Source: Azoarcus sp. | GTDB taxonomy: Bacteria > Pseudomonadota > Gammaproteobacteria > Burkholderiales > Rhodocyclaceae | DNA length: 64,000 nucleotides | Assembly (NCBI GenBank): GCA_030604735.1 | Contig: JAUVVG010000026.1 | Location: forward strand, 1-64,000 | Direction of reading: 5' to 3' | Made by a program: the position numbers and the translations under genes | In this document: positions 1-64,000 of the stretch, in pieces | How the letters are laid out: each line of letters opens with the position of its first letter | How positions within the stretch are numbered: position 1 is the stretch's first letter | Notes under the pieces: model-generated | Seen by the model: the letters and a program-made list of their open reading frames with translations, nothing else | Told to the model about the DNA's origin: nothing | The model's database searches: none

Positions 1-337
1 CTGCTGGAATTTGCGCTGCGCGAGCACGACACTCAGCTTCGCGGCTTGCGCCGCTCCTACACCGGCCCCGGGCGTGGTGCCCTTGTAGGAGCCGCGCCAG
101 CGGCGAACTCAGCTGCTGGAATTTGCGCTGCGCGAGCACGACACTCAGCTTCGCGGCTTGCGCCGCTCCTACACCGGTCCCGGGCGTCGTGCCCTTGTAG
201 GAGCCGCGCAAGCGGCGAACTCAGCTGCTGGAATTTGCGCTGCGCGAGCACGACACTCAGCTTCGCGGCTTGCGCCGCTCCTACACCGGCCCCGGGCGTG
301 GTGCCCTTGTAGGAGCCGCGCCAGCGGCGAATCGCGG
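1..337. repeat. REP macrosatellite, three tandem units of about 112 bp
   Basis: Three near-identical units start at 1, 113 and 225; the third is one base longer. Each begins CTGCTGGAAT and holds two inverted REP-like cores: CGCGGCTTGCGCCGCTCCTA and, about 35 bases on, the complementary form TGTAGGAGCCGCGC. The pair can fold into a long hairpin. The first unit may continue left of the window. No gene is supported here; open frames across it are repeat-derived. The same core recurs near 4.76-5.01, 9.19-9.46 and 11.6-11.96 kb. Confidence 0.9.
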
Positions 338-357
338 CTGCTGGAATACTCGCCGCG

Positions 358-486
358 TTTTTTTTTGACACTCAGCTTCAGATAAACGTCACCCGCGCGC
401 GTGTTCGGACGGTAAACGTCTTGCCACACGGTGTGATCGGCATGAGTGGTCATGCTTTTGTAGAGCTCTGATGGCCCGTTTATCGA
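358..486 (-). pseudogene. mqsR: Remnant of an MqsR-type mRNA interferase toxin
   Basis: The minus frame reads ELYKSMTTHADHTVWQDVYR and then PNTRAGDVYLKLSVKKK. This matches the stretch of E. coli MqsR (98 aa) around FYKSMTTYSDHTIWQDVYRP and VYLKITV. MqsR is a type II toxin that cleaves mRNA at GCU. The N-terminal half and the C-terminal strand are missing: the match starts near 486 and ends near 360, where the REP array begins. No MqsA antitoxin lies beside it in this window. The family assignment rests on remembered sequence; the truncation is plain. It is probably non-functional. Confidence 0.7.
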
Positions 487-505
487 GGTCGCGTTGAATG
501 ACCTA

Positions 506-925
506 TCAGCTCCGGTTTCTGCTGATATCACGATAAGTGACAGCCCCGTACCGACCCAGGCAAGTAGCACCCGCTGTTGCAGCCTGTGTGCATTCAGTGC
601 TGCCAACGGGAATGGAAGTGATCGGACCGTCTGCGGGGCCGAAGGCCATCACAAGCTTGATGACGGCCGAGGCCAGAAACGCCGCCAGAGCCATGACCAA
701 ACGGAGCTCATCGCCTTCGGACCACGCCGGCAGGCTGACATGATCCAGTTGATGCGCGCCGAACTTTTGCAACTTCCTGGAAAAAGGGCGCGAAGCCTTG
801 TCAAACAGGGCGCGTGTCTTGCGGATTTTTTTCAGGTGCGCGTTGAGTGCGACCGCCGAGATGAACAGCAGCACCCCGCTGATGACGGCGAGCAGTTCTG
901 ACACCAGATTCGCGCACGCGCTCAC
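506..925 (-). CDS. Small predicted membrane protein coupled to the XRE regulator
   Basis: This is a 139-residue protein I do not recognise. The proposed GTG start overlaps the stop of the upstream XRE gene (GTGA), which indicates translational coupling and decided this start over a longer frame overlapping the regulator. Two hydrophobic segments are visible, near residues 8-27 (LVSELLAVISGVLLFISAVA) and 76-93. Between them is a basic, charged stretch of KKIRKTRALFDKASRP type, so it probably sits in the inner membrane with a cytoplasmic loop. The last ~20 residues run towards the mqsR remnant and may have been acquired at that junction. Function unknown. Confidence 0.5.
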   Translation of the reverse strand: MSACANLVSELLAVISGVLLFISAVALNAHLKKIRKTRALFDKASRPFSRKLQKFGAHQLDHVSLPAWSEGDELRLVMALAAFLASAVIKLVMAFGPADGPITSIPVGSTECTQAATAGATCLGRYGAVTYRDISRNRS

Positions 926-1278
926 CGCTCGAGCAAACCGGCATCCACGGGCATGATGTGTTGCTGGAACAGCGGCTCGGCCGCCTCGTTGTCCCGTTGC
1001 AGGATCGAGAACTCGAGCTGCAAGCCGTATACATCCAGGACACGGGCAAGCAACTCGAAACTGACGCCACGCTTGCCCCATAGCCCCGCTTCGATCCGGC
1101 TCACTTCGTCTTCGTCGATGTGCGCCCGATCGGCGACATCGGCCTGGGACAGCCCCCATTCATTACGAAGCGTGCGCAGAAACAGGCCTAGTTCAAGGCG
1201 CTCCTTGCCGGCTTTGACCCCCGACCGGAACCCCTGATGGTGTTCGAATGCTCTGAACAATCGTGCTGATTCGCTCAT
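922..1278 (-). CDS. XRE-family transcriptional regulator (HTH_3)
   Basis: The 118-residue protein has a Cro/CI-type helix-turn-helix at about residues 28-85: it reads LGLFLRTLRNEWGLSQADVA, followed by DEDEVSRIEAGLWGKRG. The DNA-binding core is complete. The C-terminal 30 residues match nothing I know. It is the middle gene of a three-gene minus-strand cassette, 12 bases after the gene ending at 1291 and overlapping the next by four bases. This arrangement resembles antitoxin or immunity modules controlled by their own XRE protein, but no toxin domain is recognisable in either partner, so that role is inference. Confidence 0.8.
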   Translation of the reverse strand: MSESARLFRAFEHHQGFRSGVKAGKERLELGLFLRTLRNEWGLSQADVADRAHIDEDEVSRIEAGLWGKRGVSFELLARVLDVYGLQLEFSILQRDNEAAEPLFQQHIMPVDAGLLER

Positions 1279-1290
1279 GCGTCGGTGACC

Positions 1291-1734
1291 TCATAAATCC
1301 TGGCTGAGTCGTTCAGCCCGATCTGTGGCAAATCCAATGGCCTGACTCTCATCTGGCGTCCAAAGTGGAAAGGCACTGAACGCCATCAATACGGGCCGTC
1401 CAGGCGGAACAGCGTAACCGACCTCGCAAAACGCTGCCACTATGCCCTCTGACCCACTGGAGCTCCAGAAAGTGCTGTGAAAGATCCGGTGCGGGCCGGA
1501 CCAACGGTGTTCGACGAGCGGGGGCGCCGAGAGCGCGTTCGTCGCTCCGACGTAAGGCGGCGATGCGACGTTCGGGCCATCGAAGAGGCTCTCGAACGTT
1601 ACCGTCAGCAGTCCCACTGCTTGCGTATAGCCCAATACGTCGGCGGCAGACGGCAGCAAGCCCAGATCACCATCGAGACGGTCTAGTTGTTCGTCCACGT
1701 CGGGGTGAACCTCCGCCGATGTCGATAGCGACAT
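1291..1734 (-). CDS. Hypothetical protein, first gene of the XRE cassette
   Basis: A 147-residue acidic soluble protein without signal peptide or membrane segment. I do not recognise a domain. The middle contains a tryptophan/serine-rich stretch (EHRWSGPHRIFHSTFWSSSG) and the C-terminus is rich in aromatic residues. It is transcribed with the XRE regulator, which starts 12 bases after its stop. Codon use fits the neighbourhood, so I take it as a real gene. As the first of three coupled small genes it could be a toxin or effector, but nothing in the sequence shows that. Confidence 0.6.
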   Translation of the reverse strand: MSLSTSAEVHPDVDEQLDRLDGDLGLLPSAADVLGYTQAVGLLTVTFESLFDGPNVASPPYVGATNALSAPPLVEHRWSGPHRIFHSTFWSSSGSEGIVAAFCEVGYAVPPGRPVLMAFSAFPLWTPDESQAIGFATDRAERLSQDL

Positions 1735-1810
1735 GCACTACTCCCAGTCGACCCACCGCTTGATTATGGATTTTTCTAGATAAAACGCAAACCGTGAAGC
1801 ATATCGCGCA

Positions 1811-1881
1811 GGGGGGATGAGCCAAAGGCGCTATCCACCGCATGAACCTCACTGGGTGGATGACGCTGCGCTCATCCACCC
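1811..1881. repeat. Interspersed hairpin repeat of the GGTGGATGA type
   Basis: GGGTGGATGA (1854-1863) and TCATCCACCC (1872-1881) form a perfect 10-bp stem with an 8-base loop. An imperfect relative, GGATGA...TATCCACC, precedes it at 1815-1839. A third relative lies at 10214-10247. It sits between the ends or starts of divergent and convergent units and may also act as a terminator beyond cysNC (stop at 1922), although no T-run follows. Confidence 0.6.
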
Positions 1882-1921
1882 TACGGGTTACCGTTTTCTA
1901 CAGTGCCGTGTCCCCTTCTTG

Positions 1922-3829
1922 TCAGGCTTCGATGATCCCATGCTGTCGCAGTGCCTCGATGACGGCGTCGGCCGCTTTTTCCGGGTCGAAGGTGACGGTG
2001 TCCAGGCGCAGTTCCGGGTTTTCTGGCTGTTCGTAGGGGGAATCGATACCGGTGAAGTTCTTGAGGTCGCCGCGTCGGGCCTTCTTGTAGAGGCCCTTGA
2101 CGTCGCGTTCTTCGGCGACTGCGAGAGGGGTGTCGACGAAGATCTCGAAGAACTCGCCCTCCTCGACCAGGCCACGGGCCATTTGCCGCTCGGCCCGGAA
2201 CGGGCTGATGAAGGCGGTGAGCACGATCATGCCGGCATCGACCATCAGCTTGGCCACTTCGGCGACACGCCGGATGTTCTCGACCCGGTCGGCGTCGGTG
2301 AAACCGAGATCCTTGTTGAGTCCATGACGAACGTTGTCGCCGTCGAGCAGGTAGGTGCGCCGGCCGAGCGCATAGAGGCGCTTTTCGACCAGGTTGGCGA
2401 TGGTGGATTTGCCCGCCCCGGACAGGCCGGTGAACCACAGCACGCAGGGCTTTTGATGGTTGAGCGCGGCGCGCGCGGCCTTGTCGACGTCCACATGCTG
2501 CATGTGGATGTTGTGCGCACGACGCAGCGCGAAGTGGATCAACCCGGCACCGACCGTGCCATTGCTCATGCGGTCGATCAGGATGAAGCCGCCGGTGTCG
2601 CGGTTGTCGTCGTAGGGGTCGAAGCCGACCTGGCGATCGAGACTGATGTTGCACACGCCGATGGCGTTGAGTTCGAGCTTCTTCGCCGCGACATGCTCGA
2701 GCGTATTGACGTTCACCTGGTACTTGATGTCGGTGATGGTGGCGCTGACGGTTCGCGTACCGATCTTGAGCAGGTAGGGGCGACCGGCTAGCAGCGGTTC
2801 GTCATGCATCCAGATGATGGTGGTTTCGAACTGGTCGGCGCTGCTGGCAGGCGCGGCGGCCTTCGAGATGAGATCGCCACGGGAGATGTCGATTTCGTCG
2901 GCGAGTGTCAGGGTGATGGATTGCCCGACGACCGCCCGTTCGAGATCGCCGTCGCGGGTGACGATGCGGGCGACCGTGCTTTCCTTCCCCGAGGGCTGAA
3001 CCCGGATGCGGTCGCCCACCGCAATGGCCCCGCCGGCGATGGTGCCGGCGAAACCGCGAAAATCGAGGTTGGGTCGATTGACCCATTGCACCGGCATCCG
3101 GAATGGCGCCCGCTGCATGCGCTCTTCGTCGATCTCGACCGTCTCGAGAAAGCCCATCAGGGTGGTGCCGTGATACCAAGGCATCTGGTCGCTGGGCGCG
3201 GTGACGTTGTCGCCCTTGAAGGCAGACATCGGGATGAAGGTGATGTTCTCCAGGCCGATCTTGGCGGCGAACTCGTGGTAATCGTCGACGATCTTGCGGA
3301 AGGTGCGCTCGGCGTAACCGACCAGGTCCATCTTGTTGATCGCGACGATCACATGGCGGATACCGATCAGTGACACCAGATAGCTGTGCCGACGGGTCTG
3401 GGTGAGCACACCCTTGCGGGCGTCGATCATGACCACCGCGGCATCGGCGGTGGAGGCGCCGGTGACCATGTTGCGGGTGTATTGCTCGTGGCCCGGGGTA
3501 TCGGCGACGATGAACTTGCGCTTGTCGGTGGAGAAGAAGCGGTAGGCCACGTCGATGGTGATGCCCTGCTCCCGCTCTGCCGCGAGTCCGTCGACCAGCA
3601 AGGCAAAATCGATCGCTTCGCCCTGCGTGCCCCACTTCTTCGAGTCCGCCTCGACCGCGGCGAGTTGGTCCTCGAAGATCATCTTGGATTCATAGAGCAA
3701 CCGCCCGATCAGCGTGCTCTTGCCGTCATCCACGCTGCCACAGGTAATGAAGCGCAGCAGGCTCTTGGTTTCGTGCTGCTTGAGGTATTGCTCGATATCG
3801 GTGGCGATCAGATCGGAGACATGTGCCAT
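1922..3829 (-). CDS. cysNC: Bifunctional sulfate adenylyltransferase subunit 1 / adenylylsulfate kinase
   Basis: The 635-residue fusion carries out two steps: GTP-driven formation of adenylylsulfate (APS) with CysD, then phosphorylation of APS to PAPS. The CysN part (about 1-440) shows the GTPase motifs GSVDDGKST at residues 31-39, DTPGHEQ and NKMD, followed by the elongation-factor-like beta barrels. The APS-kinase part begins near 445, with its P-loop GLSGAGKST at 458-466 and [15 protein letters not shown] downstream. The ATG overlaps the TGA of cysD by one base (TGATG); a longer frame upstream merely reads antisense to nothing useful through cysD. The fused NodQ-like form makes PAPS, used for reductive assimilation or by sulfotransferases. 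Confidence 0.96.
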
Positions 3830-4728
3830 CAGAAGTACCCCTCTTGCTTCTTTTTTTCCATGGACGCAGCGGAATCGTGGTCGATCACCCTGCCTTGGCG
3901 CTCGGAGGTGCGGGTCAGCAGCATCTCCTGAATGACGGCGATGAGGGTGTCGGCGTTCGATTCGATGGCCCCGGTGAGCGGGTAGCAACCCAGGGTGCGA
4001 AAGCGGACACGCTTCATCATGGGTTGTTCGCCTGGATGCAGCGGCATGCGACCATCGTCCACCATGATCAGGGTGCCGTCGCGTTCGACCACCGGGCGTT
4101 CGGCCGCCAGGTAGAGCGGTACGATCGGGATATTCTCGAGGTGGATGTACTGCCAGATGTCGAGCTCGGTCCAGTTCGACAAGGGGAAGACGCGGATCGA
4201 CTCGCCCTTGTGCTTGCGCGCGTTGTAGAGCTTCCACAACTCCGGGCGCTGGTTCTTGGGGTCCCATCGATGTTGGCCGGAGCGGAACGAGAACACGCGC
4301 TCCTTGGCACGGGACTTTTCCTCGTCACGCCGGGCGCCGCCGAAAGCGACGTCGAAGCCGTATTTGTCGAGCGCCTGCTTGAGCCCCTCGGTTTTCATGA
4401 TGTCGGTGTGGATGGCCGAACCGTGGGTGAAGGGGTTGATGTCCTTGGCGACGCCGTCCGGGTTGATGTGAACCAGGAGATCCATGCCGGACTCCTTGGC
4501 CATGCGGTCGCGGAACAGGTACATGTCGCGGAATTTCCAGCGGGTGTCGACATGCAGCAGCGGGAACGGCGGCACCGCCGGGTGGAAGGCCTTCATCGCG
4601 ATATGCAGCATGACCGCGCTGTCCTTGCCCACCGAGTAAAGCATGACCGGGTTGTCGGCCTCGGCGACGACCTCGCGCATGATATGGATGCTTTCGGCTT
4701 CGAGTCGTTGCAGGTGGGTTAGCGGCAT
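3829..4728 (-). CDS. cysD: Sulfate adenylyltransferase subunit 2
   Basis: The 299-residue protein is the catalytic PP-loop subunit of ATP sulfurylase; it adenylylates sulfate and pairs with CysN. The pyrophosphate-binding SVGKDS lies at residues 32-37, and the downstream sequence [19 protein letters not shown] is typical of the PAPS-reductase-like fold. The length matches the family. A good ribosome site (AGAGG) lies six bases before the ATG. It is the first gene of the cysD-cysNC operon; its leader passes through a REP cluster. The matching cysH/cysI reduction genes are not in this window. Confidence 0.97.
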
Positions 4729-4758
4729 TTATTACCTCTGAAGACAGGGCAACGCAGA

Positions 4759-5014
4759 ATCGCGGCTTGCGCCGCTCCTACACGGGGGCGGTGCGCTCGC
4801 GGCTTGCGCCGCTCCTACTGGTGGATTGGCCTGATCGTTGAAAATGGACGCCCTCACCTGTAGGAGCGGCGCGAGCCGCGATAAACCGTACATCGTTGCA
4901 AGCGCCGCAAATGACCCACAGGCCGATTCGCGGCTTGCGCCGCTCCTACACGGGATCGTGGGCTCGCGGCTCCTACACGGGGGCGGTGCGCTCGCGGCTT
5001 GCGCCGCTCCTACA
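4759..5014. repeat. Cluster of six REP-like elements upstream of cysD
   Basis: Core copies (CGCGGCTTGCGCCGCTCCTA or its complement) are seen at about 4760, 4797, 4859 (reverse orientation), 4928, 4963 (shortened) and 4991. A block of about 38 bases, beginning CACGGGGGCGGTGCGCTCGC, is present twice, at 4781 and 4976, showing local duplication. The cluster fills most of the 388-base gap between cysD and cysQ, so the cysD promoter must lie inside or beyond it. Confidence 0.9.
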
Positions 5015-5040
5015 TGCTCACGAACCGAAAACAAATTCGT

Positions 5041-5075
5041 CATACACCGGCTGGCGTCTTTAGTGACAATATAAT
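5041..5075 (+). promoter_or_regulatory. Candidate cysQ promoter
   Basis: This is the only AT-rich stretch between the REP cluster and cysQ. A perfect TATAAT lies at 5070-5075, about 40 bases before the GTG of cysQ; no good -35 box is visible at the usual distance. On the other strand TTGTCA (5064-5069 reversed) could be a -35 box for cysD. Both are weak without mapping. Confidence 0.35.
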
Positions 5076-5116
5076 AATGCGATTGCATCAATTTTAAACT
5101 CTCCCGGACGGCATCA

Positions 5117-5893
5117 GTGACCTATTCCACACTTTCCACCGAACTGCTTGAAGCCCTGCTCCCGGTCGTCCGTGAAGCCGGTGCGCTGATCATGAAAGTC
5201 TATGCGACTGACTTCGCGGTGCGCGGCAAGGACGATGCGTCGCCGGTGACCGAAGCGGACGAGCGCGCCGAGGCCTTGATCCTGCCTGCGCTGGCCAGAC
5301 TGACCCCGGACATCCCGATTGTGGCAGAGGAAGCGGTCGCGGCGGGACGCATTCCGAACGTCGGCAGTCGCTTCTGGCTGGTCGATCCACTTGACGGCAC
5401 CAAGGAATTCATCAGCCGCAACGGCGAGTTCACGGTGAATGTCGCGCTGGTCGAGGATGGCAATCCGGTGCTCGGCGTCGTCTTCGCTCCGGCTCTCGAT
5501 CGCCTGTTTGCCGGGTTCGTCGGCCATGGCGCCTTCGTCGAGGAAGGCGGCTCTCGTCGTGCGATTGCGGTGCGCACCCCGCCGCCCGAGGGGCTGACCG
5601 TGGTAGCCAGCCGCTCGCATGGCGACCCGGCCGCGCTGGACGCCTTTCTGGCCGGGCGCAAGGTGGCCGCATTGCGCAACGCCGGGTCGTCGCTGAAGAT
5701 CTGTCTGGTGGCCACCGGCGAGGCCGACCTCTATCCACGCCTGGGGCGCACGATGGAGTGGGATATTGCGGCCGGCCATGCAGTGCTGTCCGCGGCCGGC
5801 GGGAGGCTGACCGAACTCCACGGTCGTCCGCTAGGCTACGCGAAGCCGGATTTCGCGAATCCGTTCTTTGTGGCGGCGGGGCACGGCGCCTGA
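5117..5893 (+). CDS. cysQ: 3'(2'),5'-bisphosphate nucleotidase CysQ
   Basis: The 258-residue enzyme removes the 3' phosphate of PAP (and can act on PAPS), keeping PAPS chemistry moving. The inositol-monophosphatase signatures are present: EE at 71-72, the metal site WLVDPLDGTKEF with D90 and D93, and MEWDIAAGHAVL near the C-terminus. The length is usual. The start is a GTG with only a weak GGA-type ribosome site. It is divergent from cysD-cysNC, fitting a shared sulfur-activation job. PAP is released by PAPS reductase and by sulfotransferases, so the gene suits either use. Confidence 0.95.
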   Translation: MTYSTLSTELLEALLPVVREAGALIMKVYATDFAVRGKDDASPVTEADERAEALILPALARLTPDIPIVAEEAVAAGRIPNVGSRFWLVDPLDGTKEFISRNGEFTVNVALVEDGNPVLGVVFAPALDRLFAGFVGHGAFVEEGGSRRAIAVRTPPPEGLTVVASRSHGDPAALDAFLAGRKVAALRNAGSSLKICLVATGEADLYPRLGRTMEWDIAAGHAVLSAAGGRLTELHGRPLGYAKPDFANPFFVAAGHGA

Positions 5894-5935
5894 TGCTCAT
5901 CTTAGCTCGGCAACCGAAAACGCGGGCTCAGGTTC

Positions 5936-6018
5936 CCTCCCCCAAGGGGGAGGTTAGGAGGGGGATGGGTGACATCTGCGCCAGTCAAACCCATCCCCAC
6001 CCCAACCCTCCCCTTGAG
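5936..6018. repeat. Interspersed inverted repeat
   Basis: The left arm CTCCCCCAAGGGGGAGG plus TTAGGAGGGGGATGGGT (5937-5970) pairs imperfectly with ACCCATCCCCACCCCAACCC...TTGAG (5989-6018). The left arm alone also folds on itself (CTCCCCCAAGGGGGAG). It lies between cysQ and the permease, in a 235-base gap that otherwise shows no gene, and could act as a processing or termination hairpin. Confidence 0.6.
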
Positions 6019-6128
6019 CAACCCTGCTTGGCTCCACACCTTTCTCAACTATTTGATTGCCGACATAGTGATATGCACACTGACCCGAAATTCGGCACCT
6101 GGAAGAACTGCGGCGCTTACCGATTCCG

Positions 6129-7865
6129 ATGACCGCTTACGTCGTTCTCGCCTCCATCGTCGGCCTGCTCGCGTTGCTGATCCATGGACGTATCGCGCCA
6201 GGCGTGCTGTTCACGGGTCTGGCAGCCGCCTACACGCTCGCCGGGCTGGTCGAGCAGCGGGTGATGCTGGCCAACTACAGCAATCCGGCGCTGGCCACGC
6301 TGATCGTCCTGTTGCTGGTATCGCTCGCGCTGGAGCGCTCGCCGCTGCTCGACCGCTTGTCCGACGCGCTGCTGAAGGGCCGCGCTTCGCTCGCGACGCT
6401 GCGGCTGACCAGCGTCACCGCCGCGTTCTCGGCGTTCCTGAACAATACCGCGGTGGTCGGTGCTCTGCTCGGCGTGATTTCCCGACAGCGACATCAGCCG
6501 GCCTCGCGCTTGCTGATTCCGCTTTCGTACGCATCGGTGCTGGGGGGGATCACCACGTTGGTCGGCACCTCGACCAACCTGGTGGTGAACTCTTTCGTGA
6601 TCAGCGCTGGCCTGCCGTCGCTCGGGATGTTCACGTTCGCGATCGTAGGCGTGCCAGTAGCACTGGCCTGCCTGGCAGTGCTGGTCGTGAGCGCCCGCTT
6701 GCTGCCGGCGCATCATGCGGGTGACAAGGACACGCGGCAGGCCTATTTTCTGGAAGCCCAGCTCGCACCGGATTCACCGATGGTCGGACAGACGATCGAA
6801 GCCAATCGCCTGCGTAGCCTCGAGGGCCTGTTCCTGCTCGAGATCGTGCGCGGCGATCGACTGATCTCGCCAGTGGGGCCGAACGAGGTGCTTGAAGCCG
6901 ACGATATCCTGATCTTCACCGGCGAAACGACCAAGATGCATGCGCTGCAGCGCTTTCCCGGCCTGCATGTGTTCGGTAACCGTGCCGACGCGCTGCTCGG
7001 ATCGAACCTGGTCGAGGTGGTGCTCTCGAACGAGTCGGATCTCGCCAACAAGACACTTCGGGACGTGGATTTCCGGACGATGTTCGATGCAGGCGTGGTC
7101 GGCATCCGGCGCGGTGAGAAACGTCTGATCGGTCAGTTAGGGCGCATCCCGCTCAAGGTCGGGGACAGCCTGCTGCTCGCGGTGGGTCCGGACTTCGCCC
7201 AGCACCGCAATATCGACCGCCACTTCCATGTGCTTGACAACAGCATGCAGCGCCCGCGCCTGACTGATCGTGAGAGCACACTGGCGCTAAGTGGGTTCGG
7301 ACTGGTGATCGGATTGTCCGCGCTTGAATGGGTGCCGCTGTTCAACGGCTTGATGGTGCTGCTGGCGGTATTCCTGGTCACGAAACTGCTGACCCTTGCC
7401 GAGATGCGAAGGCGTTTTCCGTTCGAACTGCTGCTGATCATTGGTTCGGCACTGACGATCGCGCGAGTGCTCGAGGACTCCGGCGCAGCCGGCTTGATCG
7501 CGACCGTGATCCGTGCGGTGTTCGACGACTTTGGCCCGATCGGCGCGTTGGTGGGCGTGTACCTGTTGACGTTGATCCTGACCGAGTTGATCACCAACAA
7601 TGCTGCCGCTGCACTCGCTTTTCCGATCGCGCTGACCACCGCTCGCGCACTGGGCCTCGACCCGATGCCGTTCATCATGGTGGTCGCCTATGGGGCCAGC
7701 GCCTGCTTCATCATGCCTTTCGGCTACCAGACCCACCTGATGGTGTATTCGCCTGGTCGTTACCGGATGCTCGACTTCCTGAAAGCCGGCCTGCCGGTCA
7801 GCATCGTATATTCGCTGATGGTACTGCTACTGGTGCCGCTGGCGTTTCCGTTCCGGGCGGTTTGA
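6129..7865 (+). CDS. SLC13-family anion permease with RCK_C (TrkA-C) domains
   Basis: The 578-residue integral membrane protein has two halves of transmembrane segments separated by a soluble part holding two RCK_C-type regulatory domains (about residues 205-370). The transport motifs SAFLNNTAVVGALL and GGITTLVGTSTNLVVNSF are characteristic of the SAC1/SLC13 (DASS) group, and TELITNNAAAALAFPIA is the matching repeat in the second half. Such proteins carry sulfate or dicarboxylates with sodium. Position next to cysQ and cysDNC suggests sulfate uptake, but the substrate is inferred from context only. Confidence 0.88.
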   Translation: MTAYVVLASIVGLLALLIHGRIAPGVLFTGLAAAYTLAGLVEQRVMLANYSNPALATLIVLLLVSLALERSPLLDRLSDALLKGRASLATLRLTSVTAAFSAFLNNTAVVGALLGVISRQRHQPASRLLIPLSYASVLGGITTLVGTSTNLVVNSFVISAGLPSLGMFTFAIVGVPVALACLAVLVVSARLLPAHHAGDKDTRQAYFLEAQLAPDSPMVGQTIEANRLRSLEGLFLLEIVRGDRLISPVGPNEVLEADDILIFTGETTKMHALQRFPGLHVFGNRADALLGSNLVEVVLSNESDLANKTLRDVDFRTMFDAGVVGIRRGEKRLIGQLGRIPLKVGDSLLLAVGPDFAQHRNIDRHFHVLDNSMQRPRLTDRESTLALSGFGLVIGLSALEWVPLFNGLMVLLAVFLVTKLLTLAEMRRRFPFELLLIIGSALTIARVLEDSGAAGLIATVIRAVFDDFGPIGALVGVYLLTLILTELITNNAAAALAFPIALTTARALGLDPMPFIMVVAYGASACFIMPFGYQTHLMVYSPGRYRMLDFLKAGLPVSIVYSLMVLLLVPLAFPFRAV

Positions 7866-7942
7866 CACGTCTGAGCGTTGTGCCCGACTCCCTTCAAGCA
7901 TTGCATTCATCCAAACAGTAATGCCCGAGTCGAACACGGACG

Positions 7943-9163
7943 CTACCAAAGCAGTTCGTCGAAGCGCGCGAGGTGCGCCTGCCAGCTGTAGCGGGTTTCG
8001 ACGCATTGGCGCGCGTTAGCGCCGACCTCATGGGCGCGGGCCGGATCGCGCAGCAGGGCGAGCGTCTCGCGGGTGAAATCCGCATCCGATTCGGCGGTGA
8101 TGAAGTCGCGTCCCGGGTCACCGGCGAGGCCGGTCGCCGATGCGGTCGAAACGACTACCGCCTGCCCCATCGCCATCGCTTCGAGCACCTTGTTCTGGAT
8201 GCCACGCGCCACACGTAGCGGCGCGACCACCGCCTCTGCATGCGCGATCCACGGGCGCACGTCGGGCACCTTGCCGGTGACGACGACACCCGGGCCGGCC
8301 AGCGCCTGCACCGCCGGGACCGGGTTCATGCCGACGATGTAGAAGCGAACCTCGGGTACTTCGGCGCGGATTTGCGGCAGGATGTCCTGCGCGAACCAGG
8401 TGACGGCGTCGATGTTGGGCCAGTAGTCCATCGCGCCGGTGAACACGATCACCGCGCCACCTGCCGGATACGGTGATTCGAATGTGTGCTGGGGCGAAAA
8501 GAACTCGGCGTCCACACCGTTCTGCACCGCGTGGATGCGGTTTGCCATCGGGGGCAGTTGATGACGCAACAGGTCGGCCTCGGCCTCGGTGACGAAGGTG
8601 CTCGCATCGGCCCGCTCGGCCCACTTGCGCTCGAACGCGAGCAGGCGCTCGCCCTCGCGCCGGTATAGCCACGACATCGGCCAGGTGCGGTCTGGCGCGT
8701 ACTGGGTCCATTTGGACGAGTCGAGATCGCAGAAGTCGATCACACGCCGGGTCAGCCCGGGTACGTCCAGGTATTGCGCCATCGGGCCCGAGAAGGCCAG
8801 CGCATCATGTATGCCTTGCGCCGCAATGGTTTCGGTGACCCAGCGACGCATGCCGGCATCGCGGTAATACGGCAGGCTCAGCGCCTCACCGGTCAGCAGG
8901 CCGCGCAGACTCGCGATGCGGGCGCGACGCGGATCGATGGGCACCGCGAAAACGTCCGCGCACCATTCGCGCAGACGTGCCACATGAGCAAGGTCGTCCG
9001 GATCATCGACAAAGGTCCCGAGATATACCCGATGCTGCAACGCGACCTGGCGCAGGATGTTGAACGAACGCAGCTTGTCGCCCTTGTTGGGGGGGTACGG
9101 GATACGGTGGACGAGGTAGAGCAGCGGCTTCTTTGAATCCAGGGTGTCGGGGGTGTTTTGCAT
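7943..9163 (-). CDS. XrtA/PEP-CTERM-associated glycosyltransferase, TIGR03087 type
   Basis: A 406-residue GT-B glycosyltransferase. The N-terminus LLYLVHRIPYPPNKGDKLRS is the hallmark of the TIGR03087 family found only in exosortase A exopolysaccharide loci. The C-terminal half has the GT4-like nucleotide-sugar site (VFTGAMDYWPN, then LEAMAMGQAVV with the conserved acidic residue). It probably works on the cytoplasmic face, adding one sugar of the repeat unit; donor unknown. It is the last gene of the locus and is separated from the rest by REP repeats and a DUF411 gene on the other strand, so it probably has its own promoter. Confidence 0.92.
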   Translation of the reverse strand: MQNTPDTLDSKKPLLYLVHRIPYPPNKGDKLRSFNILRQVALQHRVYLGTFVDDPDDLAHVARLREWCADVFAVPIDPRRARIASLRGLLTGEALSLPYYRDAGMRRWVTETIAAQGIHDALAFSGPMAQYLDVPGLTRRVIDFCDLDSSKWTQYAPDRTWPMSWLYRREGERLLAFERKWAERADASTFVTEAEADLLRHQLPPMANRIHAVQNGVDAEFFSPQHTFESPYPAGGAVIVFTGAMDYWPNIDAVTWFAQDILPQIRAEVPEVRFYIVGMNPVPAVQALAGPGVVVTGKVPDVRPWIAHAEAVVAPLRVARGIQNKVLEAMAMGQAVVVSTASATGLAGDPGRDFITAESDADFTRETLALLRDPARAHEVGANARQCVETRYSWQAHLARFDELLW

Positions 9164-9193
9164 TCAGTCGCCTTGCCGGTCGCAGCGCGCATA

Positions 9194-9456
9194 TTCGCGG
9201 CTCGCTCCGCTCCTACATCGTTCTCGGACATCGATACCCCGTGGCAGGAGCTGCGCAAGCGGCGAACCGCCGTTGCTGAAAGCGGCAATTAGCGCGCACT
9301 GACGCACCTGTTCGCGGCTCGCGCCGCTCCTACATCGTTCTCGGACGTCGATACCCCGTGGCAGGAGCCGCGCAAGCGGCGAACCGCAGTTGCTGAAAGC
9401 GGCAATTAGCGCACACTGACGCACCTGTTCGCGGCTCGCGCCGCTCCTACATCGAA
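9194..9456. repeat. REP macrosatellite, 117-bp units
   Basis: Units beginning TTCGCGGCTCG start at 9194, 9311 and 9428, exactly 117 bases apart; two are full and the third stops after the first core. Each full unit has a forward core (GCGGCTCGCGCCGCTCCTAC) and an inverted partner (GCAGGAGCCGCGCAAGCGGC). The unit differs in size and spacer from the one at 1-337, so the two arrays expanded separately. The stretch from 9457 to 9640 shows no gene; only a ribosome site for the DUF411 gene is evident. Confidence 0.9.
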
Positions 9457-9640
9457 CCCCGACGCGAACCGCTACTTGGATGTATTCGAGATTTATTGCG
9501 TGCATCCATTTACTCTACTGGCTTGCGCTCGATCAATGTGTGCTTGGGCACGATCGGGGATGATCGTGGTCACAGCGCAGTATGCAGCAAGGGCATGGAC
9601 TGGAGCCACCCCTGCCCGCCACAAACGACAAGGAGCAAAC

Positions 9641-10099
9641 ATGAAACTCTCGCTACGATTGAATCGTCTGGTCGCCGTATGCGCCATCGCCGGGTTCCTG
9701 GGCTTGGGGGCAGCGGCTGCGGCCGACCCCGAGGTCGTCATGTACAAGCATCCGCAGTGCGGCTGCTGCGGCGCCTGGGCCGATCACTTGCGCGAGAACG
9801 GGTTCTCGGTAAAGGAAATCTCGACGCTGGATATCGCGCTGGTCAAGAGCGAAGCCGGCGTGCCCGAAGCGCTCGGTTCGTGCCATACCGCCACGGTCGG
9901 CGGATACGTGGTCGAAGGTCATGTTCCGGCTTCTGACGTGAAGCGTATGTTGGCCGAAAAGCCGGAGATCGCGGGTATCTCCGTGCCCGGAATGCCGCTC
10001 GGCTCGCCCGGCATGGAGGGACCCTACGAGGCCGACAAGTATGACGTGATCAGCTTCGACGCAAATGGCAAAACAGTCGGGGTATTTGCCAGTCACTGA
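9641..10099 (+). CDS. Exported DUF411 metal-binding protein
   Basis: The 152-residue protein has a signal peptide (residues 1-28; hydrophobic core LVAVCAIAGFLGLGAAAA, cleavage near AAA-ADPE). The mature part opens with MYKHPQCGCCGAWADHLREN, the Cys-x-Cys-Cys cluster of DUF411, and keeps the SCHTATVGGYVVEGHVPA motif. Family members are periplasmic and often neighbour copper or heavy-metal resistance genes; a role in copper handling is known for some, not shown here. An AGGAG site seven bases before the ATG fixes the start; the open frame reaches back to 9476 without support. It stands alone on the plus strand inside the exopolysaccharide locus. Confidence 0.9.
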   Translation: MKLSLRLNRLVAVCAIAGFLGLGAAAAADPEVVMYKHPQCGCCGAWADHLRENGFSVKEISTLDIALVKSEAGVPEALGSCHTATVGGYVVEGHVPASDVKRMLAEKPEIAGISVPGMPLGSPGMEGPYEADKYDVISFDANGKTVGVFASH

Positions 10100-10213
10100 C
10101 GCTCGGTCACTTTTGTCGGGGAGCGTCGTAATCGCTGCATGACTTATTGCGCCTTCGGCTTATCCCCAGTACGGACCGTGCTGGAGCGTAAGGTGGAAAA
10201 CAGCAGCACTGCT

Positions 10214-10247
10214 TGGTGGATGGCGTCTTCGGCTTATTCACCCTCCA
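10214..10247. repeat. Interspersed GGTGGAT hairpin repeat
   Basis: TTGGTGGATGG and TTCACCCTCCAA form an imperfect stem around CGTCTTCGGC. It is a relative of the element at 1811-1881. It lies in the 239-base gap after the DUF411 gene, which otherwise shows no gene, and may serve as a terminator between these convergent genes. Confidence 0.45.
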
Positions 10248-10338
10248 AGGCCGTGCGAGGGGAACGAACCGTAAGGAAAAAAAGCGCAGCGCCTTCCACG
10301 ATCAGCCGATGAGCGGGGTCCGTGGGTATCTTGCCGGA

Positions 10339-11571
10339 CTACACCTGCGACTGATTCACTTTAGGCGCGGCGGGGTGTCGTCCTAGCAGCGTGCGGTAGG
10401 CGGGTTCATAGTGGGCGACGCTGTTTTTCCAGTTGCGTACCTGTTCGACGAAGTGACGCCCAGCCGCGCGCATGGTGGGCCACTGCTCGCGGTTTGCGAG
10501 CATGTCCTCCACCGTTTCGGCGAGGGCGGACGCACTGCCAGCAGTGAACAGGCGGCCGGTTTCGCGGTCCCGAATGAGTTCCTTGTGGCCGCCGACGTCT
10601 GACGCGACGAACAGTCTCCCCTGCGCCATGGCCTCGAGCGGTTTGAGCGGCGTGACCAGTTCGGTCAGGCGCATCGAATGGCGCGGATAAACGAGTAGGT
10701 CGATCTGGTCGTAGTAGCGACTGACCTCGAAATGCGGGACGCGGCCGGTGAATACGATCCGGTCGGCAATGCCGAGCGCCGCCGCCTGGGCCTTGAGGTT
10801 TGCGTCCTGCGGACCGCCGCCCACCAGCAGGATGCGCAGGTCCGGACGCTGCGCAAGCATGGCTGGGAACGCCGCGAGTAGCAGGTCGAGACCTTCGTAA
10901 GCGTAGAAGGAACCGACAAAACCAAGCACCGTCGCGCCGTCCAGACCGAGTTGCGCGCGCAGTACCGGGTCCGGATCACCCGAGAGCTGGAAATTGTCGA
11001 TATCGACCGCGTTCGGAATGACAGTGACCTTGTCAGCGGGAATAGCGCGGCCGACGATGTCTGCCCGCAGTCCTTCGCAGATGGTGAAGACGTGGTCGAC
11101 CCGACGTAGCGCCCAGGTTTCGAGCGCCCGTGTCAGCCGATAGCGTGCACTGCCCTCGCGGGTGCTGCCGTGGTCGACCGCGGCGTCTTCCCAGAAGGCC
11201 CGGATCTCGTAGGTCACCGGTATGCCGAGCCGGCGCCCGACCCGAATCGCCGGAATCGCATTGAGCACCGGTGAGTGTGCGTGCAGCACATCCGGACGCA
11301 AGCGTGCGGCGAGCCCCTCCAGGCGCCGCTCGGTGGCCCTCATCTGGCGCAATAGCCCAAGCACCGGCGGTTCGTTTTCGACGAAGGGCGTGCGATGAAA
11401 CTCGAGACCGTCGACCACTTCACTCGAAACATCGACCCGACCCTGCTTGGGCGATGTCAGATGATGGGTCTCCCAGCCGCGCGCGCGCTGCTCACGCAGA
11501 ATCGCGGCGGTGCGGAAGGTGTAGCCGCTGTGCAGCGGGATCGAGTGGTCGAGGATGTGGAGGATGCGCAT
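10339..11571 (-). CDS. XrtA/PEP-CTERM-associated glycosyltransferase, TIGR04063 type
   Basis: A 410-residue GT4-type glycosyltransferase of exopolysaccharide synthesis. The start MRILHILDHSIPLHSGYTFR is diagnostic for the TIGR04063 group of exosortase A loci. The C-terminal Rossmann half has VLGFVGSFYAYEGLDLLL and the donor-binding LKPLEAMAQGRLFVASDVGG. I chose the ATG at 11571; an ATG three codons earlier (MTPMRIL) is possible, and neither has a clear ribosome site. The frame continues up into the REP repeats, but that part is repeat-derived. The gap to the amidotransferase upstream is about 400 bases of REP elements. Confidence 0.92.
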   Translation of the reverse strand: MRILHILDHSIPLHSGYTFRTAAILREQRARGWETHHLTSPKQGRVDVSSEVVDGLEFHRTPFVENEPPVLGLLRQMRATERRLEGLAARLRPDVLHAHSPVLNAIPAIRVGRRLGIPVTYEIRAFWEDAAVDHGSTREGSARYRLTRALETWALRRVDHVFTICEGLRADIVGRAIPADKVTVIPNAVDIDNFQLSGDPDPVLRAQLGLDGATVLGFVGSFYAYEGLDLLLAAFPAMLAQRPDLRILLVGGGPQDANLKAQAAALGIADRIVFTGRVPHFEVSRYYDQIDLLVYPRHSMRLTELVTPLKPLEAMAQGRLFVASDVGGHKELIRDRETGRLFTAGSASALAETVEDMLANREQWPTMRAAGRHFVEQVRNWKNSVAHYEPAYRTLLGRHPAAPKVNQSQV

Positions 11572-11616
11572 GGGCGTCATGGTGCGGGTGAGGGCATTCG
11601 TTGTGCAAACGCTGCT

Positions 11617-11960
11617 TTCGCGGCTTGCGCCGCTCCTACAGGGCGTGGCTGGCGGTGCGGTGTGTTCTTGGCCTGCGTTGCTCCAACGGGTGGTGGTTGG
11701 CGGCGCTGGGCGTTCGCGGCTTGCGCCGCTCCTACACGGAGTGGCTGGCGGTGCGGTGCGTACTTGGCCTGCGTCGCTCCAACGGGTTGTGGTTGATGCT
11801 GTGGTTGTAGGAGCGGCGTGAGCGGCGAAGTACAGCGTGGATGCTGATGAAGGCATTCGCGGGTTGTGCTGCTTTTGCAGCAGGCATTCGCGGCTGGCGC
11901 CGCTCCCACATAGGGTTGGGGCGTCCGGAATCCATGGTAGGAGCCGCGCAAGCGGCGAAA
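11617..11960. repeat. REP cluster inside the exopolysaccharide locus
   Basis: Forward cores lie at about 11617, 11713 and 11886, and inverted cores at 11806 and 11935. The first two begin 96 bases apart, and the 96-base unit is repeated with scattered changes (GTGGCTGGCGGTGCGGTG in both). The cluster fills the whole gap between the amidotransferase gene (stop 11979) and the next glycosyltransferase, and no coding region is supported here. Its hairpins may stabilise or end the upstream mRNA. Confidence 0.88.
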
Positions 11961-11978
11961 AACTGACCCTGGGGTGCA

Positions 11979-13925
11979 TCACGATGCTTTTACCAGTTCA
12001 GGTGGTGCCATGGTTGTGATCGTTCTATCGCCAACATGAGCTTGATTCCGCAGGAAGGCCTCGAACATCAGTACGGTCCACAACGGTGAGCTGTAGTCAC
12101 GCCGACCGGATTGATGGGCGTCGACCAGATGACGCAGGTACTGCGGGTTGAAGATGCCGGTGGCGGCCAGGGTGTCGCCCAGGACCGCATCGCGCACCCG
12201 CTGTTTCAGCGGCCCGCGGAACCAGCGCGCCAGCGGCACCGCGAAGCCCATCTTGGGGCGATACAGCACATCGTCGGGCAGGTGCGGCTCCATCGCCTTC
12301 TTGAACAGGTATTTGCCTTCCTGCCCGTGGATCTTGAGACTGGACGGCAACGTCGCGAGCCACTCCACCAGCTCGTGGTCCATCAACGGCTCGCGCACCT
12401 CGAGCGAGTGCGCCATGCTGGCCCGGTCGACCTTGGTGTTGATGTCGCCGATCAGATAGGTCTTCAGGTCCAGATACTGCACCAGCGCGAGCGGATCGTC
12501 GGTGCCGGCATTGTTGCCATGCCGCTGGAACACCTCCTCCGCGTTGTAGCCGGCCAGTTCTCGCTTGAAAGTATCCGAATAAAGGCTGTCGCGCATCTCG
12601 TTGCGCAGGATAGACACCGAATGGAAGTAGGCCTGCACCGAATCGCGTGCGAGAGCTTGAAAAGTAGTCTTGGCGCGGAACATGCGTGGCGCCCAGTCAG
12701 CCTTCGGGTAGAGCCGCCCCAGCGCACCGAAGATCGGACGTCGCACGCCAAGCGGCATGGCACTGCGCAGTCGCTCCTCCATCGCGTGCAGCCGGTAGCG
12801 GCGATAACCGCCAAAGCTTTCGTCCCCGCCGTCGCCCGACAATGCTACGGTGACATGCTTGCGCGCGAGCTGGCACACGCGATAGGTCGGGATGGCCGAG
12901 CTGTCTGCATAGGGTTCGTCGTAGAGCACCGCCAGTGTGTCGATGAGGTCGAAATCGTCCGACTGCACGGTTTCGATGTGATGATTGGTCCGATAGCGAT
13001 CGGCCACGAGCTTGGCGAATGCCGATTCGTTGAAGGCAGGATCGTCGAACCCGATCGAACACGTGTTGACCGGTTCGCCGGAGAGACCCGCCATGATCGC
13101 GACCACGGCGCTGGAGTCTACGCCCCCGGAAAGAAAGGCGCCCAGGGGGACTTCGGAGATCATTCGCAGGCGGATAGATTCGCGCAGGCGCTCGGTCAGT
13201 TCGGTGGTCGCATCCTCGAGACTGAGCGGGTTATCCAGCGTGAAGCGCACGTCCCAGTAACGCTGCGGCGACGACACCGCCTGGCCGCGGCGCAGGGTCA
13301 AGGTTTCTCCCGGACCGAGCTTCGATGCCCCCTTGTAGATGGTACGCGGCTCGGCCACATAGCCCAGCGCGAAATACTCTTCGACCGCGTGCGGATCGAT
13401 GCGCCGGTCCAGGCTGGGGAGCTGCATCAGCACCTTGAGCTCGGAGCCGAAGGCGACCGAACCGTCGTCGAGCAAGGTGTAAAAGAGCGGTTTGACCCCG
13501 AGCCGGTCACGCGCCATGAACAGGGTTTCGCGATTGCGATCATAGAGCGCGAACGCGAACATGCCGCGGAAGCGCGCGACACACTGCTCGCCCCAGGCCT
13601 CCCAGGCATGAACGATGACTTCGGTGTCGCTGCGGGTATGAAAGACGTGACCCAGCGCTTCGAGCTCCGGGACGAGCTGCTGGTAGTTGTAGATCTCGCC
13701 GTTGAACACGACCGCGACCGAACCATCCTCGTTGAACAGCGGTTGCTGGCCGGTCGACAGGTCGATGATCGACAGGCGCCGGTGCGCAAGTGCTACACCG
13801 GGCTCGAAGTGGAAGCCACCCTCGTCCGGTCCGCGATGGAACTGCACGTCATTCATCTTCTGGACGAGCGCGGGATCGAATTCACGCCGTCCCTGAGTAT
13901 CGAAGAGTCCCGCAATTCCGCACAT
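11979..13925 (-). CDS. XrtA-associated amidotransferase (asparagine synthase type)
   Basis: The 648-residue enzyme has a class II glutaminase domain with the catalytic Cys2 (MCGIAGLFD) and a synthetase domain whose PP-loop SGGVDSS starts at residue 266. It belongs to the exosortase-associated amidotransferase group TIGR03108, rather than housekeeping AsnB. It presumably transfers ammonia from glutamine to a carboxyl group, probably amidating a uronic acid or amino-acid substituent of the polysaccharide; the acceptor is unknown. AsnB-like genes of this kind are needed for floc formation in Zoogloea. The gene lies between two locus glycosyltransferases. Confidence 0.93.
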   Translation of the reverse strand: MCGIAGLFDTQGRREFDPALVQKMNDVQFHRGPDEGGFHFEPGVALAHRRLSIIDLSTGQQPLFNEDGSVAVVFNGEIYNYQQLVPELEALGHVFHTRSDTEVIVHAWEAWGEQCVARFRGMFAFALYDRNRETLFMARDRLGVKPLFYTLLDDGSVAFGSELKVLMQLPSLDRRIDPHAVEEYFALGYVAEPRTIYKGASKLGPGETLTLRRGQAVSSPQRYWDVRFTLDNPLSLEDATTELTERLRESIRLRMISEVPLGAFLSGGVDSSAVVAIMAGLSGEPVNTCSIGFDDPAFNESAFAKLVADRYRTNHHIETVQSDDFDLIDTLAVLYDEPYADSSAIPTYRVCQLARKHVTVALSGDGGDESFGGYRRYRLHAMEERLRSAMPLGVRRPIFGALGRLYPKADWAPRMFRAKTTFQALARDSVQAYFHSVSILRNEMRDSLYSDTFKRELAGYNAEEVFQRHGNNAGTDDPLALVQYLDLKTYLIGDINTKVDRASMAHSLEVREPLMDHELVEWLATLPSSLKIHGQEGKYLFKKAMEPHLPDDVLYRPKMGFAVPLARWFRGPLKQRVRDAVLGDTLAATGIFNPQYLRHLVDAHQSGRRDYSSPLWTVLMFEAFLRNQAHVGDRTITTMAPPELVKAS

Positions 13926-13995
13926 GCTGAGTTCCTGGTTCGGCTATGACTGGTTCATTATGCCCAAAGCTCGCGACCGCGGCATCAGCCTGGCA

Positions 13996-15177
13996 TCACG
14001 CGACGAGCCGGTGAGAGGCCATGGCGAGTGCGTACTCATAGAGCACCTGGTAGCTCGACACCATGCCGGACAAACTAAATCGGTTTTCGACCCGTTGGCG
14101 CGCGGCCAGACCGTGCCGCCGAATCAACCCGGGGGTCTGAACATAGCTTTGCATCGCTCGGGCCAGCGCCTGGGGATCCGCCGCCGGTACTAGCTCACCG
14201 GTTTCGCCCGGAACGATGAGTTCCGGATTGCCACCCACGCAGGTCGCGACCACGGGGAGGCCGCAGGCCATGGCTTCAAGAACCGTATTCGAAATGCCCT
14301 CCGCCAACGATGGAAGCACGAACACATCGATCGCGCGCATCGCATCCGCGATGTCGTCACGCTCACCCGCAAGCGATATGCTTTGCGACAGTTCCATCGA
14401 AGCGATCTCGGTGGCCAGCGTGTCTCGCATCGGGCCATCACCTACGATCACCAATTTGAGACGGCCAGCACGCTCGGGGCATTGTTCCAGCAGCAGTCCG
14501 AAGGCTTTGATGAGGTTCAACTGGTCCTTGACCGGTTGCAGGCGGCCAACCGTGCCGAAGGTCAGCCCCCCCTCCTCCGCTGGAGCGGCCTGAGTCGAGT
14601 GGGCGATGTCGGCCTCCACGGCGAGATCCATCACCGGATGAAACCGCCTGGTGTCCACGCCATTGCAGATGCGTGAGACCTTTTGCTGGCGAATTCCGAC
14701 CCGCTCCACGAGGTAGCGCTCGAGATGCGTTGAGAGCGCGACGTACTGGGTAACAAAGGGTCGATAGGCCCGACGTGCGAGCAGGTACTTGCGATTGCTA
14801 CCATCCGGATCAGCGACGTCCCATCCGTGTTCCCCGTGGATTCGGACCGGCACACCAGCCATCCAGGCGGGCACTACGGCCTCAAGCGCAGCCAGGTTAC
14901 GCGTGTGCACGATCGCGGGCTTCAACCGCCTGAACAAGCGGAAAAGTCGCGGATATAGCTTGATACCGTGACCGGGTGTCTTGTTCAGGTCGATGAACCG
15001 GACATCGTCGCGCTGAATACGTTTGGCAAAATCCGGCGAATGAGTGGCCAGCGAAACGATTGCATGACGAAAGGCATGCGGATCGAGCGAATTGATCAGA
15101 TTGACGATACCGTTCTCGAGGCCACCGGTATGAAATCCGTAGACCACATGCACGACCAGCGGTGGGCTCTCGCTCAT
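13996..15177 (-). CDS. XrtA/PEP-CTERM-associated glycosyltransferase, TIGR03088 type
   Basis: A 393-residue GT4 glycosyltransferase. The N-terminus (VVHVVYGFHTGGLENGIVNL) is the signature of the TIGR03088 family of exosortase A loci. The donor site is visible as FGTVGRLQPVKDQLNLI and VLEAMACGLPVVATCVGGNP. It acts in the cytoplasm on a lipid-linked intermediate; sugar unknown. Its ATG overlaps the stop of xrtA (ATGA), so the two are translationally coupled. Confidence 0.94.
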   Translation of the reverse strand: MSESPPLVVHVVYGFHTGGLENGIVNLINSLDPHAFRHAIVSLATHSPDFAKRIQRDDVRFIDLNKTPGHGIKLYPRLFRLFRRLKPAIVHTRNLAALEAVVPAWMAGVPVRIHGEHGWDVADPDGSNRKYLLARRAYRPFVTQYVALSTHLERYLVERVGIRQQKVSRICNGVDTRRFHPVMDLAVEADIAHSTQAAPAEEGGLTFGTVGRLQPVKDQLNLIKAFGLLLEQCPERAGRLKLVIVGDGPMRDTLATEIASMELSQSISLAGERDDIADAMRAIDVFVLPSLAEGISNTVLEAMACGLPVVATCVGGNPELIVPGETGELVPAADPQALARAMQSYVQTPGLIRRHGLAARQRVENRFSLSGMVSSYQVLYEYALAMASHRLVA

Positions 15178-16787
15178 CGCGTGGCCTTAGCGGAGCCAAG
15201 CATGGCGTCGATTGCCTCACGATGATCGCGCAAAAAAGCCTCGACCAAGGGCCTGGCATCATCCCCGCCGTCCTGAGTGGGGGTCAATACCGCCACGAAG
15301 GCCGAATCATCTGCCTGCCCGGTTAGCCGATTGATGGCGAACTGGATCTTGGTGATCTTCTCACTCGTCAGGGCAGCGTCGTTGCTCCAGTACCAGTGCC
15401 AGAAAGCGAGGCTGCGGCCGCGATCACTCAAGATGGTCCGAACGCTGTCCCCACTTGACAACGAGCCCGGCCGACGCGAGGCGAGCTGCCAATTGACCGG
15501 CACGTCGTCGTCCCTGAAGTTCAATCGGTTTGACGACGTCACGAGTTGGCTGCCCGCCCGTTGCTCGGCATAGTAGGCGACGAACAGGGCAACACGTCCG
15601 CCCGAATCATGTTCATAGGTTTGATAGATCAACCCGCGTTCTCCACGAAAACGTGGCATGTAGTCGAAGAAACGGGCCTCTACCTTGGACCACCCCGGCG
15701 CGGCCTCGGGTGCCTTCAGGCTGACCTCGAACGGTGCCAGCGGGGCGTCCAGCTTGTGCAATGCGATGGGCGCGAATGCAAGTGCGACGAAAATAGGCAG
15801 ACTCAGCAGGACCGTACCCGACAGCGACTCGGTTTTCGCACTATGCGCAGCTCCACCGTCAGCGGGGACCGGCGGTTCGTCCTCGCGCCACATTGCCCCT
15901 ATCCAGAACATCAGGCCGATCACGATGCCGAAGAAAACCCATCCATAAAGGAGATGGTCCACCCCGGCAGCAAGCTTGTTATCGCTGAGATGGCCAATCA
16001 TCACGATGATGAAGGCCCGCATCCAGTTGGCGACGATAGGCACGATGATCGCAACGCCAACGAAAATCAGCCTGCGCTTGAGATGCGTATAGTTCAGATA
16101 GGCGAACAGGGTGCCCACCATCAATGAAGCGATGAGATAGCGAATACCGCTGCAGGCCTCCACCACGGACCAGCGGCCACTCGGGATCACGAAGAAAAGT
16201 CCATCCTGATAGACGGGGATGCCTACCAGCCTCAGAGCCCAGACCGTGACGACGGCGGTATAGTCCATCAACATTGGTGTCAGAAACTCACCAATCGGCA
16301 CGCCAAAGAACAAGAACCCCAGAGGGAAGGCGAGCTCCTTGGCCAGGCGGAACCCCAGCATACCGACAAAGGCTATGACGAGCGCACTCATCAGGGAGAG
16401 GTGCGCCAGGGCATTGACAGTGATGAGCTCGGCCACCAGCCAACCGGCCGATGCGACAAGGACGGGGATCGCCATCCAGGGTACCGGCTCGGGTCGCATG
16501 CCAGCAAAGCGGTGTCGCCGATGCCATATGAGCCATGCCGAGATCGGAAAGACGACCAGTCCATGCGCGAAAGTGTCGTAGCTCCACCAGATGCCGGTGA
16601 CCTGTTGAACCGTCGGCCAATACCAACCAACCGTCCACGCGAGGACCGCCAGCAACGCGAAGGCCACCGATGGCAAGCCTTTCGCGCCCGATCGGATGGT
16701 GGCGGTACCGGTCATGCTGCTCGTCACTCCATTACCCATTGGCTCTTCCAGAACTGTAAGGCGTAACCTCAACCGCCACCCTGGCAT
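15174..16787 (-). CDS. xrtA: Exosortase A with C-terminal EpsI domain
   Basis: The 537-residue membrane protein is the sorting enzyme of the PEP-CTERM system: it cleaves proteins at the Pro-Glu-Pro motif and is linked to exopolysaccharide export. About eight transmembrane segments span residues 40-300. The catalytic triad is in place: Cys212 in VVEACSGIRYL, Arg257 in ANWMRAF, His278 in VDHLLYGW. The remaining part, from about 320, is the periplasmic EpsI-type domain. The start at 16787 has the best ribosome site (GAGAGGAG); ATG 16739 is an alternative. No PEP-CTERM substrate protein is encoded in this window, so the substrates lie elsewhere. Confidence 0.95.
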   Translation of the reverse strand: MPGWRLRLRLTVLEEPMGNGVTSSMTGTATIRSGAKGLPSVAFALLAVLAWTVGWYWPTVQQVTGIWWSYDTFAHGLVVFPISAWLIWHRRHRFAGMRPEPVPWMAIPVLVASAGWLVAELITVNALAHLSLMSALVIAFVGMLGFRLAKELAFPLGFLFFGVPIGEFLTPMLMDYTAVVTVWALRLVGIPVYQDGLFFVIPSGRWSVVEACSGIRYLIASLMVGTLFAYLNYTHLKRRLIFVGVAIIVPIVANWMRAFIIVMIGHLSDNKLAAGVDHLLYGWVFFGIVIGLMFWIGAMWREDEPPVPADGGAAHSAKTESLSGTVLLSLPIFVALAFAPIALHKLDAPLAPFEVSLKAPEAAPGWSKVEARFFDYMPRFRGERGLIYQTYEHDSGGRVALFVAYYAEQRAGSQLVTSSNRLNFRDDDVPVNWQLASRRPGSLSSGDSVRTILSDRGRSLAFWHWYWSNDAALTSEKITKIQFAINRLTGQADDSAFVAVLTPTQDGGDDARPLVEAFLRDHREAIDAMLGSAKATR

Positions 16788-16857
16788 CGACTCCTCTCTG
16801 GTCGAGATAGTCGGCACGCAAAGCGATTGTGAGGGTCCGCGGATTCGGTCGCACTGC

Positions 16858-17910
16858 TTACCCCAGATTGCGGACGATATACGGCCCGAGCGCATTTGCC
16901 ACCCCGACCGGAAGCCGCTTCCACAAGGCGATGAAGGCGCGGTATTTGGGGTTGGACGGATTGTTTTGCGGCACGGTGTCGCGCCTGTACAGGCGATACT
17001 CGTAGGACAGCGGCTGCGGCTCGAAACCCCAGTTCTTCTTGAAGCTGAACGGACCGGTGCCGGCCTTGCTGCGTCCGTAGTCGAACAGCGTGCAGCCGCG
17101 CTCGCAGGCGCGGCGCATCAGTTCCCAGTACTTGAAGTCGTTTGCGGCGAAGTCACGTGCAGCCGGGTCGTCGCCGGCGTAGTAAGGCAGGACCTCGTTG
17201 CGGAAGTAGAAGGTCAGCACCGACGAGAGTGGCTTGCCCTCGGGCGTACTCACCGTCAGGACCTCGCAGCGGTCGCCGAAGGTGTCCTTGAGTCGCTGAA
17301 AGTAGCGTTTGGGCAGGGCCGGCGTGCCATGGCGCAGCACGTTGTCGGCGTAGAGCGCGAAGAAGCGGTCCACGGTGTCGTCAATTTCGGCGACCAGGCC
17401 GTGCTTGATGCCCTTGCGCACCATGGCCCGCTGCTTGCGCGGGATGGCGAGGAGGTTGGCTTCGACCTCGGGCAGAATGGGCTTGCGGAAGGTGTAGTAG
17501 AGATCCTGACGCGGCCAGTCGGCATGGCGCCCCTGCAGGTTGCGATATTCGAGGTGCTCGACGCCGAGCTCGCGGGCGAGCCGGTCGGCTTCGGCTTCGA
17601 GCAGGCCGACCGCCATCCCGGCTTCCGGACCGTCGGCTGCGGCGATGCCGCCATAGACACAAAAGGGCAGTGCGGTCAGCGCGTGTCCGAACAAACGGCT
17701 TTTGACCTGTGCGAGTGGCAGCACGGCCAGGATCTCGCCGGCGCGCTCGGCCATCAGGAAAAAGGTCTTGTGGTGGAAGACCTCTTCGATGATGCCGGCC
17801 CAGGCCGACAGGTGGAAGAAGGTGGCCTGGGGACAGGCTTGGACAAAGGCATCCCAGCGATCGCGGTCCGGTGGCGCAAGCAAACGGGCGGTGATCACCG
17901 GGCGATCCAT
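16858..17910 (-). CDS. FemAB-like PEP-CTERM system-associated protein
   Basis: The 350-residue protein is a GNAT-fold FemAB relative of the TIGR03019 kind found beside exosortase A. Known FemAB proteins transfer amino acids from aminoacyl-tRNA; here the likely role is attaching an amino acid or acyl group to the polysaccharide, which is inferred. Characteristic stretches are CPQATFFHLSAWAGIIEEVF near the N-terminus and FDYGRSKAGTGPFSFKKNWG near the C-terminus. I chose ATG 17910, 16 bases after the deacetylase stop; a GTG at 17958 overlapping that gene is less likely. Confidence 0.9.
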   Translation of the reverse strand: MDRPVITARLLAPPDRDRWDAFVQACPQATFFHLSAWAGIIEEVFHHKTFFLMAERAGEILAVLPLAQVKSRLFGHALTALPFCVYGGIAAADGPEAGMAVGLLEAEADRLARELGVEHLEYRNLQGRHADWPRQDLYYTFRKPILPEVEANLLAIPRKQRAMVRKGIKHGLVAEIDDTVDRFFALYADNVLRHGTPALPKRYFQRLKDTFGDRCEVLTVSTPEGKPLSSVLTFYFRNEVLPYYAGDDPAARDFAANDFKYWELMRRACERGCTLFDYGRSKAGTGPFSFKKNWGFEPQPLSYEYRLYRRDTVPQNNPSNPKYRAFIALWKRLPVGVANALGPYIVRNLG

Positions 17911-17926
17911 GGCAGCGGCGCTATGC

Positions 17927-18766
17927 TCAGGCGGCGTCGCGGAAGACTTCGTCCGCACGCCCCCAACGGAAATCCGCCAGCAGCCGACGCAGCCGGCCCT
18001 CGGTGCGCTCGAGATTCACGTAATGCCGGAAGCGGGTCTTGGCGGTGGCTTCACGCACCCGAGGTTGGCCGGGGTCGACCTCCCACGGATGGAAGTAGAA
18101 GATTGCCGGGCGACGGTCTTCGCGGTTCACCTTGCGGATCTGCCAGCGCGACACCGCGTAAGGCAGCAGTCGGAAGAACCCGCCTCCACCCGCCGGCCAG
18201 TTGCGACCCATCCAGCGCATGGTGGTCACCGGCACCTCGACCAGGCCGTTGTCGAGCCGGTAGGGGAAACGCGGGGCGTCAGGAATGCCGTAGTGGTCGT
18301 GCTTGACCGGGTATACGCTGGAGCTGTAACGATAACCGGCCTCGGCGATACAGTCATGAGCCCACAGGTTGGCGAGTCCGATCGAGAAGCTCGGCGCGCG
18401 ATAGCCGACCACGGCGCGGCCGGTGATGTCTTCGAGCACCGCCCGGGCGAGCCGGATGTCGGCACGGAACTGCTCCGGGGTCTGCGCGCTGGCCCGCTCG
18501 TGTCCGTAACCATGGCTGGCCACCTCGTGACCGGCGTCGGAAATACGGCGGACCAGTTGCGGATAGCGCTCGGCCACCCAGCCGAGGGTAAAGAAAGTCG
18601 CGGTGGCACCCCGCTCTTCGAGCAGTGCGAGAATCAAATCGACATTGCGTTCGACCCGGCACGGAACCGCATCCCACTGCTCGCGTGGGAAATGCGGTGC
18701 GAGCGCCGAGACCTGGAAGTAGTCTTCCACGTCGATGGTCAGTGCGTTGGTGATCGGTTCGCTCAT
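17927..18766 (-). CDS. Polysaccharide deacetylase, XrtA locus type
   Basis: A 279-residue NodB-fold deacetylase of the TIGR03006 subgroup. Motif 1, ALTIDVEDYFQVSAL, gives the catalytic and metal Asp pair; motif 2, SHGYGHE, gives the two metal histidines; motif 3, GYRAPSFS, is also complete. IFYFHPWEVDPGQPR near the C-terminus is typical of the subgroup. It removes N-acetyl groups from a metal-dependent site, probably from the GlcNAc-type sugars supplied by the neighbouring epimerase. No signal peptide is visible, as usual for this subgroup. It lies eight bases after the epimerase stop. Confidence 0.94.
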   Translation of the reverse strand: MSEPITNALTIDVEDYFQVSALAPHFPREQWDAVPCRVERNVDLILALLEERGATATFFTLGWVAERYPQLVRRISDAGHEVASHGYGHERASAQTPEQFRADIRLARAVLEDITGRAVVGYRAPSFSIGLANLWAHDCIAEAGYRYSSSVYPVKHDHYGIPDAPRFPYRLDNGLVEVPVTTMRWMGRNWPAGGGGFFRLLPYAVSRWQIRKVNREDRRPAIFYFHPWEVDPGQPRVREATAKTRFRHYVNLERTEGRLRRLLADFRWGRADEVFRDAA

Positions 18767-18774
18767 GACGGCAA

Positions 18775-19935
18775 TCAGTTCATTCGTCGCTGCGACAGCC
18801 AGTTCGACAAGTGCGCAGCAATTCGCTCGGCGGCCTTGCCATCCCAGTACTCCGGCACCCTGCCCCGCTTGCCGCCCCTGGCCAACACCTCATCGGCGGC
18901 CGCGAGAATCGCCTGCGGATCGACTCCGACCAGGGTATTGGTGCCCTGCTCGACGGTGATCGGACGCTCGGTGTTCTCGCGAATGGTGAGGCACGGAATC
19001 CCCAGAGCGGTAGTTTCCTCCTGCATGCCCCCGGAGTCGGTGAGAACCATCACGGATCCCGCCATCAAACCGAGCATCTGCAGGTAACCCTGCGGGGGCA
19101 GGATGATGAAACCGGGGTGGTCCAGTTTGGCCAGCAGACCGAATCGCTCGAGATTGTTGCGGGTACGGGGATGCAGCGCGAATACCAGGGGAAGTCGCGA
19201 CGCGATCTCGGCCAACGCGCCGATGATGCGAGCGAGCGATTCCGGGTGATCGACGTTGGACGGACGGTGCAGCGTGACGACACCGTAACCGTCAGCGATC
19301 CGGGCGGGATCGATGCCGTTGGCTGCGAGTAGTTCGGCCGCCGGCACCGCCTTGGGCAGACTCGCCCGCAGGCTGTCGATCATCACGTTGCCGACGAAGG
19401 CCACCCGATCTTCGGCAATGCCTTCCCGGGTGAGGTTGGCCAGCGCGCTGCGCTCGGTGGTGTAGAGCAGGTCCGAGATTTGATCGGTCAGGACCCGGTT
19501 GATCTCCTCGGGCATTTTCCTATCGCCGCTGCGCAGGCCCGCCTCGACATGGATCACCGGCACATTGCGCTTGACCGCAACCAACGCACAGGCGATGGTC
19601 GAATTGACGTCGCCGACCACAAGTACCGCGCGGGCACCGTACTGGTCGATGACCGGCTCGAAACGCTTCATGATTTCCGCAGTTTGAACCGCGTGGCTGG
19701 CCGAACCGACTTCCAGGTTGACGTCCGGCTGAGGCAAGTCGAGATCGGCGAAAAGCGTGTCGTTCATCGCCGGGTCGTAGTGCTGCCCGGTATGGACCAG
19801 CAGGATCGGCAACGCGGGGACGTGCGCCCGGAACGCGCGGATGATGGGCGCCATCTTCATGTAGTTGGGCCGTGCGCCCACTACGCAGATGATCGGTCCG
19901 CCCGCGAGAGGCTCACCGATCGTCATGCGTCCCAT
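18775..19935 (-). CDS. wecB: UDP-N-acetylglucosamine 2-epimerase (non-hydrolysing)
   Basis: The 386-residue cytoplasmic enzyme interconverts UDP-GlcNAc and UDP-ManNAc, supplying a precursor of the polysaccharide. The N-terminal CVVGARPNYMKMAPIIRAF, the catalytic region HVEAGLRSGDRKMPEEINR and the C-terminal LTDSGGMQEETTALGIPCLT are all conserved, and the length is normal. The start overlaps the ATPase gene by 23 bases; an internal ATG at 19926, preceded by GGGA, would reduce this to 14. With the deacetylase and FemAB gene it forms the sugar-modification part of the operon. Confidence 0.95.
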   Translation of the reverse strand: MGRMTIGEPLAGGPIICVVGARPNYMKMAPIIRAFRAHVPALPILLVHTGQHYDPAMNDTLFADLDLPQPDVNLEVGSASHAVQTAEIMKRFEPVIDQYGARAVLVVGDVNSTIACALVAVKRNVPVIHVEAGLRSGDRKMPEEINRVLTDQISDLLYTTERSALANLTREGIAEDRVAFVGNVMIDSLRASLPKAVPAAELLAANGIDPARIADGYGVVTLHRPSNVDHPESLARIIGALAEIASRLPLVFALHPRTRNNLERFGLLAKLDHPGFIILPPQGYLQMLGLMAGSVMVLTDSGGMQEETTALGIPCLTIRENTERPITVEQGTNTLVGVDPQAILAAADEVLARGGKRGRVPEYWDGKAAERIAAHLSNWLSQRRMN

Positions 19936-21001
19936 CCGAGGGTAGATCGCGTCTGACCGCCTGCAAGAGCTGATTGAGTACGTTCAGCGTCGCGGACATC
20001 GACTGTTCCAGACCCGCCAGCCTGGCCTCGATCTGCCTCGCATCGAAGCTGGAGGCCATGCCCGCGACCTCATCCGCTAGGCTGCCCGGTACGCGAAGGC
20101 GTGTCGCATCAATCGAAGCCGGCTCGATCGCATCGAGCGCTCTTGCCGAAGTCGGGATGCGCCCGTTGGCGCTACGCCGTGGTCCCGACTCGAACTCCTG
20201 CCGAAGCTCTGCCACGACTTCCTTGACGTTGGCCTCGCCTATCGTGTGCCGATCGGACAGATAAGCGGCCAGAAGTAAGCGATCGCACAGACTGTTTATC
20301 CGACGCGGCACACCACCGGTGTAACCGTAAATCACACCGAAGGCATCATCCTTGAACTCTGGATCCTTATTCCAGCCGACATGCTTGAGCCGGTGTTCGA
20401 TATAGGCCCGCGTCTCTTCCGAATCCATTGGTCCGAGATGGTAGGAAGCGATCACCCGTTGCCTGAGCTGTTGCATTTCGGGACTTTGCATGATGTCCCG
20501 GAACTCGGGCTGGCCGACGAGAAAGCTCTGTACCAGCGCATGGTCTTCCAGCTGGAAGTTGGACAACATGCGCAGCTCCTCGACCGCCTGCTGCGAGAGG
20601 TTCTGGGCCTCGTCAACAATCAGCAGCGCGCGCTTGCCGGTGGCGGCCAACGACACGAAAAAGGTTTCAAGGGCGAGCAGCAAGCCCGCCTTGTCCAATC
20701 CGCGGCTCGGCACGCCGAACGCCGCAGCGACCATGCGCAGGATTTCATTCTCATTGACCTGCGTACTGACCAGATTGGCCGCGACAACCTTCGACGAGTC
20801 CAGATGCTCTAGCAGACTGCGAAGCAGCGTCGTCTTTCCGGCGCCAACCTCGCCGGTGACCACGATGAAACCCTCGTTCTGGTGCAGTCCATACTCCAGA
20901 TAGGCCATTGCCCGACGATGCCCGCGACTACCAAAGAAGAATGCCGGGTCGGGATTGAGCTGGAAAGGCTTGCCACGAAGCTTGAAGTAGGACTCGTACA
21001 T
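19913..21001 (-). CDS. XrtA-associated ATPase
   Basis: The 362-residue protein belongs to the TIGR03015 group, related to the GspA/ExeA AAA ATPases. It begins MYESYFKLRGKPFQLNPDP, with Walker A GEVGAGKTT near residue 50 and Walker B ALLIVDEAQNLS near 125. A C-terminal region after about 270 is low in similarity and ends in a possible coiled coil (LEQSMSATLNVLNQLLQ). It probably powers or senses assembly of the export machinery at the inner membrane; its precise job is not known. It starts ten bases after the outer-membrane protein gene. Confidence 0.94.
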   Translation of the reverse strand: MYESYFKLRGKPFQLNPDPAFFFGSRGHRRAMAYLEYGLHQNEGFIVVTGEVGAGKTTLLRSLLEHLDSSKVVAANLVSTQVNENEILRMVAAAFGVPSRGLDKAGLLLALETFFVSLAATGKRALLIVDEAQNLSQQAVEELRMLSNFQLEDHALVQSFLVGQPEFRDIMQSPEMQQLRQRVIASYHLGPMDSEETRAYIEHRLKHVGWNKDPEFKDDAFGVIYGYTGGVPRRINSLCDRLLLAAYLSDRHTIGEANVKEVVAELRQEFESGPRRSANGRIPTSARALDAIEPASIDATRLRVPGSLADEVAGMASSFDARQIEARLAGLEQSMSATLNVLNQLLQAVRRDLPSDGTHDDR

Positions 21002-21011
21002 GTCGGCTCGA

Positions 21012-22568
21012 TCAGAAACGCATACCAAAGTTGGCGGTGAGTACGTTCTCGCTGAAATCCGAGCCCGCGGTAGAACCGTCAGACCGTTGGTGACGATAGG
21101 TCAGCCCCGCCACCGAACGCGCCCCGATGGAGGTGCTGTACCCGATGGACGAAGTCATTCGTCTTGTCTTCTGCGCCAAACCCGCGCTGCTTTCAGCGAC
21201 CGCACGAGTCAATGTTGCATTCAACGAACTCCGCGGCGTCAAGCGATGGCTGAGGGAAATCGAGGCGGCCTTGGTTTTGACCCTGTCCGCGCTGCGAAAT
21301 ACGTCTTCGGCCCTCAACCCGGTCAGCGTCCCGAGGCTGGAGCGATCATTGCTCGTGATCGAGAACGTCAGCGTATTGCGCGCTCCGGTGATCGCGTAGG
21401 TGGCGCGCAGGTTACGGGACACGAAGTAGGCGTTGCTGATAAAGGTATCACCCGTCAAGCCGAGCAGTTGCCGCACGAATGCTTCACGCTCGAACTGATC
21501 GGGCAGCAGGGCCACCAGAACCGGGTCATTGAAGAACAGGAGGAAGAAGGGATCCTGGAAAACACTACCAAAACGCTGCAGCGATGATGTCACGTCACGC
21601 CCAGCGGCAAGCTGGAAAGTGGAGCGTGCCATCCGATGACTGAAGCTCAGATCGTAGCCGTTACCGAAGAAACGGTCTTCAACCGTACCCGAGACGGCCG
21701 TGCGTACGGTCGGGAACCAATCGAAGCCGGCCCCGACGATACGGTAACTTTCACTGCGACCTGTACCAAAATCATTGGACTCTCGCCCTACGCTACCTCG
21801 TAACCGCAGTTGCTGACTGACACTATACAAAAGGGTCGCGCGCAGTGACTCCTGCGTGACATCGTCCAGATCACTGTCACTATAGGTGTTGTCGGATCTC
21901 GAATAGCTCAAGCCCCAACCTAGGGGGCCGAAGGCTCGGGCACTATCGAGACTTGCGAGCCATTGGCCGTTTTTCTGACCGCTCAGCGAGTTGCTTCCGC
22001 CACTGAGCCAGGTCTGACGGTACTGGATGCGCCCGGTCGCAATCGACCCGAGGCCAAACTCCAGCCTCGGCGCCAGGGTCAGGGTGCGCGTCTCGTTCGA
22101 ACGCTCGTTGTTCAAAAAGTCGTCGGAAGCACGACCCGAGAAGGTCGAGAGATTGTCTCTGCGCACCGCTGCATCCATCTCGACGAAGAAATGATCTTCG
22201 ATCGCTTCGACCTCTCCCGCGGCCTGGAGTGACAGCGCGGGACTACGCCACCCTTCATCGGATGCATAACCCAGATTACGGATACCCAAGTTGAAACGCC
22301 CGCTGACACGGGCGCCTTCGCGAGAAATCCCACCCGCCAATCCTGGCGAGACTTCTGCCACCCATGCACTTTTCTTTCCACTGGAAGATGCACTGGCATT
22401 GTCGGTGTAAGTCAGCCGTGTATCCAGCCTGGGCTGAAAATCGAAAACCTGAGCACCGACCCCGCTGCTGAGCAACAACGCACTCAGGCCCACTGCGCCC
22501 AGCAATGCCGAGCGGATGCGGACGGTCTGGCTCAGGCTCGACTCAGGACGCGCTTGGGGCCGCCGCAT
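21012..22568 (-). CDS. PEP-CTERM system-associated outer-membrane beta-barrel protein
   Basis: A 518-residue protein of the TIGR03016 type. It has a signal peptide (residues 1-40; core ALLGAVGLSALLLSSGVGAQ). The mature part is made of alternating amphipathic strands and ends SENVLTANFGMRF, with the C-terminal aromatic typical of outer-membrane barrels. It likely forms the outer-membrane pore or scaffold for polysaccharide secretion. The chosen ATG has GGAG seven bases upstream and overlaps the kinase gene by 26 bases; a longer frame starting at 22640 reads through the kinase's glycine-tyrosine tail in another frame and is rejected. Confidence 0.92.
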   Translation of the reverse strand: MRRPQARPESSLSQTVRIRSALLGAVGLSALLLSSGVGAQVFDFQPRLDTRLTYTDNASASSSGKKSAWVAEVSPGLAGGISREGARVSGRFNLGIRNLGYASDEGWRSPALSLQAAGEVEAIEDHFFVEMDAAVRRDNLSTFSGRASDDFLNNERSNETRTLTLAPRLEFGLGSIATGRIQYRQTWLSGGSNSLSGQKNGQWLASLDSARAFGPLGWGLSYSRSDNTYSDSDLDDVTQESLRATLLYSVSQQLRLRGSVGRESNDFGTGRSESYRIVGAGFDWFPTVRTAVSGTVEDRFFGNGYDLSFSHRMARSTFQLAAGRDVTSSLQRFGSVFQDPFFLLFFNDPVLVALLPDQFEREAFVRQLLGLTGDTFISNAYFVSRNLRATYAITGARNTLTFSITSNDRSSLGTLTGLRAEDVFRSADRVKTKAASISLSHRLTPRSSLNATLTRAVAESSAGLAQKTRRMTSSIGYSTSIGARSVAGLTYRHQRSDGSTAGSDFSENVLTANFGMRF

Positions 22569-23568
22569 CTGTCTTCTCCGAGTTACCGTAACCATAACCA
22601 TATCCGTATCCGTAGCCATACAGGCCCTCGGAGCTCGCATGCTTGAGCTTGTTGAGAAGGAGCAGTTTCACCGGACACGCTTCGATGGTGGACAAAGCTG
22701 ACCTCAGAGCACCATGACTGGTCCGATCCGATTCGACCACAACCACGATCTGTCCCATGCTCATCGCCAGCACCCGAGATTCGGTGGTCGCCAATAGCGG
22801 AGGAGAGTCGAAGATGATGATCCGATCATGGTAGCGTCGGGCCATATCATCGAGCATCTTCGACATGTTCTCGGACGCGATCAGTTCGGTCGCGCGCTGG
22901 TGCGGCATACCTGCAGGCAATAGCGAAAGCTTCTCGATGTTGGGGCGCAGGATGACCGAGGAAAGGTCATCCACCTCACCGGTCAAGACATCCATCAAAC
23001 CTTTTTGACGGGGGATGCCAAGCGTATTCAGAACACTGGGCTTGGAGAAGTCCGCATCGACGAGCAAAACGGTGAAGTCCAGCTCCATCGCCATGCTGAT
23101 CGCCAGATTGATCGAATTGAAGGTCTTGCCCTCCCCCGGCAGGGAGCTGGTGATCATGATCAGGTTTGCGTGCTTGATCGGCGCGGCCGAGCGACCTTTT
23201 GCGTTCTGAATCAACGGTCGTTTGATGACACGACACTCCTCCGCGATCATGCTCTTCGGTTTGTCAGGGGTGACCATGCCCGCCGTCGCAAGATTGCGTA
23301 GATCGATTTCGACGGTTTTCGAGGTTTTAACCGGAGCCCCGGCAGCTTCTGAAGCGGGCGCGGCGTTTGCACGGGACGTGGACGACGCATCCGTCTCGAT
23401 CCGCGGCTTGGCGGCTGCGACAACTTCGGGGGCAGCCGCCTTTTGCGGCTGTTCGGAGGCGGCGACATCGATCGACGACCCGGTTTCGAGGGCTGACGGC
23501 GAATCCCCCTCTCCAGCCGCCCGTTTGAGTCGATCGAGTCTTTCGACTGCCTTTTCGATGATGCTCAT
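22543..23568 (-). CDS. XrtA-associated tyrosine autokinase (BY-kinase)
   Basis: The 341-residue cytoplasmic protein is the kinase of a Wzc-like pair (TIGR03018). Walker A reads SSLPGEGKTFNSINLA, Walker A' LLVDADFSKPS, and Walker B IIIFDSPPLL. The tail GLYGYGYGYGYGYGNSE gives a tyrosine cluster for autophosphorylation, which in Wzc-type systems controls chain length and export. The first ~100 residues are an Ala/Pro/Glu-rich linker. Its partner is the chain-length protein encoded just upstream, nine bases away. Confidence 0.95.
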   Translation of the reverse strand: MSIIEKAVERLDRLKRAAGEGDSPSALETGSSIDVAASEQPQKAAAPEVVAAAKPRIETDASSTSRANAAPASEAAGAPVKTSKTVEIDLRNLATAGMVTPDKPKSMIAEECRVIKRPLIQNAKGRSAAPIKHANLIMITSSLPGEGKTFNSINLAISMAMELDFTVLLVDADFSKPSVLNTLGIPRQKGLMDVLTGEVDDLSSVILRPNIEKLSLLPAGMPHQRATELIASENMSKMLDDMARRYHDRIIIFDSPPLLATTESRVLAMSMGQIVVVVESDRTSHGALRSALSTIEACPVKLLLLNKLKHASSEGLYGYGYGYGYGYGNSEKTDAAAPSAS

Positions 23569-23577
23569 TGCCTCTCC

Positions 23578-25134
23578 TTAGCGCTGCAGGATCTGCATCG
23601 CAGCCATCGCAGCGGCAATGGCCAGGCCATAACTGATCAACCCCCCGCCAAAGGCCAGCATGCTAAGGCGCCGTGCGTGTCTGTATGCGGGTCCGGTCAC
23701 GCGAGACACGGTACCGAGAACCGGCAGTCCGCTGACCTCTCGCAACATGCGTCCGCTGTTGAACGCGGGGCGTATCTGCGACAACAGGAATGCGAGCGCC
23801 AGCCCCACACCCAGGGCGGCCACGCCAACCAAAGGCATCAACATCAGGCGATTGGGTGCACTGGGACTCGTCGGACGACTCGGAGGTTCGATCACCCGAA
23901 AATCCGCGATACCGGACTGCGCCGCCATTTCGACCGACATCGTCGCGGACTCCCGGCGCTGAACGAGTTGCTCGTAATTGCGTCTGTGAATACCGTAGTC
24001 CCTGTTCAACTGAGCCTCTTCGGCTTCGAGCTTGGGTAACAATTCCGCCCTTTCACGCAAGAACTGAAGCCTTTCCTCGAATTCGGCGACCCGGGCTGTG
24101 AGGCCGGCAACACGCGCTTCGGCGTTCGAAAGGGAAAACTTGATCTGCTGATAGACCGGATTCGTGTTGGGTGTTGTCGCAGATTCACCGGATTCCTCCT
24201 GCAGCAGTTCCAGTGCGGCCTGCCGCTGTTCGTCCAGCCTCGCCATCAAGCTTCGCGTTGCGATCACATCGGGATGCTGCTCGGTGTAGCGAAGCAACAT
24301 CGCGTCGAGATCGCGCTCCAGACCATCGATTCGGGCATCCAGTTCGGCGGTCGGGCTGAACTCGAACGAGGGGGTGCTGGCGGTGGAGGTCGGTGACTCG
24401 TTTGCGAGCTGATCCCGGAATGCGGCGGCGGAGGTCTCGGCCTCACGTAATTCGAGTCTGGCCTGATTGAGCTGTTGGGTCACCGATGATATTTGAGAGA
24501 GGTAATTCGTGCTGCCATCCCCAAGCAATGCCATGTTTCGGAGCCGGAACTCCTTCAGCCGGTTCTCTGCGTCGGTGAGCCTCGTCTCATAAGCGGCAAT
24601 CTGTTCTTCGATGAAACGCCGTGCGGAATCGGAGTCTGCCCGTTTGCCAACCAGCCCTGATTCGACGAACAAGGACAACAATGCCTGGACCACCGCATGC
24701 GCACGCTGCGGATCGGTGTCCTGATACGACAGCGTGAACATGTTGTCCGAGCGGCCACGCCCACCGCCCTGCCCAATGCGCAGGTCGCTCATCAGCTTAT
24801 TGACCAACGCCTCACGTTCCGCCGGGGTCCGGATCGTGAGATCGAGATCGGCCATCGTGATCAGTTTGTCCATATTCGGTCGACTGATCAGCGTACGCGT
24901 AAGGATTGCGACCTGCTGCTCCACGTTGGGCTGAACGGCCAAGCCCGACATCAACGGTCGCAACACCGACTGGGTATCGACGAACACTCGCGCGGATGAG
25001 CGGTACTGGTCGGGCATCATGTAGACGACCACTCCCCCCGCAATACCGACTATCCAAGCAAGCGCCAGCGCCCACCAACGGTAGCGCCACATGCCACGCA
25101 AGTAGCTGACGATCTGAGAAAGGAGCTCTTCCAT
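23578..25134 (-). CDS. XrtA-system polysaccharide chain-length determinant
   Basis: The 518-residue Wzz-type co-polymerase (TIGR03007) is anchored by a transmembrane segment at about 18-38 and further segments near 425-450 and 495-515. The long periplasmic part is rich in coiled coil, for example LTDAENRLKEFRLRN and LTARVAEFEERLQFLRERAE. It sets polymer length and activates the tyrosine kinase encoded next. The proline-rich PSRPTSPSAPNRLMLMPLVG before the last helices is the usual Wzz motif. Confidence 0.95.
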   Translation of the reverse strand: MEELLSQIVSYLRGMWRYRWWALALAWIVGIAGGVVVYMMPDQYRSSARVFVDTQSVLRPLMSGLAVQPNVEQQVAILTRTLISRPNMDKLITMADLDLTIRTPAEREALVNKLMSDLRIGQGGGRGRSDNMFTLSYQDTDPQRAHAVVQALLSLFVESGLVGKRADSDSARRFIEEQIAAYETRLTDAENRLKEFRLRNMALLGDGSTNYLSQISSVTQQLNQARLELREAETSAAAFRDQLANESPTSTASTPSFEFSPTAELDARIDGLERDLDAMLLRYTEQHPDVIATRSLMARLDEQRQAALELLQEESGESATTPNTNPVYQQIKFSLSNAEARVAGLTARVAEFEERLQFLRERAELLPKLEAEEAQLNRDYGIHRRNYEQLVQRRESATMSVEMAAQSGIADFRVIEPPSRPTSPSAPNRLMLMPLVGVAALGVGLALAFLLSQIRPAFNSGRMLREVSGLPVLGTVSRVTGPAYRHARRLSMLAFGGGLISYGLAIAAAMAAMQILQR

Positions 25135-25192
25135 AAGCCTGCTTCAAAGTCTGCTCACTAACACCGGGGTCCGTGAGCTTGGTATTGGAGAA

Positions 25193-25822
25193 TCAGAACC
25201 AACTCTGCGGGATGATGAGCACATCCCCAGGACGCATCTCGACGTTGGCCGACACATCGCCACGCTTGATCAGATCGTTGATCCTGACGCTGTACTGTTT
25301 GTTACCCTCTGAGGTACGAAGAATGGTAGCCCGATTTCCCGCAGCGAAATCGGTGATGCCACCCACTGCGATCATGACGTCCAACAGGGTCATTTTTTGC
25401 GAGTACGGAAGGAACTGCGGTTGCGCCGCCTCACCGATGACACGGATCTGTTCGCTGTAAGGGCCGCGGAATCCGGTCACGATCACGGTAACGACGGGGT
25501 CACGGATAAACTTCGACAACGCTTCTTCGATTTCTCTTGCAAGCGTCGTCGGGTCTCTGCCCATTGCGGGCAAATCCTCGACCAGGGGCGTGGTGATCTT
25601 GCCATCGGGCCGAACCGGAACCGAGGTCGAGAGCTCGGGGTTACGCCAGACGACAATATTGACGTTATCACCTGGGCCGATCACGTAGTTGTACTCGTCA
25701 TCGGCAGCCTGAGGAGGCGCTGGAGGGTAAGCCGTCGATGCACATCCGGCAAGCAGTAAGGCTGCCAATACCCCTACCATCCAACTAAGCCCTGTCCTGG
25801 ACTTGAAAGTGTACTTTGACAT
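25193..25822 (-). CDS. XrtA-system exopolysaccharide export lipoprotein (Wza-like)
   Basis: A 209-residue polysaccharide export protein (TIGR03027). A lipobox, ALLLAGCAS, puts Cys27 as the lipidated residue, so it is a periplasm-facing lipoprotein. Two domains follow: the Poly_export domain (YVIGPGDNVNIVVWRNPELS) and an SLBB domain (QIRVIGEAAQPQFLPYSQ). It forms the secretion channel with the outer-membrane partner. An AGAGGTGAT ribosome site lies six bases before the ATG. As the first gene it probably carries the main promoter of the locus in the 213-base divergent gap; no sigma-54 site was recognised there. Confidence 0.95.
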   Translation of the reverse strand: MSKYTFKSRTGLSWMVGVLAALLLAGCASTAYPPAPPQAADDEYNYVIGPGDNVNIVVWRNPELSTSVPVRPDGKITTPLVEDLPAMGRDPTTLAREIEEALSKFIRDPVVTVIVTGFRGPYSEQIRVIGEAAQPQFLPYSQKMTLLDVMIAVGGITDFAAGNRATILRTSEGNKQYSVRINDLIKRGDVSANVEMRPGDVLIIPQSWF

Positions 25823-26035
25823 CTTCCGATCACCTCTTTTCGAATTTGGAGAGCACGATGGAACTCAGGTTTGGATCATATGCTACAGAGATTGACACCA
25901 AGGTCTAGAGGAATAATTACACAACCGCTTACAACCGATCCACGCACGAATAAATATAGTGTGATCAGAATTTTAGCTGAGACAGCCAGAATCGAGACCA
26001 CCAATCAACGCGGATTTGCGCCAGGAATCCTCCAG

Positions 26036-26842
26036 ATGCACGCTGTGGAAGCTTCATCGCCCCCTTTTTCCGAACCGCGAGGGCAAGCCACGACCCTTCG
26101 ATCCGATCAATCCCTGGCTTGCATAACGAAACCTCTTCCTGTTGCCTCCGCTGCCATAAATCCCGACTTCACCTTCGTCGGCAATGGATACCACATCCGC
26201 TTTGCCAACGATGCGAGTTGCCTGCAAACCCAGGTGAGCCGTTTGATTCAGAGAATGTACGGTTCCAAGGGCTTGCAGGCTTACGGGGGGCCGACTGGCC
26301 CCACTGCGGTCACCGACCAGATGACACTCGCGGCCTGTGCCGGAGACAAGGTGTTCGGCACGCTGACGCTGGGCATCGACTCGGGTGGCGGCCTGCTGGC
26401 CGATACCCTCTACCGTCGTGAGATAGATGCCGTGCGGGCACGGGGTGGACGCGTTGCCGAGGTCACCCGGCTGGCCATGGATCCCGAGTTGAACAGCCAG
26501 GATGTGATGGCCAGCATCTTCCAGATCACCTTTCTCCTCGCACGCGACATTCATCGTGTTTCGGATCTTTTCGTCGAAGTTCACCCACGCCACGCCGCGT
26601 TCTACGAGCGCACGATGGGCTACCGGGTGGCGGGCCCGGTGCGCTGCTGTCCGCGGGTGAATGCCCCGGCGGTGTTGTTGCACCTGTGCCTGCATTACGC
26701 AGAATCGCAGATTCAACGCTTTGCCGGCCGCGCCACCAGCAGTTGCCGGAGCTTCTATACGCGTTGCTTCGGCCCTGCCGAGAAAACCTCACTGTTGAAT
26801 GCGCTGGCACCTCCGCCGGTTTCGACCGCCTCGACCGCCTGA
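26036..26842 (+). CDS. FeeM-type N-acyl amino acid synthase (PEP-CTERM-associated acyltransferase)
   Basis: The 268-residue GNAT-fold protein resembles the FeeM catalytic core, which joins a fatty acyl group from acyl-ACP to an amino acid. Conserved stretches are KVFGTLTLGIDSGGGLLADT, RVAEVTRLAMDPELNSQDVM and DLFVEVHPRHAAFYERTMGY. The frame is open back to 25871, but the first 55 codons are AT-rich and unlike the rest; the ATG at 26036 has AGGA nine bases upstream. It diverges from the export lipoprotein gene, and related acyltransferases accompany exosortase loci. The product and amino acid are unknown. Confidence 0.8.
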   Translation: MHAVEASSPPFSEPRGQATTLRSDQSLACITKPLPVASAAINPDFTFVGNGYHIRFANDASCLQTQVSRLIQRMYGSKGLQAYGGPTGPTAVTDQMTLAACAGDKVFGTLTLGIDSGGGLLADTLYRREIDAVRARGGRVAEVTRLAMDPELNSQDVMASIFQITFLLARDIHRVSDLFVEVHPRHAAFYERTMGYRVAGPVRCCPRVNAPAVLLHLCLHYAESQIQRFAGRATSSCRSFYTRCFGPAEKTSLLNALAPPPVSTASTA

Positions 26843-26938
26843 TCCATTGCCGAACGCTGCCGTTCCGACTCCTTGTCGAGAGACACTGGACAGACCCAAC
26901 CGTATTGCATGCTGCGCCATGACGAATACAATGACGTC

Positions 26939-28345
26939 ATGGACACGAAAATCATTCATCATGGCGCCAGACATGGCGTGACCGGCTCGTGCCACGAGCT
27001 GGTCGTAGACGAGCGCAACAGCCTGCTGATCGACTGCGGACTGTTCCAGGGGGCGGAGACCTCGCCCGATGGCAAAGCCAGCGCGGAGCAACTGGAAATC
27101 GGCTTTCCGATCGGTACGATCCGGGCGCTGGTGGCGACCCATGTGCATATCGACCACGTCGGGCGGATTCCCTACCTGCTGGCAGCCGGGTTCACCGGCC
27201 CGATCTACTGCAGCGAGCCGTCGGCGCGCCTGCTACCCATCGTACTGGCTGATGCATTCGCGATCGGCTTCACCCGTGATACGCGGCTGATCGAGCGTTA
27301 CCTGCGCATCGTCGAGTCACGCATCGTCGCCCTGCCCTACAAGACCTGGCATACGGTCATCGACCAGCCGGCGATGCGCTGTAGGATCCGCCTGCAGCGT
27401 GCCGGTCACATCCTGGGTTCGGCCTATGTGGAATGCGACCTCCAGAACCTGAAAACCGGGTCACGCAAGCGGGTGTTGTTTTCCGGCGACCTCGGCGCAC
27501 CGCATGCGCCCCTGTTGCCCGCACCCAAACCGCCCTGGCATGCGGACGTGGTCGTACTCGAGAGCACCTACGGCGATCGGGCACACGAGGATAGGCGCAA
27601 CCGTCGTCAACGCTTCGAGGCCATCCTGGCGCATGCCTTATCCGATGGCGGCACGGTGGTGATTCCGGCGTTCAGCATCGGTCGCACCCAGGAGCTGCTG
27701 TACGAGATCGAGGACATCCTCTTCCGCAAACAGCAAGCCAGTAGTACCGAACGCATCTGGGCGCAGCTGCGGGTGTATCTCGATTCGCCGCTGGCCAAGC
27801 GCTTCACCGACGAGTACCGGCGCTTGAAGCCTTTCTGGGACGCCGAGGCCTTGGCACGGGTGCGTGGCGGGCGGCGTTCGCTGGCCTTCGAGCAACTGGT
27901 CGCGATCGACGACCACAACGAACACCTCGCCAATGTGCGTCGCCTCGCCGGCAACACCGAACCCGCGATCGTGATCGCCGCGAGCGGCATGTGCGCCGGC
28001 GGACGGGTGGTGAACTACCTCAAGGCCATGCTCGGCGACCCGCGCAACGACGTGCTGCTCATGGGCTACCAGGCCGAGGGCACGCCCGGGCGGGCGATCC
28101 AACGCTTCGGACCGCGCGGCGGATACGTCGAGCTCGATGGCGATCGGATCACCATCCGCGCCGGCATCCACACCTTGTCCGGCTACTCGGCGCATGCCGA
28201 CCGCGACGACCTGACCCGCTTCGTGACCCGCATGCGCCACCTGCCGGAAGAGGTGCGCCTGATCCACGGCGACCCGCCCGCCCGCGAAGCGCTCGCCCGT
28301 CACCTCACCGAAAAAACCGGAGGCAAGGTGCGAGTGGTCGTCTGA
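26939..28345 (+). CDS. Beta-CASP metallo-beta-lactamase-fold hydrolase (RNase-like)
   Basis: A 468-residue protein with the metal motif HVHIDHVG (His68, His70, Asp72, His73), further ligands in GHILGSAYVE and FSGDLG, and a beta-CASP domain in the middle (FSIGRTQELLYEIEDIL, VYLDSPLAKRFTDEY). The C-terminus has IAASGMCAGGRVVNYLK and GIHTLSGYSAHADRDDL. This is the bacterial CPSF73-like group, presumed zinc-dependent RNA endo- or exonucleases. The ATG at 26939 matches the usual family N-terminus; the upstream extension does not. No functional link to the exopolysaccharide genes is evident. Confidence 0.92.
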   Translation: MDTKIIHHGARHGVTGSCHELVVDERNSLLIDCGLFQGAETSPDGKASAEQLEIGFPIGTIRALVATHVHIDHVGRIPYLLAAGFTGPIYCSEPSARLLPIVLADAFAIGFTRDTRLIERYLRIVESRIVALPYKTWHTVIDQPAMRCRIRLQRAGHILGSAYVECDLQNLKTGSRKRVLFSGDLGAPHAPLLPAPKPPWHADVVVLESTYGDRAHEDRRNRRQRFEAILAHALSDGGTVVIPAFSIGRTQELLYEIEDILFRKQQASSTERIWAQLRVYLDSPLAKRFTDEYRRLKPFWDAEALARVRGGRRSLAFEQLVAIDDHNEHLANVRRLAGNTEPAIVIAASGMCAGGRVVNYLKAMLGDPRNDVLLMGYQAEGTPGRAIQRFGPRGGYVELDGDRITIRAGIHTLSGYSAHADRDDLTRFVTRMRHLPEEVRLIHGDPPAREALARHLTEKTGGKVRVVV

Positions 28346-28443
28346 CGCTCGGGTGATCGCCTGACGCGGGCATGATCACCAGCGGTTTCGCAGAATTGCT
28401 TGACACTTGTATCATCGGGAACCCACTCAACGGTACCCGACGC

Positions 28444-31400
28444 ATGAACGCTCCCGTCACCCCGCCCGCCGTCACGCCAGCCCCTCTCGCCGACGTCAGC
28501 CTGGAAGACAAGTACGCGCTGCACGAAGGCGTGGCCTTCATGAGTGGAATGCAGGCGCTGGTGCGCGTGGCCATGCATGTCCGCGACCGGGGCGAGCGGC
28601 TGGGCTACAGGCTCGGCGGCTATGTGTCGGGTTATCGCGGTTCGCCGGTGGGTACGCTGGACATGGCCTTGTGGAGCGCGAAGCCTCACCTCGAGCCGCG
28701 TGACATCCGCTTCCAGCCTGGCGTGAACGAGGATCTCGCCGCCACTGCGGTGTGGGGCAGCCAGCAGGTCCATCTGCTCGGCGGGTCCGACTTCGATGGC
28801 GTATTTGGCCTGTGGTATGGCAAGTCGCCCGGCGTTGACCGCACGCTGGACGCGTTCCGCCATGCCAACTGCGCCGGCACCGCACCGCTCGGCGGCGTAC
28901 TGGCAATCGCCGGTGACGACCCGAACGCGGTATCGAGCACCGTCACCGGCTGCTCCGATTACGATTTCGTCTCGGTCGGCATGCCTATCCTGTATCCGGC
29001 CAGCGTGCAGGAGATGCTCGACTACGGCGTGATGGGCATCGAGTTGTCGCGCTACAGCGGCTGCTGGGTCGGGCTCAAGGCGGTCACCGATATCGCCGAG
29101 AGCTCGGCCATCGTCGACGTCGCCATCGACCGGGTACCACTGGCCTGGCCGGCACTCGAGGCGGACAGTGAGCGCAGGCGTGACAGTCTGGGCGGTGGCA
29201 GTGGCACCGCCAATCTCAATGACGTCGCGAACGATGTCCACATCCGCTGGCCGGACAACCGGGTCGAGCAGGAAAAGCGTCTGTATACGGTCAAGCTCCC
29301 GCGCGCCAAGGCCTTCGCCCGGCTCACCGGCCTGAACCAGTGCGTGACTGAGCCCAGTGACGCCCGCATCGGCATCGTCTCCGCGGGCAAGCCCTGGGCC
29401 GACCTGATGCAGGCACTGGCCGACCTCGGGCTGGGCCAGGAGGCACTCGCGAGCCACGGGGTGCGCCTGTTCAAGCTCGGGATGATCTACCCGCTCGATG
29501 AGCAGCAGATCCTGGGCTTCGCCGAGGGGCTGGGCACTGTCCTGGTCATCGAAGAGAAGCGCGGACTGATCGAGGACCAGATCAAGTCCATCCTCTATGC
29601 GCAGCAGGGACGACCGGCCCTGCTGGGCAAGCGCGGCCAGGACGGTACTCCGTTGGTGCCCGAGCATGGCGAGACCAGCCCGGCGATGCTGGCCGAGGTG
29701 ATCGCACGTGCCCTGCCGCAACTCGTCGCCGGCCCCACCGCGCAAGCCCGCCTCTCGGCGCTTGGCGCGAAACATGACGCACTCGTCAAACTGGCTGCGG
29801 GTGCGGCCCTGCCCACCCGGACCCCGTTCTTCTGTTCCGGCTGCCCGCACAACAGCTCCACCACGGTGCCGGACGGCAGCCTCGCGCTGGCCGGCATCGG
29901 CTGCCACTGGCTGTCATTGTTCATGGACCGGCGCAACGAGACCTTCACCCAGATGGGCGCGGAAGGCGCGACCTGGCTGGGCGCGATGGGTTTCAGCCAA
30001 CGCGACCATGTGTTTGTGAACATCGGCGACGGCACCTATCACCACTCCGGTCTGCTCGCGATCCGTGCGGCGATCTATGCCCAAGCCAACATCACCTACA
30101 AGCTGCTGTTCAACGACGCGGTGGCGATGACCGGCGGGCAAATGGTATCGGATACCTTCACCCCGCAGCAGATCGTGCGCCAACTGCTGGCCGAGGGCGT
30201 CGGCAAGGTGGTGGTGGTCTCGGACCATCCCGAGAAGTATCGCGAGATCGGGGAGCCCAACGGCGGTTTTCCGGCCGGTGTCAGCTTGCATGGCCGTGAC
30301 GAGTTGGATGCGATCCAGCGCATGCTGCGCGACACCTCGGGCGTGACCGCGCTGGTCTATGACCAGACCTGCGCCGCCGAGAAGCGCCGCCGGCGCAAGC
30401 GCGGCACAATGGTCGATCCGGACGTGCGCGCCTTCATCAATGACGCGGTGTGCGAAGGCTGCGGCGACTGTTCGGTGCAGTCGAACTGCATCTCGGTCGA
30501 ACCGCTCGAAACCGAGCTCGGCCGCAAGCGCCAGATCAACCAGTCGGCCTGCAACAAGGACTTGAAATGCGTTGATGGTTTTTGCCCGAGCTTCGTGACA
30601 ATCGAGGGTGCCAGGCCGCGCCGGGCCACTGCTGCGGCCCAGCGCGATCCCGAAACCCCTCTGGTGCCGGGGGACGATCCCTCTCTGCCGCGCGCCACCC
30701 CGCGCTTACCCGACACGCCCCCTGCACTTCCTCGCCCCGCAACGCGCAGGCTCGATGCCGTGCACGAGACGGTGATCACCGGCATCGGCGGCACCGGCGT
30801 GATCACGATCGGCGCGATTCTGGCGATGGCCGCGCGGCTGGAAGGCCGCAGCGCGACCTGCCTGGACCAGACCGGCATCGCGCAGAAAAACGGGGCGGTG
30901 CTCTCCCATGTGCGCATCGCCCCGGCGGCCGATGCGCTGCACGCACCGCGCATCTCGGCGACCAATGCCGACCTCGTGCTCGGCTGCGACATGATGGTCG
31001 CAGCCAGCCCGGCCGCGCTGGCGACGATGGCCCCCGGGACCAGCCAGGTCGCGCTGAACACCCACCTCGCGCCGCATGCCGCTTTCGTCAAGGACCCGGT
31101 ACATACGCGACTCGATGCCGACGGGCTCGCTGACACCAGCGCGGCCGCCGCCGGCCCGGCACAGGTCCATGCCCTGCCCGCCACCCGGATCGCCGAACAG
31201 GTCTTCGGCGACGCGATCGCGACCAACATGATCCTGCTCGGTTACGCCCTGCAGCACGGCTGGCTGCCGGTATCGCTCGAGGCGATCCAGCGCGCGATCG
31301 AACTCAACGGTGTCGCGGTCAAGGCCAACCTCGATGCGCTCGATTGCGGCCGTCGCGCTGCGCTCGACCTGAGCGCCCTGCTGCGCAGCACCGCCCCGGT

Positions 31401-32157
31401 CCGGCCGATCGCCCTGCTGCGCCAGGGCAAACGCCAGCCCGGGGCGACGCATGACCTCACACCTGGCATCACGATCGAAGCGTTCATCGCAGCCCGTCGC
31501 ACCGACCTGGTGCGCTATCAGAACGAGGCCTACGCCGCCCGTTACCAGGCCCTGCTCGACAAGGTACGGGCAGCCGAAACACGCGCCTGCCCCGGCGAGG
31601 AATCCCTGAGCCGGACTGTCGCACTACAGGCTTTCCGCGTGATGGCCTACAAGGACGAATACGAGGTCGCCCGCCTCTACACGGACGGACGTTTCGCGGA
31701 CAAAATCGCCGCAGGCTTCGAGAGCAGCCAGGCCGACCGCCCGATCCGGGTCAACTTCCACCTCGCGCCACCGTTGCTTTCCAAACGGGACCCGCACACC
31801 GGCCAGTTGCGCAAGCGCCGCTTCGGCCCGCATACGATAAGCGCCATGCACCTGCTCGCCCGTTTGAAAGCTTTGCGCGGCACCGCCTTCGACCCATTCG
31901 GCCGCAGCACCGAGCGCCGCCTGGAGCGCGCCCTGGCCGACACCTATCTCGAAACGATCGATGCGCTGCTGCCCTGGCTGAACCCTGACAACCACGCCAA
32001 GGCGGTCGAGATCGCGACCATCCCCGAGGCGATCCGCGGCTTCGGCCATGTCAAGCACCGCAACTTACAGGCGACCCTGCCACGCTGGCAGGCCGCGGCG
32101 ACCGAGACGCCAGCCGAGCAAGTGATAGCGCGCTACGCGGCCTCGGCCGCGCGCTGA
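28444..32157 (+). CDS. Indolepyruvate ferredoxin oxidoreductase, single-chain form
   Basis: The 1237-residue enzyme fuses the IorA and IorB functions and oxidatively decarboxylates aryl- or branched-chain 2-oxo acids to acyl-CoA, passing electrons to ferredoxin. In order: N-terminal pyrimidine-binding domain (GYVSGYRGSPVGTLDMALW), TPP domain (GIGCHWLS, NIGDGTYHHSG), an iron-sulfur region with Cys670, Cys673, Cys676 and Cys682 followed by ACNKDLKCVDGFCP, and the gamma-type domain (TGIGGTGVITIGAILAMAA). The start MNAPVTPP suits the family; TTCGCA-N17-TATCAT just upstream (28387-28415) is a possible promoter. Such one-chain enzymes serve aromatic amino-acid breakdown. No neighbour shares the pathway. 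Confidence 0.95.
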   Translation: MNAPVTPPAVTPAPLADVSLEDKYALHEGVAFMSGMQALVRVAMHVRDRGERLGYRLGGYVSGYRGSPVGTLDMALWSAKPHLEPRDIRFQPGVNEDLAATAVWGSQQVHLLGGSDFDGVFGLWYGKSPGVDRTLDAFRHANCAGTAPLGGVLAIAGDDPNAVSSTVTGCSDYDFVSVGMPILYPASVQEMLDYGVMGIELSRYSGCWVGLKAVTDIAESSAIVDVAIDRVPLAWPALEADSERRRDSLGGGSGTANLNDVANDVHIRWPDNRVEQEKRLYTVKLPRAKAFARLTGLNQCVTEPSDARIGIVSAGKPWADLMQALADLGLGQEALASHGVRLFKLGMIYPLDEQQILGFAEGLGTVLVIEEKRGLIEDQIKSILYAQQGRPALLGKRGQDGTPLVPEHGETSPAMLAEVIARALPQLVAGPTAQARLSALGAKHDALVKLAAGAALPTRTPFFCSGCPHNSSTTVPDGSLALAGIGCHWLSLFMDRRNETFTQMGAEGATWLGAMGFSQRDHVFVNIGDGTYHHSGLLAIRAAIYAQANITYKLLFNDAVAMTGGQMVSDTFTPQQIVRQLLAEGVGKVVVVSDHPEKYREIGEPNGGFPAGVSLHGRDELDAIQRMLRDTSGVTALVYDQTCAAEKRRRRKRGTMVDPDVRAFINDAVCEGCGDCSVQSNCISVEPLETELGRKRQINQSACNKDLKCVDGFCPSFVTIEGARPRRATAAAQRDPETPLVPGDDPSLPRATPRLPDTPPALPRPATRRLDAVHETVITGIGGTGVITIGAILAMAARLEGRSATCLDQTGIAQKNGAVLSHVRIAPAADALHAPRISATNADLVLGCDMMVAASPAALATMAPGTSQVALNTHLAPHAAFVKDPVHTRLDADGLADTSAAAAGPAQVHALPATRIAEQVFGDAIATNMILLGYALQHGWLPVSLEAIQRAIELNGVAVKANLDALDCGRRAALDLSALLRSTAPVRPIALLRQGKRQPGATHDLTPGITIEAFIAARRTDLVRYQNEAYAARYQALLDKVRAAETRACPGEESLSRTVALQAFRVMAYKDEYEVARLYTDGRFADKIAAGFESSQADRPIRVNFHLAPPLLSKRDPHTGQLRKRRFGPHTISAMHLLARLKALRGTAFDPFGRSTERRLERALADTYLETIDALLPWLNPDNHAKAVEIATIPEAIRGFGHVKHRNLQATLPRWQAAATETPAEQVIARYAASAAR

Positions 32158-32199
32158 TTGATGCACGTTCGCCGATAAGACGGCGTGTAGCTCAGGGCC

Positions 32200-32928
32200 T
32201 CAGCCGTTCTGCCCCGACACCAGCCGAACATGCGTATCGGCAGCCTCGTGTGATCCGGACGCATCGACCGCGGCGATCGCCCGCATCATCCGGATCGCCG
32301 CGCAGGCGGCGCCGAAGCCGTTGTCGATGTTGACCGTGACCACGCCGGGCGCGCAGGACGCCAGTGCGCTCGACAATGCCGCCTGGCCTCCACTCGCGAC
32401 GCCATAGCCTACCGAGGCGGGCACCGCGATCAGCGGCGCGTCGATCAGTCCGGCCAGCACGCTGAACAAGGCGCCTTCCATGCCGGCGACCGCGATCACG
32501 CAGCGAAACGCGCGGATCTCCTCGATTCTGCGCATCAGCCGCCACAGCCCGGCCACGCCGACATCGGCGATGACCGGCGCGTGATAGCCGGCGAAGGCGA
32601 GGCAGCGCGCCGCCTCCCGCGCAACCGGCAGGTCGGAGGTGCCGGCACAGACGATGCCCGGCCCGATCCGGATCGGCGCCGGCACCGGGCCATGAAAAGC
32701 CGTCCTGGAGAGCGGGTCGTAGTCGAAGGCGCCCGCACCGAGGCCTTGCAGCACCGCCGCCCTTTCCTCGTCCAGCCGGGTCAGCAGCAGGGGCCGCTCT
32801 TCCGCCGCCACGATGATGGCCTGCAGCTGGGCATCGGACTTGCCGTCGCAGAGAATCGCCTCGGCAACGCCGGTGCGGCGCTCCCGACCCCAGTCGATTT
32901 CAAACTCTCTCGTGTCCATCTCGCTCAT
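32200..32928 (-). CDS. larB: Nickel-pincer cofactor biosynthesis protein LarB
   Basis: The 242-residue enzyme carboxylates and hydrolyses nicotinic acid adenine dinucleotide, the first step of the nickel-pincer cofactor. The C-terminal PurE-like domain is clear: CAGTSDLPVAREAARCLAFA, IAVAGMEGALFSVLAGLIDA, IAVPASVGYGVASGGQAAL and VNIDNGFGAACAA. Its ATG overlaps the larE stop (ATGA); the frame continues upstream through larE without support. It is the last gene of a four-gene lar operon on the minus strand. Confidence 0.95.
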   Translation of the reverse strand: MSEMDTREFEIDWGRERRTGVAEAILCDGKSDAQLQAIIVAAEERPLLLTRLDEERAAVLQGLGAGAFDYDPLSRTAFHGPVPAPIRIGPGIVCAGTSDLPVAREAARCLAFAGYHAPVIADVGVAGLWRLMRRIEEIRAFRCVIAVAGMEGALFSVLAGLIDAPLIAVPASVGYGVASGGQAALSSALASCAPGVVTVNIDNGFGAACAAIRMMRAIAAVDASGSHEAADTHVRLVSGQNG

Positions 32929-33722
32929 GCCGCGATCCGCCTCAGAAAGGCCGCGCCTCGTCGGTAGGCACGCAAGCCGGCGAAGGGCCGACCCGCGGCG
33001 CTGCAGAACGCTGTGGCCCAGCGCTCGACCTCGTCCCGCAACGCGCCCTCCGGCGGCCCGGAACACTCCAGGACCACGCCTTCAGCGGTGATCCGGCATC
33101 GAACCGATCCGTCGCCCGGCAACAAGCGGGTCAGCTGCAGTTCGGCCGACTCGATGAAGGCGAGGGTGACCGGATCGACCGCGATGCCGGTTTCGATCCG
33201 GCTCGACAGGCAGGGCTGGGCCGGCAAGGCCGCCAGGTCGTCGAGCCCCTCGGCCGCCGCCATCGCGTAGATGTCGCGCTTGGTGATCTCCGCCTCGACA
33301 TAGGGGTGGCGAATATGATGATGGTGGGCGGCTTCCAGGCCGGGGCGATAGTCGCTGAGATCATCGACATTGGTGCCGGACGCGATCGCGCCGGCGGTCA
33401 TCGCACGAATCGAGGCATAGAGGTTTTGCTTGCAGTGGAAGCAGCGATCGACCGGATTGGCACGATAGGCCGGGTCGGCCATCTCGCCGGCGTCGATGAT
33501 ACGCAGCGTCCAGCCGTGACGGGCGGCATGGGTGCGAACGCGGTCGGTCGCGGCGGCCGGCACCGCCGGCGACACCGCATGGACGACCGTCATGTCGGCG
33601 CGCGACGCGGCATGGGCCAGATAGGCCAGCACCATGCTGTCCACCCCGCCGCTGACCGCGATCGAAAGCGTCGGCTCCTGGTCCAGCACGGCGATCAGGG
33701 CCTCTCGTTTGGTATTGTTCAT
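32925..33722 (-). CDS. larE: Sulfur-donating cofactor protein LarE
   Basis: The 265-residue PP-loop enzyme adenylates the LarB product and donates sulfur to it. The PP-loop SGGVDSM starts at residue 24. PCLSSRIETG places Cys171 where the sacrificial cysteine of Lactiplantibacillus LarE (Cys176) lies, so this is likely the sulfur-sacrificing type. Two more cysteines, Cys94 and Cys97 in RCFHCKQNLY, are usual in the family. The gene overlaps larC and larB by four bases on each side. Confidence 0.94.
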   Translation of the reverse strand: MNNTKREALIAVLDQEPTLSIAVSGGVDSMVLAYLAHAASRADMTVVHAVSPAVPAAATDRVRTHAARHGWTLRIIDAGEMADPAYRANPVDRCFHCKQNLYASIRAMTAGAIASGTNVDDLSDYRPGLEAAHHHHIRHPYVEAEITKRDIYAMAAAEGLDDLAALPAQPCLSSRIETGIAVDPVTLAFIESAELQLTRLLPGDGSVRCRITAEGVVLECSGPPEGALRDEVERWATAFCSAAGRPFAGLRAYRRGAAFLRRIAA

Positions 33723-35365
33723 GATGCGTCGTCCTCGCTGTCGCTGCCACTGTCGCTGTCGCCCTCGCAGCAGCCCTCGAACTCGGCGCGGACCTTTGCC
33801 CGGCGCCGCCGCGCCAATCCATCCAGGGGCGCGATATCGTCGCTCTCGGCCTTGACCGTGGCACCGGATCCCGGTCTGAGCACCCGCTTGCGACGCAGGC
33901 TCATGCCTGCCGCCTCGCTCACGTCACCGCTGCGCTCCAGGCACTGCCGTTGCGCAAACACCCAGCGCAGGCCGATCGTCGATGTTTCATGAAAGCACGC
34001 ATTGCGCACGTCCGCCAGCCGGCCGGGCTCGACCAGCAGCCGGAAGTCGTGCACCGGGCGCCCCTTCTTGCCCAGGCGGTGGCCTAGGCTCAGATCGATC
34101 ACACCGGCTACCGCACGGAGGCGCTCGGCCGCCACACCGATCTCCTCACCGGTCATGTCGTCGACGTCGAAATCGATCACCGCGACCCGCTCGGACGCGT
34201 CACTGTCCGACGTGAAAGCAGGAGGTTCGGCTTGCGACGAGGCCACCTCGACATACTCCAGAGCCCGCAGGATATTGGGGATGCCATCCAGGCTGCGACG
34301 ACCGGCGCCGGTGCCGATGCTGCGCAAGCTCGCCGTCGCCGGCAGCGGGGCGGACCCGGTGCGGGTCAGGTAGGCGACGATCGCTGCGCCGGTGGGCGTG
34401 ACCCGCTCGCCGCCGACACCGTCGTCCCGCCACTGATGACCGCGCAGGATCTCGGCGGTCGCCGGTGCCGGCACCGGTAGCAGTCCATGCTGGGTTCTGA
34501 CCAGGCCACGCCCGACGGGCAGCGGGGACACGCTCCAGCTGTGCGCCGGCAATGCCGCGATGATGCTGCCGGCCGCGACGATGTCCATCAGCGAATCCCA
34601 GTCGCCCACCTCGTGAAAGTGCACCGCCTCCGGCGCGACCCTGTGAATCCGACCCTCGGCCTCGGCAATGACCCTCAAGATACCGCTGGCCCGCTCGGCC
34701 GTACCCGGGTGAAGCGCGGCCGATTCGATGCGCGCCAGCAGATCCGCGCAAGCCGTTCCATGCTGCCCTGCCCCACCGCGCGAGCGCGATGGATCCGGAT
34801 CCTTGCAGCCGTCCCGCGCTCGCTCACAGTGCTGGCCGGGCTGATGGGCCTGCTCGTGGCCCTTCTCGCGGACAGGGTAGTGATCGTGGGCGCGTTCCTG
34901 TGCATGTTCTCGACGTGGGTCGTGCCCGTGTTCGTGCCCGTGTTCGTGCCCGTGTTCGTGCCCGTGTTCGTGCCCGTGTTCGTGCCCGTGTTCGTGCCCG
35001 TGTTCGTGTTCGTGCCCGTGTTCGTGCTCGGGTTCGTGTTCGTGCTCGGGTTCGTGTTCGTGCCCGTGTTCGTGCTCGGGTTCGTGTTCGTGCTCGGGTT
35101 CGTGTTCGTGGCGGTGGTTGTGATCGGCGTCGTCCGCAGGGCGACCGGCAGCAAACTCGTTCGCCAGGCCGAAACGCAGTGCGGCAATGCCATTGCTGAT
35201 ACCTTCTTCGAGGGCCGGACCGGCCGCATCGGCCGGTTTGACCGCCGCCAGATCCGCGAACACGCGCGGCTGCAGGTCCGGACGGGCCGACAACAAGGCC
35301 GCGACGAACATGTCGCCGGCCACGCCACCGACCGCATCCAGATGGATGTGAAAACGTGCGCTCAT
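33719..35365 (-). CDS. larC: Nickel insertase LarC with a long His/Glu-rich insert
   Basis: The 548-residue protein is the CTP-dependent nickel insertase of the cofactor pathway. The N-terminus HIHLDAVGGVAGDMFVAALL and the later VHFHEVGDWDSLMDIVAAG and DFDVDDMTGEEIGVAAERL are typical. Between residues about 82 and 152 lies an insert of HEHEPEHEHGHEHG-type repeats, then more His-rich sequence; the usual LarC is near 400-430 residues and its His-rich loop much shorter. The insert probably binds and stores nickel. The tail after 525 is acidic and serine-rich (GDSDSGSDSEDD). ATG 35365 is chosen because the longer frame overlaps larA. Confidence 0.93.
   Translation of the reverse strand: MSARFHIHLDAVGGVAGDMFVAALLSARPDLQPRVFADLAAVKPADAAGPALEEGISNGIAALRFGLANEFAAGRPADDADHNHRHEHEPEHEHEPEHEHGHEHEPEHEHEPEHEHGHEHEHGHEHGHEHGHEHGHEHGHEHGHEHGHDPRREHAQERAHDHYPVREKGHEQAHQPGQHCERARDGCKDPDPSRSRGGAGQHGTACADLLARIESAALHPGTAERASGILRVIAEAEGRIHRVAPEAVHFHEVGDWDSLMDIVAAGSIIAALPAHSWSVSPLPVGRGLVRTQHGLLPVPAPATAEILRGHQWRDDGVGGERVTPTGAAIVAYLTRTGSAPLPATASLRSIGTGAGRRSLDGIPNILRALEYVEVASSQAEPPAFTSDSDASERVAVIDFDVDDMTGEEIGVAAERLRAVAGVIDLSLGHRLGKKGRPVHDFRLLVEPGRLADVRNACFHETSTIGLRWVFAQRQCLERSGDVSEAAGMSLRRKRVLRPGSGATVKAESDDIAPLDGLARRRRAKVRAEFEGCCEGDSDSGSDSEDDAS
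34912..35122 (-). repeat. Coding minisatellite for the LarC His/Glu repeat
   Basis: On the plus strand, the 12-base unit CGTGCCCGTGTT repeats seven times without change from 34921 to 35004, followed to about 35122 by variants with CGTGCTCGGGTT and CGTGTT. It encodes alternating His-Glu and His-Gly/Pro. The repeat length is a multiple of three, so gain or loss of units changes the insert without frameshift. Confidence 0.9.
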
Positions 35366-35387
35366 GTCACTCGAAAAAAGCACGGCG

Positions 35388-36674
35388 TCAGTGAGCCGTG
35401 GCCAGGTCGGCCAGGCTGCCGTCCTCGCCGAAAGACCACTCGCGGGGCTCACCGAGAATTTCGATCGCCGGATTGCCAGCGGCTTCTTCGAGCAAGCCCT
35501 CGGACACCTCGATATGCTCCAGATGCAGCGTGTTCGGAACCCGTACCATCCGCAGCCTGGAGAGATCCCTCACGTTGCAGGTCTTGACCGCTGCCTGGAC
35601 TGCGCGCAGATCGGTCTCCATGATCACCGGGGTCTTGCCGTGGGCGAGCACGGTCGAGGTGATGTGGTTAGCATAGGTCGCCGCCAGATCGACCTTGTTG
35701 ACCAGGCGTCGCGTGCAGATATCGGCCAACCCCATGCCGGTCGCATTGCCGCGACTTTTCTCGGTGAGATCGAGGACGGCCATCCGTCCGATCTGCTGGC
35801 TCAACTGCAGATAAGGCGTCGCCGCCCGCCCGGTGATGTTGGGGTCCATGCCGGTGCCGGAGAATTCCTTGCCCATCCGGTCGATGACCAGCACGTCCAG
35901 CGGGTTGAAGAGGATGCGCGGCATGCTCGCCTTGGCTTCCCGCAACAGCAACTCTTCCTGCTCGACGATCACCTCGGCCGGCACCGCGACCACTCTGGCG
36001 ATCCGCTCGTAGGCGTTCTCGATGGTCGCGACGCCGAACAGGATGGGCGCCTCCCGGATCTTGACCCGCGCCATGTCCACGATGTTCTTGGCCATCTGAC
36101 CGAAACCGAGCGCGTGACACGAATCGGCCCCCTTCTGCTTGCCCAGACCGATGGTGAGCATCTTGACCAATCCGCTCTCGTTGGGACCGCTGAAGCTGGT
36201 GTGCGGCTTGACCCGGTTGAGCACGATGATGCCGTCGGCCTGCATCGCGTTCTCGTCCATCAGCACCGGGAGTCCGTTGTCGAGCACGCCGAGTTCGACC
36301 GTAGCCATCGACGAGCGGATCGGGCAACCCGCGCTCTCTTCAGTCACGCCCAGTGCCGCGAGCACCGCGGTCTGACCCTCGGCGGTGGCGCCCCCGTGGC
36401 TGCCCATGGCCGGCACGATGAAAGGCACGGCGCCGAGCCGCTTCAGTTCTTCAACGATGGTGCGGACCAGAAGAGGAAGATCGGCCAGTCCGCGGCTCCC
36501 TACCCCCACCGCAACAGTCATCCCGGGACGGACTCGGCTCGCGATCGTCGGCTTGGCGAACTCCGCGCGCACCGCGGCCGCGACGTCGGGCAAACCGTTG
36601 TCCTCGAAAATCTGTCGAACCCGGACCATGCGTGGCAAGGCCACGTCGCGCAGCATTTCGTCGATCACACTCAT
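35388..36674 (-). CDS. larA: LarA-family nickel-pincer isomerase (substrate uncertain)
   Basis: The 428-residue protein is a LarA homologue (DUF2088). Residues matching the catalytic set of lactate racemase are visible: His93 in MGSHGGA, His158 in VKPHTSF, Lys171 in SGLVKML and His187 in DSCHALGF; the 16-residue spacing of the last two equals that in LarA. The surrounding sequence (NRVKPHTSFSG, TIGLGKQKGADSCH) is of a different subgroup from true lactate racemases; I recall it as one of the uncharacterised nickel-pincer isomerase groups. So it probably racemises or epimerises another 2-hydroxy acid. It heads the operon, with GGAG before the ATG. Confidence 0.85.
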   Translation of the reverse strand: MSVIDEMLRDVALPRMVRVRQIFEDNGLPDVAAAVRAEFAKPTIASRVRPGMTVAVGVGSRGLADLPLLVRTIVEELKRLGAVPFIVPAMGSHGGATAEGQTAVLAALGVTEESAGCPIRSSMATVELGVLDNGLPVLMDENAMQADGIIVLNRVKPHTSFSGPNESGLVKMLTIGLGKQKGADSCHALGFGQMAKNIVDMARVKIREAPILFGVATIENAYERIARVVAVPAEVIVEQEELLLREAKASMPRILFNPLDVLVIDRMGKEFSGTGMDPNITGRAATPYLQLSQQIGRMAVLDLTEKSRGNATGMGLADICTRRLVNKVDLAATYANHITSTVLAHGKTPVIMETDLRAVQAAVKTCNVRDLSRLRMVRVPNTLHLEHIEVSEGLLEEAAGNPAIEILGEPREWSFGEDGSLADLATAH

Positions 36675-36953
36675 CGGAATCGTCTCCAGTCGGGGTTATC
36701 GGCTTGCGAACAAGCGCGAATTTTTTTAGACGACAATTTTATCAATAATCCATGTAATGAGCTACCGCTCCGGCCATCACCCATTCTGCGACAATGTCGG
36801 GCCGCCCAACAGGCATGGTATTTTTTTTGAGTCCGTTATAACCATTCTCACCGCTACCCTCCGACCCCAAGCTCACCGCTACTCTCTGCCCCAAGCGAGC
36901 GAGGGAAGAGCATTCACCTTGTCGCACGTCGAAGGTCCGCAACGAACCCCACG

Positions 36954-37346
36954 ATGAACATGAATACGATCACACCTTACGACATGGTGGGCGGCGAGAT
37001 GACGGTTGCCCGCCTATCCGAGCTTTTCTATACGCTGATGGACAGCGAGCCGGCGTTCAAGGGATTGCGCGACCTCCACCCGCAGGACCTGCAGGCGTCA
37101 CGCGACAAGCTTTTCATGTTCCTTTCCGGCTGGCTGGGCGGCCCCGACCTGTTCGTACAGCAATTCGGCCACCCGCGCCTGCGCGCCCGTCACATGCCGT
37201 TCGCGATCGGAACCAGGGAGCGCGACCAGTGGGTCGCATGCATGCAACAAGCGATGGAACAGGCGGACATCGAAGCTGGCCTGCGCGAGCGGCTGCTGCA
37301 AAGCTTCTCCAGCACCGCGGACTTCATGCGCAACCAACCGGAGTGA
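36954..37346 (+). CDS. Group II truncated haemoglobin
   Basis: A 130-residue globin of the trHbO kind. It shows the B10 tyrosine in ELFYTLMD, the CD region KLFMFLSGWLGGPDLF, the proximal His in ARHMPFAIG and the G8 tryptophan in RDQWVACMQQAM. It binds haem and, in relatives, oxygen or nitric oxide. Two ATGs lie close together (36954 and 36960). It diverges from larA over a 279-base gap that holds an AT-rich segment around 36715-36750 but no promoter I can state firmly. Confidence 0.93.
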   Translation: MNMNTITPYDMVGGEMTVARLSELFYTLMDSEPAFKGLRDLHPQDLQASRDKLFMFLSGWLGGPDLFVQQFGHPRLRARHMPFAIGTRERDQWVACMQQAMEQADIEAGLRERLLQSFSSTADFMRNQPE

Positions 37347-37480
37347 TCGCTCCGCGTGCAGGCTGCGCCGGGAGAGTGGCAGCGGCTGCGATATCGCTGA
37401 GCTGACGGACACCCTGGCGGACGGCACCCACGGAAAATTCACCGCCTCACTCGTAGTGGCCGCACCGATTGCAAGGACAT

Positions 37481-37891
37481 CTACACCCGCTCGAACAGGA
37501 CATCCTGCGCGCCCTTCCAGAGGCAACGCAAGCCGAGTTCCCGAAGCTGTTCGCGGCCCTCGACGATGGTCAGAAAGTGATTGCCTGCGAGCTGACCGAG
37601 CTTGCTGGAGAAACAGCAGGGCCCATAAGCCAGGATGATCTCGGTCTCGGAGTAGCCACCCGGGTAAAACAACACATCACCCGGCGCAGGATGACTGGTC
37701 GCATTCTCGAAGCCGAAACCGGGCTCATAGTCGCCCAATGGCACCCAACACCCCTCCCCGCTCCATCGCACATGAATCAGTTGCTGACGGTAGGGCAGCA
37801 GTTCGAGGAAAGCTTCGACGGTGCGCGGCGCGTCGGCAACCGTTTCCGCGATGAAAGTCAGGTCACCGGAAGTGATTCGAATACGAGTCAT
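37481..37891 (-). CDS. DUF3830 cyclophilin-like protein
   Basis: The 136-residue protein has the cyclophilin-like fold of the DUF3830 family: APRTVEAFLELLPYRQQLIH, IHVRWSGEGCWVPLGDYEPG and YGPCCFSSKLGQLAGNHFLT are its marks. No peptidyl-prolyl isomerase activity is known for these proteins. In many genomes they neighbour TRAP transporters, Asp/Glu racemases and hydantoinase-like genes, as here. It follows the racemase-fold gene by twelve bases and is the end of that transcript. Confidence 0.88.
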   Translation of the reverse strand: MTRIRITSGDLTFIAETVADAPRTVEAFLELLPYRQQLIHVRWSGEGCWVPLGDYEPGFGFENATSHPAPGDVLFYPGGYSETEIILAYGPCCFSSKLGQLAGNHFLTIVEGREQLRELGLRCLWKGAQDVLFERV

Positions 37892-37903
37892 ACATTCTCC
37901 TTT

Positions 37904-38647
37904 TTATTGACGCCCGATGAGCCGGCCGAGCGCGTCCGGCAGACCTCGCCACGCCTTCACTGGCGGTGGAGCGAAACTCCCCGCTCTGGCCGGACGAGGC
38001 CCGAGCGCGGCGAGCGATTCAGCATGACGGACTGCGCTCGACACACCATCGACGACCGGGACCGGTACGCGATCCGCTATGGTACGCGCAAGCCCGGCCA
38101 AGGGAGCGCCAGCGATGACGATGACGTCCGCACCGTCCGCATTGACCGCGACCTCACACAGAGATAACAGTTGCTCTGCCTTGTCGGTCTGCACAGTCCC
38201 GATATCGGCGAGAGCCTCGTCGATACATCGGATGCTGGCGAGGCGGCCAGACATTCCATGGAAATCCACCGTCTCCTGATACCAGGCGCGAATACGTCGC
38301 GAAATCGCTACGATCGAGAATTTTCCGCCAAGCATCGCAGCGCTCATCAGTGCAGCCTCGGTGAGCCCGACGACCGGGATCGGCAGCATCTCTCTGGCCG
38401 CGGCGAGGCCAGGATCCCCGAACGCGGCCACAATCGCCGCATCATGGCCTGAATGATGCTCGGCGAGCAAGTTCAGCGTGGCGTATGCGCCAACCGCAGC
38501 CTCGGCCCTCGTCTCGATGTAGGCCACGCCCATTGGCGCTGTCAGAACGGTCAGCTCGACACCTGGCGAAGCCGCCCGGCATGCTTCCGCTCGGATCAGG
38601 TCGGTGACACTGTCCGAAATGTTCGGATTCACAATCAAGAGTTTCAA
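37904..38647 (-). CDS. Asp/Glu/hydantoin racemase-fold protein lacking both catalytic cysteines
   Basis: The 247-residue protein begins MKLLIVNPNISDSVTDLIRA, the hydantoin-racemase N-terminus. The start is a TTG at 38647, fixed by AAGGAG six bases upstream; the ATG-type start at 38719 would ignore this. At the first catalytic position, usually a Cys before the FxDPGL motif, it reads IVAAFGDPGLAAAR; at the second, usually GC, it reads VIAGAPLAGLAR. Both cysteines are absent, a trait I recall from one subfamily. It may therefore be a lyase, a binding protein or an isomerase of other mechanism. A 244-base gap separates it from dctM. Confidence 0.85.
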   Translation of the reverse strand: MKLLIVNPNISDSVTDLIRAEACRAASPGVELTVLTAPMGVAYIETRAEAAVGAYATLNLLAEHHSGHDAAIVAAFGDPGLAAAREMLPIPVVGLTEAALMSAAMLGGKFSIVAISRRIRAWYQETVDFHGMSGRLASIRCIDEALADIGTVQTDKAEQLLSLCEVAVNADGADVIVIAGAPLAGLARTIADRVPVPVVDGVSSAVRHAESLAALGPRPARAGSFAPPPVKAWRGLPDALGRLIGRQ

Positions 38648-38891
38648 TGCAATCTCCTTGGAAGCTGTCCGGCTTGAGCAAGCATGGTAGCCTTCGAGTG
38701 GCACCGCCCTTGGGGACATGCGCGAAACAGGGGTCGTACTCTCGTTTTCGGCGAGATCGCGGCGAAACGTCCGTCGCGGACGACGATCACCGCATTCTCG
38801 ATCTCACCGAGCAACGGATCCGCAGTGTGCGGATGCACTTTCATGCAGAAAAAGATTGGCCATTTCATCGCATGGGGCCATGGTTATTTCT

Positions 38892-40172
38892 TCAGAAACC
38901 CAGCGCGCGCGGCAAGGCCGTCACAAGCGGTGGAAACGCGATGCACAAAGCCAGCACCAGAAACTGGAACGCGACGAAGGGCAACGACTCCCGGACCAGT
39001 TGCATCATCGGAACGCGGGTGATCCCACTCATCACGAAATACAACACCCCGACCGGGGGCGTCATCATGCCGACAACCAGGTTGTACATAAACAAGAACC
39101 CGAAATAGAGCGGATCGATGCCATAAGCGACCGCCATCGGCGCAAACAAGGGCACCAGCATGATGTAAGCTGCATTCGATTCGATCAGCATCCCGACCAC
39201 GATGAGCAAAAGCATGGTCAGGATAATGTAGGTCATCGGATCGGCGGTCAGCGACTGTATCCATTCCGACAACATCATCGGCACCATCTCGATGGTGAAC
39301 ACGAAGGTCACCGCTGCGGCAAATGCGATCAAGGCGCCGACCATGGCCGAGGTCACTGCGGCACGATACAGACAGCCGGGCAGATCGGACACGCGTAACC
39401 TGCGAGTGACGACGAAACCGACGAAAGCCGAATAGACAACCGCGATGGCCGCACCTTCGGTTGCAGTGAAGATCCCCCCCACGATACCTCCGACCACGAT
39501 GATCGGCATCATGATGATCACGATCGCGCGCCGGGCCTGAGTCAGGACATTGCGAAGATTGAAACGATCCCCAGTGAGGGCGTAACCTCGCTTCCAGGAT
39601 ATGAAACTCGCGATAACCATGAACCCCACCGCCAGCAGAATTCCCGGGACGATCCCCGCCATGAACAGCCCGCCAACGGAGACAGTGGAGCCGGCCATCA
39701 GCGCATAAACGATCATTGCATTGCTTGGCGGGATGACCGGACCGAGATTGGCTGCCGAGGCGATCACCGCACCCGAATAGGCATCCGGGTAGTACTTTCG
39801 CAGTGCGGGTACCAGGGTACTGCCCATTGCACTGGCGCTCGCCACGGCGGCACCACTAACCGACGCCAGTATCGTGCCGGAAACAATGGTCACATGGGAC
39901 AAGCCCCCGTGCATGCGACCGACCAGACTGTTGGCGAACGCGATCAAGCGGTCCATGATGCCTGCACGAACCATCAGCTCCCCCGCGAGCATGAACAACG
40001 GAATCGCCATCAGCGGAAAGCTGTTGACCGCATGCATCATGCGCTGAGGCATGACCACGAGTTCGAAGTCCAGCAGGTGCAGTGCCGCAAGGGAGCCGAA
40101 ACCAAGGGCAAACGCCAAGGGCATGCCAAGAACGGCAAGAAACAGGAACAAGGCGATGGCGACGATCGTCAT
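38892..40172 (-). CDS. dctM: TRAP transporter large permease (DctM), system 1
   Basis: The 426-residue inner-membrane protein has about twelve transmembrane segments and the DctM marks FMLAGELMVRAGIMDRLIAF and AANLGPVIPPSNAMIVYALM. It carries the sodium-driven transport step for an organic acid delivered by the DctP protein. Its ATG overlaps the dctQ stop (ATGA). Together with dctP and dctQ it forms the 3' half of a five-gene transcript, if the racemase and DUF3830 genes are included. Confidence 0.95.
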   Translation of the reverse strand: MTIVAIALFLFLAVLGMPLAFALGFGSLAALHLLDFELVVMPQRMMHAVNSFPLMAIPLFMLAGELMVRAGIMDRLIAFANSLVGRMHGGLSHVTIVSGTILASVSGAAVASASAMGSTLVPALRKYYPDAYSGAVIASAANLGPVIPPSNAMIVYALMAGSTVSVGGLFMAGIVPGILLAVGFMVIASFISWKRGYALTGDRFNLRNVLTQARRAIVIIMMPIIVVGGIVGGIFTATEGAAIAVVYSAFVGFVVTRRLRVSDLPGCLYRAAVTSAMVGALIAFAAAVTFVFTIEMVPMMLSEWIQSLTADPMTYIILTMLLLIVVGMLIESNAAYIMLVPLFAPMAVAYGIDPLYFGFLFMYNLVVGMMTPPVGVLYFVMSGITRVPMMQLVRESLPFVAFQFLVLALCIAFPPLVTALPRALGF

Positions 40173-40744
40173 GCAGGCTCTCCCGCCCAGGTTTTAGACC
40201 CGCCCCACGCGAGCAGGGCCAGGTGAAGCAGGGAATGAGCCCCGCAGATCAGCACCGCGATGTAATAGATCGCCGAAGTCACTGGCAATGTCGGCATCAA
40301 CTCGGGCCAGCGATCGACCGTGGCCACCCAACCTCCCAGCATGACCATGACCATCAACAGGGTCGAAAGGCCGGCCATCAAGCGAAACAGCAGCTCCCGT
40401 GCATGCTCCGGCATCATCATCACGAATAGATCGATACCGACGTGCACGCCGTGCTTCACGCCATGCGGTATGGCAAGAAATATGCCCCAGACAAAGCACA
40501 GACGCGAGAGCTCGTCGGCCGAATCGATCGACGAATTCATTACGTAGCGCATGAACACCTGCGACGACACGATGACCGTCATCAGCCCCATCACGACCAC
40601 AATGATCCCGTAGGTCGCTCTATCCACCCAGCCAATAAAACGCTTGAAAGCGAGAAAGGCTGCGGAGCGCTGCGGCCCCGTGGGGCGCTCCGTCTGCCCC
40701 TCCTCCGTATCAAGGTCGATCACAGTGTTCATGGCTTCACTCAC
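40169..40744 (-). CDS. dctQ: TRAP transporter small permease (DctQ), system 1
   Basis: A 191-residue membrane protein with four transmembrane segments and the DctQ motif SADELSRLCFVWGIFLAIP; the next stretch, HGVKHGVHVGIDLFV, is also typical. It stabilises the large permease. It overlaps dctP (ATGA) and dctM (ATGA). The first 35 residues form a soluble acidic N-terminus. Confidence 0.94.
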   Translation of the reverse strand: MSEAMNTVIDLDTEEGQTERPTGPQRSAAFLAFKRFIGWVDRATYGIIVVVMGLMTVIVSSQVFMRYVMNSSIDSADELSRLCFVWGIFLAIPHGVKHGVHVGIDLFVMMMPEHARELLFRLMAGLSTLLMVMVMLGGWVATVDRWPELMPTLPVTSAIYYIAVLICGAHSLLHLALLAWGGSKTWAGEPA

Positions 40745-41745
40745 TGAGCTGCTGCTCGGGTCTCTTCAAGCACCAGGTCGATCACCGCAGGATCCACGCG
40801 TTGTTTGAGCTGATCGACCACACTGGCTGTCGCCTCGCGCAGTGCCGCCCGCAAATCGGGCGAAATCGGTGTGAACTCCATGCCCGCCGCAATCAGTTTC
40901 TCGCGCCACTCGTTCTCTTCCGCGTCAGCGGTCTTGCGCTGCCATTCCATCGCTTCCTGCATGGCCTCGTCGACTATCTGGCGGTGCTCTGCAGAGAGGC
41001 GGTCGTAGTGTCGTTTGTTGGCCACGGCAGTGATGAAGTCATAGAAATGGCCGCTATCCGAAAAGTGCTTCTGTACCTCATTGAAGCGCCGGCTGGCGAT
41101 GATGTTGTAAGGGTTCTCCTGGCCATCGAGGACACCTTGCTGCAACGCCGAGTAGAGTTCCGATACATCCATCGACTGGGGGTTGGCACCCAGCGCACGG
41201 AAGGTCTGCAAATGCACCTCGTTGGGCTGAAGGCGGATACGCATGCCACGGAAGTCATCTACCGAGGTGATCGGACGAAGGTTGTTGGTGACATGGCGGA
41301 AACCCAGCTCACCATAGCCCAGATTCACGAATCCCAAGTCGGCCATCTTGGCGTCGAATATCTCGCTCACCTTGCCTTCCATGACCTTGAACGCCTGCTC
41401 ACGACTATCGAACAGGAACGGCAGACTCACCGCTTCGTACTCCGGCACCGTACGGGTGAAATAGGCAATGGACGCAAGCACCGCGAAGACGGTGCCGGAT
41501 CTGACCTGATCCACGTTCTCGACTGCGCCGCCCAATTGCATTGCCGGGAAAAGGTCGACGCGAATGCCGCCATTGGAGCGCTCTTCGACACGCTCCTTGA
41601 ACAGTTCCATCGCTCTGGAAGCGCTGTGATCCAGTGTAAAGTTGCCCGCTACCCGGAGGCGCTCCTGAGCGGACACCAGCCCACTGACCACCATTCCCGC
41701 AGCCAGCGCCGCAGCAAGCGTTAAAAGACGTGCTTTTCCAATCAT
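40741..41745 (-). CDS. dctP: TRAP transporter solute-binding protein (DctP), system 1
   Basis: The 334-residue periplasmic receptor has a signal peptide (LLTLAAALAAGMVVSGLVSA) cut near AQE. The DctP signatures GMRIRLQPNEVHLQTFRALG, PQSMDVSELYSALQQGVLDG and QENPYNIIAS are present. The arginine in RIRLQ is the usual carboxylate clamp, so the ligand is a carboxylic acid. GAGGAG stands six bases before the ATG. The promoter with an embedded palindrome lies about 240 bases upstream. Confidence 0.95.
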   Translation of the reverse strand: MIGKARLLTLAAALAAGMVVSGLVSAQERLRVAGNFTLDHSASRAMELFKERVEERSNGGIRVDLFPAMQLGGAVENVDQVRSGTVFAVLASIAYFTRTVPEYEAVSLPFLFDSREQAFKVMEGKVSEIFDAKMADLGFVNLGYGELGFRHVTNNLRPITSVDDFRGMRIRLQPNEVHLQTFRALGANPQSMDVSELYSALQQGVLDGQENPYNIIASRRFNEVQKHFSDSGHFYDFITAVANKRHYDRLSAEHRQIVDEAMQEAMEWQRKTADAEENEWREKLIAAGMEFTPISPDLRAALREATASVVDQLKQRVDPAVIDLVLEETRAAAQ

Positions 41746-41980
41746 GTTGCACTCCTCGTCGTTAATTTCAATGCACCAACCGGCTTGAACCGGAACCACA
41801 CACTGGCGACAGCTCAACGCTGTCAGCAACAAGAAGCAACATAGGTGCCAGAAACACACCTCCTCGATATTCAGGGCAAAGACGCGACGCAAACGCGGAA
41901 CCCGCTTGATCCTACGAATGCAACCCGCTCATACACACATGAACTTGGGAATTTTTTGTATCCAATACTTGACATAAAAA

Positions 41981-41997
41981 AGCACTATAACTGTGCA
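41981..41997. promoter_or_regulatory. Operator-like palindrome, TGCAC-N7-GTGCA type
   Basis: AGCAC-TATAACT-GTGCA, with one mismatch to the perfect form seen at 42078 and 47960. It covers the -10 box of the first TRAP promoter, the place where a repressor would block RNA polymerase. Nearby are the half-site GGTGCAT (42022) and, further in, TTGTATCCAATAC (41956-41968). Confidence 0.6.
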
Positions 41998-42011
41998 TAG
42001 AACTTTGTAAA
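41984..42011 (-). promoter_or_regulatory. Sigma-70-type promoter of the first TRAP operon
   Basis: Read on the minus strand: TTTACA (42011-42006), a 16-base spacer, TATAGT (41989-41984). Each hexamer differs from consensus at one position. The -10 box lies inside the palindrome at 41981-41997. The leader to dctP is about 230 bases. The rest of the 532-base gap to the GntR gene shows no coding region. Confidence 0.65.
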
Positions 42012-42077
42012 TATCTTTATTGGTGCATGCAGTCCTTGCGACATCCAGTCATCAACCGATATTTCTCCATACCTCCA

Positions 42078-42094
42078 TGCACTCTTAATGTGCA
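42078..42094. promoter_or_regulatory. Operator-like palindrome upstream of the GntR gene
   Basis: TGCAC-TCTTAAT-GTGCA, a perfect 5-bp inverted repeat with a 7-base AT-rich centre, lies 184 bases before the GntR start. It has the same form and spacing as the elements at the two TRAP promoters and could mediate autoregulation. Confidence 0.55.
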
Positions 42095-42277
42095 CAAAAC
42101 CAGGCATCGAGTAACCCTAGCTTGGAAGTAGAAACTCCGACAACGGGGCAGATCCTATTTCAAGCGCCGAAATAGGAGACGGTGAGATAAAATGCGTCTC
42201 AGACCAATAACGATGGCATTTCTGGGATCGGATGGTACGCACAAGAAGCGTACACCACCCACCTTTCAGGACAAACA

Positions 42278-42961
42278 ATGGAACTCGATACGCCCGTCAA
42301 GCCGGACATCGAAGAGATCGCGGATCGGATCACCAATGCGGTGATGGAGCATCGCCTCCCTCCTGGCATCAAACTGGCCGAGGAACGGCTCGCGGGTGCG
42401 TTCGGGGTCAGCCGGACCAAGATCCGTCAGGCGCTGACCATGCTTTCGAAGAATGGGCTGGTGAAACTCCATCCCAATCGCGGCGCCTTCGTGACCAGTC
42501 CGTCGGTGAAGGATGCACTGGACCTGTTTGCGACACGGCGTTTGATCGAACCCGAAATCGTACGCAACGTGATCGCCAATGCTGGCAAGGCGGAGTTGAA
42601 ACGCCTTCACGCACACCTCAATGAAGAAGCCGACGCCCGCAGGCGCGGCGACCGGCGCGCCATCATCAAGCTGTCCGGCGTATTCCACATGTTGCTGGCC
42701 GAGGTCGCTGGCAACAGCTTCATCGAGAAGCTGATGGCTGAACTGTGCCCGCTGACCTGCTTGATCATCGCGCTCTACGACGCCCCGCAGACGCCGGCCT
42801 GCCCGGAGAACGAACACGTGCAGATCGTCGAGGCGATAGAGCGCAAGGATGAAGAGGAGGCCGTGCGGCTGATGGTCCGCCATCTCGATCACGTCAAGAA
42901 CGAGTTGCGGCTGGGCGCCGGCAAGAAGCCGGATATCGACTGGGACAGCATGTTCGGCTGA
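42278..42961 (+). CDS. GntR-family transcriptional regulator, FCD subgroup
   Basis: The 227-residue protein has an N-terminal winged helix-turn-helix (about 10-75: IEEIADRITNAVMEHRLPPG, EERLAGAFGVSRTKIRQALT) and a C-terminal FCD effector domain (about 85-215) with the metal-binding pattern HAHLNEEADARRRGD, FHMLLAEVAGNSFIEKLM and HVQIVEAIERKDEEEA. Such regulators usually repress uptake and breakdown genes until an organic acid binds. It diverges from the first TRAP operon and stands near three copies of the TGCAC-N7-GTGCA palindrome, making it the likely controller of both TRAP operons. Confidence 0.93.
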   Translation: MELDTPVKPDIEEIADRITNAVMEHRLPPGIKLAEERLAGAFGVSRTKIRQALTMLSKNGLVKLHPNRGAFVTSPSVKDALDLFATRRLIEPEIVRNVIANAGKAELKRLHAHLNEEADARRRGDRRAIIKLSGVFHMLLAEVAGNSFIEKLMAELCPLTCLIIALYDAPQTPACPENEHVQIVEAIERKDEEEAVRLMVRHLDHVKNELRLGAGKKPDIDWDSMFG

Positions 42962-43104
42962 GGCAGGCGCTCCGCCGCGACACGCCGAGGTCATCATCAC
43001 CCACGTGCCACGGTTGTCACAGGTCGGGCGCTCCGCACATGAAAAGCCGGCGCGGCGCGACGCGCCACAGCCGCAAGAAGGTCGCGACGGCCACGCGAGC
43101 AGCT

Positions 43105-44589
43105 TCAGCGATAGCCGTAAAGGCGTGCGAGTGCGCTCGACAATGCCTCTGCGGTTTCCTGGCCACCCAGACCCGATGCGCTGCGGTTAGCGCGGGCCGT
43201 GTTCGCGGCGGCACGCGCCAGCTCATCGAGCGGGTTGCCCTCGAGCATCCCCCCGCGTTGGCGAATTTCACCCCCGACCATGGTCAGGACGACATCGCTC
43301 CCTCGTGCGCGAAACGCGATTGCTTCGAGCACCGACGTGTCCGAGTCGCACCACGGCGCCAGGACCCGGGCAGTGGAAATCGCCACCAGATCCGCCACCT
43401 GACCGACCTCGACACGCCCGCTCGACTCACGAGCAAAGCGGGCCCTGGCCCCGTTCGTCGTGACCATGGCAAGCAGCTGTCGCGCCCGCACCGCGCCCAG
43501 GACATGCATCCCGGACGCGCGGGATAACCCGTCGGCAAGATGCAGTTCGGCGAGCAGATCCTCGTCGTCGGTCAAGGCGCAGTTGTCGGTGCCCAGCGCC
43601 ACCGGGATCCCTGCGGCGAGCATGGCGGCAACCGGCGCGGTGCCGTTCGCAAGGCGCATGTTCGAACCCGGGTTGTGCACGACGATGGCGCCGCTCTGGG
43701 CGATCTGGTCCATGTCGTTTTCGGTCACATGAACACAGTGCGCCAGTGCGGTGTGTGATCCGAGCGCACCGAGCGCCTGCATCCGTCGCAGACAGCCTTC
43801 CGGGTAAAGGTTGGCCCCCTCGCTGGCCTGGACCGGGGATTCGAGCAGATGAAGGTGAATCCCCAGGCCATGGTCGCGCGCATCCGCCGCCAAGGCTGCG
43901 AGAAGCTCATCCGACACCCACTGCGGCCCAGCCGGGCCGTAGGCCAGCGTCACCAGCGGATGATCGCCAAACTCTGCCTGCAGCGCCCTCATCAAGGCGA
44001 TCGTCTCCGACGCCCCTCCGGCATAAGGTGTGCGACGCGGCGGTGCGAGTCGGCCCCGCGCGATCTCTGGCAGGCTCTGGATCAGCCCGGTTTCGTCCTG
44101 GCTCGGATAAACCAGCATGCCGCGATCCATCGCACCGACGCAGAAAGTGACCCGCAAGCCGGCATCGATGTAGGCCCGCAACGAGGCCCGCGCTTCGGCT
44201 GCATAGTCGCCACTGCCATAACTGTAGTTGGCATGTACCGTTGCGGTCACACCATTCTTCAGCATGTTCGCCGCGGCCAGGCGAGTCAGCGCATAGGGAT
44301 CGGGGGCGCCACGCCCCTGACGACGCGCGATCCACGGCTCCAGGTGATCATCGGGGTAACCCAGAAGAACCTGGCTGATGCCCCGCCCATGCTGATGGGC
44401 ATTGATCAGCCCTGGCATCAGGATCGCGTCCCCGAGATCGAGGTGTTGCGCCGACTCTGCGGAGGCTTCTGCATCCGCCCCCACCGCGACGATACGCTCC
44501 CCCTCGACGAGGACGCGACCCGGGGTCTCGACAAGTCCACTTGCCGGGTCGATGAGAACCCCGGCCGTCCGGATCAACAGCCCCGACAT
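43105..44589 (-). CDS. Amidohydrolase-superfamily enzyme (TrzN/8-oxoguanine deaminase-like)
   Basis: The 494-residue enzyme has the metal site NAHQHGRG after MPGLI, later ligands in IHLHLLES and ALAHCVHV, and the catalytic Asp in ALGTDNCALTDDEDLL. The fold is that of cytosine-deaminase/chlorohydrolase relatives, which deaminate or dechlorinate N-heterocycles. It starts three bases after the stop of dctM2, so it belongs to the second TRAP operon and probably acts on the transported compound or a product of it. The substrate is unknown. Confidence 0.9.
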   Translation of the reverse strand: MSGLLIRTAGVLIDPASGLVETPGRVLVEGERIVAVGADAEASAESAQHLDLGDAILMPGLINAHQHGRGISQVLLGYPDDHLEPWIARRQGRGAPDPYALTRLAAANMLKNGVTATVHANYSYGSGDYAAEARASLRAYIDAGLRVTFCVGAMDRGMLVYPSQDETGLIQSLPEIARGRLAPPRRTPYAGGASETIALMRALQAEFGDHPLVTLAYGPAGPQWVSDELLAALAADARDHGLGIHLHLLESPVQASEGANLYPEGCLRRMQALGALGSHTALAHCVHVTENDMDQIAQSGAIVVHNPGSNMRLANGTAPVAAMLAAGIPVALGTDNCALTDDEDLLAELHLADGLSRASGMHVLGAVRARQLLAMVTTNGARARFARESSGRVEVGQVADLVAISTARVLAPWCDSDTSVLEAIAFRARGSDVVLTMVGGEIRQRGGMLEGNPLDELARAAANTARANRSASGLGGQETAEALSSALARLYGYR

Positions 44590-44592
44590 CGC

Positions 44593-45903
44593 TCAGCGCC
44601 CGTACATCAACTCGGGGAGGAACAACGCGATCTGCGGGAACATCATCAATAGCGCCACCATCAGCAGCATGATCAGGGTGAAGGGCAAAGCGCCCCACAC
44701 CACATCCATCACCGAGCCGCCATCCGGCCTGACCCCCTGGACGATGAAGAGATTCATCCCAAGTGGTGGCGTAATCAGGCCGACTTCCATCATCAGCACC
44801 AGGAACACGCCGAACCAGACCGGGTCGATTCCGAGGAACAGCACGATCGGCATCACGATCGGAATCGTCATGATCATCATCGACAGTGTTTCCAGGAAGC
44901 AGCCGAGGATCAGGTAGAAGATCACCAGCAGCAGCAGAATCTGCAATGGCGTCGTGCCGGTGTCGGCCACAAGGCCGGTGATCGCCTGCGGAATGCGCAA
45001 CACGCCCATCACGAACGACAACAGCTGGGCGGCGAGAACGATGAGCATGATCATCGCCGTGATCTTGACCACCGACAGCAAGGCCTCGTTGAGAACCTTG
45101 AAGCTCAGGCGCCGGCGCGCTGCCGCCAACGCGAGCGCGGCAATGACGCCGACCGCGGCCGACTCGGTAGGCGTCGCCCAACCGGAATAGATGCTGCCCA
45201 TGATCACAGCGAAGATGATGAGCGGCGGCAGCAGATCCACCAGCCGCGTCAGACGCTCCTTCATGGGAACGGGCGGGAGCTTTTCGCCGGCGATCGATGG
45301 ATTGATCACGCTCAGGACCGCGACGAAGATCATGAACAGCGCCATCAGCAGCAAGCCCGGCACGATGGCTGCCAGAAACAGCTGCCCGATCGATGTGTTC
45401 GACATCGACCCGTAGATGATCATGTTGATGCTGGGCGGGATCAGGATGCCCAGCGTGGCGCCGGCCGCGATGGTGCCGAGCGCGATCCGCTCCGAATAGC
45501 CATGTCTTTTCATGGAAGGCAAGGCCACGGTGCCGATGGTCGCGGCAGTCGCCACCGAGGAACCGGAAACCGCCGAGAACATGCCGCAGGCACCGATGTT
45601 GGTGTGGAGCAAGCCACCTGGCCAACGGCGGACCCAGTCCGACAAGGCGACGTACATGCGGTCGGTGATGCCGCTCCGTACCAGAATTTCGCCGAGCAGG
45701 ATGAACATCGGAATCGCGGTCAGAACGAAGTCATCGAGAATGCTCCACATCTGGTTGCCGAACATCATCAGGGACGGCACCCCCAGATAGAACAAGGCAC
45801 CGATGATGGCGACCGCGAACAGGGCACCGGCGACCGGAAGCCCGACCAACATCAGCCCGAGCATGATGAAGAAGCCGATGAACGATTCGGTGATACTGAT
45901 CAT
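44593..45903 (-). CDS. dctM: TRAP transporter large permease (DctM), system 2
   Basis: The 436-residue membrane protein has the DctM marks FILLGEILVRSGITDRMYVA, AAGATLGILIPPSINMIIYG and EVGLITPPLGMNLFIVQG, with about twelve transmembrane segments. It is only distantly like the first system's DctM. The start at 45903 overlaps dctQ2 (ATGA); the frame reaching back to 46551 reads through dctQ2 in another frame. Confidence 0.95.
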   Translation of the reverse strand: MISITESFIGFFIMLGLMLVGLPVAGALFAVAIIGALFYLGVPSLMMFGNQMWSILDDFVLTAIPMFILLGEILVRSGITDRMYVALSDWVRRWPGGLLHTNIGACGMFSAVSGSSVATAATIGTVALPSMKRHGYSERIALGTIAAGATLGILIPPSINMIIYGSMSNTSIGQLFLAAIVPGLLLMALFMIFVAVLSVINPSIAGEKLPPVPMKERLTRLVDLLPPLIIFAVIMGSIYSGWATPTESAAVGVIAALALAAARRRLSFKVLNEALLSVVKITAMIMLIVLAAQLLSFVMGVLRIPQAITGLVADTGTTPLQILLLLVIFYLILGCFLETLSMMIMTIPIVMPIVLFLGIDPVWFGVFLVLMMEVGLITPPLGMNLFIVQGVRPDGGSVMDVVWGALPFTLIMLLMVALLMMFPQIALFLPELMYGR

Positions 45904-46535
45904 GCGCGCTGCTCCCCATCCGCTGTGGCCGCAGGCGCAGCCGAATCCTTGGTCGAAGTCTTGGCCTCGACCTCGGAGGTGACCTCTTCGATTTCCTCCG
46001 AAAGCGTCTTGATGCCGTACCACTGGTTGATACCGCGCCAGTCGCCTATCAGAAGGCGCAGGCAGTGCAACGCGATACAGGTCGCCACCACCGCGAACAG
46101 CACCATCCCCCCGGCCCAGACCGCCTGGGGCATCCACAACGGCGTCATCAGTGGCGTTCCGGACAGACTCTGGTACTCCATGCTTTCCCGCACCGCGACC
46201 ACGGCACGCCAGGCCAGAAATACCGACATCGCCGACATGAACAGCACCGACACAAAATTGAGCGCCGCACGGGCCTTGTGCGGAACACGCTCGACCAGAA
46301 TCTCGATGCGGGTGTGGCCGCGCTCGAGCAATGCATAGCCGGCACCGATCGCAGTGACGGTGGCCAGCATGTAACCACCGAACTCGTCCGCGCCTTGCAG
46401 CGAAATGCCAAAACCGCGCCGCAAAATGATCTCGAGACCGATGGCAATAGTGATCAGCAGGACAGCGTAGCCTGCGGCAAGCGCCGCAAAGCGAACAGGC
46501 GGTCCAAGCCAGCGATCGAGAGGATTCTTGTCCAT
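45900..46535 (-). CDS. dctQ: TRAP transporter small permease (DctQ), system 2
   Basis: A 211-residue protein with four transmembrane segments and the motif GADEFGGYMLATVTAIGAGY. Its C-terminal 45 residues are a charged cytoplasmic tail (EEIEEVTSEVEAKTSTKDS) longer than usual. I chose the ATG at 46535, with GGAG five bases before it, over a GTG two codons upstream. Confidence 0.92.
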   Translation of the reverse strand: MDKNPLDRWLGPPVRFAALAAGYAVLLITIAIGLEIILRRGFGISLQGADEFGGYMLATVTAIGAGYALLERGHTRIEILVERVPHKARAALNFVSVLFMSAMSVFLAWRAVVAVRESMEYQSLSGTPLMTPLWMPQAVWAGGMVLFAVVATCIALHCLRLLIGDWRGINQWYGIKTLSEEIEEVTSEVEAKTSTKDSAAPAATADGEQRA

Positions 46536-46588
46536 ACCCACTCCGGAACAACGATTACCGATGTGCTGAAACGCAACTATCGAACAGT

Positions 46589-46620
46589 GGGCGCCATCTG
46601 CCTCCTGACAGAAGGCGCCC
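46589..46620. promoter_or_regulatory. Intercistronic hairpin between dctP2 and dctQ2
   Basis: GGGCGCC (46589-46595) pairs with GGCGCCC (46614-46620), and TCTG pairs with CAGA inside, giving an 11-bp stem with one opposed A-A and an 8-base loop. No T-run follows on the minus strand. It lies in the 123-base gap just after dctP2 and probably protects or partly terminates the dctP2 message, so that the receptor is made in excess of the permease. Confidence 0.65.
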
Positions 46621-46658
46621 CCATACCCTGTGGCTGTCCGACAGCCTCAGGGCGCGAC

Positions 46659-47711
46659 TCACTCTATCGTCAGGCCCAGCGCCTTGCCGACCGTATCATT
46701 CCAGGTCGCCGAACATTGCGGATCGACGGCATTGCAGGTCTTGGCCCAGATCGGGAGCGTGACGCTTTGAGCGGCGTCCTTGACCCGCTGCCTGTCCTCT
46801 TCCGACACCTCGACGAGCGTCATGTTGAAGGCCTTGTGCTCCTTGCAATCGGCTCCACCGGTGCTGCAAACGGTGGCGTCGCCGTTGGCCTGCAATGCGA
46901 CATCCCACAGCGCGGCTTCCAACTCACGGAAGGTCGCCTCGAGCTTGGCTTGCTCCTCGGGCGAGAAGCGGTTCCAGGTATCCAGATTGATGAAGTGACC
47001 TTGCACCGAGCCCGACACGGCAAGCGGCAGGAAGTGCGTGGTAACTTCGGGCCAGCTTCCCGAGTTCGACGAGGTAGGCGAGGTCACGCCACACGATGCG
47101 ACACCCCGCTGCAAGGCGGTGTAGACCTCGCTGAACTGCAGCGTCACCGGGGTTGCCCCGAAATGCTCGAGCAGGGCCGACATGGTCGGGGTGAAGGTAC
47201 GCACCCGCAGGCCACGCATGTCTTCCAGAGAGGCGATCGGCTGGTTGCAGAAGAATACCTGCGGTCCGAACGGCCACAAGGACAACACCTTGGCGTTGAA
47301 ACGGCTTTGCAATCGCTGGTCGAAGGCCTCACGATAGGCGTCGACTGCGACGCGCAGCGAGTCCATGTCGGTGGCTACGCCAACCACATCGATCCCCTCG
47401 AAGAACGGATCGTCACGCGATGCCATACCAATCTGAACAGACATCACATCGAAAGCACCGGATCGCAACATCCTCAACGCGTCGGGTGCACGAACACCGA
47501 CCACGTCCATCGGGTTGTAGTTGACGTTCACCGCCACCCCGGACTTCTCGGCCAGGTTTTCGAAGAACGCACTCTCGACCGCAACGTGCTTGACGTTCTG
47601 CGAGAAGTTACCGGTCACACGCAGGTTCTGGGCGGCCTGGGCAGACGCCGCGAAACCGGCACCGCATACCAGGGCTGCAATCCACATCGTAAGTTTCTTC
47701 TTCGTTGACAT
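46659..47711 (-). CDS. dctP: TRAP transporter solute-binding protein (DctP), system 2
   Basis: The 350-residue receptor has a signal peptide (LTMWIAALVCGAGFAASAQA). The DctP core is present: MRGLRVRTFTPTMSALLEHF, ATPVTLQFSEVYTALQRGVA and the ligand-clamp Arg in RVRTF. Extra cysteines in CSTGGADCKEH and KTCNAVDPQCS suggest disulfides in the C-terminal part, which is unusual. GGAGAGAG lies five bases before the ATG at 47711. It is the first gene of an operon continuing to dctQ2, dctM2 and the amidohydrolase. Confidence 0.94.
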   Translation of the reverse strand: MSTKKKLTMWIAALVCGAGFAASAQAAQNLRVTGNFSQNVKHVAVESAFFENLAEKSGVAVNVNYNPMDVVGVRAPDALRMLRSGAFDVMSVQIGMASRDDPFFEGIDVVGVATDMDSLRVAVDAYREAFDQRLQSRFNAKVLSLWPFGPQVFFCNQPIASLEDMRGLRVRTFTPTMSALLEHFGATPVTLQFSEVYTALQRGVASCGVTSPTSSNSGSWPEVTTHFLPLAVSGSVQGHFINLDTWNRFSPEEQAKLEATFRELEAALWDVALQANGDATVCSTGGADCKEHKAFNMTLVEVSEEDRQRVKDAAQSVTLPIWAKTCNAVDPQCSATWNDTVGKALGLTIE

Positions 47712-47959
47712 AAGTGCTCTCTCCATTCGTCACAAGGGGTGATTCGGGTGATTCGGAACTACGTCATGCGGTCGCTTCACCACGAGCGACCCGGCATGAC
47801 TGCTTTGCTGAAATCATGCATTCGCAAGCAGCGTGCCAGCCACATCTCGACGCCCCGGCAGCAAACGTGTAACACCAGCAAAACAAGCGCACGCAAGCGG
47901 ATTCAAGCGACGCCATCCTTTCGAGCGCCAGCACCGCACACTCGATTGCATGCACTTAA

Positions 47960-47991
47960 TGCACTATAAATGTGCACGATTCTTCGGTAAA
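47960..47991 (-). promoter_or_regulatory. Promoter and palindromic operator of the second TRAP operon
   Basis: Minus strand: TTTACC (47991-47986), 17 bases, TATAGT (47968-47963). The -10 box lies within the perfect palindrome TGCAC-TATAAAT-GTGCA (47960-47976). Another partial copy, TGCACTTAATGCAC, follows at 47951, and GGTGCAT at 48003. The layout copies that of the first TRAP promoter at 41981-42011. The 564-base gap between dctP2 and the next gene holds no coding region. Confidence 0.65.
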
Positions 47992-48181
47992 CGTCTTTTT
48001 TTGGTGCATCGCAAAATTCCCGAAATCGCAGCGCAACGGAAACACACCCGTCGCAGTCTCGAAAACTGACATGGCATCCTCTCAAATTTGGTCTTCGCGT
48101 ATTACCGGACTTAGTTTGGATCCGACTTGGAATAAAAATTGCGTTGCAATCGAATGGACTGCAAGTTAAACATAGCCTTTT

Positions 48182-48210
48182 GTTTGTGTTTTATTTTGTA
48201 TACATTTATA
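48182..48210 (+). promoter_or_regulatory. Candidate promoter of the decarboxylase-hydantoinase operon
   Basis: TTGTGT (48182-48187), a 17-base spacer and TATAAA (48205-48210). The spacer holds TTGTATACA (48194-48202), whose TGTATACA is a perfect 8-bp palindrome and matches TTGTAT-type sites elsewhere in this island. The start codon is 66 bases downstream. Confidence 0.5.
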
Positions 48211-48275
48211 AATACTCGAATCCAGACGGCGTCAGCCATCACGATCACAATCGAAACCTTCATGGGGAACCATCG

Positions 48276-49007
48276 ATGTCGGACATACGCACCTTACTGG
48301 GAGTACTGACCCCCTCCTCCAATACCGCGCTAGAACCGCTCACTTCGGCGATCGTAAGTGGCCTGCCCGGCGTCAGTGCGCATTTCTCGCGCTTTACCGT
48401 CACCCGGATCTCGCTCGAGGATCAGGCGCTCGGCCAGTTCGATGACACCAAGATCCTGGCTGCCGCGAAGTTGCTGGCCGATGCCCGGGTCGATGTCATC
48501 GGCTGGAGCGGCACTGCTGCCGGATGGATGGGGTTCGATCAGGACCGCGCGCTTTGCCGCCGGATCGAGGACGCCACCGGCATTCCCGCCACGACGTCCG
48601 TTCTTGCGCTGAACGAGATCCTCGCGCTTTCCGGACGCCGCAAGTTCGCCGTGGTGTGCCCCTACACCGAAGATGTGGAGGCCCGCATCGTCGCCAATTA
48701 CATTCAGGAAGGTTTCGATTGCGTGGCCTCGAGCAGGCTCGACATCTCGGAAAACTTCGCATACTCCGAGGTCTCGGCCGAAACGCTCACACGCCAGTTG
48801 AAAGAGGTCGCCGCTACCCAACCCGACGCGATCGCGACCTACTGCACCAATCTGCGCGCGGCGCATCTTGTCCCGCAGTGGGAAGCCGAGTTCGGCATCC
48901 CGGTCTTCGACACCGTCTCGACCGTCGTCTGGAAGATGCTGCGCATGACCGGCCACGACCCGGCCAGCATCTCCGGCTGGGGTCGCCTGTTCCAGGAGGT
49001 CAAATAA
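48276..49007 (+). CDS. Maleate isomerase/arylmalonate decarboxylase-family protein
   Basis: The 243-residue protein has the Asp/Glu-racemase superfamily fold: LGVLTPSSNTALEPLTSAIV at the N-terminus, and YCTNLRAAHLVPQWEAEFGI with Cys190. Where maleate isomerase and racemases have a first cysteine it reads WSGTAAGW (residues 77-84). One cysteine plus a Ser-Gly-Thr loop is the arrangement of arylmalonate decarboxylase (240 aa, Cys188), so decarboxylation of a malonate-type acid is plausible, by inference. GGGGA precedes the ATG. The stop overlaps the next start (TAATG). Confidence 0.85.
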   Translation: MSDIRTLLGVLTPSSNTALEPLTSAIVSGLPGVSAHFSRFTVTRISLEDQALGQFDDTKILAAAKLLADARVDVIGWSGTAAGWMGFDQDRALCRRIEDATGIPATTSVLALNEILALSGRRKFAVVCPYTEDVEARIVANYIQEGFDCVASSRLDISENFAYSEVSAETLTRQLKEVAATQPDAIATYCTNLRAAHLVPQWEAEFGIPVFDTVSTVVWKMLRMTGHDPASISGWGRLFQEVK

Positions 49008-50455
49008 TGAGCGAGTTCGACCTGGTTATCCGCAACGCCCATTGCGCCACCGCAGCCGATGTCTTCGATGCGGACATCGGCATCAAGGACGGTCGGATCG
49101 TCGCCCTCGCACAGGGTCTGAAAAGCGCCGAGGGCACCGAGGAAATCGACGCGGCCGGCCGCTGGGTGCTGCCCGGAGGGATCGACGGCCATTGCCATCT
49201 GGACCAGCCCATGAATGACGGCTCGAAGATGGCGGACGACTTCCTGTCCGGCACGCGTTCGGCCGCCTGCGGCGGCACCACGACGGTGCTGCCGTTCGCA
49301 TGCCAGTTCAAGGGCCAGAGCCTGCGCGATGCGGTCGAGGACTACCACCGCCGCGCCAAGGGCAAGGCGAGCATCGACTACACCTTCCACCTCATCGTCT
49401 CCGACCCGACGCCGGACGTGCTGAATCGTGAGCTGCCCGAACTGATCAAGGAGGGCTACACGTCGTTCAAGATCTACATGACCTACGACGACCTCAAGCT
49501 CAATGACAGGGAAGTCATCGATGTGCTCGCCGTTGCGCGCGACCACGGCGCGATGGTGATGGTGCATGCCGAAAATACCGATTGCATCGCCTGGCTGACC
49601 GAGCGCTTGCTCAAGGCTGGCCATACCGCTCCCCGCTTCCATGCCCAATCACGGCCGATGCTGGTCGAGCGTGAAGCCACTCACCGCGCGATCAGCTTTG
49701 CTGAACTGGTCGATGTCCCGATCCTGATCGTGCACGTCTCGGGTCGCGAGGCAATAGAGCAGATCCGCTGGGCGCAAGGCAACGGCTTGCGAATCTACGG
49801 CGAAACCTGCCCGCAGTATCTTTTCCTCACCGCCGACGATCTGGGCCTGGACGACGAACACGACCACTCTCATGGCGCCAAGTGCATCTGCAGCCCCCCG
49901 CCGCGAGACAAGGCCAACCAGCAAGTGGTATGGGACGGTCTGGAATCCGGCGTATTTCAGGTGTTCTCGTCGGATCATGCCCCCTTCACTTTCGAAGGGC
50001 CGGAGGGCAAGTACGCCGCCGGTGCCGACGCCAGTTTCGACAAGATCCCCAACGGCGTGCCGGGGCTGGAGACGCGCTTGCCGCTCCTGTTCAGCCACGG
50101 CGTGCTGACGGGCCGGATAGACATCTGCCAGTTCGTCGCCCTGACCTCGACCAACGTCGCCAAGATGTACGGTTTGTATCCGAAGAAAGGCTCGATCGCC
50201 ATCGGCGCCGATGCCGATCTGACGATCTGGGATACCGGGCTCGATCGTGTCATCCGCAATGCGGACCTTCATCACAATGTCGATTACACGCCCTACGAGG
50301 GCATCCCGGTCAGCGCCTGGCCGACCCTGACCTTGTCACGCGGCAAGACCGTATGGGCGAACGGCCAGTACCACGGCCAGGCCGGACACGGGCAGTTCCT
50401 GCATTGCGAATTGCCGACGCCGGCCCGGCCGAAATCGCGCGGGCAGAAACCCTGA
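49007..50455 (+). CDS. hydA: Dihydropyrimidinase / D-hydantoinase
   Basis: The 482-residue cyclic amidohydrolase opens hydantoin- or dihydrouracil-like rings. The metal site [12 protein letters not shown] gives His62 and His64; the carbamylated lysine is Lys155 in TSFKIYMTYDD; His187 lies in MVMVHAENTD. FSSDHAPFTFEGPEGK carries the late Asp ligand. The length and motifs fit an active enzyme. AGGAGG lies upstream, and the ATG overlaps the previous stop. No N-carbamoylase gene is in this window, so the ring-opened product may not be a carbamoyl amino acid. Confidence 0.94.
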   Translation: MSEFDLVIRNAHCATAADVFDADIGIKDGRIVALAQGLKSAEGTEEIDAAGRWVLPGGIDGHCHLDQPMNDGSKMADDFLSGTRSAACGGTTTVLPFACQFKGQSLRDAVEDYHRRAKGKASIDYTFHLIVSDPTPDVLNRELPELIKEGYTSFKIYMTYDDLKLNDREVIDVLAVARDHGAMVMVHAENTDCIAWLTERLLKAGHTAPRFHAQSRPMLVEREATHRAISFAELVDVPILIVHVSGREAIEQIRWAQGNGLRIYGETCPQYLFLTADDLGLDDEHDHSHGAKCICSPPPRDKANQQVVWDGLESGVFQVFSSDHAPFTFEGPEGKYAAGADASFDKIPNGVPGLETRLPLLFSHGVLTGRIDICQFVALTSTNVAKMYGLYPKKGSIAIGADADLTIWDTGLDRVIRNADLHHNVDYTPYEGIPVSAWPTLTLSRGKTVWANGQYHGQAGHGQFLHCELPTPARPKSRGQKP

Positions 50456-50457
50456 TT

Positions 50458-50491
50458 GCTTCGGGGCGCCGCGACTACGGTGCCCCGAAGC
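50458..50491. terminator. Bidirectional terminator-like hairpin
   Basis: GCTTCGGGGCGCC and GGTGCCCCGAAGC form a 13-bp stem with one G-T pair and an 8-base loop, exactly between the convergent hydA (stop 50455) and SDR (stop 50495) genes. No T-run follows on either side, so factor-assisted ending or mRNA protection is possible too. Confidence 0.65.
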
Positions 50492-50494
50492 GAT

Positions 50495-51292
50495 TCAGGC
50501 CGCCATCCAGCCGCCATCCACCATCAGGGTCGTGCCGGTGATGAAGGTCGCATCATCGCTGGCCAGAAAATGTACCGCTCTTGCGACATCGTCAGGATGT
50601 CCAAGACGCGACCAGGGCGTGCGGCGCACGGCACGATCGAGTACGCCAGGATCGACCGCGCGCCCACCCGCTCCGGTCTGAATCTTGCCCGGTGCCACGG
50701 CGTTGCACACAATGCCGTGTTCGGCATAATCCGTGGCCACCTGGCGGGTGAAATAATCGATGCCCGCCTTGCTGACACCGTAGGCCAGGTCTTGTGGTGC
50801 CGCGATCATGCCGTGCTGGGACGACAGATTCACGATACGGCCCCGCACTTCGGCCATCGGGTCTTGCTGCAACATCTGCCTGACTGCCGCACGCGAACAC
50901 CGGAAAACACCGGACAGATTCACGTCGATTACACGCTGCCAGGCTTCTTCTTCCATTTCGAGCAAGGGCCGGGCGTGGCGAATGCAGGCGTTATTGACCA
51001 GAACATCCAGACGGCCATGGCGAGCGACGGCCTGCGCAAGCAAAGCCTCGACATCCGCCATACGCGAAACATCGGTACGCACGAACTCCGCGTGGCGGCC
51101 CTCGCGCTTGATCAGGTCGGCCGTAGGCTCGCCGCCTTCTATGACTTCAGTCGTAAGGTCGGCCACGATGACCTTGGCGCCATGCTCTGCCAGGCGACGC
51201 GCAATGGCCCGACCGATGCCGGACGCCCCCCCCGTCACGATACAAATCTTGTCGCGTACATTCATCGCCTCAACTGGCGTGGATACCGTCAT
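50495..51292 (-). CDS. Short-chain dehydrogenase/reductase
   Basis: A 265-residue classical SDR that oxidises or reduces an alcohol/ketone with NAD(P). The coenzyme site TGGASGIGRAIA, the DVSRM region, NNAC, the catalytic Ser in VNLSSQHG and Tyr/Lys in YGVSK are all present. VIVADLTTE after the second strand (an Asp) favours NAD. Its start overlaps the epimerase stop (ATGA). Substrate unknown; it is probably part of the same catabolic set as the neighbours. Confidence 0.93.
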   Translation of the reverse strand: MTVSTPVEAMNVRDKICIVTGGASGIGRAIARRLAEHGAKVIVADLTTEVIEGGEPTADLIKREGRHAEFVRTDVSRMADVEALLAQAVARHGRLDVLVNNACIRHARPLLEMEEEAWQRVIDVNLSGVFRCSRAAVRQMLQQDPMAEVRGRIVNLSSQHGMIAAPQDLAYGVSKAGIDYFTRQVATDYAEHGIVCNAVAPGKIQTGAGGRAVDPGVLDRAVRRTPWSRLGHPDDVARAVHFLASDDATFITGTTLMVDGGWMAA

Positions 51293-52290
51293 TGTGTATT
51301 CCTCCTTTCAAACGAAATGTTTCCGTAACACCCCAGCCAGACTCGAAAATCGTCAAGCGCCGGCTCGAGATCGAAGCTGGGCACAAAAGCTGTGTCGGCC
51401 AACAAGCGGCTGATGTCCATGGATGCACGGTCGTAGTCGGCGTAGTAATCGATGTTCGCGGCTGTTTCGGCATTGGCCATGGACCAGGCGAAACCCGGTT
51501 CGGATGCAGCCAAGTGCTCGCACCATTGCACGATGCTCCACTCGTAACCGGCCGCAAGGTTGTAGACGGAATGCTGGCAAGTCGCATCCAGCAGGCAGGC
51601 CATGGCGGCCGCGGCGTCACGCACGTACAACCAATCGCGCTTGCTGTCGCGCGGCAAGACCACCGGTCGCCCCTGCTGCGCCAGGCGCATGATCTGCAAG
51701 GGCGCACTGGGCGTGTCACGCACACCGGTGTCGGCCTCCCAAGGCCCAAAACACGTACCTAGACGCCCCACCACCAGCGGCAATCCATGCAACGCGGCCA
51801 GCCGCTGCACCGCCTCTTCGGCGGCACGCTTGGACATGCCGTACAAGCTCTCCGGCATCAGCGGCGAAGAATCTTCATGCAAGCGACCCGCAGCGCGACC
51901 GCTGGCACCATAAGCCGACCCCGAGCTGACATACAGCACCCGCTGCACACCACATTGCGCAGCGACCGACACCGCCGCCAGCGCACCCCCGACGTTTACC
52001 TCAAAGATCCGCTGTGGCATCGCGATCTCGCGTCGCGCGTCTGCGGTGATGGCTGCCATCGCCACCACATGCCGTGGTTGGTATCGCAGCATGACATCGC
52101 GCAAGGCCGCCTCATCGCAAACATCGCCCTGCACGGCAGAGAAGCGGCCCGGCAAACCCTGGAATACCGCCAAGGCCGCAGCGGACGGCATGCTCAAGTC
52201 ATAACCCACCACTTCCTGACCCGCGACCAGCAAATGTTCCGCCAGTGCAAGTCCTGCGAATCCACTACAACCTGTAATGAGTGTGCTCAT
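51289..52290 (-). CDS. NAD-dependent epimerase/dehydratase-family protein
   Basis: The 333-residue extended SDR has the N-terminal LITGCSGFAGLALAEHLL, the catalytic YVSSGSAYG and Tyr-Lys in LYGMSKRAAEE, and the substrate region RLGTCFGPWEADTGVRDTPS. Members act on nucleotide sugars or on free sugar acids (for example D-erythronate dehydrogenase). Here the context of acid transporters favours a small hydroxy acid, which is inference. It is the first gene of a two-gene minus-strand operon with the SDR. Confidence 0.88.
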   Translation of the reverse strand: MSTLITGCSGFAGLALAEHLLVAGQEVVGYDLSMPSAAALAVFQGLPGRFSAVQGDVCDEAALRDVMLRYQPRHVVAMAAITADARREIAMPQRIFEVNVGGALAAVSVAAQCGVQRVLYVSSGSAYGASGRAAGRLHEDSSPLMPESLYGMSKRAAEEAVQRLAALHGLPLVVGRLGTCFGPWEADTGVRDTPSAPLQIMRLAQQGRPVVLPRDSKRDWLYVRDAAAAMACLLDATCQHSVYNLAAGYEWSIVQWCEHLAASEPGFAWSMANAETAANIDYYADYDRASMDISRLLADTAFVPSFDLEPALDDFRVWLGCYGNISFERRNTQ

Positions 52291-52388
52291 CTCGACGTCC
52301 TGTTGTCATGGTCTGGAACGGCCGACCCTCTATTCAAGTTCCGGATGTGGCGCTCCGGATCAAGAGCAGAAGCAAACACCACGCCAGA

Positions 52389-52518
52389 TTTGTATTGAAT
52401 TCGTAGGACAAGCAAAGCTGATCCGCTTGCGAATCCCTAAACGGACTTTCAATCGAAAGCCTGCAATCACGCTCACAGCATGAATGGATCACAAATTGTA
52501 TGCAGTTTTATTGTATCG
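52389..52518. promoter_or_regulatory. Region with three TTGTAT-type regulator sites
   Basis: The 411-base gap between the divergent epimerase and hydrolase genes is AT-rich from about 52380 to 52560. It holds TTGTATTGAA (52390), TTGTATGCA (52496-52504) and TTGTATCG (52511-52518). They resemble TTGTATACA at 48194 and TTGTATCCAATAC at 41956, so one regulator may connect these promoters. No coding region is seen here. Confidence 0.4.
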
Positions 52519-52701
52519 TCTTGAAGGTACGATTGAGAACAAAAATGCGCGCACGAGGATTTGAGGCGAGGGAAACGGGCACGTGCTTTAATGATCTGAA
52601 GTGGACTCGTTCCATGACGTTGGCGCCAGGCAAGCTCGGCATCGCGCGCCGGATCGTTGCCCCCCCGTACATGGGCAACTGGATTGCAGGAGAATGAATA
52701 A

Positions 52702-53562
52702 ATGGACTTCATGACTGGCATGGCGCGCCGCACCGTCCAGGCGAATGGAATCAAGGTCAACCTCTGGGTCGGCGGAGAAGGCCCGCCGGTGCTGCTTCTC
52801 CACGGCTGGCCGCAGACCGCCCAGATGTGGCACCGGATCGCTCCCCGACTCGCCGAGCAATACACAGTCGTCTGCCCCGACCTGCGCGGCTATGGCGACA
52901 CCGACAAACCGCGCGACGGCTACGACAAGAAGACCATGGGGCGCGACATGCACGGGGTCATGCAGGCGTTGGGGCACCCGGTCTACGCCGTAGTCGGTCA
53001 TGACCGCGGGGGACGCGTCGGTCACCGGCAGGCACTGGACTTCCCCGCGGCAGTCACCCGCCTGTGCGTCCTCGATATCGTGCCGACACACACCGTGTTC
53101 GCGCAGACCGATCGCCATCTCGCCGCCGCCTACTGGCACTGGTTCTTCTTCCAGGCGCCGGACCTGCCGGAAGCGATGATCTCAGCCGCACCCGAGGCTT
53201 TTCTCCGTCATGTCTTCCGCGCGCTGTCCTTTCATGCCGGCGCGATCGAAGAGCCCCTGATCCGCGAGTACCTTCGCGCTTTCACCCTTCCCGGCACCCT
53301 CCGCGCCACGCTGGAAGACTACCGCGCTGCCGCGACGCTCGATTTCGAGGACGACGCGCGCGACCTTGCCCTGCGTGTAAGGTGCCCGGTGCTCACCATC
53401 TGGGGCGAGTTCGGCAAGATGCACGGCTTGTTCGACGTCCTGGCCACCTGGGAGGAGAAGGCTGACAACGTCACCGGGCATGCCCTGCCCTGCGGACATT
53501 TCATCCCGGAAGAGGCGCCCGAGGCCCTGCTCGCCGACCTGCAGGCCTTTCTATCCGCTTGA
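52702..53562 (+). CDS. Haloacetate dehalogenase-like alpha/beta hydrolase
   Basis: The 286-residue hydrolase has the oxyanion motif LLLHGWPQTAQMW, the nucleophile Asp101 in GHDRGGRVGHRQALD, the acid Asp125 in LDIVPT and the base His266 in PCGHFIPEE. Arg102 and Arg105 after the nucleophile and the His-Trp pair in YWHWFFF (146-147) match the carboxylate and halide pocket of fluoroacetate dehalogenases. Hydrolysis of a 2-halo acid is thus likely, but epoxide hydrolases share much of this; activity is not proven. AGGAG lies upstream of the ATG. Confidence 0.88.
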   Translation: MDFMTGMARRTVQANGIKVNLWVGGEGPPVLLLHGWPQTAQMWHRIAPRLAEQYTVVCPDLRGYGDTDKPRDGYDKKTMGRDMHGVMQALGHPVYAVVGHDRGGRVGHRQALDFPAAVTRLCVLDIVPTHTVFAQTDRHLAAAYWHWFFFQAPDLPEAMISAAPEAFLRHVFRALSFHAGAIEEPLIREYLRAFTLPGTLRATLEDYRAAATLDFEDDARDLALRVRCPVLTIWGEFGKMHGLFDVLATWEEKADNVTGHALPCGHFIPEEAPEALLADLQAFLSA

Positions 53563-53604
53563 GCAGCCCGAACAGAACACTGTCCTGCCTGACACCGTCA
53601 CGCA

Positions 53605-53660
53605 GCGGGATCGATGGCCATTGTCATCTCGACCAACCCATGAGTGACAGCTCGATGTCC
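53605..53660 (+). pseudogene. Fragment of a second dihydropyrimidinase
   Basis: The 56 bases translate as [19 protein letters not shown], matching the metal-binding region [19 protein letters not shown] of hydA (49176-49231) with 45 of 56 bases alike by eye. Most differences are third-codon changes, so this came from a diverged homologue rather than a recent copy. The rest of the gene is gone. The fragment overlaps the 3' end of the RES toxin gene in antisense. Confidence 0.75.
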
Positions 53661-54340
53661 AGCCAGGTCACACCGGGTCGCTTCTCGACGATGATCCGCT
53701 CGCCGACCAGCCGGTAGCTCAGCTGGCAGCTCATGCGTGGATCGGACAGCACCGCTGGGTTGAATACCACGTAGTTCTCCCCGGCCGGGTATCGCACCGA
53801 AGGGATCAGCAGGCCGGGATGGCCTTCGCGATGAATCCGCGCGCCAACCGACTGGGCGTACGCATAGTCGGTTTGGTGGGCGAGCGCCGGAAAGTCTCCG
53901 ACGCTTTGCCGGAAGTCGAGCAACGCGGCATTGCACGCCACCAGATAGACCTTTCGCTCGCCGACGACGGGCTCCGTCTCGAAGCCGGCATCGGTGAGAA
54001 GGCCGTGATACCAGTGGTAGGCCGTCTCATACACGGTCGCCTCGACCGAATCGCAGCCGTACCAGGCGCCGAAACTTCCGTCCGAGAAGCGGCTGACGCG
54101 CCAGTTGGCGAATGGCCAGCGGATGGCGTTGAACCACGCCGCGTCCTCGAACGGACGGTCGATGATCGGCGTGTGTGACCGGTAGGGCGGCGGCTTGACC
54201 ACATCCTCGACCTGTTGCGCGAGCAGCCACTCGGCTGGATCGTCGGTGAGATCGTCGAACAAATCCTGCGACGCGCGCAGTGACACGATGTTGCGAAGGA
54301 CATCGCGATGCACGTCGGCGAGCGTGAGTCGTGAGAACAA
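53624..54340 (-). CDS. RES-domain toxin (NAD+ phosphorylase type)
   Basis: A 238-residue RES-family toxin that in characterised relatives destroys cellular NAD+. Typical stretches are [40 protein letters not shown] and the Arg/Tyr/Glu region [20 protein letters not shown]. The start is uncertain: TTG 54340 gives the family-like [17 protein letters not shown], 20 bases after the antitoxin stop; a GTG at 54421 would overlap the antitoxin. The final residues ([11 protein letters not shown]) are read from the antisense of the hydantoinase fragment, so the C-terminus is atypical. Confidence 0.85.
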
Positions 54341-54360
54341 CCGATCCGCCCCGCCGCTCC

Positions 54361-54756
54361 CTATACGCCGCGCGCGCGATCGAGATAGGCGCGCACCATC
54401 AACAAGCCGGCAAAGCCCCACTCCTTGATCACATCGACCGGCGTCAGGTTGTCGAAGGCCTTGTTCCGGGTCGACATCCAGCGGTACGCGAGATCACGGT
54501 TTTGCGGAAACAGCAGTCGCAGACTCTTGTGGATGCCGAGTAGATGCCCGACACGCTCGAACTGATCGCGACTCGTGCCGATGGGCTCGCCCTTGCGATA
54601 GCGCGCCAGCGCTGCCCGGTTGCTCGCGGCCACTCCCAGCAGCGCGGCCTGGTCCTCGGTGCTCAGCTTCCAGTGATCGAGCAAGGTCATGACCATCTTC
54701 GCCAACGCCCCGCGATCCTCCGAGGCCGTCGATTGTCGTTCCAGCATGGCGCTCAT
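54361..54756 (-). CDS. Xre/MbcA/ParS-type antitoxin
   Basis: The 131-residue partner of the RES toxin. The Xre-like helix-turn-helix region reads [20 protein letters not shown], and the C-terminal DUF2384 part has [19 protein letters not shown] and [20 protein letters not shown], which binds the toxin. AAGGAGG stands seven bases before ATG 54756; the adjacent ATG at 54759 is closer than ideal. It precedes the toxin in one operon. Confidence 0.9.
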
Positions 54757-54805
54757 CATGGGGCCTCCTTCGGGCATCTGGTTCATGGAGTGATCGTAGC
54801 ATTGC

Positions 54806-54849
54806 GTTTCTTTCGAAACAAATAGTGAAGTTATAGAAACACTCACTAT
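54806..54849. promoter_or_regulatory. Operator region of the RES/Xre module
   Basis: Two palindromes lie upstream of the antitoxin: GTTTC-TTTC-GAAAC (54806-54819) and ATAGTGA...TCACTAT (54822-54828 and 54843-54849). A minus-strand TATAAC lies between the arms of the second. This is the expected place for autoregulation by the Xre antitoxin. Confidence 0.5.
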
Positions 54850-55000
54850 CATCGACGCGTACACCATGCCCCCGTGCAGGGCCGGCATGTTCGGCCACGC
54901 GCGTGAATCGGCGCGAGTCTCTCCCTTTTCGTATCCTCTTCCGTTTGCACGGCGCGCCGACTGCGGTAGGCTCCGCACTTTTACACAAGGAGTCACCCAC

Positions 55001-55282
55001 ATGGCCAAAGCCACCGCCCGCCACATCCTCGTCGCCACCGAAGCCAAGTGCCTGGAGCTGAAAACCGCCATCGAAGGCGGGGCCGACTTTGCCCAGATCG
55101 CCAAAGAGAATTCGTCCTGCCCGTCCGGCCGCCAGGGGGGTGATCTCGGTTCCTTCGGGCCTGGCCAGATGGTCAAGGAATTCGACACCGTCGTGTTCAG
55201 CGCCCCGCTCAACGAGGTGCAAGGCCCGGTCAAGACCCAGTTCGGCTACCACCTCCTGGAAGTCACCAGCCGCCAGGACTGA
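55001..55282 (+). CDS. ppiC: Parvulin-type peptidyl-prolyl isomerase
   Basis: A 93-residue single-domain parvulin of the PpiC kind, which speeds cis-trans turnover of prolyl bonds in the cytoplasm. It reads [20 protein letters not shown], then [20 protein letters not shown] and [13 protein letters not shown], the full fold. AAGGAG lies eight bases before the ATG; no signal peptide. It is monocistronic. Confidence 0.96.
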
Positions 55283-55538
55283 GTTCGGTTCGGCGCTTTC
55301 GCAACGCACCGGCCCTCGCGCCGGTGCGCTCTCGAGAAAAAGTACCGCAAGCTATTGTTTTCTTTGCGGACGCCTTACACTGCGCGCAGGGATTTCGATG
55401 CTCGAAAGGCGACAGCGATTTCCGCCCGACACGAGCACGCCCTATTCGATTGGTCGTGCCCGCGCAAAACCACTCTACGCTCGGATGGGCTAGGACTTGA
55501 CTTACTCGATGGCGATGTCGATGGCGCCCCGGCCAACG

Positions 55539-55661
55539 ACGACCGACGAACCGCTCGGCCTTCGGCGTGAAAATGCGAATATCGAAGGTTGCAGTATCGG
55601 CCTGCGGACGGAAGACGAAGACCGTTTCGCTCAGATTCAGCTCGCCTGCGACCCTCTGCAT
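55539..55661 (-). pseudogene. Fragment of a PhzF-family protein
   Basis: The minus frame reads MQRVAGELNLSETVFVFRP and DIRIFTPKAERF, matching residues about 30-70 of PhzF-like isomerases (ANEMNLSETVF..., RIFTPxxELPFAGHP). It then loses the expected GHP motif and the frame becomes junk. No other part of the gene is nearby. It abuts the MBL fragment directly. Confidence 0.6.
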
Positions 55662-56163
55662 GGCCGCTGGCCAGACGCGTCAGCAGGCGGTCGGTCATGC
55701 CGCGCGCAGGTTGCAGGTGGCTGCCCAGCACGATCTCGGCGTCCAGCGCCTGTACCCGGTCGAACACATTACGCAGCGACGCACGATCGACCCACTGCAA
55801 CCAGGGCGCGTCCACGCTGGTCCACAGACGCATGCCGTCGCGCAGCGTGGCAGCATCGATCTGGGCCGCGTCCTCGACGACCGCGGGCTGCACCGCCCCG
55901 AAACTGTCCGCGCTGAAGAACGCCCTGGATCGCGTGTCGAACAGGCCGGTGGTCTCGGGCGCATCGAAGGTCGGCGGCACGATGGCAACCAGGCCGCGGT
56001 CGCCAACATCCAGCGTCTGACCGGGGTTGATCAACCAGGCGCGGTCCTGCGGCAAACCCAGAAGCCCCGTCTTGCCCATGCCCAGACAGGTGGTGACGAT
56101 GCGCGCCTGCGGGGCACATTCCAGCACGGCCGTCAGGTTGCCGATGTGGTCGGGCTGGCGCGG
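55654..56163 (-). pseudogene. Truncated metallo-beta-lactamase-fold hydrolase
   Basis: About 170 codons remain: PDHIGNLTAVLECAPQARI, FFSADSFGAVQPAVVEDA and EIVLGSHLQPARG are recognisable MBL-fold stretches of the flavodiiron/rubredoxin-oxidoreductase-like kind. The N-terminal third is lost: the HxHxDH motif starts only at its PDH end (QPDHIGN), and no start codon of sense remains. The C-terminus runs into the PhzF fragment. Almost certainly inactive. Confidence 0.65.
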
Positions 56164-56189
56164 CATCCGCCACCGCCGGTTCCCGCCAT

Positions 56190-56448
56190 GACGGAGAAGA
56201 CCGACGAAGTCGAAGCATTGCGCGCACTGTATGCCTACTACCGCGGCACCGAGCGAATGGGGGTGGTGTCGTATCGCGACGTCGAACTGGTGCCGGCGAA
56301 CTGGCACCTACTCGTGCCGTGTCATCACCTGTTGATCGAGATTACAAGCATTGTGGGAGTTGACTGCGCCCTTGGGGAGATAGGCGATCAACTCCCGGAG
56401 GCGTTACGCAAGGTGAGCGATAGACAGAACTCATCGAAATCTTCGTAG
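56190..56448 (+). pseudogene. Possible short gene fragment of unknown family
   Basis: From ATG 56190 a frame with GC-rich third positions reads MTEKTDEVEALRALYAYYRG, ERMGVVSYRDVELVPANWHL and LVPCHHLLIE, up to about 56341. After that, codon use changes and the frame looks random to its stop at 56448. I do not recognise the family. It lies head to head with the MBL remnant and is probably another broken gene. Confidence 0.3.
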
Positions 56449-56495
56449 AACTGCCTTTTCGCCCGAGTCGGTGCGTTAACTTGATGAGCGCGCGC

Positions 56496-56858
56496 CTACC
56501 CGATGCGTTCTATCCGGCCCCTCCCTTCCAGCCCGCGCTGAACGAGTCCGCTCGATTGAGGACCCAATGCTCGAAGCAGTCGCTGCCCCCACCCGTGCCT
56601 GTCATGCACACTGAGCCCGGGACACTTCATACGCTGCAACAGGAACTCGGCCCCGTTTCTTGACGACAGTACGGTGCTCGTTGCCAGTGCCAGCTCAAAC
56701 GTGCGCCCCGCGGTGAGTACGATGTCGCGTGCGTCTCCGTACTGAGTGATCCACAGGGAACCTCGGCGACACTGGATCTCGATCCCTGCAGCGTGTTCCA
56801 GGACCAAGGATTCGCCGGGTGCCAAGCGGAGTACCTTCAAGGTCGTATTCATGTCCAT
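56496..56858 (-). CDS. DUF2917 protein
   Basis: The 120-residue protein has the DUF2917 pattern LRLAPGESLVLEHAAGIEIQ and RRGSLWITQYGDARDIVLTA, a small beta-rich cupin-like fold of unknown function. The last ~35 residues (GWGQRLLRALGPQSSGL...) look unrelated. GGAG lies six bases before ATG 56858. It diverges from the LysR gene, a pairing seen in other betaproteobacteria. Confidence 0.8.
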   Translation of the reverse strand: MDMNTTLKVLRLAPGESLVLEHAAGIEIQCRRGSLWITQYGDARDIVLTAGRTFELALATSTVLSSRNGAEFLLQRMKCPGLSVHDRHGWGQRLLRALGPQSSGLVQRGLEGRGRIERIG

Positions 56859-56923
56859 CGCGCTCTCCGTCAAGGCCTATAAGAATGCTTAAAGTGCATT
56901 CATACGAGTTGTCTCGATCAGAG

Positions 56924-56938
56924 TATCGTCTTACGATA
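56924..56938. promoter_or_regulatory. Palindrome in the DUF2917-LysR gap
   Basis: TATCGT-CTT-ACGATA is a perfect 6-bp inverted repeat. It would overlap the first possible start codon of the LysR gene (56938), which supports the later start at 56986 and suggests an autoregulatory site between the divergent genes. Confidence 0.45.
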
Positions 56939-56985
56939 TGGCACTATCAAACGGTCTTTTTGCATGCAATGGATGCGTAAAAGCC

Positions 56986-57885
56986 ATGGATAGAACACTG
57001 CTAGATCTTCCCCCGCTCGATCCGCTCCGTGGCTTTGTCGCAGCAGCACGGCACCTGAGCTTCACACGCGCGGCGGATGAACTTTGCCTGACTCAGTCGG
57101 CAATCAGCCGACAAGTACAGGCTCTCGAGTCCGCGCTGGGGGTGCGTTTGTTCGTGCGCCGCGTAAGAAGTCTCACGCTGACGCCCGAGGGAGCACGTCT
57201 GTCCGTGGCTGCACGGAGCTGGCTGAGTGACTACGCAAGCCTCTCTGCTTCGCTACGCGAGCCGGATTCACGTCCGGTGACCGTGACCGCGTCAATCAGC
57301 ATCGCCGCATTGTGGCTGGTGCCGCGGTTGGCGCGTTTTCAAGACCAGTATCCCGGAATCGACGTCAGACTCGACGCCACCAATCGGATTGTCGATATGG
57401 GTCGGGACGGGATCGACCTTGCGATCCGCTACTGCGCTGACCGCGACGCTCCTGCCGGGGCGCGGCGGCTGTTCGGCGAAACGGTCGTCCCCGTCGCAAG
57501 CCCGGCACTTGCATCCGCACCCCTGGATCGGGACACGTTGCCCGCGTCGGTGCTTCTTGACTACGACGATCCACACTACCCGTGGTTACGGTGGGATGGC
57601 TGGCTCGCGGCGATTGGACTTGACAAGACTCGTCCGCGCGCAGTCCTTACGTTCAGCCATTATGACCAGCTCATTCAGGCGGCAGTTGCCGGGCAAGGCA
57701 TCGCGATCGGCCGCACGGAACTAGTGTCGGATCTGATCGCTAATGGAAGCCTGGACGTCGTCGGAGCAGCTCATCGCACTGTTGAAGGTCGCAGTTTCTG
57801 GCTCGTAGCGACTGGGGATGTGCAACGACCTGAGGTTGCGCAGTTCGCACGCTGGGTAGAGGAAGAGGCCCACCCACGCGCGTAA
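56986..57885 (+). CDS. LysR-family transcriptional regulator
   Basis: The 299-residue regulator has the winged HTH at about 10-70 (DPLRGFVAAARHLSFTRAAD, LTQSAISRQVQALESALGVR) and a GcvA-like effector domain (TASISIAALWLVPRLARFQD, GIDLAIRYC). I take ATG 56986 because an earlier ATG at 56938 overlaps a palindrome and adds an unrelated N-terminus. It is like the second LysR protein encoded at 58999-59910, so the two probably arose by duplication. The 242 bases after it show no gene. Confidence 0.92.
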   Translation: MDRTLLDLPPLDPLRGFVAAARHLSFTRAADELCLTQSAISRQVQALESALGVRLFVRRVRSLTLTPEGARLSVAARSWLSDYASLSASLREPDSRPVTVTASISIAALWLVPRLARFQDQYPGIDVRLDATNRIVDMGRDGIDLAIRYCADRDAPAGARRLFGETVVPVASPALASAPLDRDTLPASVLLDYDDPHYPWLRWDGWLAAIGLDKTRPRAVLTFSHYDQLIQAAVAGQGIAIGRTELVSDLIANGSLDVVGAAHRTVEGRSFWLVATGDVQRPEVAQFARWVEEEAHPRA

Positions 57886-58127
57886 TCATGCGTGAAGCGA
57901 AGGACCTACGCTGTCGCGAAGGGCCCACCAACGCTGGGTCCGAATGCGAAGCCACGATGGACATGATCAAATCCGCTCAGGTGCGTATCGCGCACGACAA
58001 CCCTGAAGCGAACCTGGGTCTCTTCGAGTCGAGCCCATATCGTTGCAAGAGGCGGCACGAACGAGCCATGCATGGGGCCTTGCCGAGAAACCTGCTTCGA
58101 TCCATCGATCCTCGATCGAGGGCATGT

Positions 58128-58742
58128 TCAGCGTGTCGAATCTTCGCGCGCTTTCAGCGCATCGCCGATCGCATCCTCCAGGCGATCGTTCCCCCAGTAC
58201 ATCTGGCCGCTGACAAAGAAGGTCGGGGCACCGAAGATGCCCCGACCTTCTGCAGCCTCGGTCTGTGAGCGAAGTCGAGCCTTGGTCACTTCGGCCTGCG
58301 CCGCACCAATGAGCTGTTCGGCATCCAGCCCCAGCTCGTTCAGAACCTCACGCATGGTATCGGGCGAGTCGATATTGCGATCCTCCGCGAAATTCATGAG
58401 CATCACTCTCCTCGTGAATGCCCCTATCCAGGGTTCGTTGCTCCCGAGGGTCGCCAGTCGCATCGGCAAAAGGGCGCGGCGCGGAAACTCGCTGGGCCGT
58501 TGCCACGGAACACCGTACTTGCGGCATTGCCTAACCATGTCCTCCCACATGTATGCCCCCTTGCGTGCTTGCAGCACGAACGGTGACGTTTCCCATCCAA
58601 ACGACTTGAAGATCGGTCCCAGCAAGAATGGCCTCCAGCGCACGGCGAGTCCGTTCCCCTGTGCCAGTGACTCGATCCGCATTGCGCTCAGATAACTGTA
58701 GTTGCTCCCGAACTCGTACCAAAATTCGATTTCCTTGTTCAT
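58128..58742 (-). CDS. DsbA-family 2-hydroxychromene-2-carboxylate isomerase-like protein
   Basis: A 204-residue thioredoxin-fold protein of the HCCA-isomerase/kappa-GST type. It reads IEFWYEFGSNYSYLSAMRIE at the N-terminus, where Ser replaces the DsbA cysteine as the glutathione-activating residue, and GIFGAPTFFVSGQMYWGNDR at the C-terminus. Family members isomerise aromatic-ring cleavage products with glutathione. A second homologue lies at 61610. It may be regulated by the adjacent LysR protein. Confidence 0.92.
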   Translation of the reverse strand: MNKEIEFWYEFGSNYSYLSAMRIESLAQGNGLAVRWRPFLLGPIFKSFGWETSPFVLQARKGAYMWEDMVRQCRKYGVPWQRPSEFPRRALLPMRLATLGSNEPWIGAFTRRVMLMNFAEDRNIDSPDTMREVLNELGLDAEQLIGAAQAEVTKARLRSQTEAAEGRGIFGAPTFFVSGQMYWGNDRLEDAIGDALKAREDSTR

Positions 58743-58998
58743 GGCTTCGCAAGTCTCAATGGAAGGTCACGAGGCAACGCACTCGAAGGACGATTTCGCA
58801 TGAGAGGTCTCGTGGATCGTGGCCAAGTTTGCGCTCCTTCGCAGCTACCCGGCGTTGAAACCCGTGCTTCATTGCACGGCGTACGGAGCCGTATTTGATC
58901 GCGATCGAAGACTCCGTTCAAACGTTGATTCTGCAGGAATCGCATGCACTGGACGCATGCGGTTCAGGGGTGCTCCTGAGAAGCGCTTGGCCGCCGAT

Positions 58999-59910
58999 TC
59001 AAGAACCCTGTGATCCCGAGGCCTCCGACTCGATCCATTCAGCCAAGCACTGCACGTCCTTCCTGGGGCTCGCTTCCGCCCGAATGAGCCAGTACCCGTA
59101 GCCCGGTGAGAGGTCGATCTCCCTGCCCAATCCGATCAGGCGTCCGTCGGCAAGCATGGACTGCACGAGCGGGATGCGTCCGAGTGCGATACCCTGCCCC
59201 GCAACGGCCGCCTGGATCACCTGGTCGTATTGATTGAAACGAAGCACGGCCTTGGGTCGCACCTGCCCGAATCCCGCCGCATCAAGAAAGGACGACCACC
59301 CGAGCCAGGGATGGATCGCATCGTCGAATTCGATAAGCACCTGTGCTTCGATCGCCTCCGCGGACTCCAGGCGCACCAGGCCGAGACTGGGGTGGGCCAC
59401 GGGCACGACCGATTCCGAGAAGAGCTGCCTGGCCCCCTCCGGGGCACCGGAGGCACTGCAATAACGGATGGCCAGATCGATATTCTCGGCACGCATGTCC
59501 AGCAGCTTGTTGTTGGTCGAGAACCTGACATCGACAGTAGGATACTGGCGCTGAAACCCGACTAGCCGCGGCAGAAGCCACAGAGTCGTGACACCGATGC
59601 TTGCCGTGATCGTCACCGGCATCCCCTCACGCGCCGAACCGAGGGTGGCAAGTACGTCCTGTATTTGCTGTAGCGCGCTGTCGGCAACGCGAAATAGCCG
59701 CTCGCCCTCGGGCGTGAACGCAATGGCGCGATACTTTCGGACCAACAGTGCAGTTCCCAGCATTTCCTCGAGCGCATTGATCTGACGGCTGACGGCAGAC
59801 TGGCTCAGGCAGAGATCCCGGGCCGCCTCCGTAATGCTCATTCTCCGACCCGCTGCGACAAAACCACGCAACTGGTCGAGCGAAACCAATCGAGAAAGCG
59901 GTACTGACAT
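58999..59910 (-). CDS. LysR-family transcriptional regulator
   Basis: A 303-residue GcvA-like regulator: HTH with LDQLRGFVAAGRRMSITEAA and LSQSAVSRQINALEEMLGTA, effector domain with TASIGVTTLWLLPRLVGFQR and NIDLAIRYC. It diverges from the MFS carrier gene across about 110 bases, the classic layout for control of that carrier and the following isomerase gene. The C-terminal region is closely similar in plan to the LysR at 56986. Confidence 0.94.
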   Translation of the reverse strand: MSVPLSRLVSLDQLRGFVAAGRRMSITEAARDLCLSQSAVSRQINALEEMLGTALLVRKYRAIAFTPEGERLFRVADSALQQIQDVLATLGSAREGMPVTITASIGVTTLWLLPRLVGFQRQYPTVDVRFSTNNKLLDMRAENIDLAIRYCSASGAPEGARQLFSESVVPVAHPSLGLVRLESAEAIEAQVLIEFDDAIHPWLGWSSFLDAAGFGQVRPKAVLRFNQYDQVIQAAVAGQGIALGRIPLVQSMLADGRLIGLGREIDLSPGYGYWLIRAEASPRKDVQCLAEWIESEASGSQGS

Positions 59911-60020
59911 GCGTCCACCTCATGCTTCACCTGCACAAATATTGCTTGAGCTTCCCTTTCAAAGAGCACTAACGTCGCCGCATGCAAGACATACGTTTTC
60001 ATGCTACGAGAGCGAGACAC

Positions 60021-61274
60021 ATGCGCGCAACACAAGTTCGCATAGAGCAAGAGAGGGGCCGCCGACAAGCTCGACACATACTCGCCGCTGTCATTCTCGG
60101 CGGAGTACTCATGGGCGTTGCACTGGGCACAAGACATGTGCAGGGCCTTTTCCTGGTTCCCATGACCGTCGATCGCAGTTGGACACGCGAGGCCTTCGGG
60201 TTCGCGATCGCCCTTCAGAATCTGGTGTGGGGCCTTGCTCAACCTATCAGCGGCATGATCGCAGATCGTTTCGGTTCGGTTCGCGTCATCGTGGCAGGGG
60301 TGATCCTCTACGTCCTGGGACTGATCGCCATGGCATCGGTCACCACACCGGCCGGACTGGCGCTCGGCGCAGGCCTTGTGATCGGCATCGCCCTCTCCTG
60401 CACATCCTTCGGAGCAATCTATGGCGCCATCAGCCGCATCGTCCCGGAGAGCCGGCGCCCGTGGGCATTGGGCCTGGCAGGTGCCGTGGGGGGTATCGGT
60501 CAGTTCGTCATGGTGCCCACCACACAGGCGCTGATTCATTCTGCCGGATGGATCTCGGCACTCTTGGTACTGGCCCTTCTGATCGCCCTTGCGGCGCCGG
60601 CTGCCATGAGCCTGAACGACCGCAACGCGGCGGATCAGAACGCGGAGACCGGAGCCGGATCGATCCGGCTTGCGGTACGCGAAGCGTTCGCCCACCGCGG
60701 CTTCCTCCTGTTGAACGCCGGCTTCTTTGCGTGCGGATTCCAGTTGGCGTTCATTGCCATTCACTTGCCCGCATACCTCCTGGATCAGGGAATTCCAACC
60801 GCGACCGCGGTCAACGGCCTGGCCATCATTGCCTTCACGAATGTGCTCGGCACCTACTGGTGCGGGCTTCTTGGCGGCCGATACCGTAGAAAGATTCTGC
60901 TGGCGTGGCTGTATCTGGTCCGCTCGACCACCATAGCGCTGTTTACGTTCCTGCCGCTGTCGAGCGCCAGCGTCTATGCATTCTGCGCCGCGATGGGCCT
61001 GATGTGGCTGGGTACGGTACCGCTCACGAACGGTTTGGTATCGCAGGTCTTTGGCGTACGCTACATCTCCACACTGTTCGGGTTCGTCTTTCTCGGTCAC
61101 CAGCTCGGGGCCTTCGCTGGAGCCTGGTTGGGTGGCGTGGTCTTCGACGCCACAGGCTCCTATGAGCCGGTTTGGATCCTGGCCGTACTGGTTGGTGTGC
61201 TGGCTGCAGCGGTTCATTTTCCGATCGACGACGCAAAGCGTTACCCCTTGCCCGCAACGAGTAGCACAAGGTGA
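60021..61274 (+). CDS. MFS transporter, OxlT-like
   Basis: A 417-residue carrier with twelve transmembrane segments. The first loop reads GMIADRFGSVRVIVAG, the MFS signature, and the N-terminal GVLMGVALGTRHVQGLFLVP resembles the oxalate/formate and monocarboxylate group. It probably imports an organic acid. ATG 60021 has GAGAGCGAG upstream and fits the divergent promoter; ATG 59982 is possible. Its TGA overlaps the GTG of a small gene (GTGA). Confidence 0.9.
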   Translation: MRATQVRIEQERGRRQARHILAAVILGGVLMGVALGTRHVQGLFLVPMTVDRSWTREAFGFAIALQNLVWGLAQPISGMIADRFGSVRVIVAGVILYVLGLIAMASVTTPAGLALGAGLVIGIALSCTSFGAIYGAISRIVPESRRPWALGLAGAVGGIGQFVMVPTTQALIHSAGWISALLVLALLIALAAPAAMSLNDRNAADQNAETGAGSIRLAVREAFAHRGFLLLNAGFFACGFQLAFIAIHLPAYLLDQGIPTATAVNGLAIIAFTNVLGTYWCGLLGGRYRRKILLAWLYLVRSTTIALFTFLPLSSASVYAFCAAMGLMWLGTVPLTNGLVSQVFGVRYISTLFGFVFLGHQLGAFAGAWLGGVVFDATGSYEPVWILAVLVGVLAAAVHFPIDDAKRYPLPATSSTR

Positions 61275-61405
61275 GCAGTCGGTCGATCCTGGACCTTCTG
61301 TGGAAGGGAGGACTGACCATCGTCCTACTCTTGGCAGGGATTCATCTCTACGGCCTGCCCCAGATCGCCCCGTTCCTGCTGTCCGCATGGTCATTTTGTA
61401 GCTGA
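61271..61405 (+). CDS. Small membrane protein coupled to the MFS carrier
   Basis: The 44-residue frame MSSRSILDLLWKGGLTIVLL and LAGIHLYGLPQIAPFLLSAW starts at a GTG overlapping the MFS stop by four bases. AGGTGAG gives no separate ribosome site, so it would depend on termination of the carrier. One transmembrane helix (about 13-30) is clear, with a second hydrophobic stretch after. Small single-helix partners of OxlT-group carriers are known; this one does not obviously match them. Expression is unproven. Confidence 0.5.
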   Translation: MSSRSILDLLWKGGLTIVLLLAGIHLYGLPQIAPFLLSAWSFCS

Positions 61406-61609
61406 ACCGATTCTCGATCGCGATCAGACAGCGGAAGGCACCTGAAGGCGCTCCCTGCCCTAGACGCACCGGCGGCAACGACTTGTCACAATGTGCGTCT
61501 CACACCCTCACCATTGTCGGGCAGTGGATACCGCGCTACTCGGTATAGTTTGCAAACCAGTGTGCGCTCTCGATGCCCGAGACCCTTACATCACCGAGGA
61601 ATTCCTTCC

Positions 61610-62272
61610 ATGGATAACCCCCACACGCCTCTTTCCTTGACGCACGCGGATCTATACTTCGATGTCGTCTCTCCGTATGCATATCTTTTCGACGCCGTTC
61701 TCCGCAAGGAAGGATTCCCGCTTGCGATCAGACGCCATCCGGTGCTGTTCGCAGGTCTGCTCGAGGCCCACGGCAACAAGGGGCCCGCCGAAATCAACGC
61801 AAAGCGCGAATTCACCTACCAGTTTTGCACCTGGACCGCCCAATTGCGTGACATCCCATTTGTGATGCCGTCATCACATCCGTTCAATCCGCTCAAGTAC
61901 CTGAGATTGATCCTTGCATTGGGGAGTACGGGCGACGTCGCGTCTACAGTTCTGGACGCTCTGTGGACCACCGGATGCGACCCCGATGAGCTTGCAACGT
62001 GGCGCTCCTTGGTGGAGCAGTTGGGGGTTCCGGACGCCGACGAGCGCATCGCTGACCCTCAAGTCAAACTGCGCCTGCGTGAGAACACCGAACAGGCAGT
62101 GCGCCTGGGAATCTTCGGCGTCCCCACGCTGTTTGTGGGCGATCGCCTGTTCTGGGGTCTGGATGCCTTGCCGATGGCCAGAGCATACGTCGATGGCGAT
62201 CCCCGACTCTCTACGCCTGCGATGCAAGCAGCCAAACGGACGCGCTTCGGTGCAACACGACGCACAAACTGA
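61610..62272 (+). CDS. DsbA-family 2-hydroxychromene-2-carboxylate isomerase-like protein
   Basis: A 220-residue relative of the protein at 58128: DLYFDVVSPYAYLFDAVLRK with the Ser-Pro active site, SSHPFNPLKYLRLILALG and GIFGVPTLFVGDRLFWGLDA. GAGGAA precedes the ATG at 61610. A palindrome, GTTTGCAAAC, lies at 61548-61557 next to a TATAGT (61544-61549), so it may have its own regulated promoter. It probably acts with the MFS carrier in breakdown of one compound. Confidence 0.93.
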   Translation: MDNPHTPLSLTHADLYFDVVSPYAYLFDAVLRKEGFPLAIRRHPVLFAGLLEAHGNKGPAEINAKREFTYQFCTWTAQLRDIPFVMPSSHPFNPLKYLRLILALGSTGDVASTVLDALWTTGCDPDELATWRSLVEQLGVPDADERIADPQVKLRLRENTEQAVRLGIFGVPTLFVGDRLFWGLDALPMARAYVDGDPRLSTPAMQAAKRTRFGATRRTN

Positions 62273-62308
62273 ACACACCGGCCCGCCTGCGATCCTTGGA
62301 ACACCCTG

Positions 62309-62920
62309 TCAGCCGGGATAGGCGCACAACGGACGTACATCCGGGGCTGCCGGCGCGGGTGTCCGGGCAACATTCATCACCCAGCATACGCACACGAAAT
62401 ACCCGATCAGCGTGGTCAGTTCGACCACCCCCTGCTCACCCCATCGCAGCAGCGCACGCTCAAAGGTGACGTCGCAGACGCTGTGCCGGTTCAGCAACTC
62501 GGTGACGAAATCGTAGGCTGCCGACTCGTCGTACGACATGTCGCGCGGCCAGCAGCCCTGCGCGAGGTCTTCCAGTGTCTCGGCCCCCGTGCCCGCCAAG
62601 ATCGCAAGCGGGAAATGGATCGCCCACTCGAACTGGTTCGAGGTATGCCGGGCGACGACCAGCGTTACGAACTCGTTCACGCGTGTCGGGAGGACGGATT
62701 CGAAGCGTAGATACTCGCCGACCTTTGCGACGCGTTCGAGCAGTTCCGGACTCCTGAGCAAGGGGATGAACGGCCCTTTGATACCCTTGCGCGGACCGTT
62801 GATCAGCGCGTCGGCGGCAGCGCGCTGTGCGTCGTTCTGCTTTTCGCGCGGGGGCAACTTCAGGCGTTCGCTGCGGTCGCGGCCGAAGCCCTGGGGAATC
62901 GTTTCTACGATCTTGCTCAT
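62309..62920 (-). CDS. Carboxymuconolactone decarboxylase-family protein
   Basis: The 203-residue all-helical protein has the AhpD-like layout: GPFIPLLRSPELLERVAKVG, LRFESVLPTRVNEFVTLVVA and QFEWAIHFPLAILAGTGAET. The Glu/His pattern (E-W-x-x-H) replaces the Cys-x-x-Cys of true AhpD, so it is not a peroxidase partner; decarboxylase or lactone chemistry is possible. AGGAGG lies seven bases before ATG 62920, which overlaps the stop of the MFS gene (ATGA). Confidence 0.9.
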   Translation of the reverse strand: MSKIVETIPQGFGRDRSERLKLPPREKQNDAQRAAADALINGPRKGIKGPFIPLLRSPELLERVAKVGEYLRFESVLPTRVNEFVTLVVARHTSNQFEWAIHFPLAILAGTGAETLEDLAQGCWPRDMSYDESAAYDFVTELLNRHSVCDVTFERALLRWGEQGVVELTTLIGYFVCVCWVMNVARTPAPAAPDVRPLCAYPG

Positions 62921-64000
62921 CGTTTTTCCTCCTGTGCGTGAACCGTGGATCGCCCAACAAAGCCGAGCAGCAAGGTGCTGGCGACGAGGCCGAGTGCAGC
63001 CGACAGGAGCGTCGCCTCGATCGGCCAGCCGAGCGTGCTCGTCGCGCCGACGACCAATGGACCGAGCAATTGCCCGGTCGCGAAGGCTGCGGTCATGGCT
63101 GCCATCAGCCGCTGCGCAGTCGCACCGGCGACCGCGCGCGCCTCCTGCATCCCGAGCATCGTGACGATCATGAACGTGCCGCCGACGCAAAGCGCCGCAA
63201 GCACCAGCGCCGCCAGCGACCCCCAGATCACCGGCAGGACGACCCCTACGACCATCACGATCTGCGCGGCCGCCCAGCGTCCACGCCGCGTATAGGCACC
63301 GCCTTGTCGAGCCGCAAGCAGGGTCGAGGCCAAAGCGGCAAGACCGAATACCGGCCAGATCCAGCCGAACACCGCCGGATCATCGATCAGCGCGCGCCCC
63401 TGGGCCGGCAGGAAGGTGGCGGGCAGGATGTAGCCGAACCCGAACAGTCCGTAACACAAGACCAGAATCGGGCCGCCTGCGGTCGGGGTGCGCCGGTCCG
63501 CGACCCCGGTTGAGACCGCCGACGAAGATCCGTTGCCTCCCGGTTCGCTACCGGATCGTGCCGCCGTGCCACACCAGGCGAACGTCGCACCTAGCCCCGC
63601 GACAAGGGCCAGTCCCAACCAGACCGTGCGCGAACTCCAGCCCGCGATGGCCGTGCCCTGGCACAGCACGCCCGCGATCGCAATGCCCAGCCCGACGCCC
63701 GCAAACACGATGCCGGAGAGCTTAGACCGCCCCGGTTCGGCAATCCGTCCGAGGCACAGCGCGGCCGTTCCGATCAAGACCCAGGCGCTGGCCACGCCGG
63801 CCACGAAGCGCACTACGGCCCAAAATGGCCACGGCGCGGAAACTGCCATCGCCGCGGTCGTGACGACGACCATCAACAGTCCAGCGCGCAATAGCACGGA
63901 CGGACTCGGGCCGGGACGGGTGGCGGCCAGGGCACCGACCAGGTAGCCCAGATAGTTCGCACTGGCCAACCACCCGCCCTGCGCAAGCGTCACGCCCAGA
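62917..64000 (-). CDS. YbfB/YjiJ-family MFS transporter, partial at window edge
   Basis: At least 358 residues of an MFS carrier are present; the N-terminal ~40 lie beyond the window. LTLAQGGWLASANYLGYLVG begins the second helix in the YbfB pattern, and later segments include FGFGYILPATFLPAQGRALI and a long final helix. The internal GTG at 63993 is not the true start. It is translationally coupled to the carboxymuconolactone-decarboxylase-like gene, so both may serve one pathway. Confidence 0.88.
   Translation of the reverse strand, partial: LGVTLAQGGWLASANYLGYLVGALAATRPGPSPSVLLRAGLLMVVVTTAAMAVSAPWPFWAVVRFVAGVASAWVLIGTAALCLGRIAEPGRSKLSGIVFAGVGLGIAIAGVLCQGTAIAGWSSRTVWLGLALVAGLGATFAWCGTAARSGSEPGGNGSSSAVSTGVADRRTPTAGGPILVLCYGLFGFGYILPATFLPAQGRALIDDPAVFGWIWPVFGLAALASTLLAARQGGAYTRRGRWAAAQIVMVVGVVLPVIWGSLAALVLAALCVGGTFMIVTMLGMQEARAVAGATAQRLMAAMTAAFATGQLLGPLVVGATSTLGWPIEATLLSAALGLVASTLLLGFVGRSTVHAQEEKR

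Follow-up and report, generated by a model that had tools for sequence, protein, structure and literature searches.

The window, by which we mean the whole 64,000-nucleotide stretch of the Azoarcus sp. contig that was analysed, carries on its plus strand an uninterrupted reading frame of 243 codons (48276-49007) that opens with an ATG at 48276 and closes with a TAA at 49005-49007. Its product, a relative of arylmalonate decarboxylase (AMDase) and maleate isomerase, is called here the AMD-like protein. The gene lies in what seems to be a module extending from 37.9 to 52.3 kb, with the following genes and elements:

37904-38719, minus strand: second Asp/Glu-racemase-family protein, resembling allantoin/hydantoin racemases (PF01177, 139.5 bits; PDB 5lfd, 7e-34)
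38892-40172, minus strand: large permease DctM of the second TRAP set (PF06808)
40169-40744, minus strand: small permease of the second TRAP set, assigned by position and clustering alone
40741-41892, minus strand: binding protein DctP of the second TRAP set (PF03480, 285.7 bits)
41982-41997, no strand: inverted-repeat element GCACTATAACTGTGCA, between the second TRAP set and the GntR gene
42079-42094, no strand: inverted-repeat element GCACTCTTAATGTGCA, in the same intergenic region
42278-42961, plus strand: GntR/FCD-family regulator (Pfam FCD and GntR; same gene cluster in 24 clustered loci)
43105-44589, minus strand: deaminase-like amidohydrolase of the TRZ/ATZ type (relatives in loci L002, 61%, and L155, 50%; 8 of 93 family loci have one closer than 6 kb)
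44593-45903, minus strand: large permease DctM of the first TRAP set (PF06808, 324 bits, scanned as 44596-45888; start ATG at 45903 taken from the open reading frame)
45900-46541, minus strand: small permease DctQ of the first TRAP set (PF04290)
46659-47726, minus strand: binding protein DctP of the first TRAP set (PF03480)
47961-47976, no strand: inverted-repeat element GCACTATAAATGTGCA, between the first TRAP set and the AMD-like gene
48196-48205, no strand: TTGTATACAT, about 70 bp before the AMD-like start codon
48276-49007, plus strand: AMD-like protein, a single-cysteine member of the Asp/Glu-racemase fold, 243 aa, with G79, T80, Y130 and C190
49007-50455, plus strand: dihydropyrimidinase/D-hydantoinase, 482 aa, coupled through TAATG (PRK13404, 797 bits, cut-off 647)
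50495-51292, minus strand: short-chain dehydrogenase, SDR (relatives in plasmid modules of Klebsiella, 70%, and Methylobacterium, 65%)
51289-52290, minus strand: NAD-dependent epimerase/dehydratase-family protein (relatives in the same two plasmid modules, 60% and 47%)

The SDR and epimerase-family genes (50495-52290) probably belong to the module in the window but not to the module in general. Their close relatives lie inside the modules of L164 (70 and 60% identity) and L168 (65 and 47%). As core members they were rejected, since of the 93 family loci only 5 have the SDR and 3 the epimerase at a distance of up to 6 kb.

The AMD-like protein belongs to the Asp/Glu/hydantoin racemase superfamily both by Pfam, with PF17645 (Amdase) at 82.5 bits against a cut-off of 25.9 and PF01177 (Asp_Glu_race) at 38.2 bits against 31, and by the fold of its model. 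AMDase (1e-13) and maleate isomerase (1e-12) are matched by sequence in the PDB, and an AlphaFold model (pLDDT 91.9), for which 25 family sequences were aligned as input, has its best fold matches in maleate isomerase (2xed and 4fq5, Z 32.4) and AMDase (3dg9 and 3ixl, Z 30.2). The motifs W77-S-G-T-A-A-G83 and Y189-C190-T-N-L-R-A are read directly from the protein. The original prediction, that the first catalytic cysteine of the fold is replaced within WSGTAAG and Cys190 is kept in YCTNLRA, was borne out by alignment: HMMER pairs G79 and C190 with the first and second cysteines, respectively, of the maleate isomerase 4fq7, MAFFT placed them in the same columns across 165 sequences, and neither alignment brings another cysteine to the first site. 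The description of the protein as a relative of maleate isomerase with AMDase-like catalytic residues also stood, through the fold on one side and the Gly-Thr first site, Tyr130 and Cys190 on the other.

We followed these residues through a family set of 100 sequences gathered from genome contigs, genomes and plasmids, excluding from the residue alignment 20 loci that were assumed, and not individually checked, to repeat the window or genomes already included, as well as sequences whose core duplicated one already in the set. Tyr130 is present in all 100 members, Gly79, Thr80 and Cys190 in 99 each and Ser81 in 92, while P13, S14, T191 and the maleate-isomerase-type residues N16, R39 and N160 are invariant (each 100/100). 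Loss of the first cysteine with retention of the second characterises 99 of the 100 members and all seven AMDases that pass the NCBIfam cut-off, or eight of eight when L083, placed among the AMDases by motif and tree position, is counted. Among 57 other relatives the same state was found in 3, and 43 have both cysteines. The predicted Thr/Ser oxyanion loop held in part, with threonine present (T80) and serine replaced by Ala81, the window's own lineage being among the exceptions at this site. Threonine at site 80 (44/53) and serine at site 81 (35/53) are frequent in other relatives, mostly two-cysteine ones. Since the pair is thus usual in two-cysteine relatives too, only the missing cysteine is distinctive, and the loop is no mark of decarboxylation. 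Family members come mostly from Proteobacteria, and also from an Arthrobacter and a Leptolyngbya plasmid. The sole family exception, L169 on plasmid pC of Ensifer adhaerens, has lost both cysteines and adjoins a tripartite tricarboxylate transporter instead of a hydantoinase. A further cysteine, Cys94, is conserved in 99 of the 100 members and lies at neither catalytic site. Outside both the family and the AMDases, L123 and L210 (genome G424) have GGTS at the first site, cysteine at the second and an adjacent TRAP transporter, and they could represent a further single-cysteine lineage.

PMC4996985 gives glycine in place of one active-site cysteine as the mark that separates AMDases from racemases and describes the occurrence and metabolic role of AMDases as little known; the AMDase residues used here are those of its Tables 4 and 5, including criterion 10 (G74 with C188). 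Like the AMDase of Bordetella bronchiseptica KU1201 (EC 4.1.1.76; 3dg9/3ixl), the AMD-like protein has the fold, glycine at the first-cysteine site (G79 for G74) with C190 for C188, and equivalents of P14 (P13), T75 (T80) and Y126 (Y130). Unlike AMDase, it has serine for P15 and alanine for S76 (Ser in most of the family), which leaves the P14-P15 and T75-S76 pairs incomplete, and threonine (T191) for G189; moreover, Asn16 and Arg39 stand where AMDase has small residues. The hydrophobic pocket of AMDase (L40, V43, Y48, V156, M159) is not present as a set. L40 and V43 are swapped only for V42 and I45, and L52 is likewise similar or hydrophobic, but V156 is N160 and M159 is Tyr163 (Phe in 95/100). 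On the NCBIfam equivalog arylmal_decarb (NF052327) the protein scores 76.3 bits against a cut-off of 225, compared with 232-386 bits for the seven AMDases above it. To judge by these scores and residues, the AMD-like protein is no AMDase proper: the resemblance noted originally does not extend to membership, Pro15, Gly189 and Val156 of AMDase being Ser14, Thr191 and Asn160 throughout the family, and an ordinary AMDase was rejected on profile cut-off and pocket residues. Taken residue by residue, the protein is a hybrid, AMDase-like at the catalytic thiol and threonine and maleate-isomerase-like at the presumed far-carboxylate residues. AMDases over the cut-off were found in none of 369 genomes of a class-wide sample and in 7 of 21 genomes that hold the AMD-like family.

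The closest fold is that of maleate cis-trans isomerase (EC 5.2.1.1; Pseudomonas putida S16, 4fq5/4fq7; Nocardia farcinica, 2xed), with rmsd values of 1.7-1.9, and the two proteins share the PSSN start motif, H36, R39, Y130, N160 and Cys190. The PSSN, Tyr and Asn residues, which bind carboxylate in maleate isomerase and presumably hold the far carboxylate, are all present in the AMD-like protein (P13, S14, N16, Y130 and N160) and in every family member. The two-cysteine pair of maleate isomerase, by contrast, is reduced to G79 and C190. Maleate isomerase works by a covalent mechanism with the first-site cysteine, C82, as nucleophile; with Gly79 at this site the known covalent mechanism cannot run. 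EutA of hydroxyectoine utilisation belongs to the same superfamily, and its operon in Leisingera (L161) serves a six-membered nitrogen-ring compound and includes a TRAP transporter, as here. Leisingera EutA keeps cysteine at both sites, unlike the AMD-like protein, which lacks the first and scores 75.9 bits against a cut-off of 318 on the EutA profile TIGR02990; in a class-wide sample of 274 genomes no EutA over the cut-off was found. Operons of the hyu/hpx type combine a hydantoin or allantoin racemase with a hydantoinase, and the window resembles them in placing a hydantoinase next to racemase-fold proteins. In contrast to those operons, neither racemase-fold protein here has the two-cysteine pair (one cysteine in the AMD-like protein, none in the 37904-38719 protein), and there is no N-carbamoylase among the ten window proteins scanned. 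An ordinary hydantoin racemase coupled to a hydantoinase was rejected for want of the pair. Nor do the scanned window proteins include an M20, amidase or beta-lactamase-fold enzyme. On other contigs of the genome, two M20 proteins pass the TIGR01879 cut-off, which is weak evidence for a C-N hydrolase, as 6 of 14 control genomes also have one.

Translational coupling of the AMD-like gene with a hydantoinase had been called unexpected for such an enzyme, and this did not hold: adjacency is a trait of the family. Of 93 family loci, 79 have a hydantoinase no more than 6 kb away, as against none of 18 control loci (other superfamily members, seven of them AMDases), a count that speaks against chance neighbourhood; in 67 of 92 it is the next gene downstream and has the same orientation. 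The 93 loci include near-copies (several from Ralstonia, Cupriavidus and Variovorax) and are not 93 independent events. The number of genomes behind the controls is smaller, G445 contributing four in addition to its AMDase and G448 two, and the flank of L215 is short; two of 20 control loci (L218, L222) were dropped as the family profile found nothing in them. Also within 6 kb in the 93 family loci are a GntR regulator (78), an MFS transporter (67), a second Asp/Glu-racemase-type protein (65), an FAH-family protein (39), a beta-lactamase-fold protein (25), a TRAP binding protein (12), an M20 hydrolase (11), a deaminase-type amidohydrolase (8), an SDR (5) and an epimerase (3). In the controls we counted three TRAP binding proteins, one FAH protein and none of the other neighbours. 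Because the neighbour profiles were built from family loci and would fail to detect unrelated types of GntR or MFS protein around the controls, the contrast in regulators and transporters is less telling than that in hydantoinases.

For six of the 14 family loci in which the 6-kb search found no hydantoinase there is a simple explanation: L008 and L032 are truncated by the end of the contig, L013 and L018 neighbour another copy that does have the gene, and in L168 and L172 an annotated hydA lies slightly farther off. The remaining eight lack it (L076, L152, L156, L157, L165, L166, L167 and L169). Some such relatives carry another amidohydrolase or an amidase. The module occurs on plasmids of Azospirillum, Paracoccus, Klebsiella, Arthrobacter and Salipiger, the unannotated hydantoinase of the Azospirillum plasmid being detected by our search. 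In some plasmid modules there are further genes, for dehydrogenases, an amidase, a deaminase-type amidohydrolase or an FAH protein, and an amidase was annotated or found in 6 of 16 family plasmid loci, one of which has no annotation. The divergent member L156, on a plasmid of Rhizobium sp. ACO-34A, is clustered with genes for an HpaB-type monooxygenase, a flavin reductase, an amidase, a PuuE-like hydrolase and deaminase-type amidohydrolases; the cluster probably encodes a similar route for a different N-heterocycle. In Paraburkholderia (L013, L018, L021) there are two close copies of the AMD-like gene with its transporter, one accompanied by beta-lactamase-fold genes and the other by the hydantoinase.

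In the window, the ATG of the hydantoinase gene at 49007 has one base in common with the AMD-like stop codon (TAATG), with AGGAGG just upstream. This one-base overlap is not general; the same spacing recurs in L002 and L078, and in most other loci the two genes are about 5 to 90 bases apart. The hydantoinase scores 540 bits on TIGR02033 (cut-off 393), and its best sequence matches in the PDB are D-hydantoinases (4kqn, 7e-122). Its His-X-His, Lys, His, His and Asp motifs, which we take to be metal ligands, are conserved in all of 86 aligned rows wherever the column is filled, and on this evidence the enzyme looks catalytically active. No other dihydropyrimidinase was found in the genome (95% complete), where the next full-length match is 26% identical. 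Three kilobases downstream, an isolated stretch of 49 bp on the plus strand (53607-53655) is 88% identical to the metal-site region of the hydantoinase gene and has the appearance of a scar left by recombination.

The second racemase-fold protein (37904-38719), encoded 9.5 kb from the AMD-like gene, has alanine at both catalytic-cysteine sites (A99 and A205); its N-terminal stretch of about 24 residues may reflect an over-long start. The Ala/Ala state was found in 46 of 46 rows of a first alignment and in 68 of 70 homologous rows, that is, in all 68 readable at both sites. The remaining two rows are the two parts of a single broken frame in L074, and each has alanine at the one site it covers.

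The inverted-repeat elements follow the pattern GCACTNTNNNTGTGCA, which has four matches across the genome of 4.06 Mb. Three of these fall in the module, within its two divergent intergenic regions, and L002 (5225-5240) and L078 have one copy each; a reversed control pattern has none. The pattern was written from sites spotted by eye in the window and L002, which makes its expected count of 0 post hoc, and, as it was read off these very sites, its rarity is suggestive only. Both TRAP operons probably form one regulon. The palindrome TGTATACA lies upstream of the AMD-like gene or the operon head in only three of 93 loci, all related, namely the window, L002 (near 5453) and L004 (about 2.9 kb before the gene). 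It was consequently rejected as a family-wide operator and is a candidate operator at the level of the lineage.

Among the loci from L080 on, which lie outside the set used to build the family profile, members score at least 237 bits and the next relatives at most 123. In a quick tree, for which the family was thinned from 100 to 29 sequences and eight short or very distant rows were omitted, the family forms one side of a branch with an SH-aLRT of 100, and so do the AMDases. A joined clade of the two was not rejected (p-AU 0.64 by a quick method, with the trait columns and three long-branch rows removed), and the joined tree scores 10.6 log units above the free tree. A single loss of the first cysteine, shared by the family and the AMDases, would thus be possible. 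The gene is patchily distributed: in a set of 61 genomes, made up of the window's own and those of 60 relatives, 7 have any match, and two have a close one in addition to the window's own.

The data show the fold (by model), the loss of the first cysteine with retention of the second throughout a distinct, widespread subfamily, and the genetic linkage to a dihydropyrimidinase, a GntR regulator and a transporter. Our leading interpretation, held tentatively and at somewhat less than an even chance, is that the AMD-like protein is the one-cysteine partner of a hydantoinase in a catabolic operon and decarboxylates a malonate-type product. An acidic N-heterocycle, a cyclic ureide or imide, would be imported, in some hosts deaminated first, and opened by the hydantoinase; an amidase, beta-lactamase-fold or M20 hydrolase would then free the ureido or amide group. 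The resulting malonate-type dicarboxylate or half-amide would bind with one carboxylate on Thr80, Tyr130 and backbone amides and would be decarboxylated by the AMD-like protein; as in AMDase, the enediolate would receive its proton from Cys190 on a single face. In favour of this reading are the cysteine pattern shared with the AMDases, the fold of the model, the joined clade, the linkage to a hydantoinase with conserved metal-ligand motifs and the hydrolase genes in some of the loci. A barbiturate-type ring hydrolysed at both C-N bonds gives a malonate, the substrate class of AMDase. As Gly79 removes the second acid/base, racemisation or covalent isomerisation of the maleate type is not to be expected. 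Against decarboxylation count Asn160, at the place of the hydrophobic Val156 in the carboxylate-destabilising pocket of AMDase, Ala81 instead of the dioxyanion Ser76, the AMDase profile score far below its cut-off, and the eight family loci that lack a nearby hydantoinase. With Asn160, N16 and R39 in place, the enzyme may retain the second carboxylate instead of expelling it. Asn160, together with the lack of a C-N hydrolase for the second cut among the scanned window proteins, makes isomerisation and lyase chemistry real rivals.

The first of these is a one-base isomerase or epimerase, which we regard as unlikely, catalysing a proton shift on the N-carbamoyl or dicarboxylate product of the hydantoinase with Cys190 as its only thiol. 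Tautomerisation, a double-bond shift or epimerisation would all be conceivable variants, with another residue or water as partner. It is in line with the best structural match, maleate isomerase, and with the invariance of N16, R39, Y130 and N160, through which a second carboxylate is probably bound. However, the first-site cysteine is one of the pair typical of racemases, and its replacement by glycine in 99 of 100 members, with no conserved substitute base there (G79-T80), argues against such a reaction. In its favour, the two-cysteine relative EutA is a proposed racemase in hydroxyectoine use (PMC5924519). Somewhat less likely still is a C-N or C-O lyase acting on N-carbamoyl-aspartate or a similar product of ring opening, from which it would release urea, ammonia or water, with Cys190 as base and the enolate held in the dioxyanion site. 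Such a lyase fits a C4-dicarboxylate pocket resembling that of maleate isomerase, the hydantoinase linkage and the missing N-carbamoylase among the ten proteins scanned, but would be unneeded in those hosts whose module includes amidases or M20 hydrolases (11/93), and we know of no characterised superfamily member that is a lyase of this kind.

That the protein is a true AMDase acting on the usual aryl- or alkylmalonates, with the hydantoinase incidental, is improbable. The single cysteine, the Pfam Amdase score (82.5 bits against 25.9), the matches of Pro13, Thr80, Tyr130 and Cys190 to P14, T75, Y126 and C188 and the joined clade are compatible with it; on the other side stand the arylmal_decarb score (76.3 against 225), the missing equivalents of P15, S76, G189 and V156, and a hydantoinase nearby in none of seven AMDases as against 79 of 93 family members. 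Furthermore, six of the seven Variovorax genomes searched that hold the family also carry a separate AMDase over the cut-off. A non-catalytic or vestigial protein is hardly credible, for despite L169 with neither cysteine and the Ala/Ala state of the operon's second racemase-fold protein, C190, Y130, N16, R39, N160, T191 and N192 vary little or not at all across the 100 sequences, which is unexpected for a dead gene.

Returning to the one-cysteine decarboxylase, the hydantoinase linkage across many bacteria points to a widespread pathway degrading a nitrogen-ring compound. No paper joining these genes came up in our literature search, made mostly without subscription papers, and as far as the searches go an operon with one- and no-cysteine racemase-fold partners is undescribed. 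We consider it nearly an even chance, falling just short of one, that this is a widespread pathway absent from the searched literature, in which a hydantoinase feeds two racemase-fold enzymes re-purposed by losing one and both cysteines, respectively, so that a cyclic ureide or imide undergoes ring opening, decarboxylation and further conversion. If true, the single-cysteine enzyme would add a third natural reaction to those of the maleate isomerase and AMDase scaffold, acting on a substrate used by no known member. The conserved operon gives an AMDase-like enzyme a defined upstream step, so that the question of the role of AMDases becomes testable via the substrate of the hydantoinase. Moreover, the family offers a natural experiment in which one or both cysteines of the racemase fold are lost while the protein stays conserved, and it may be a new source of cofactor-free biocatalysts.
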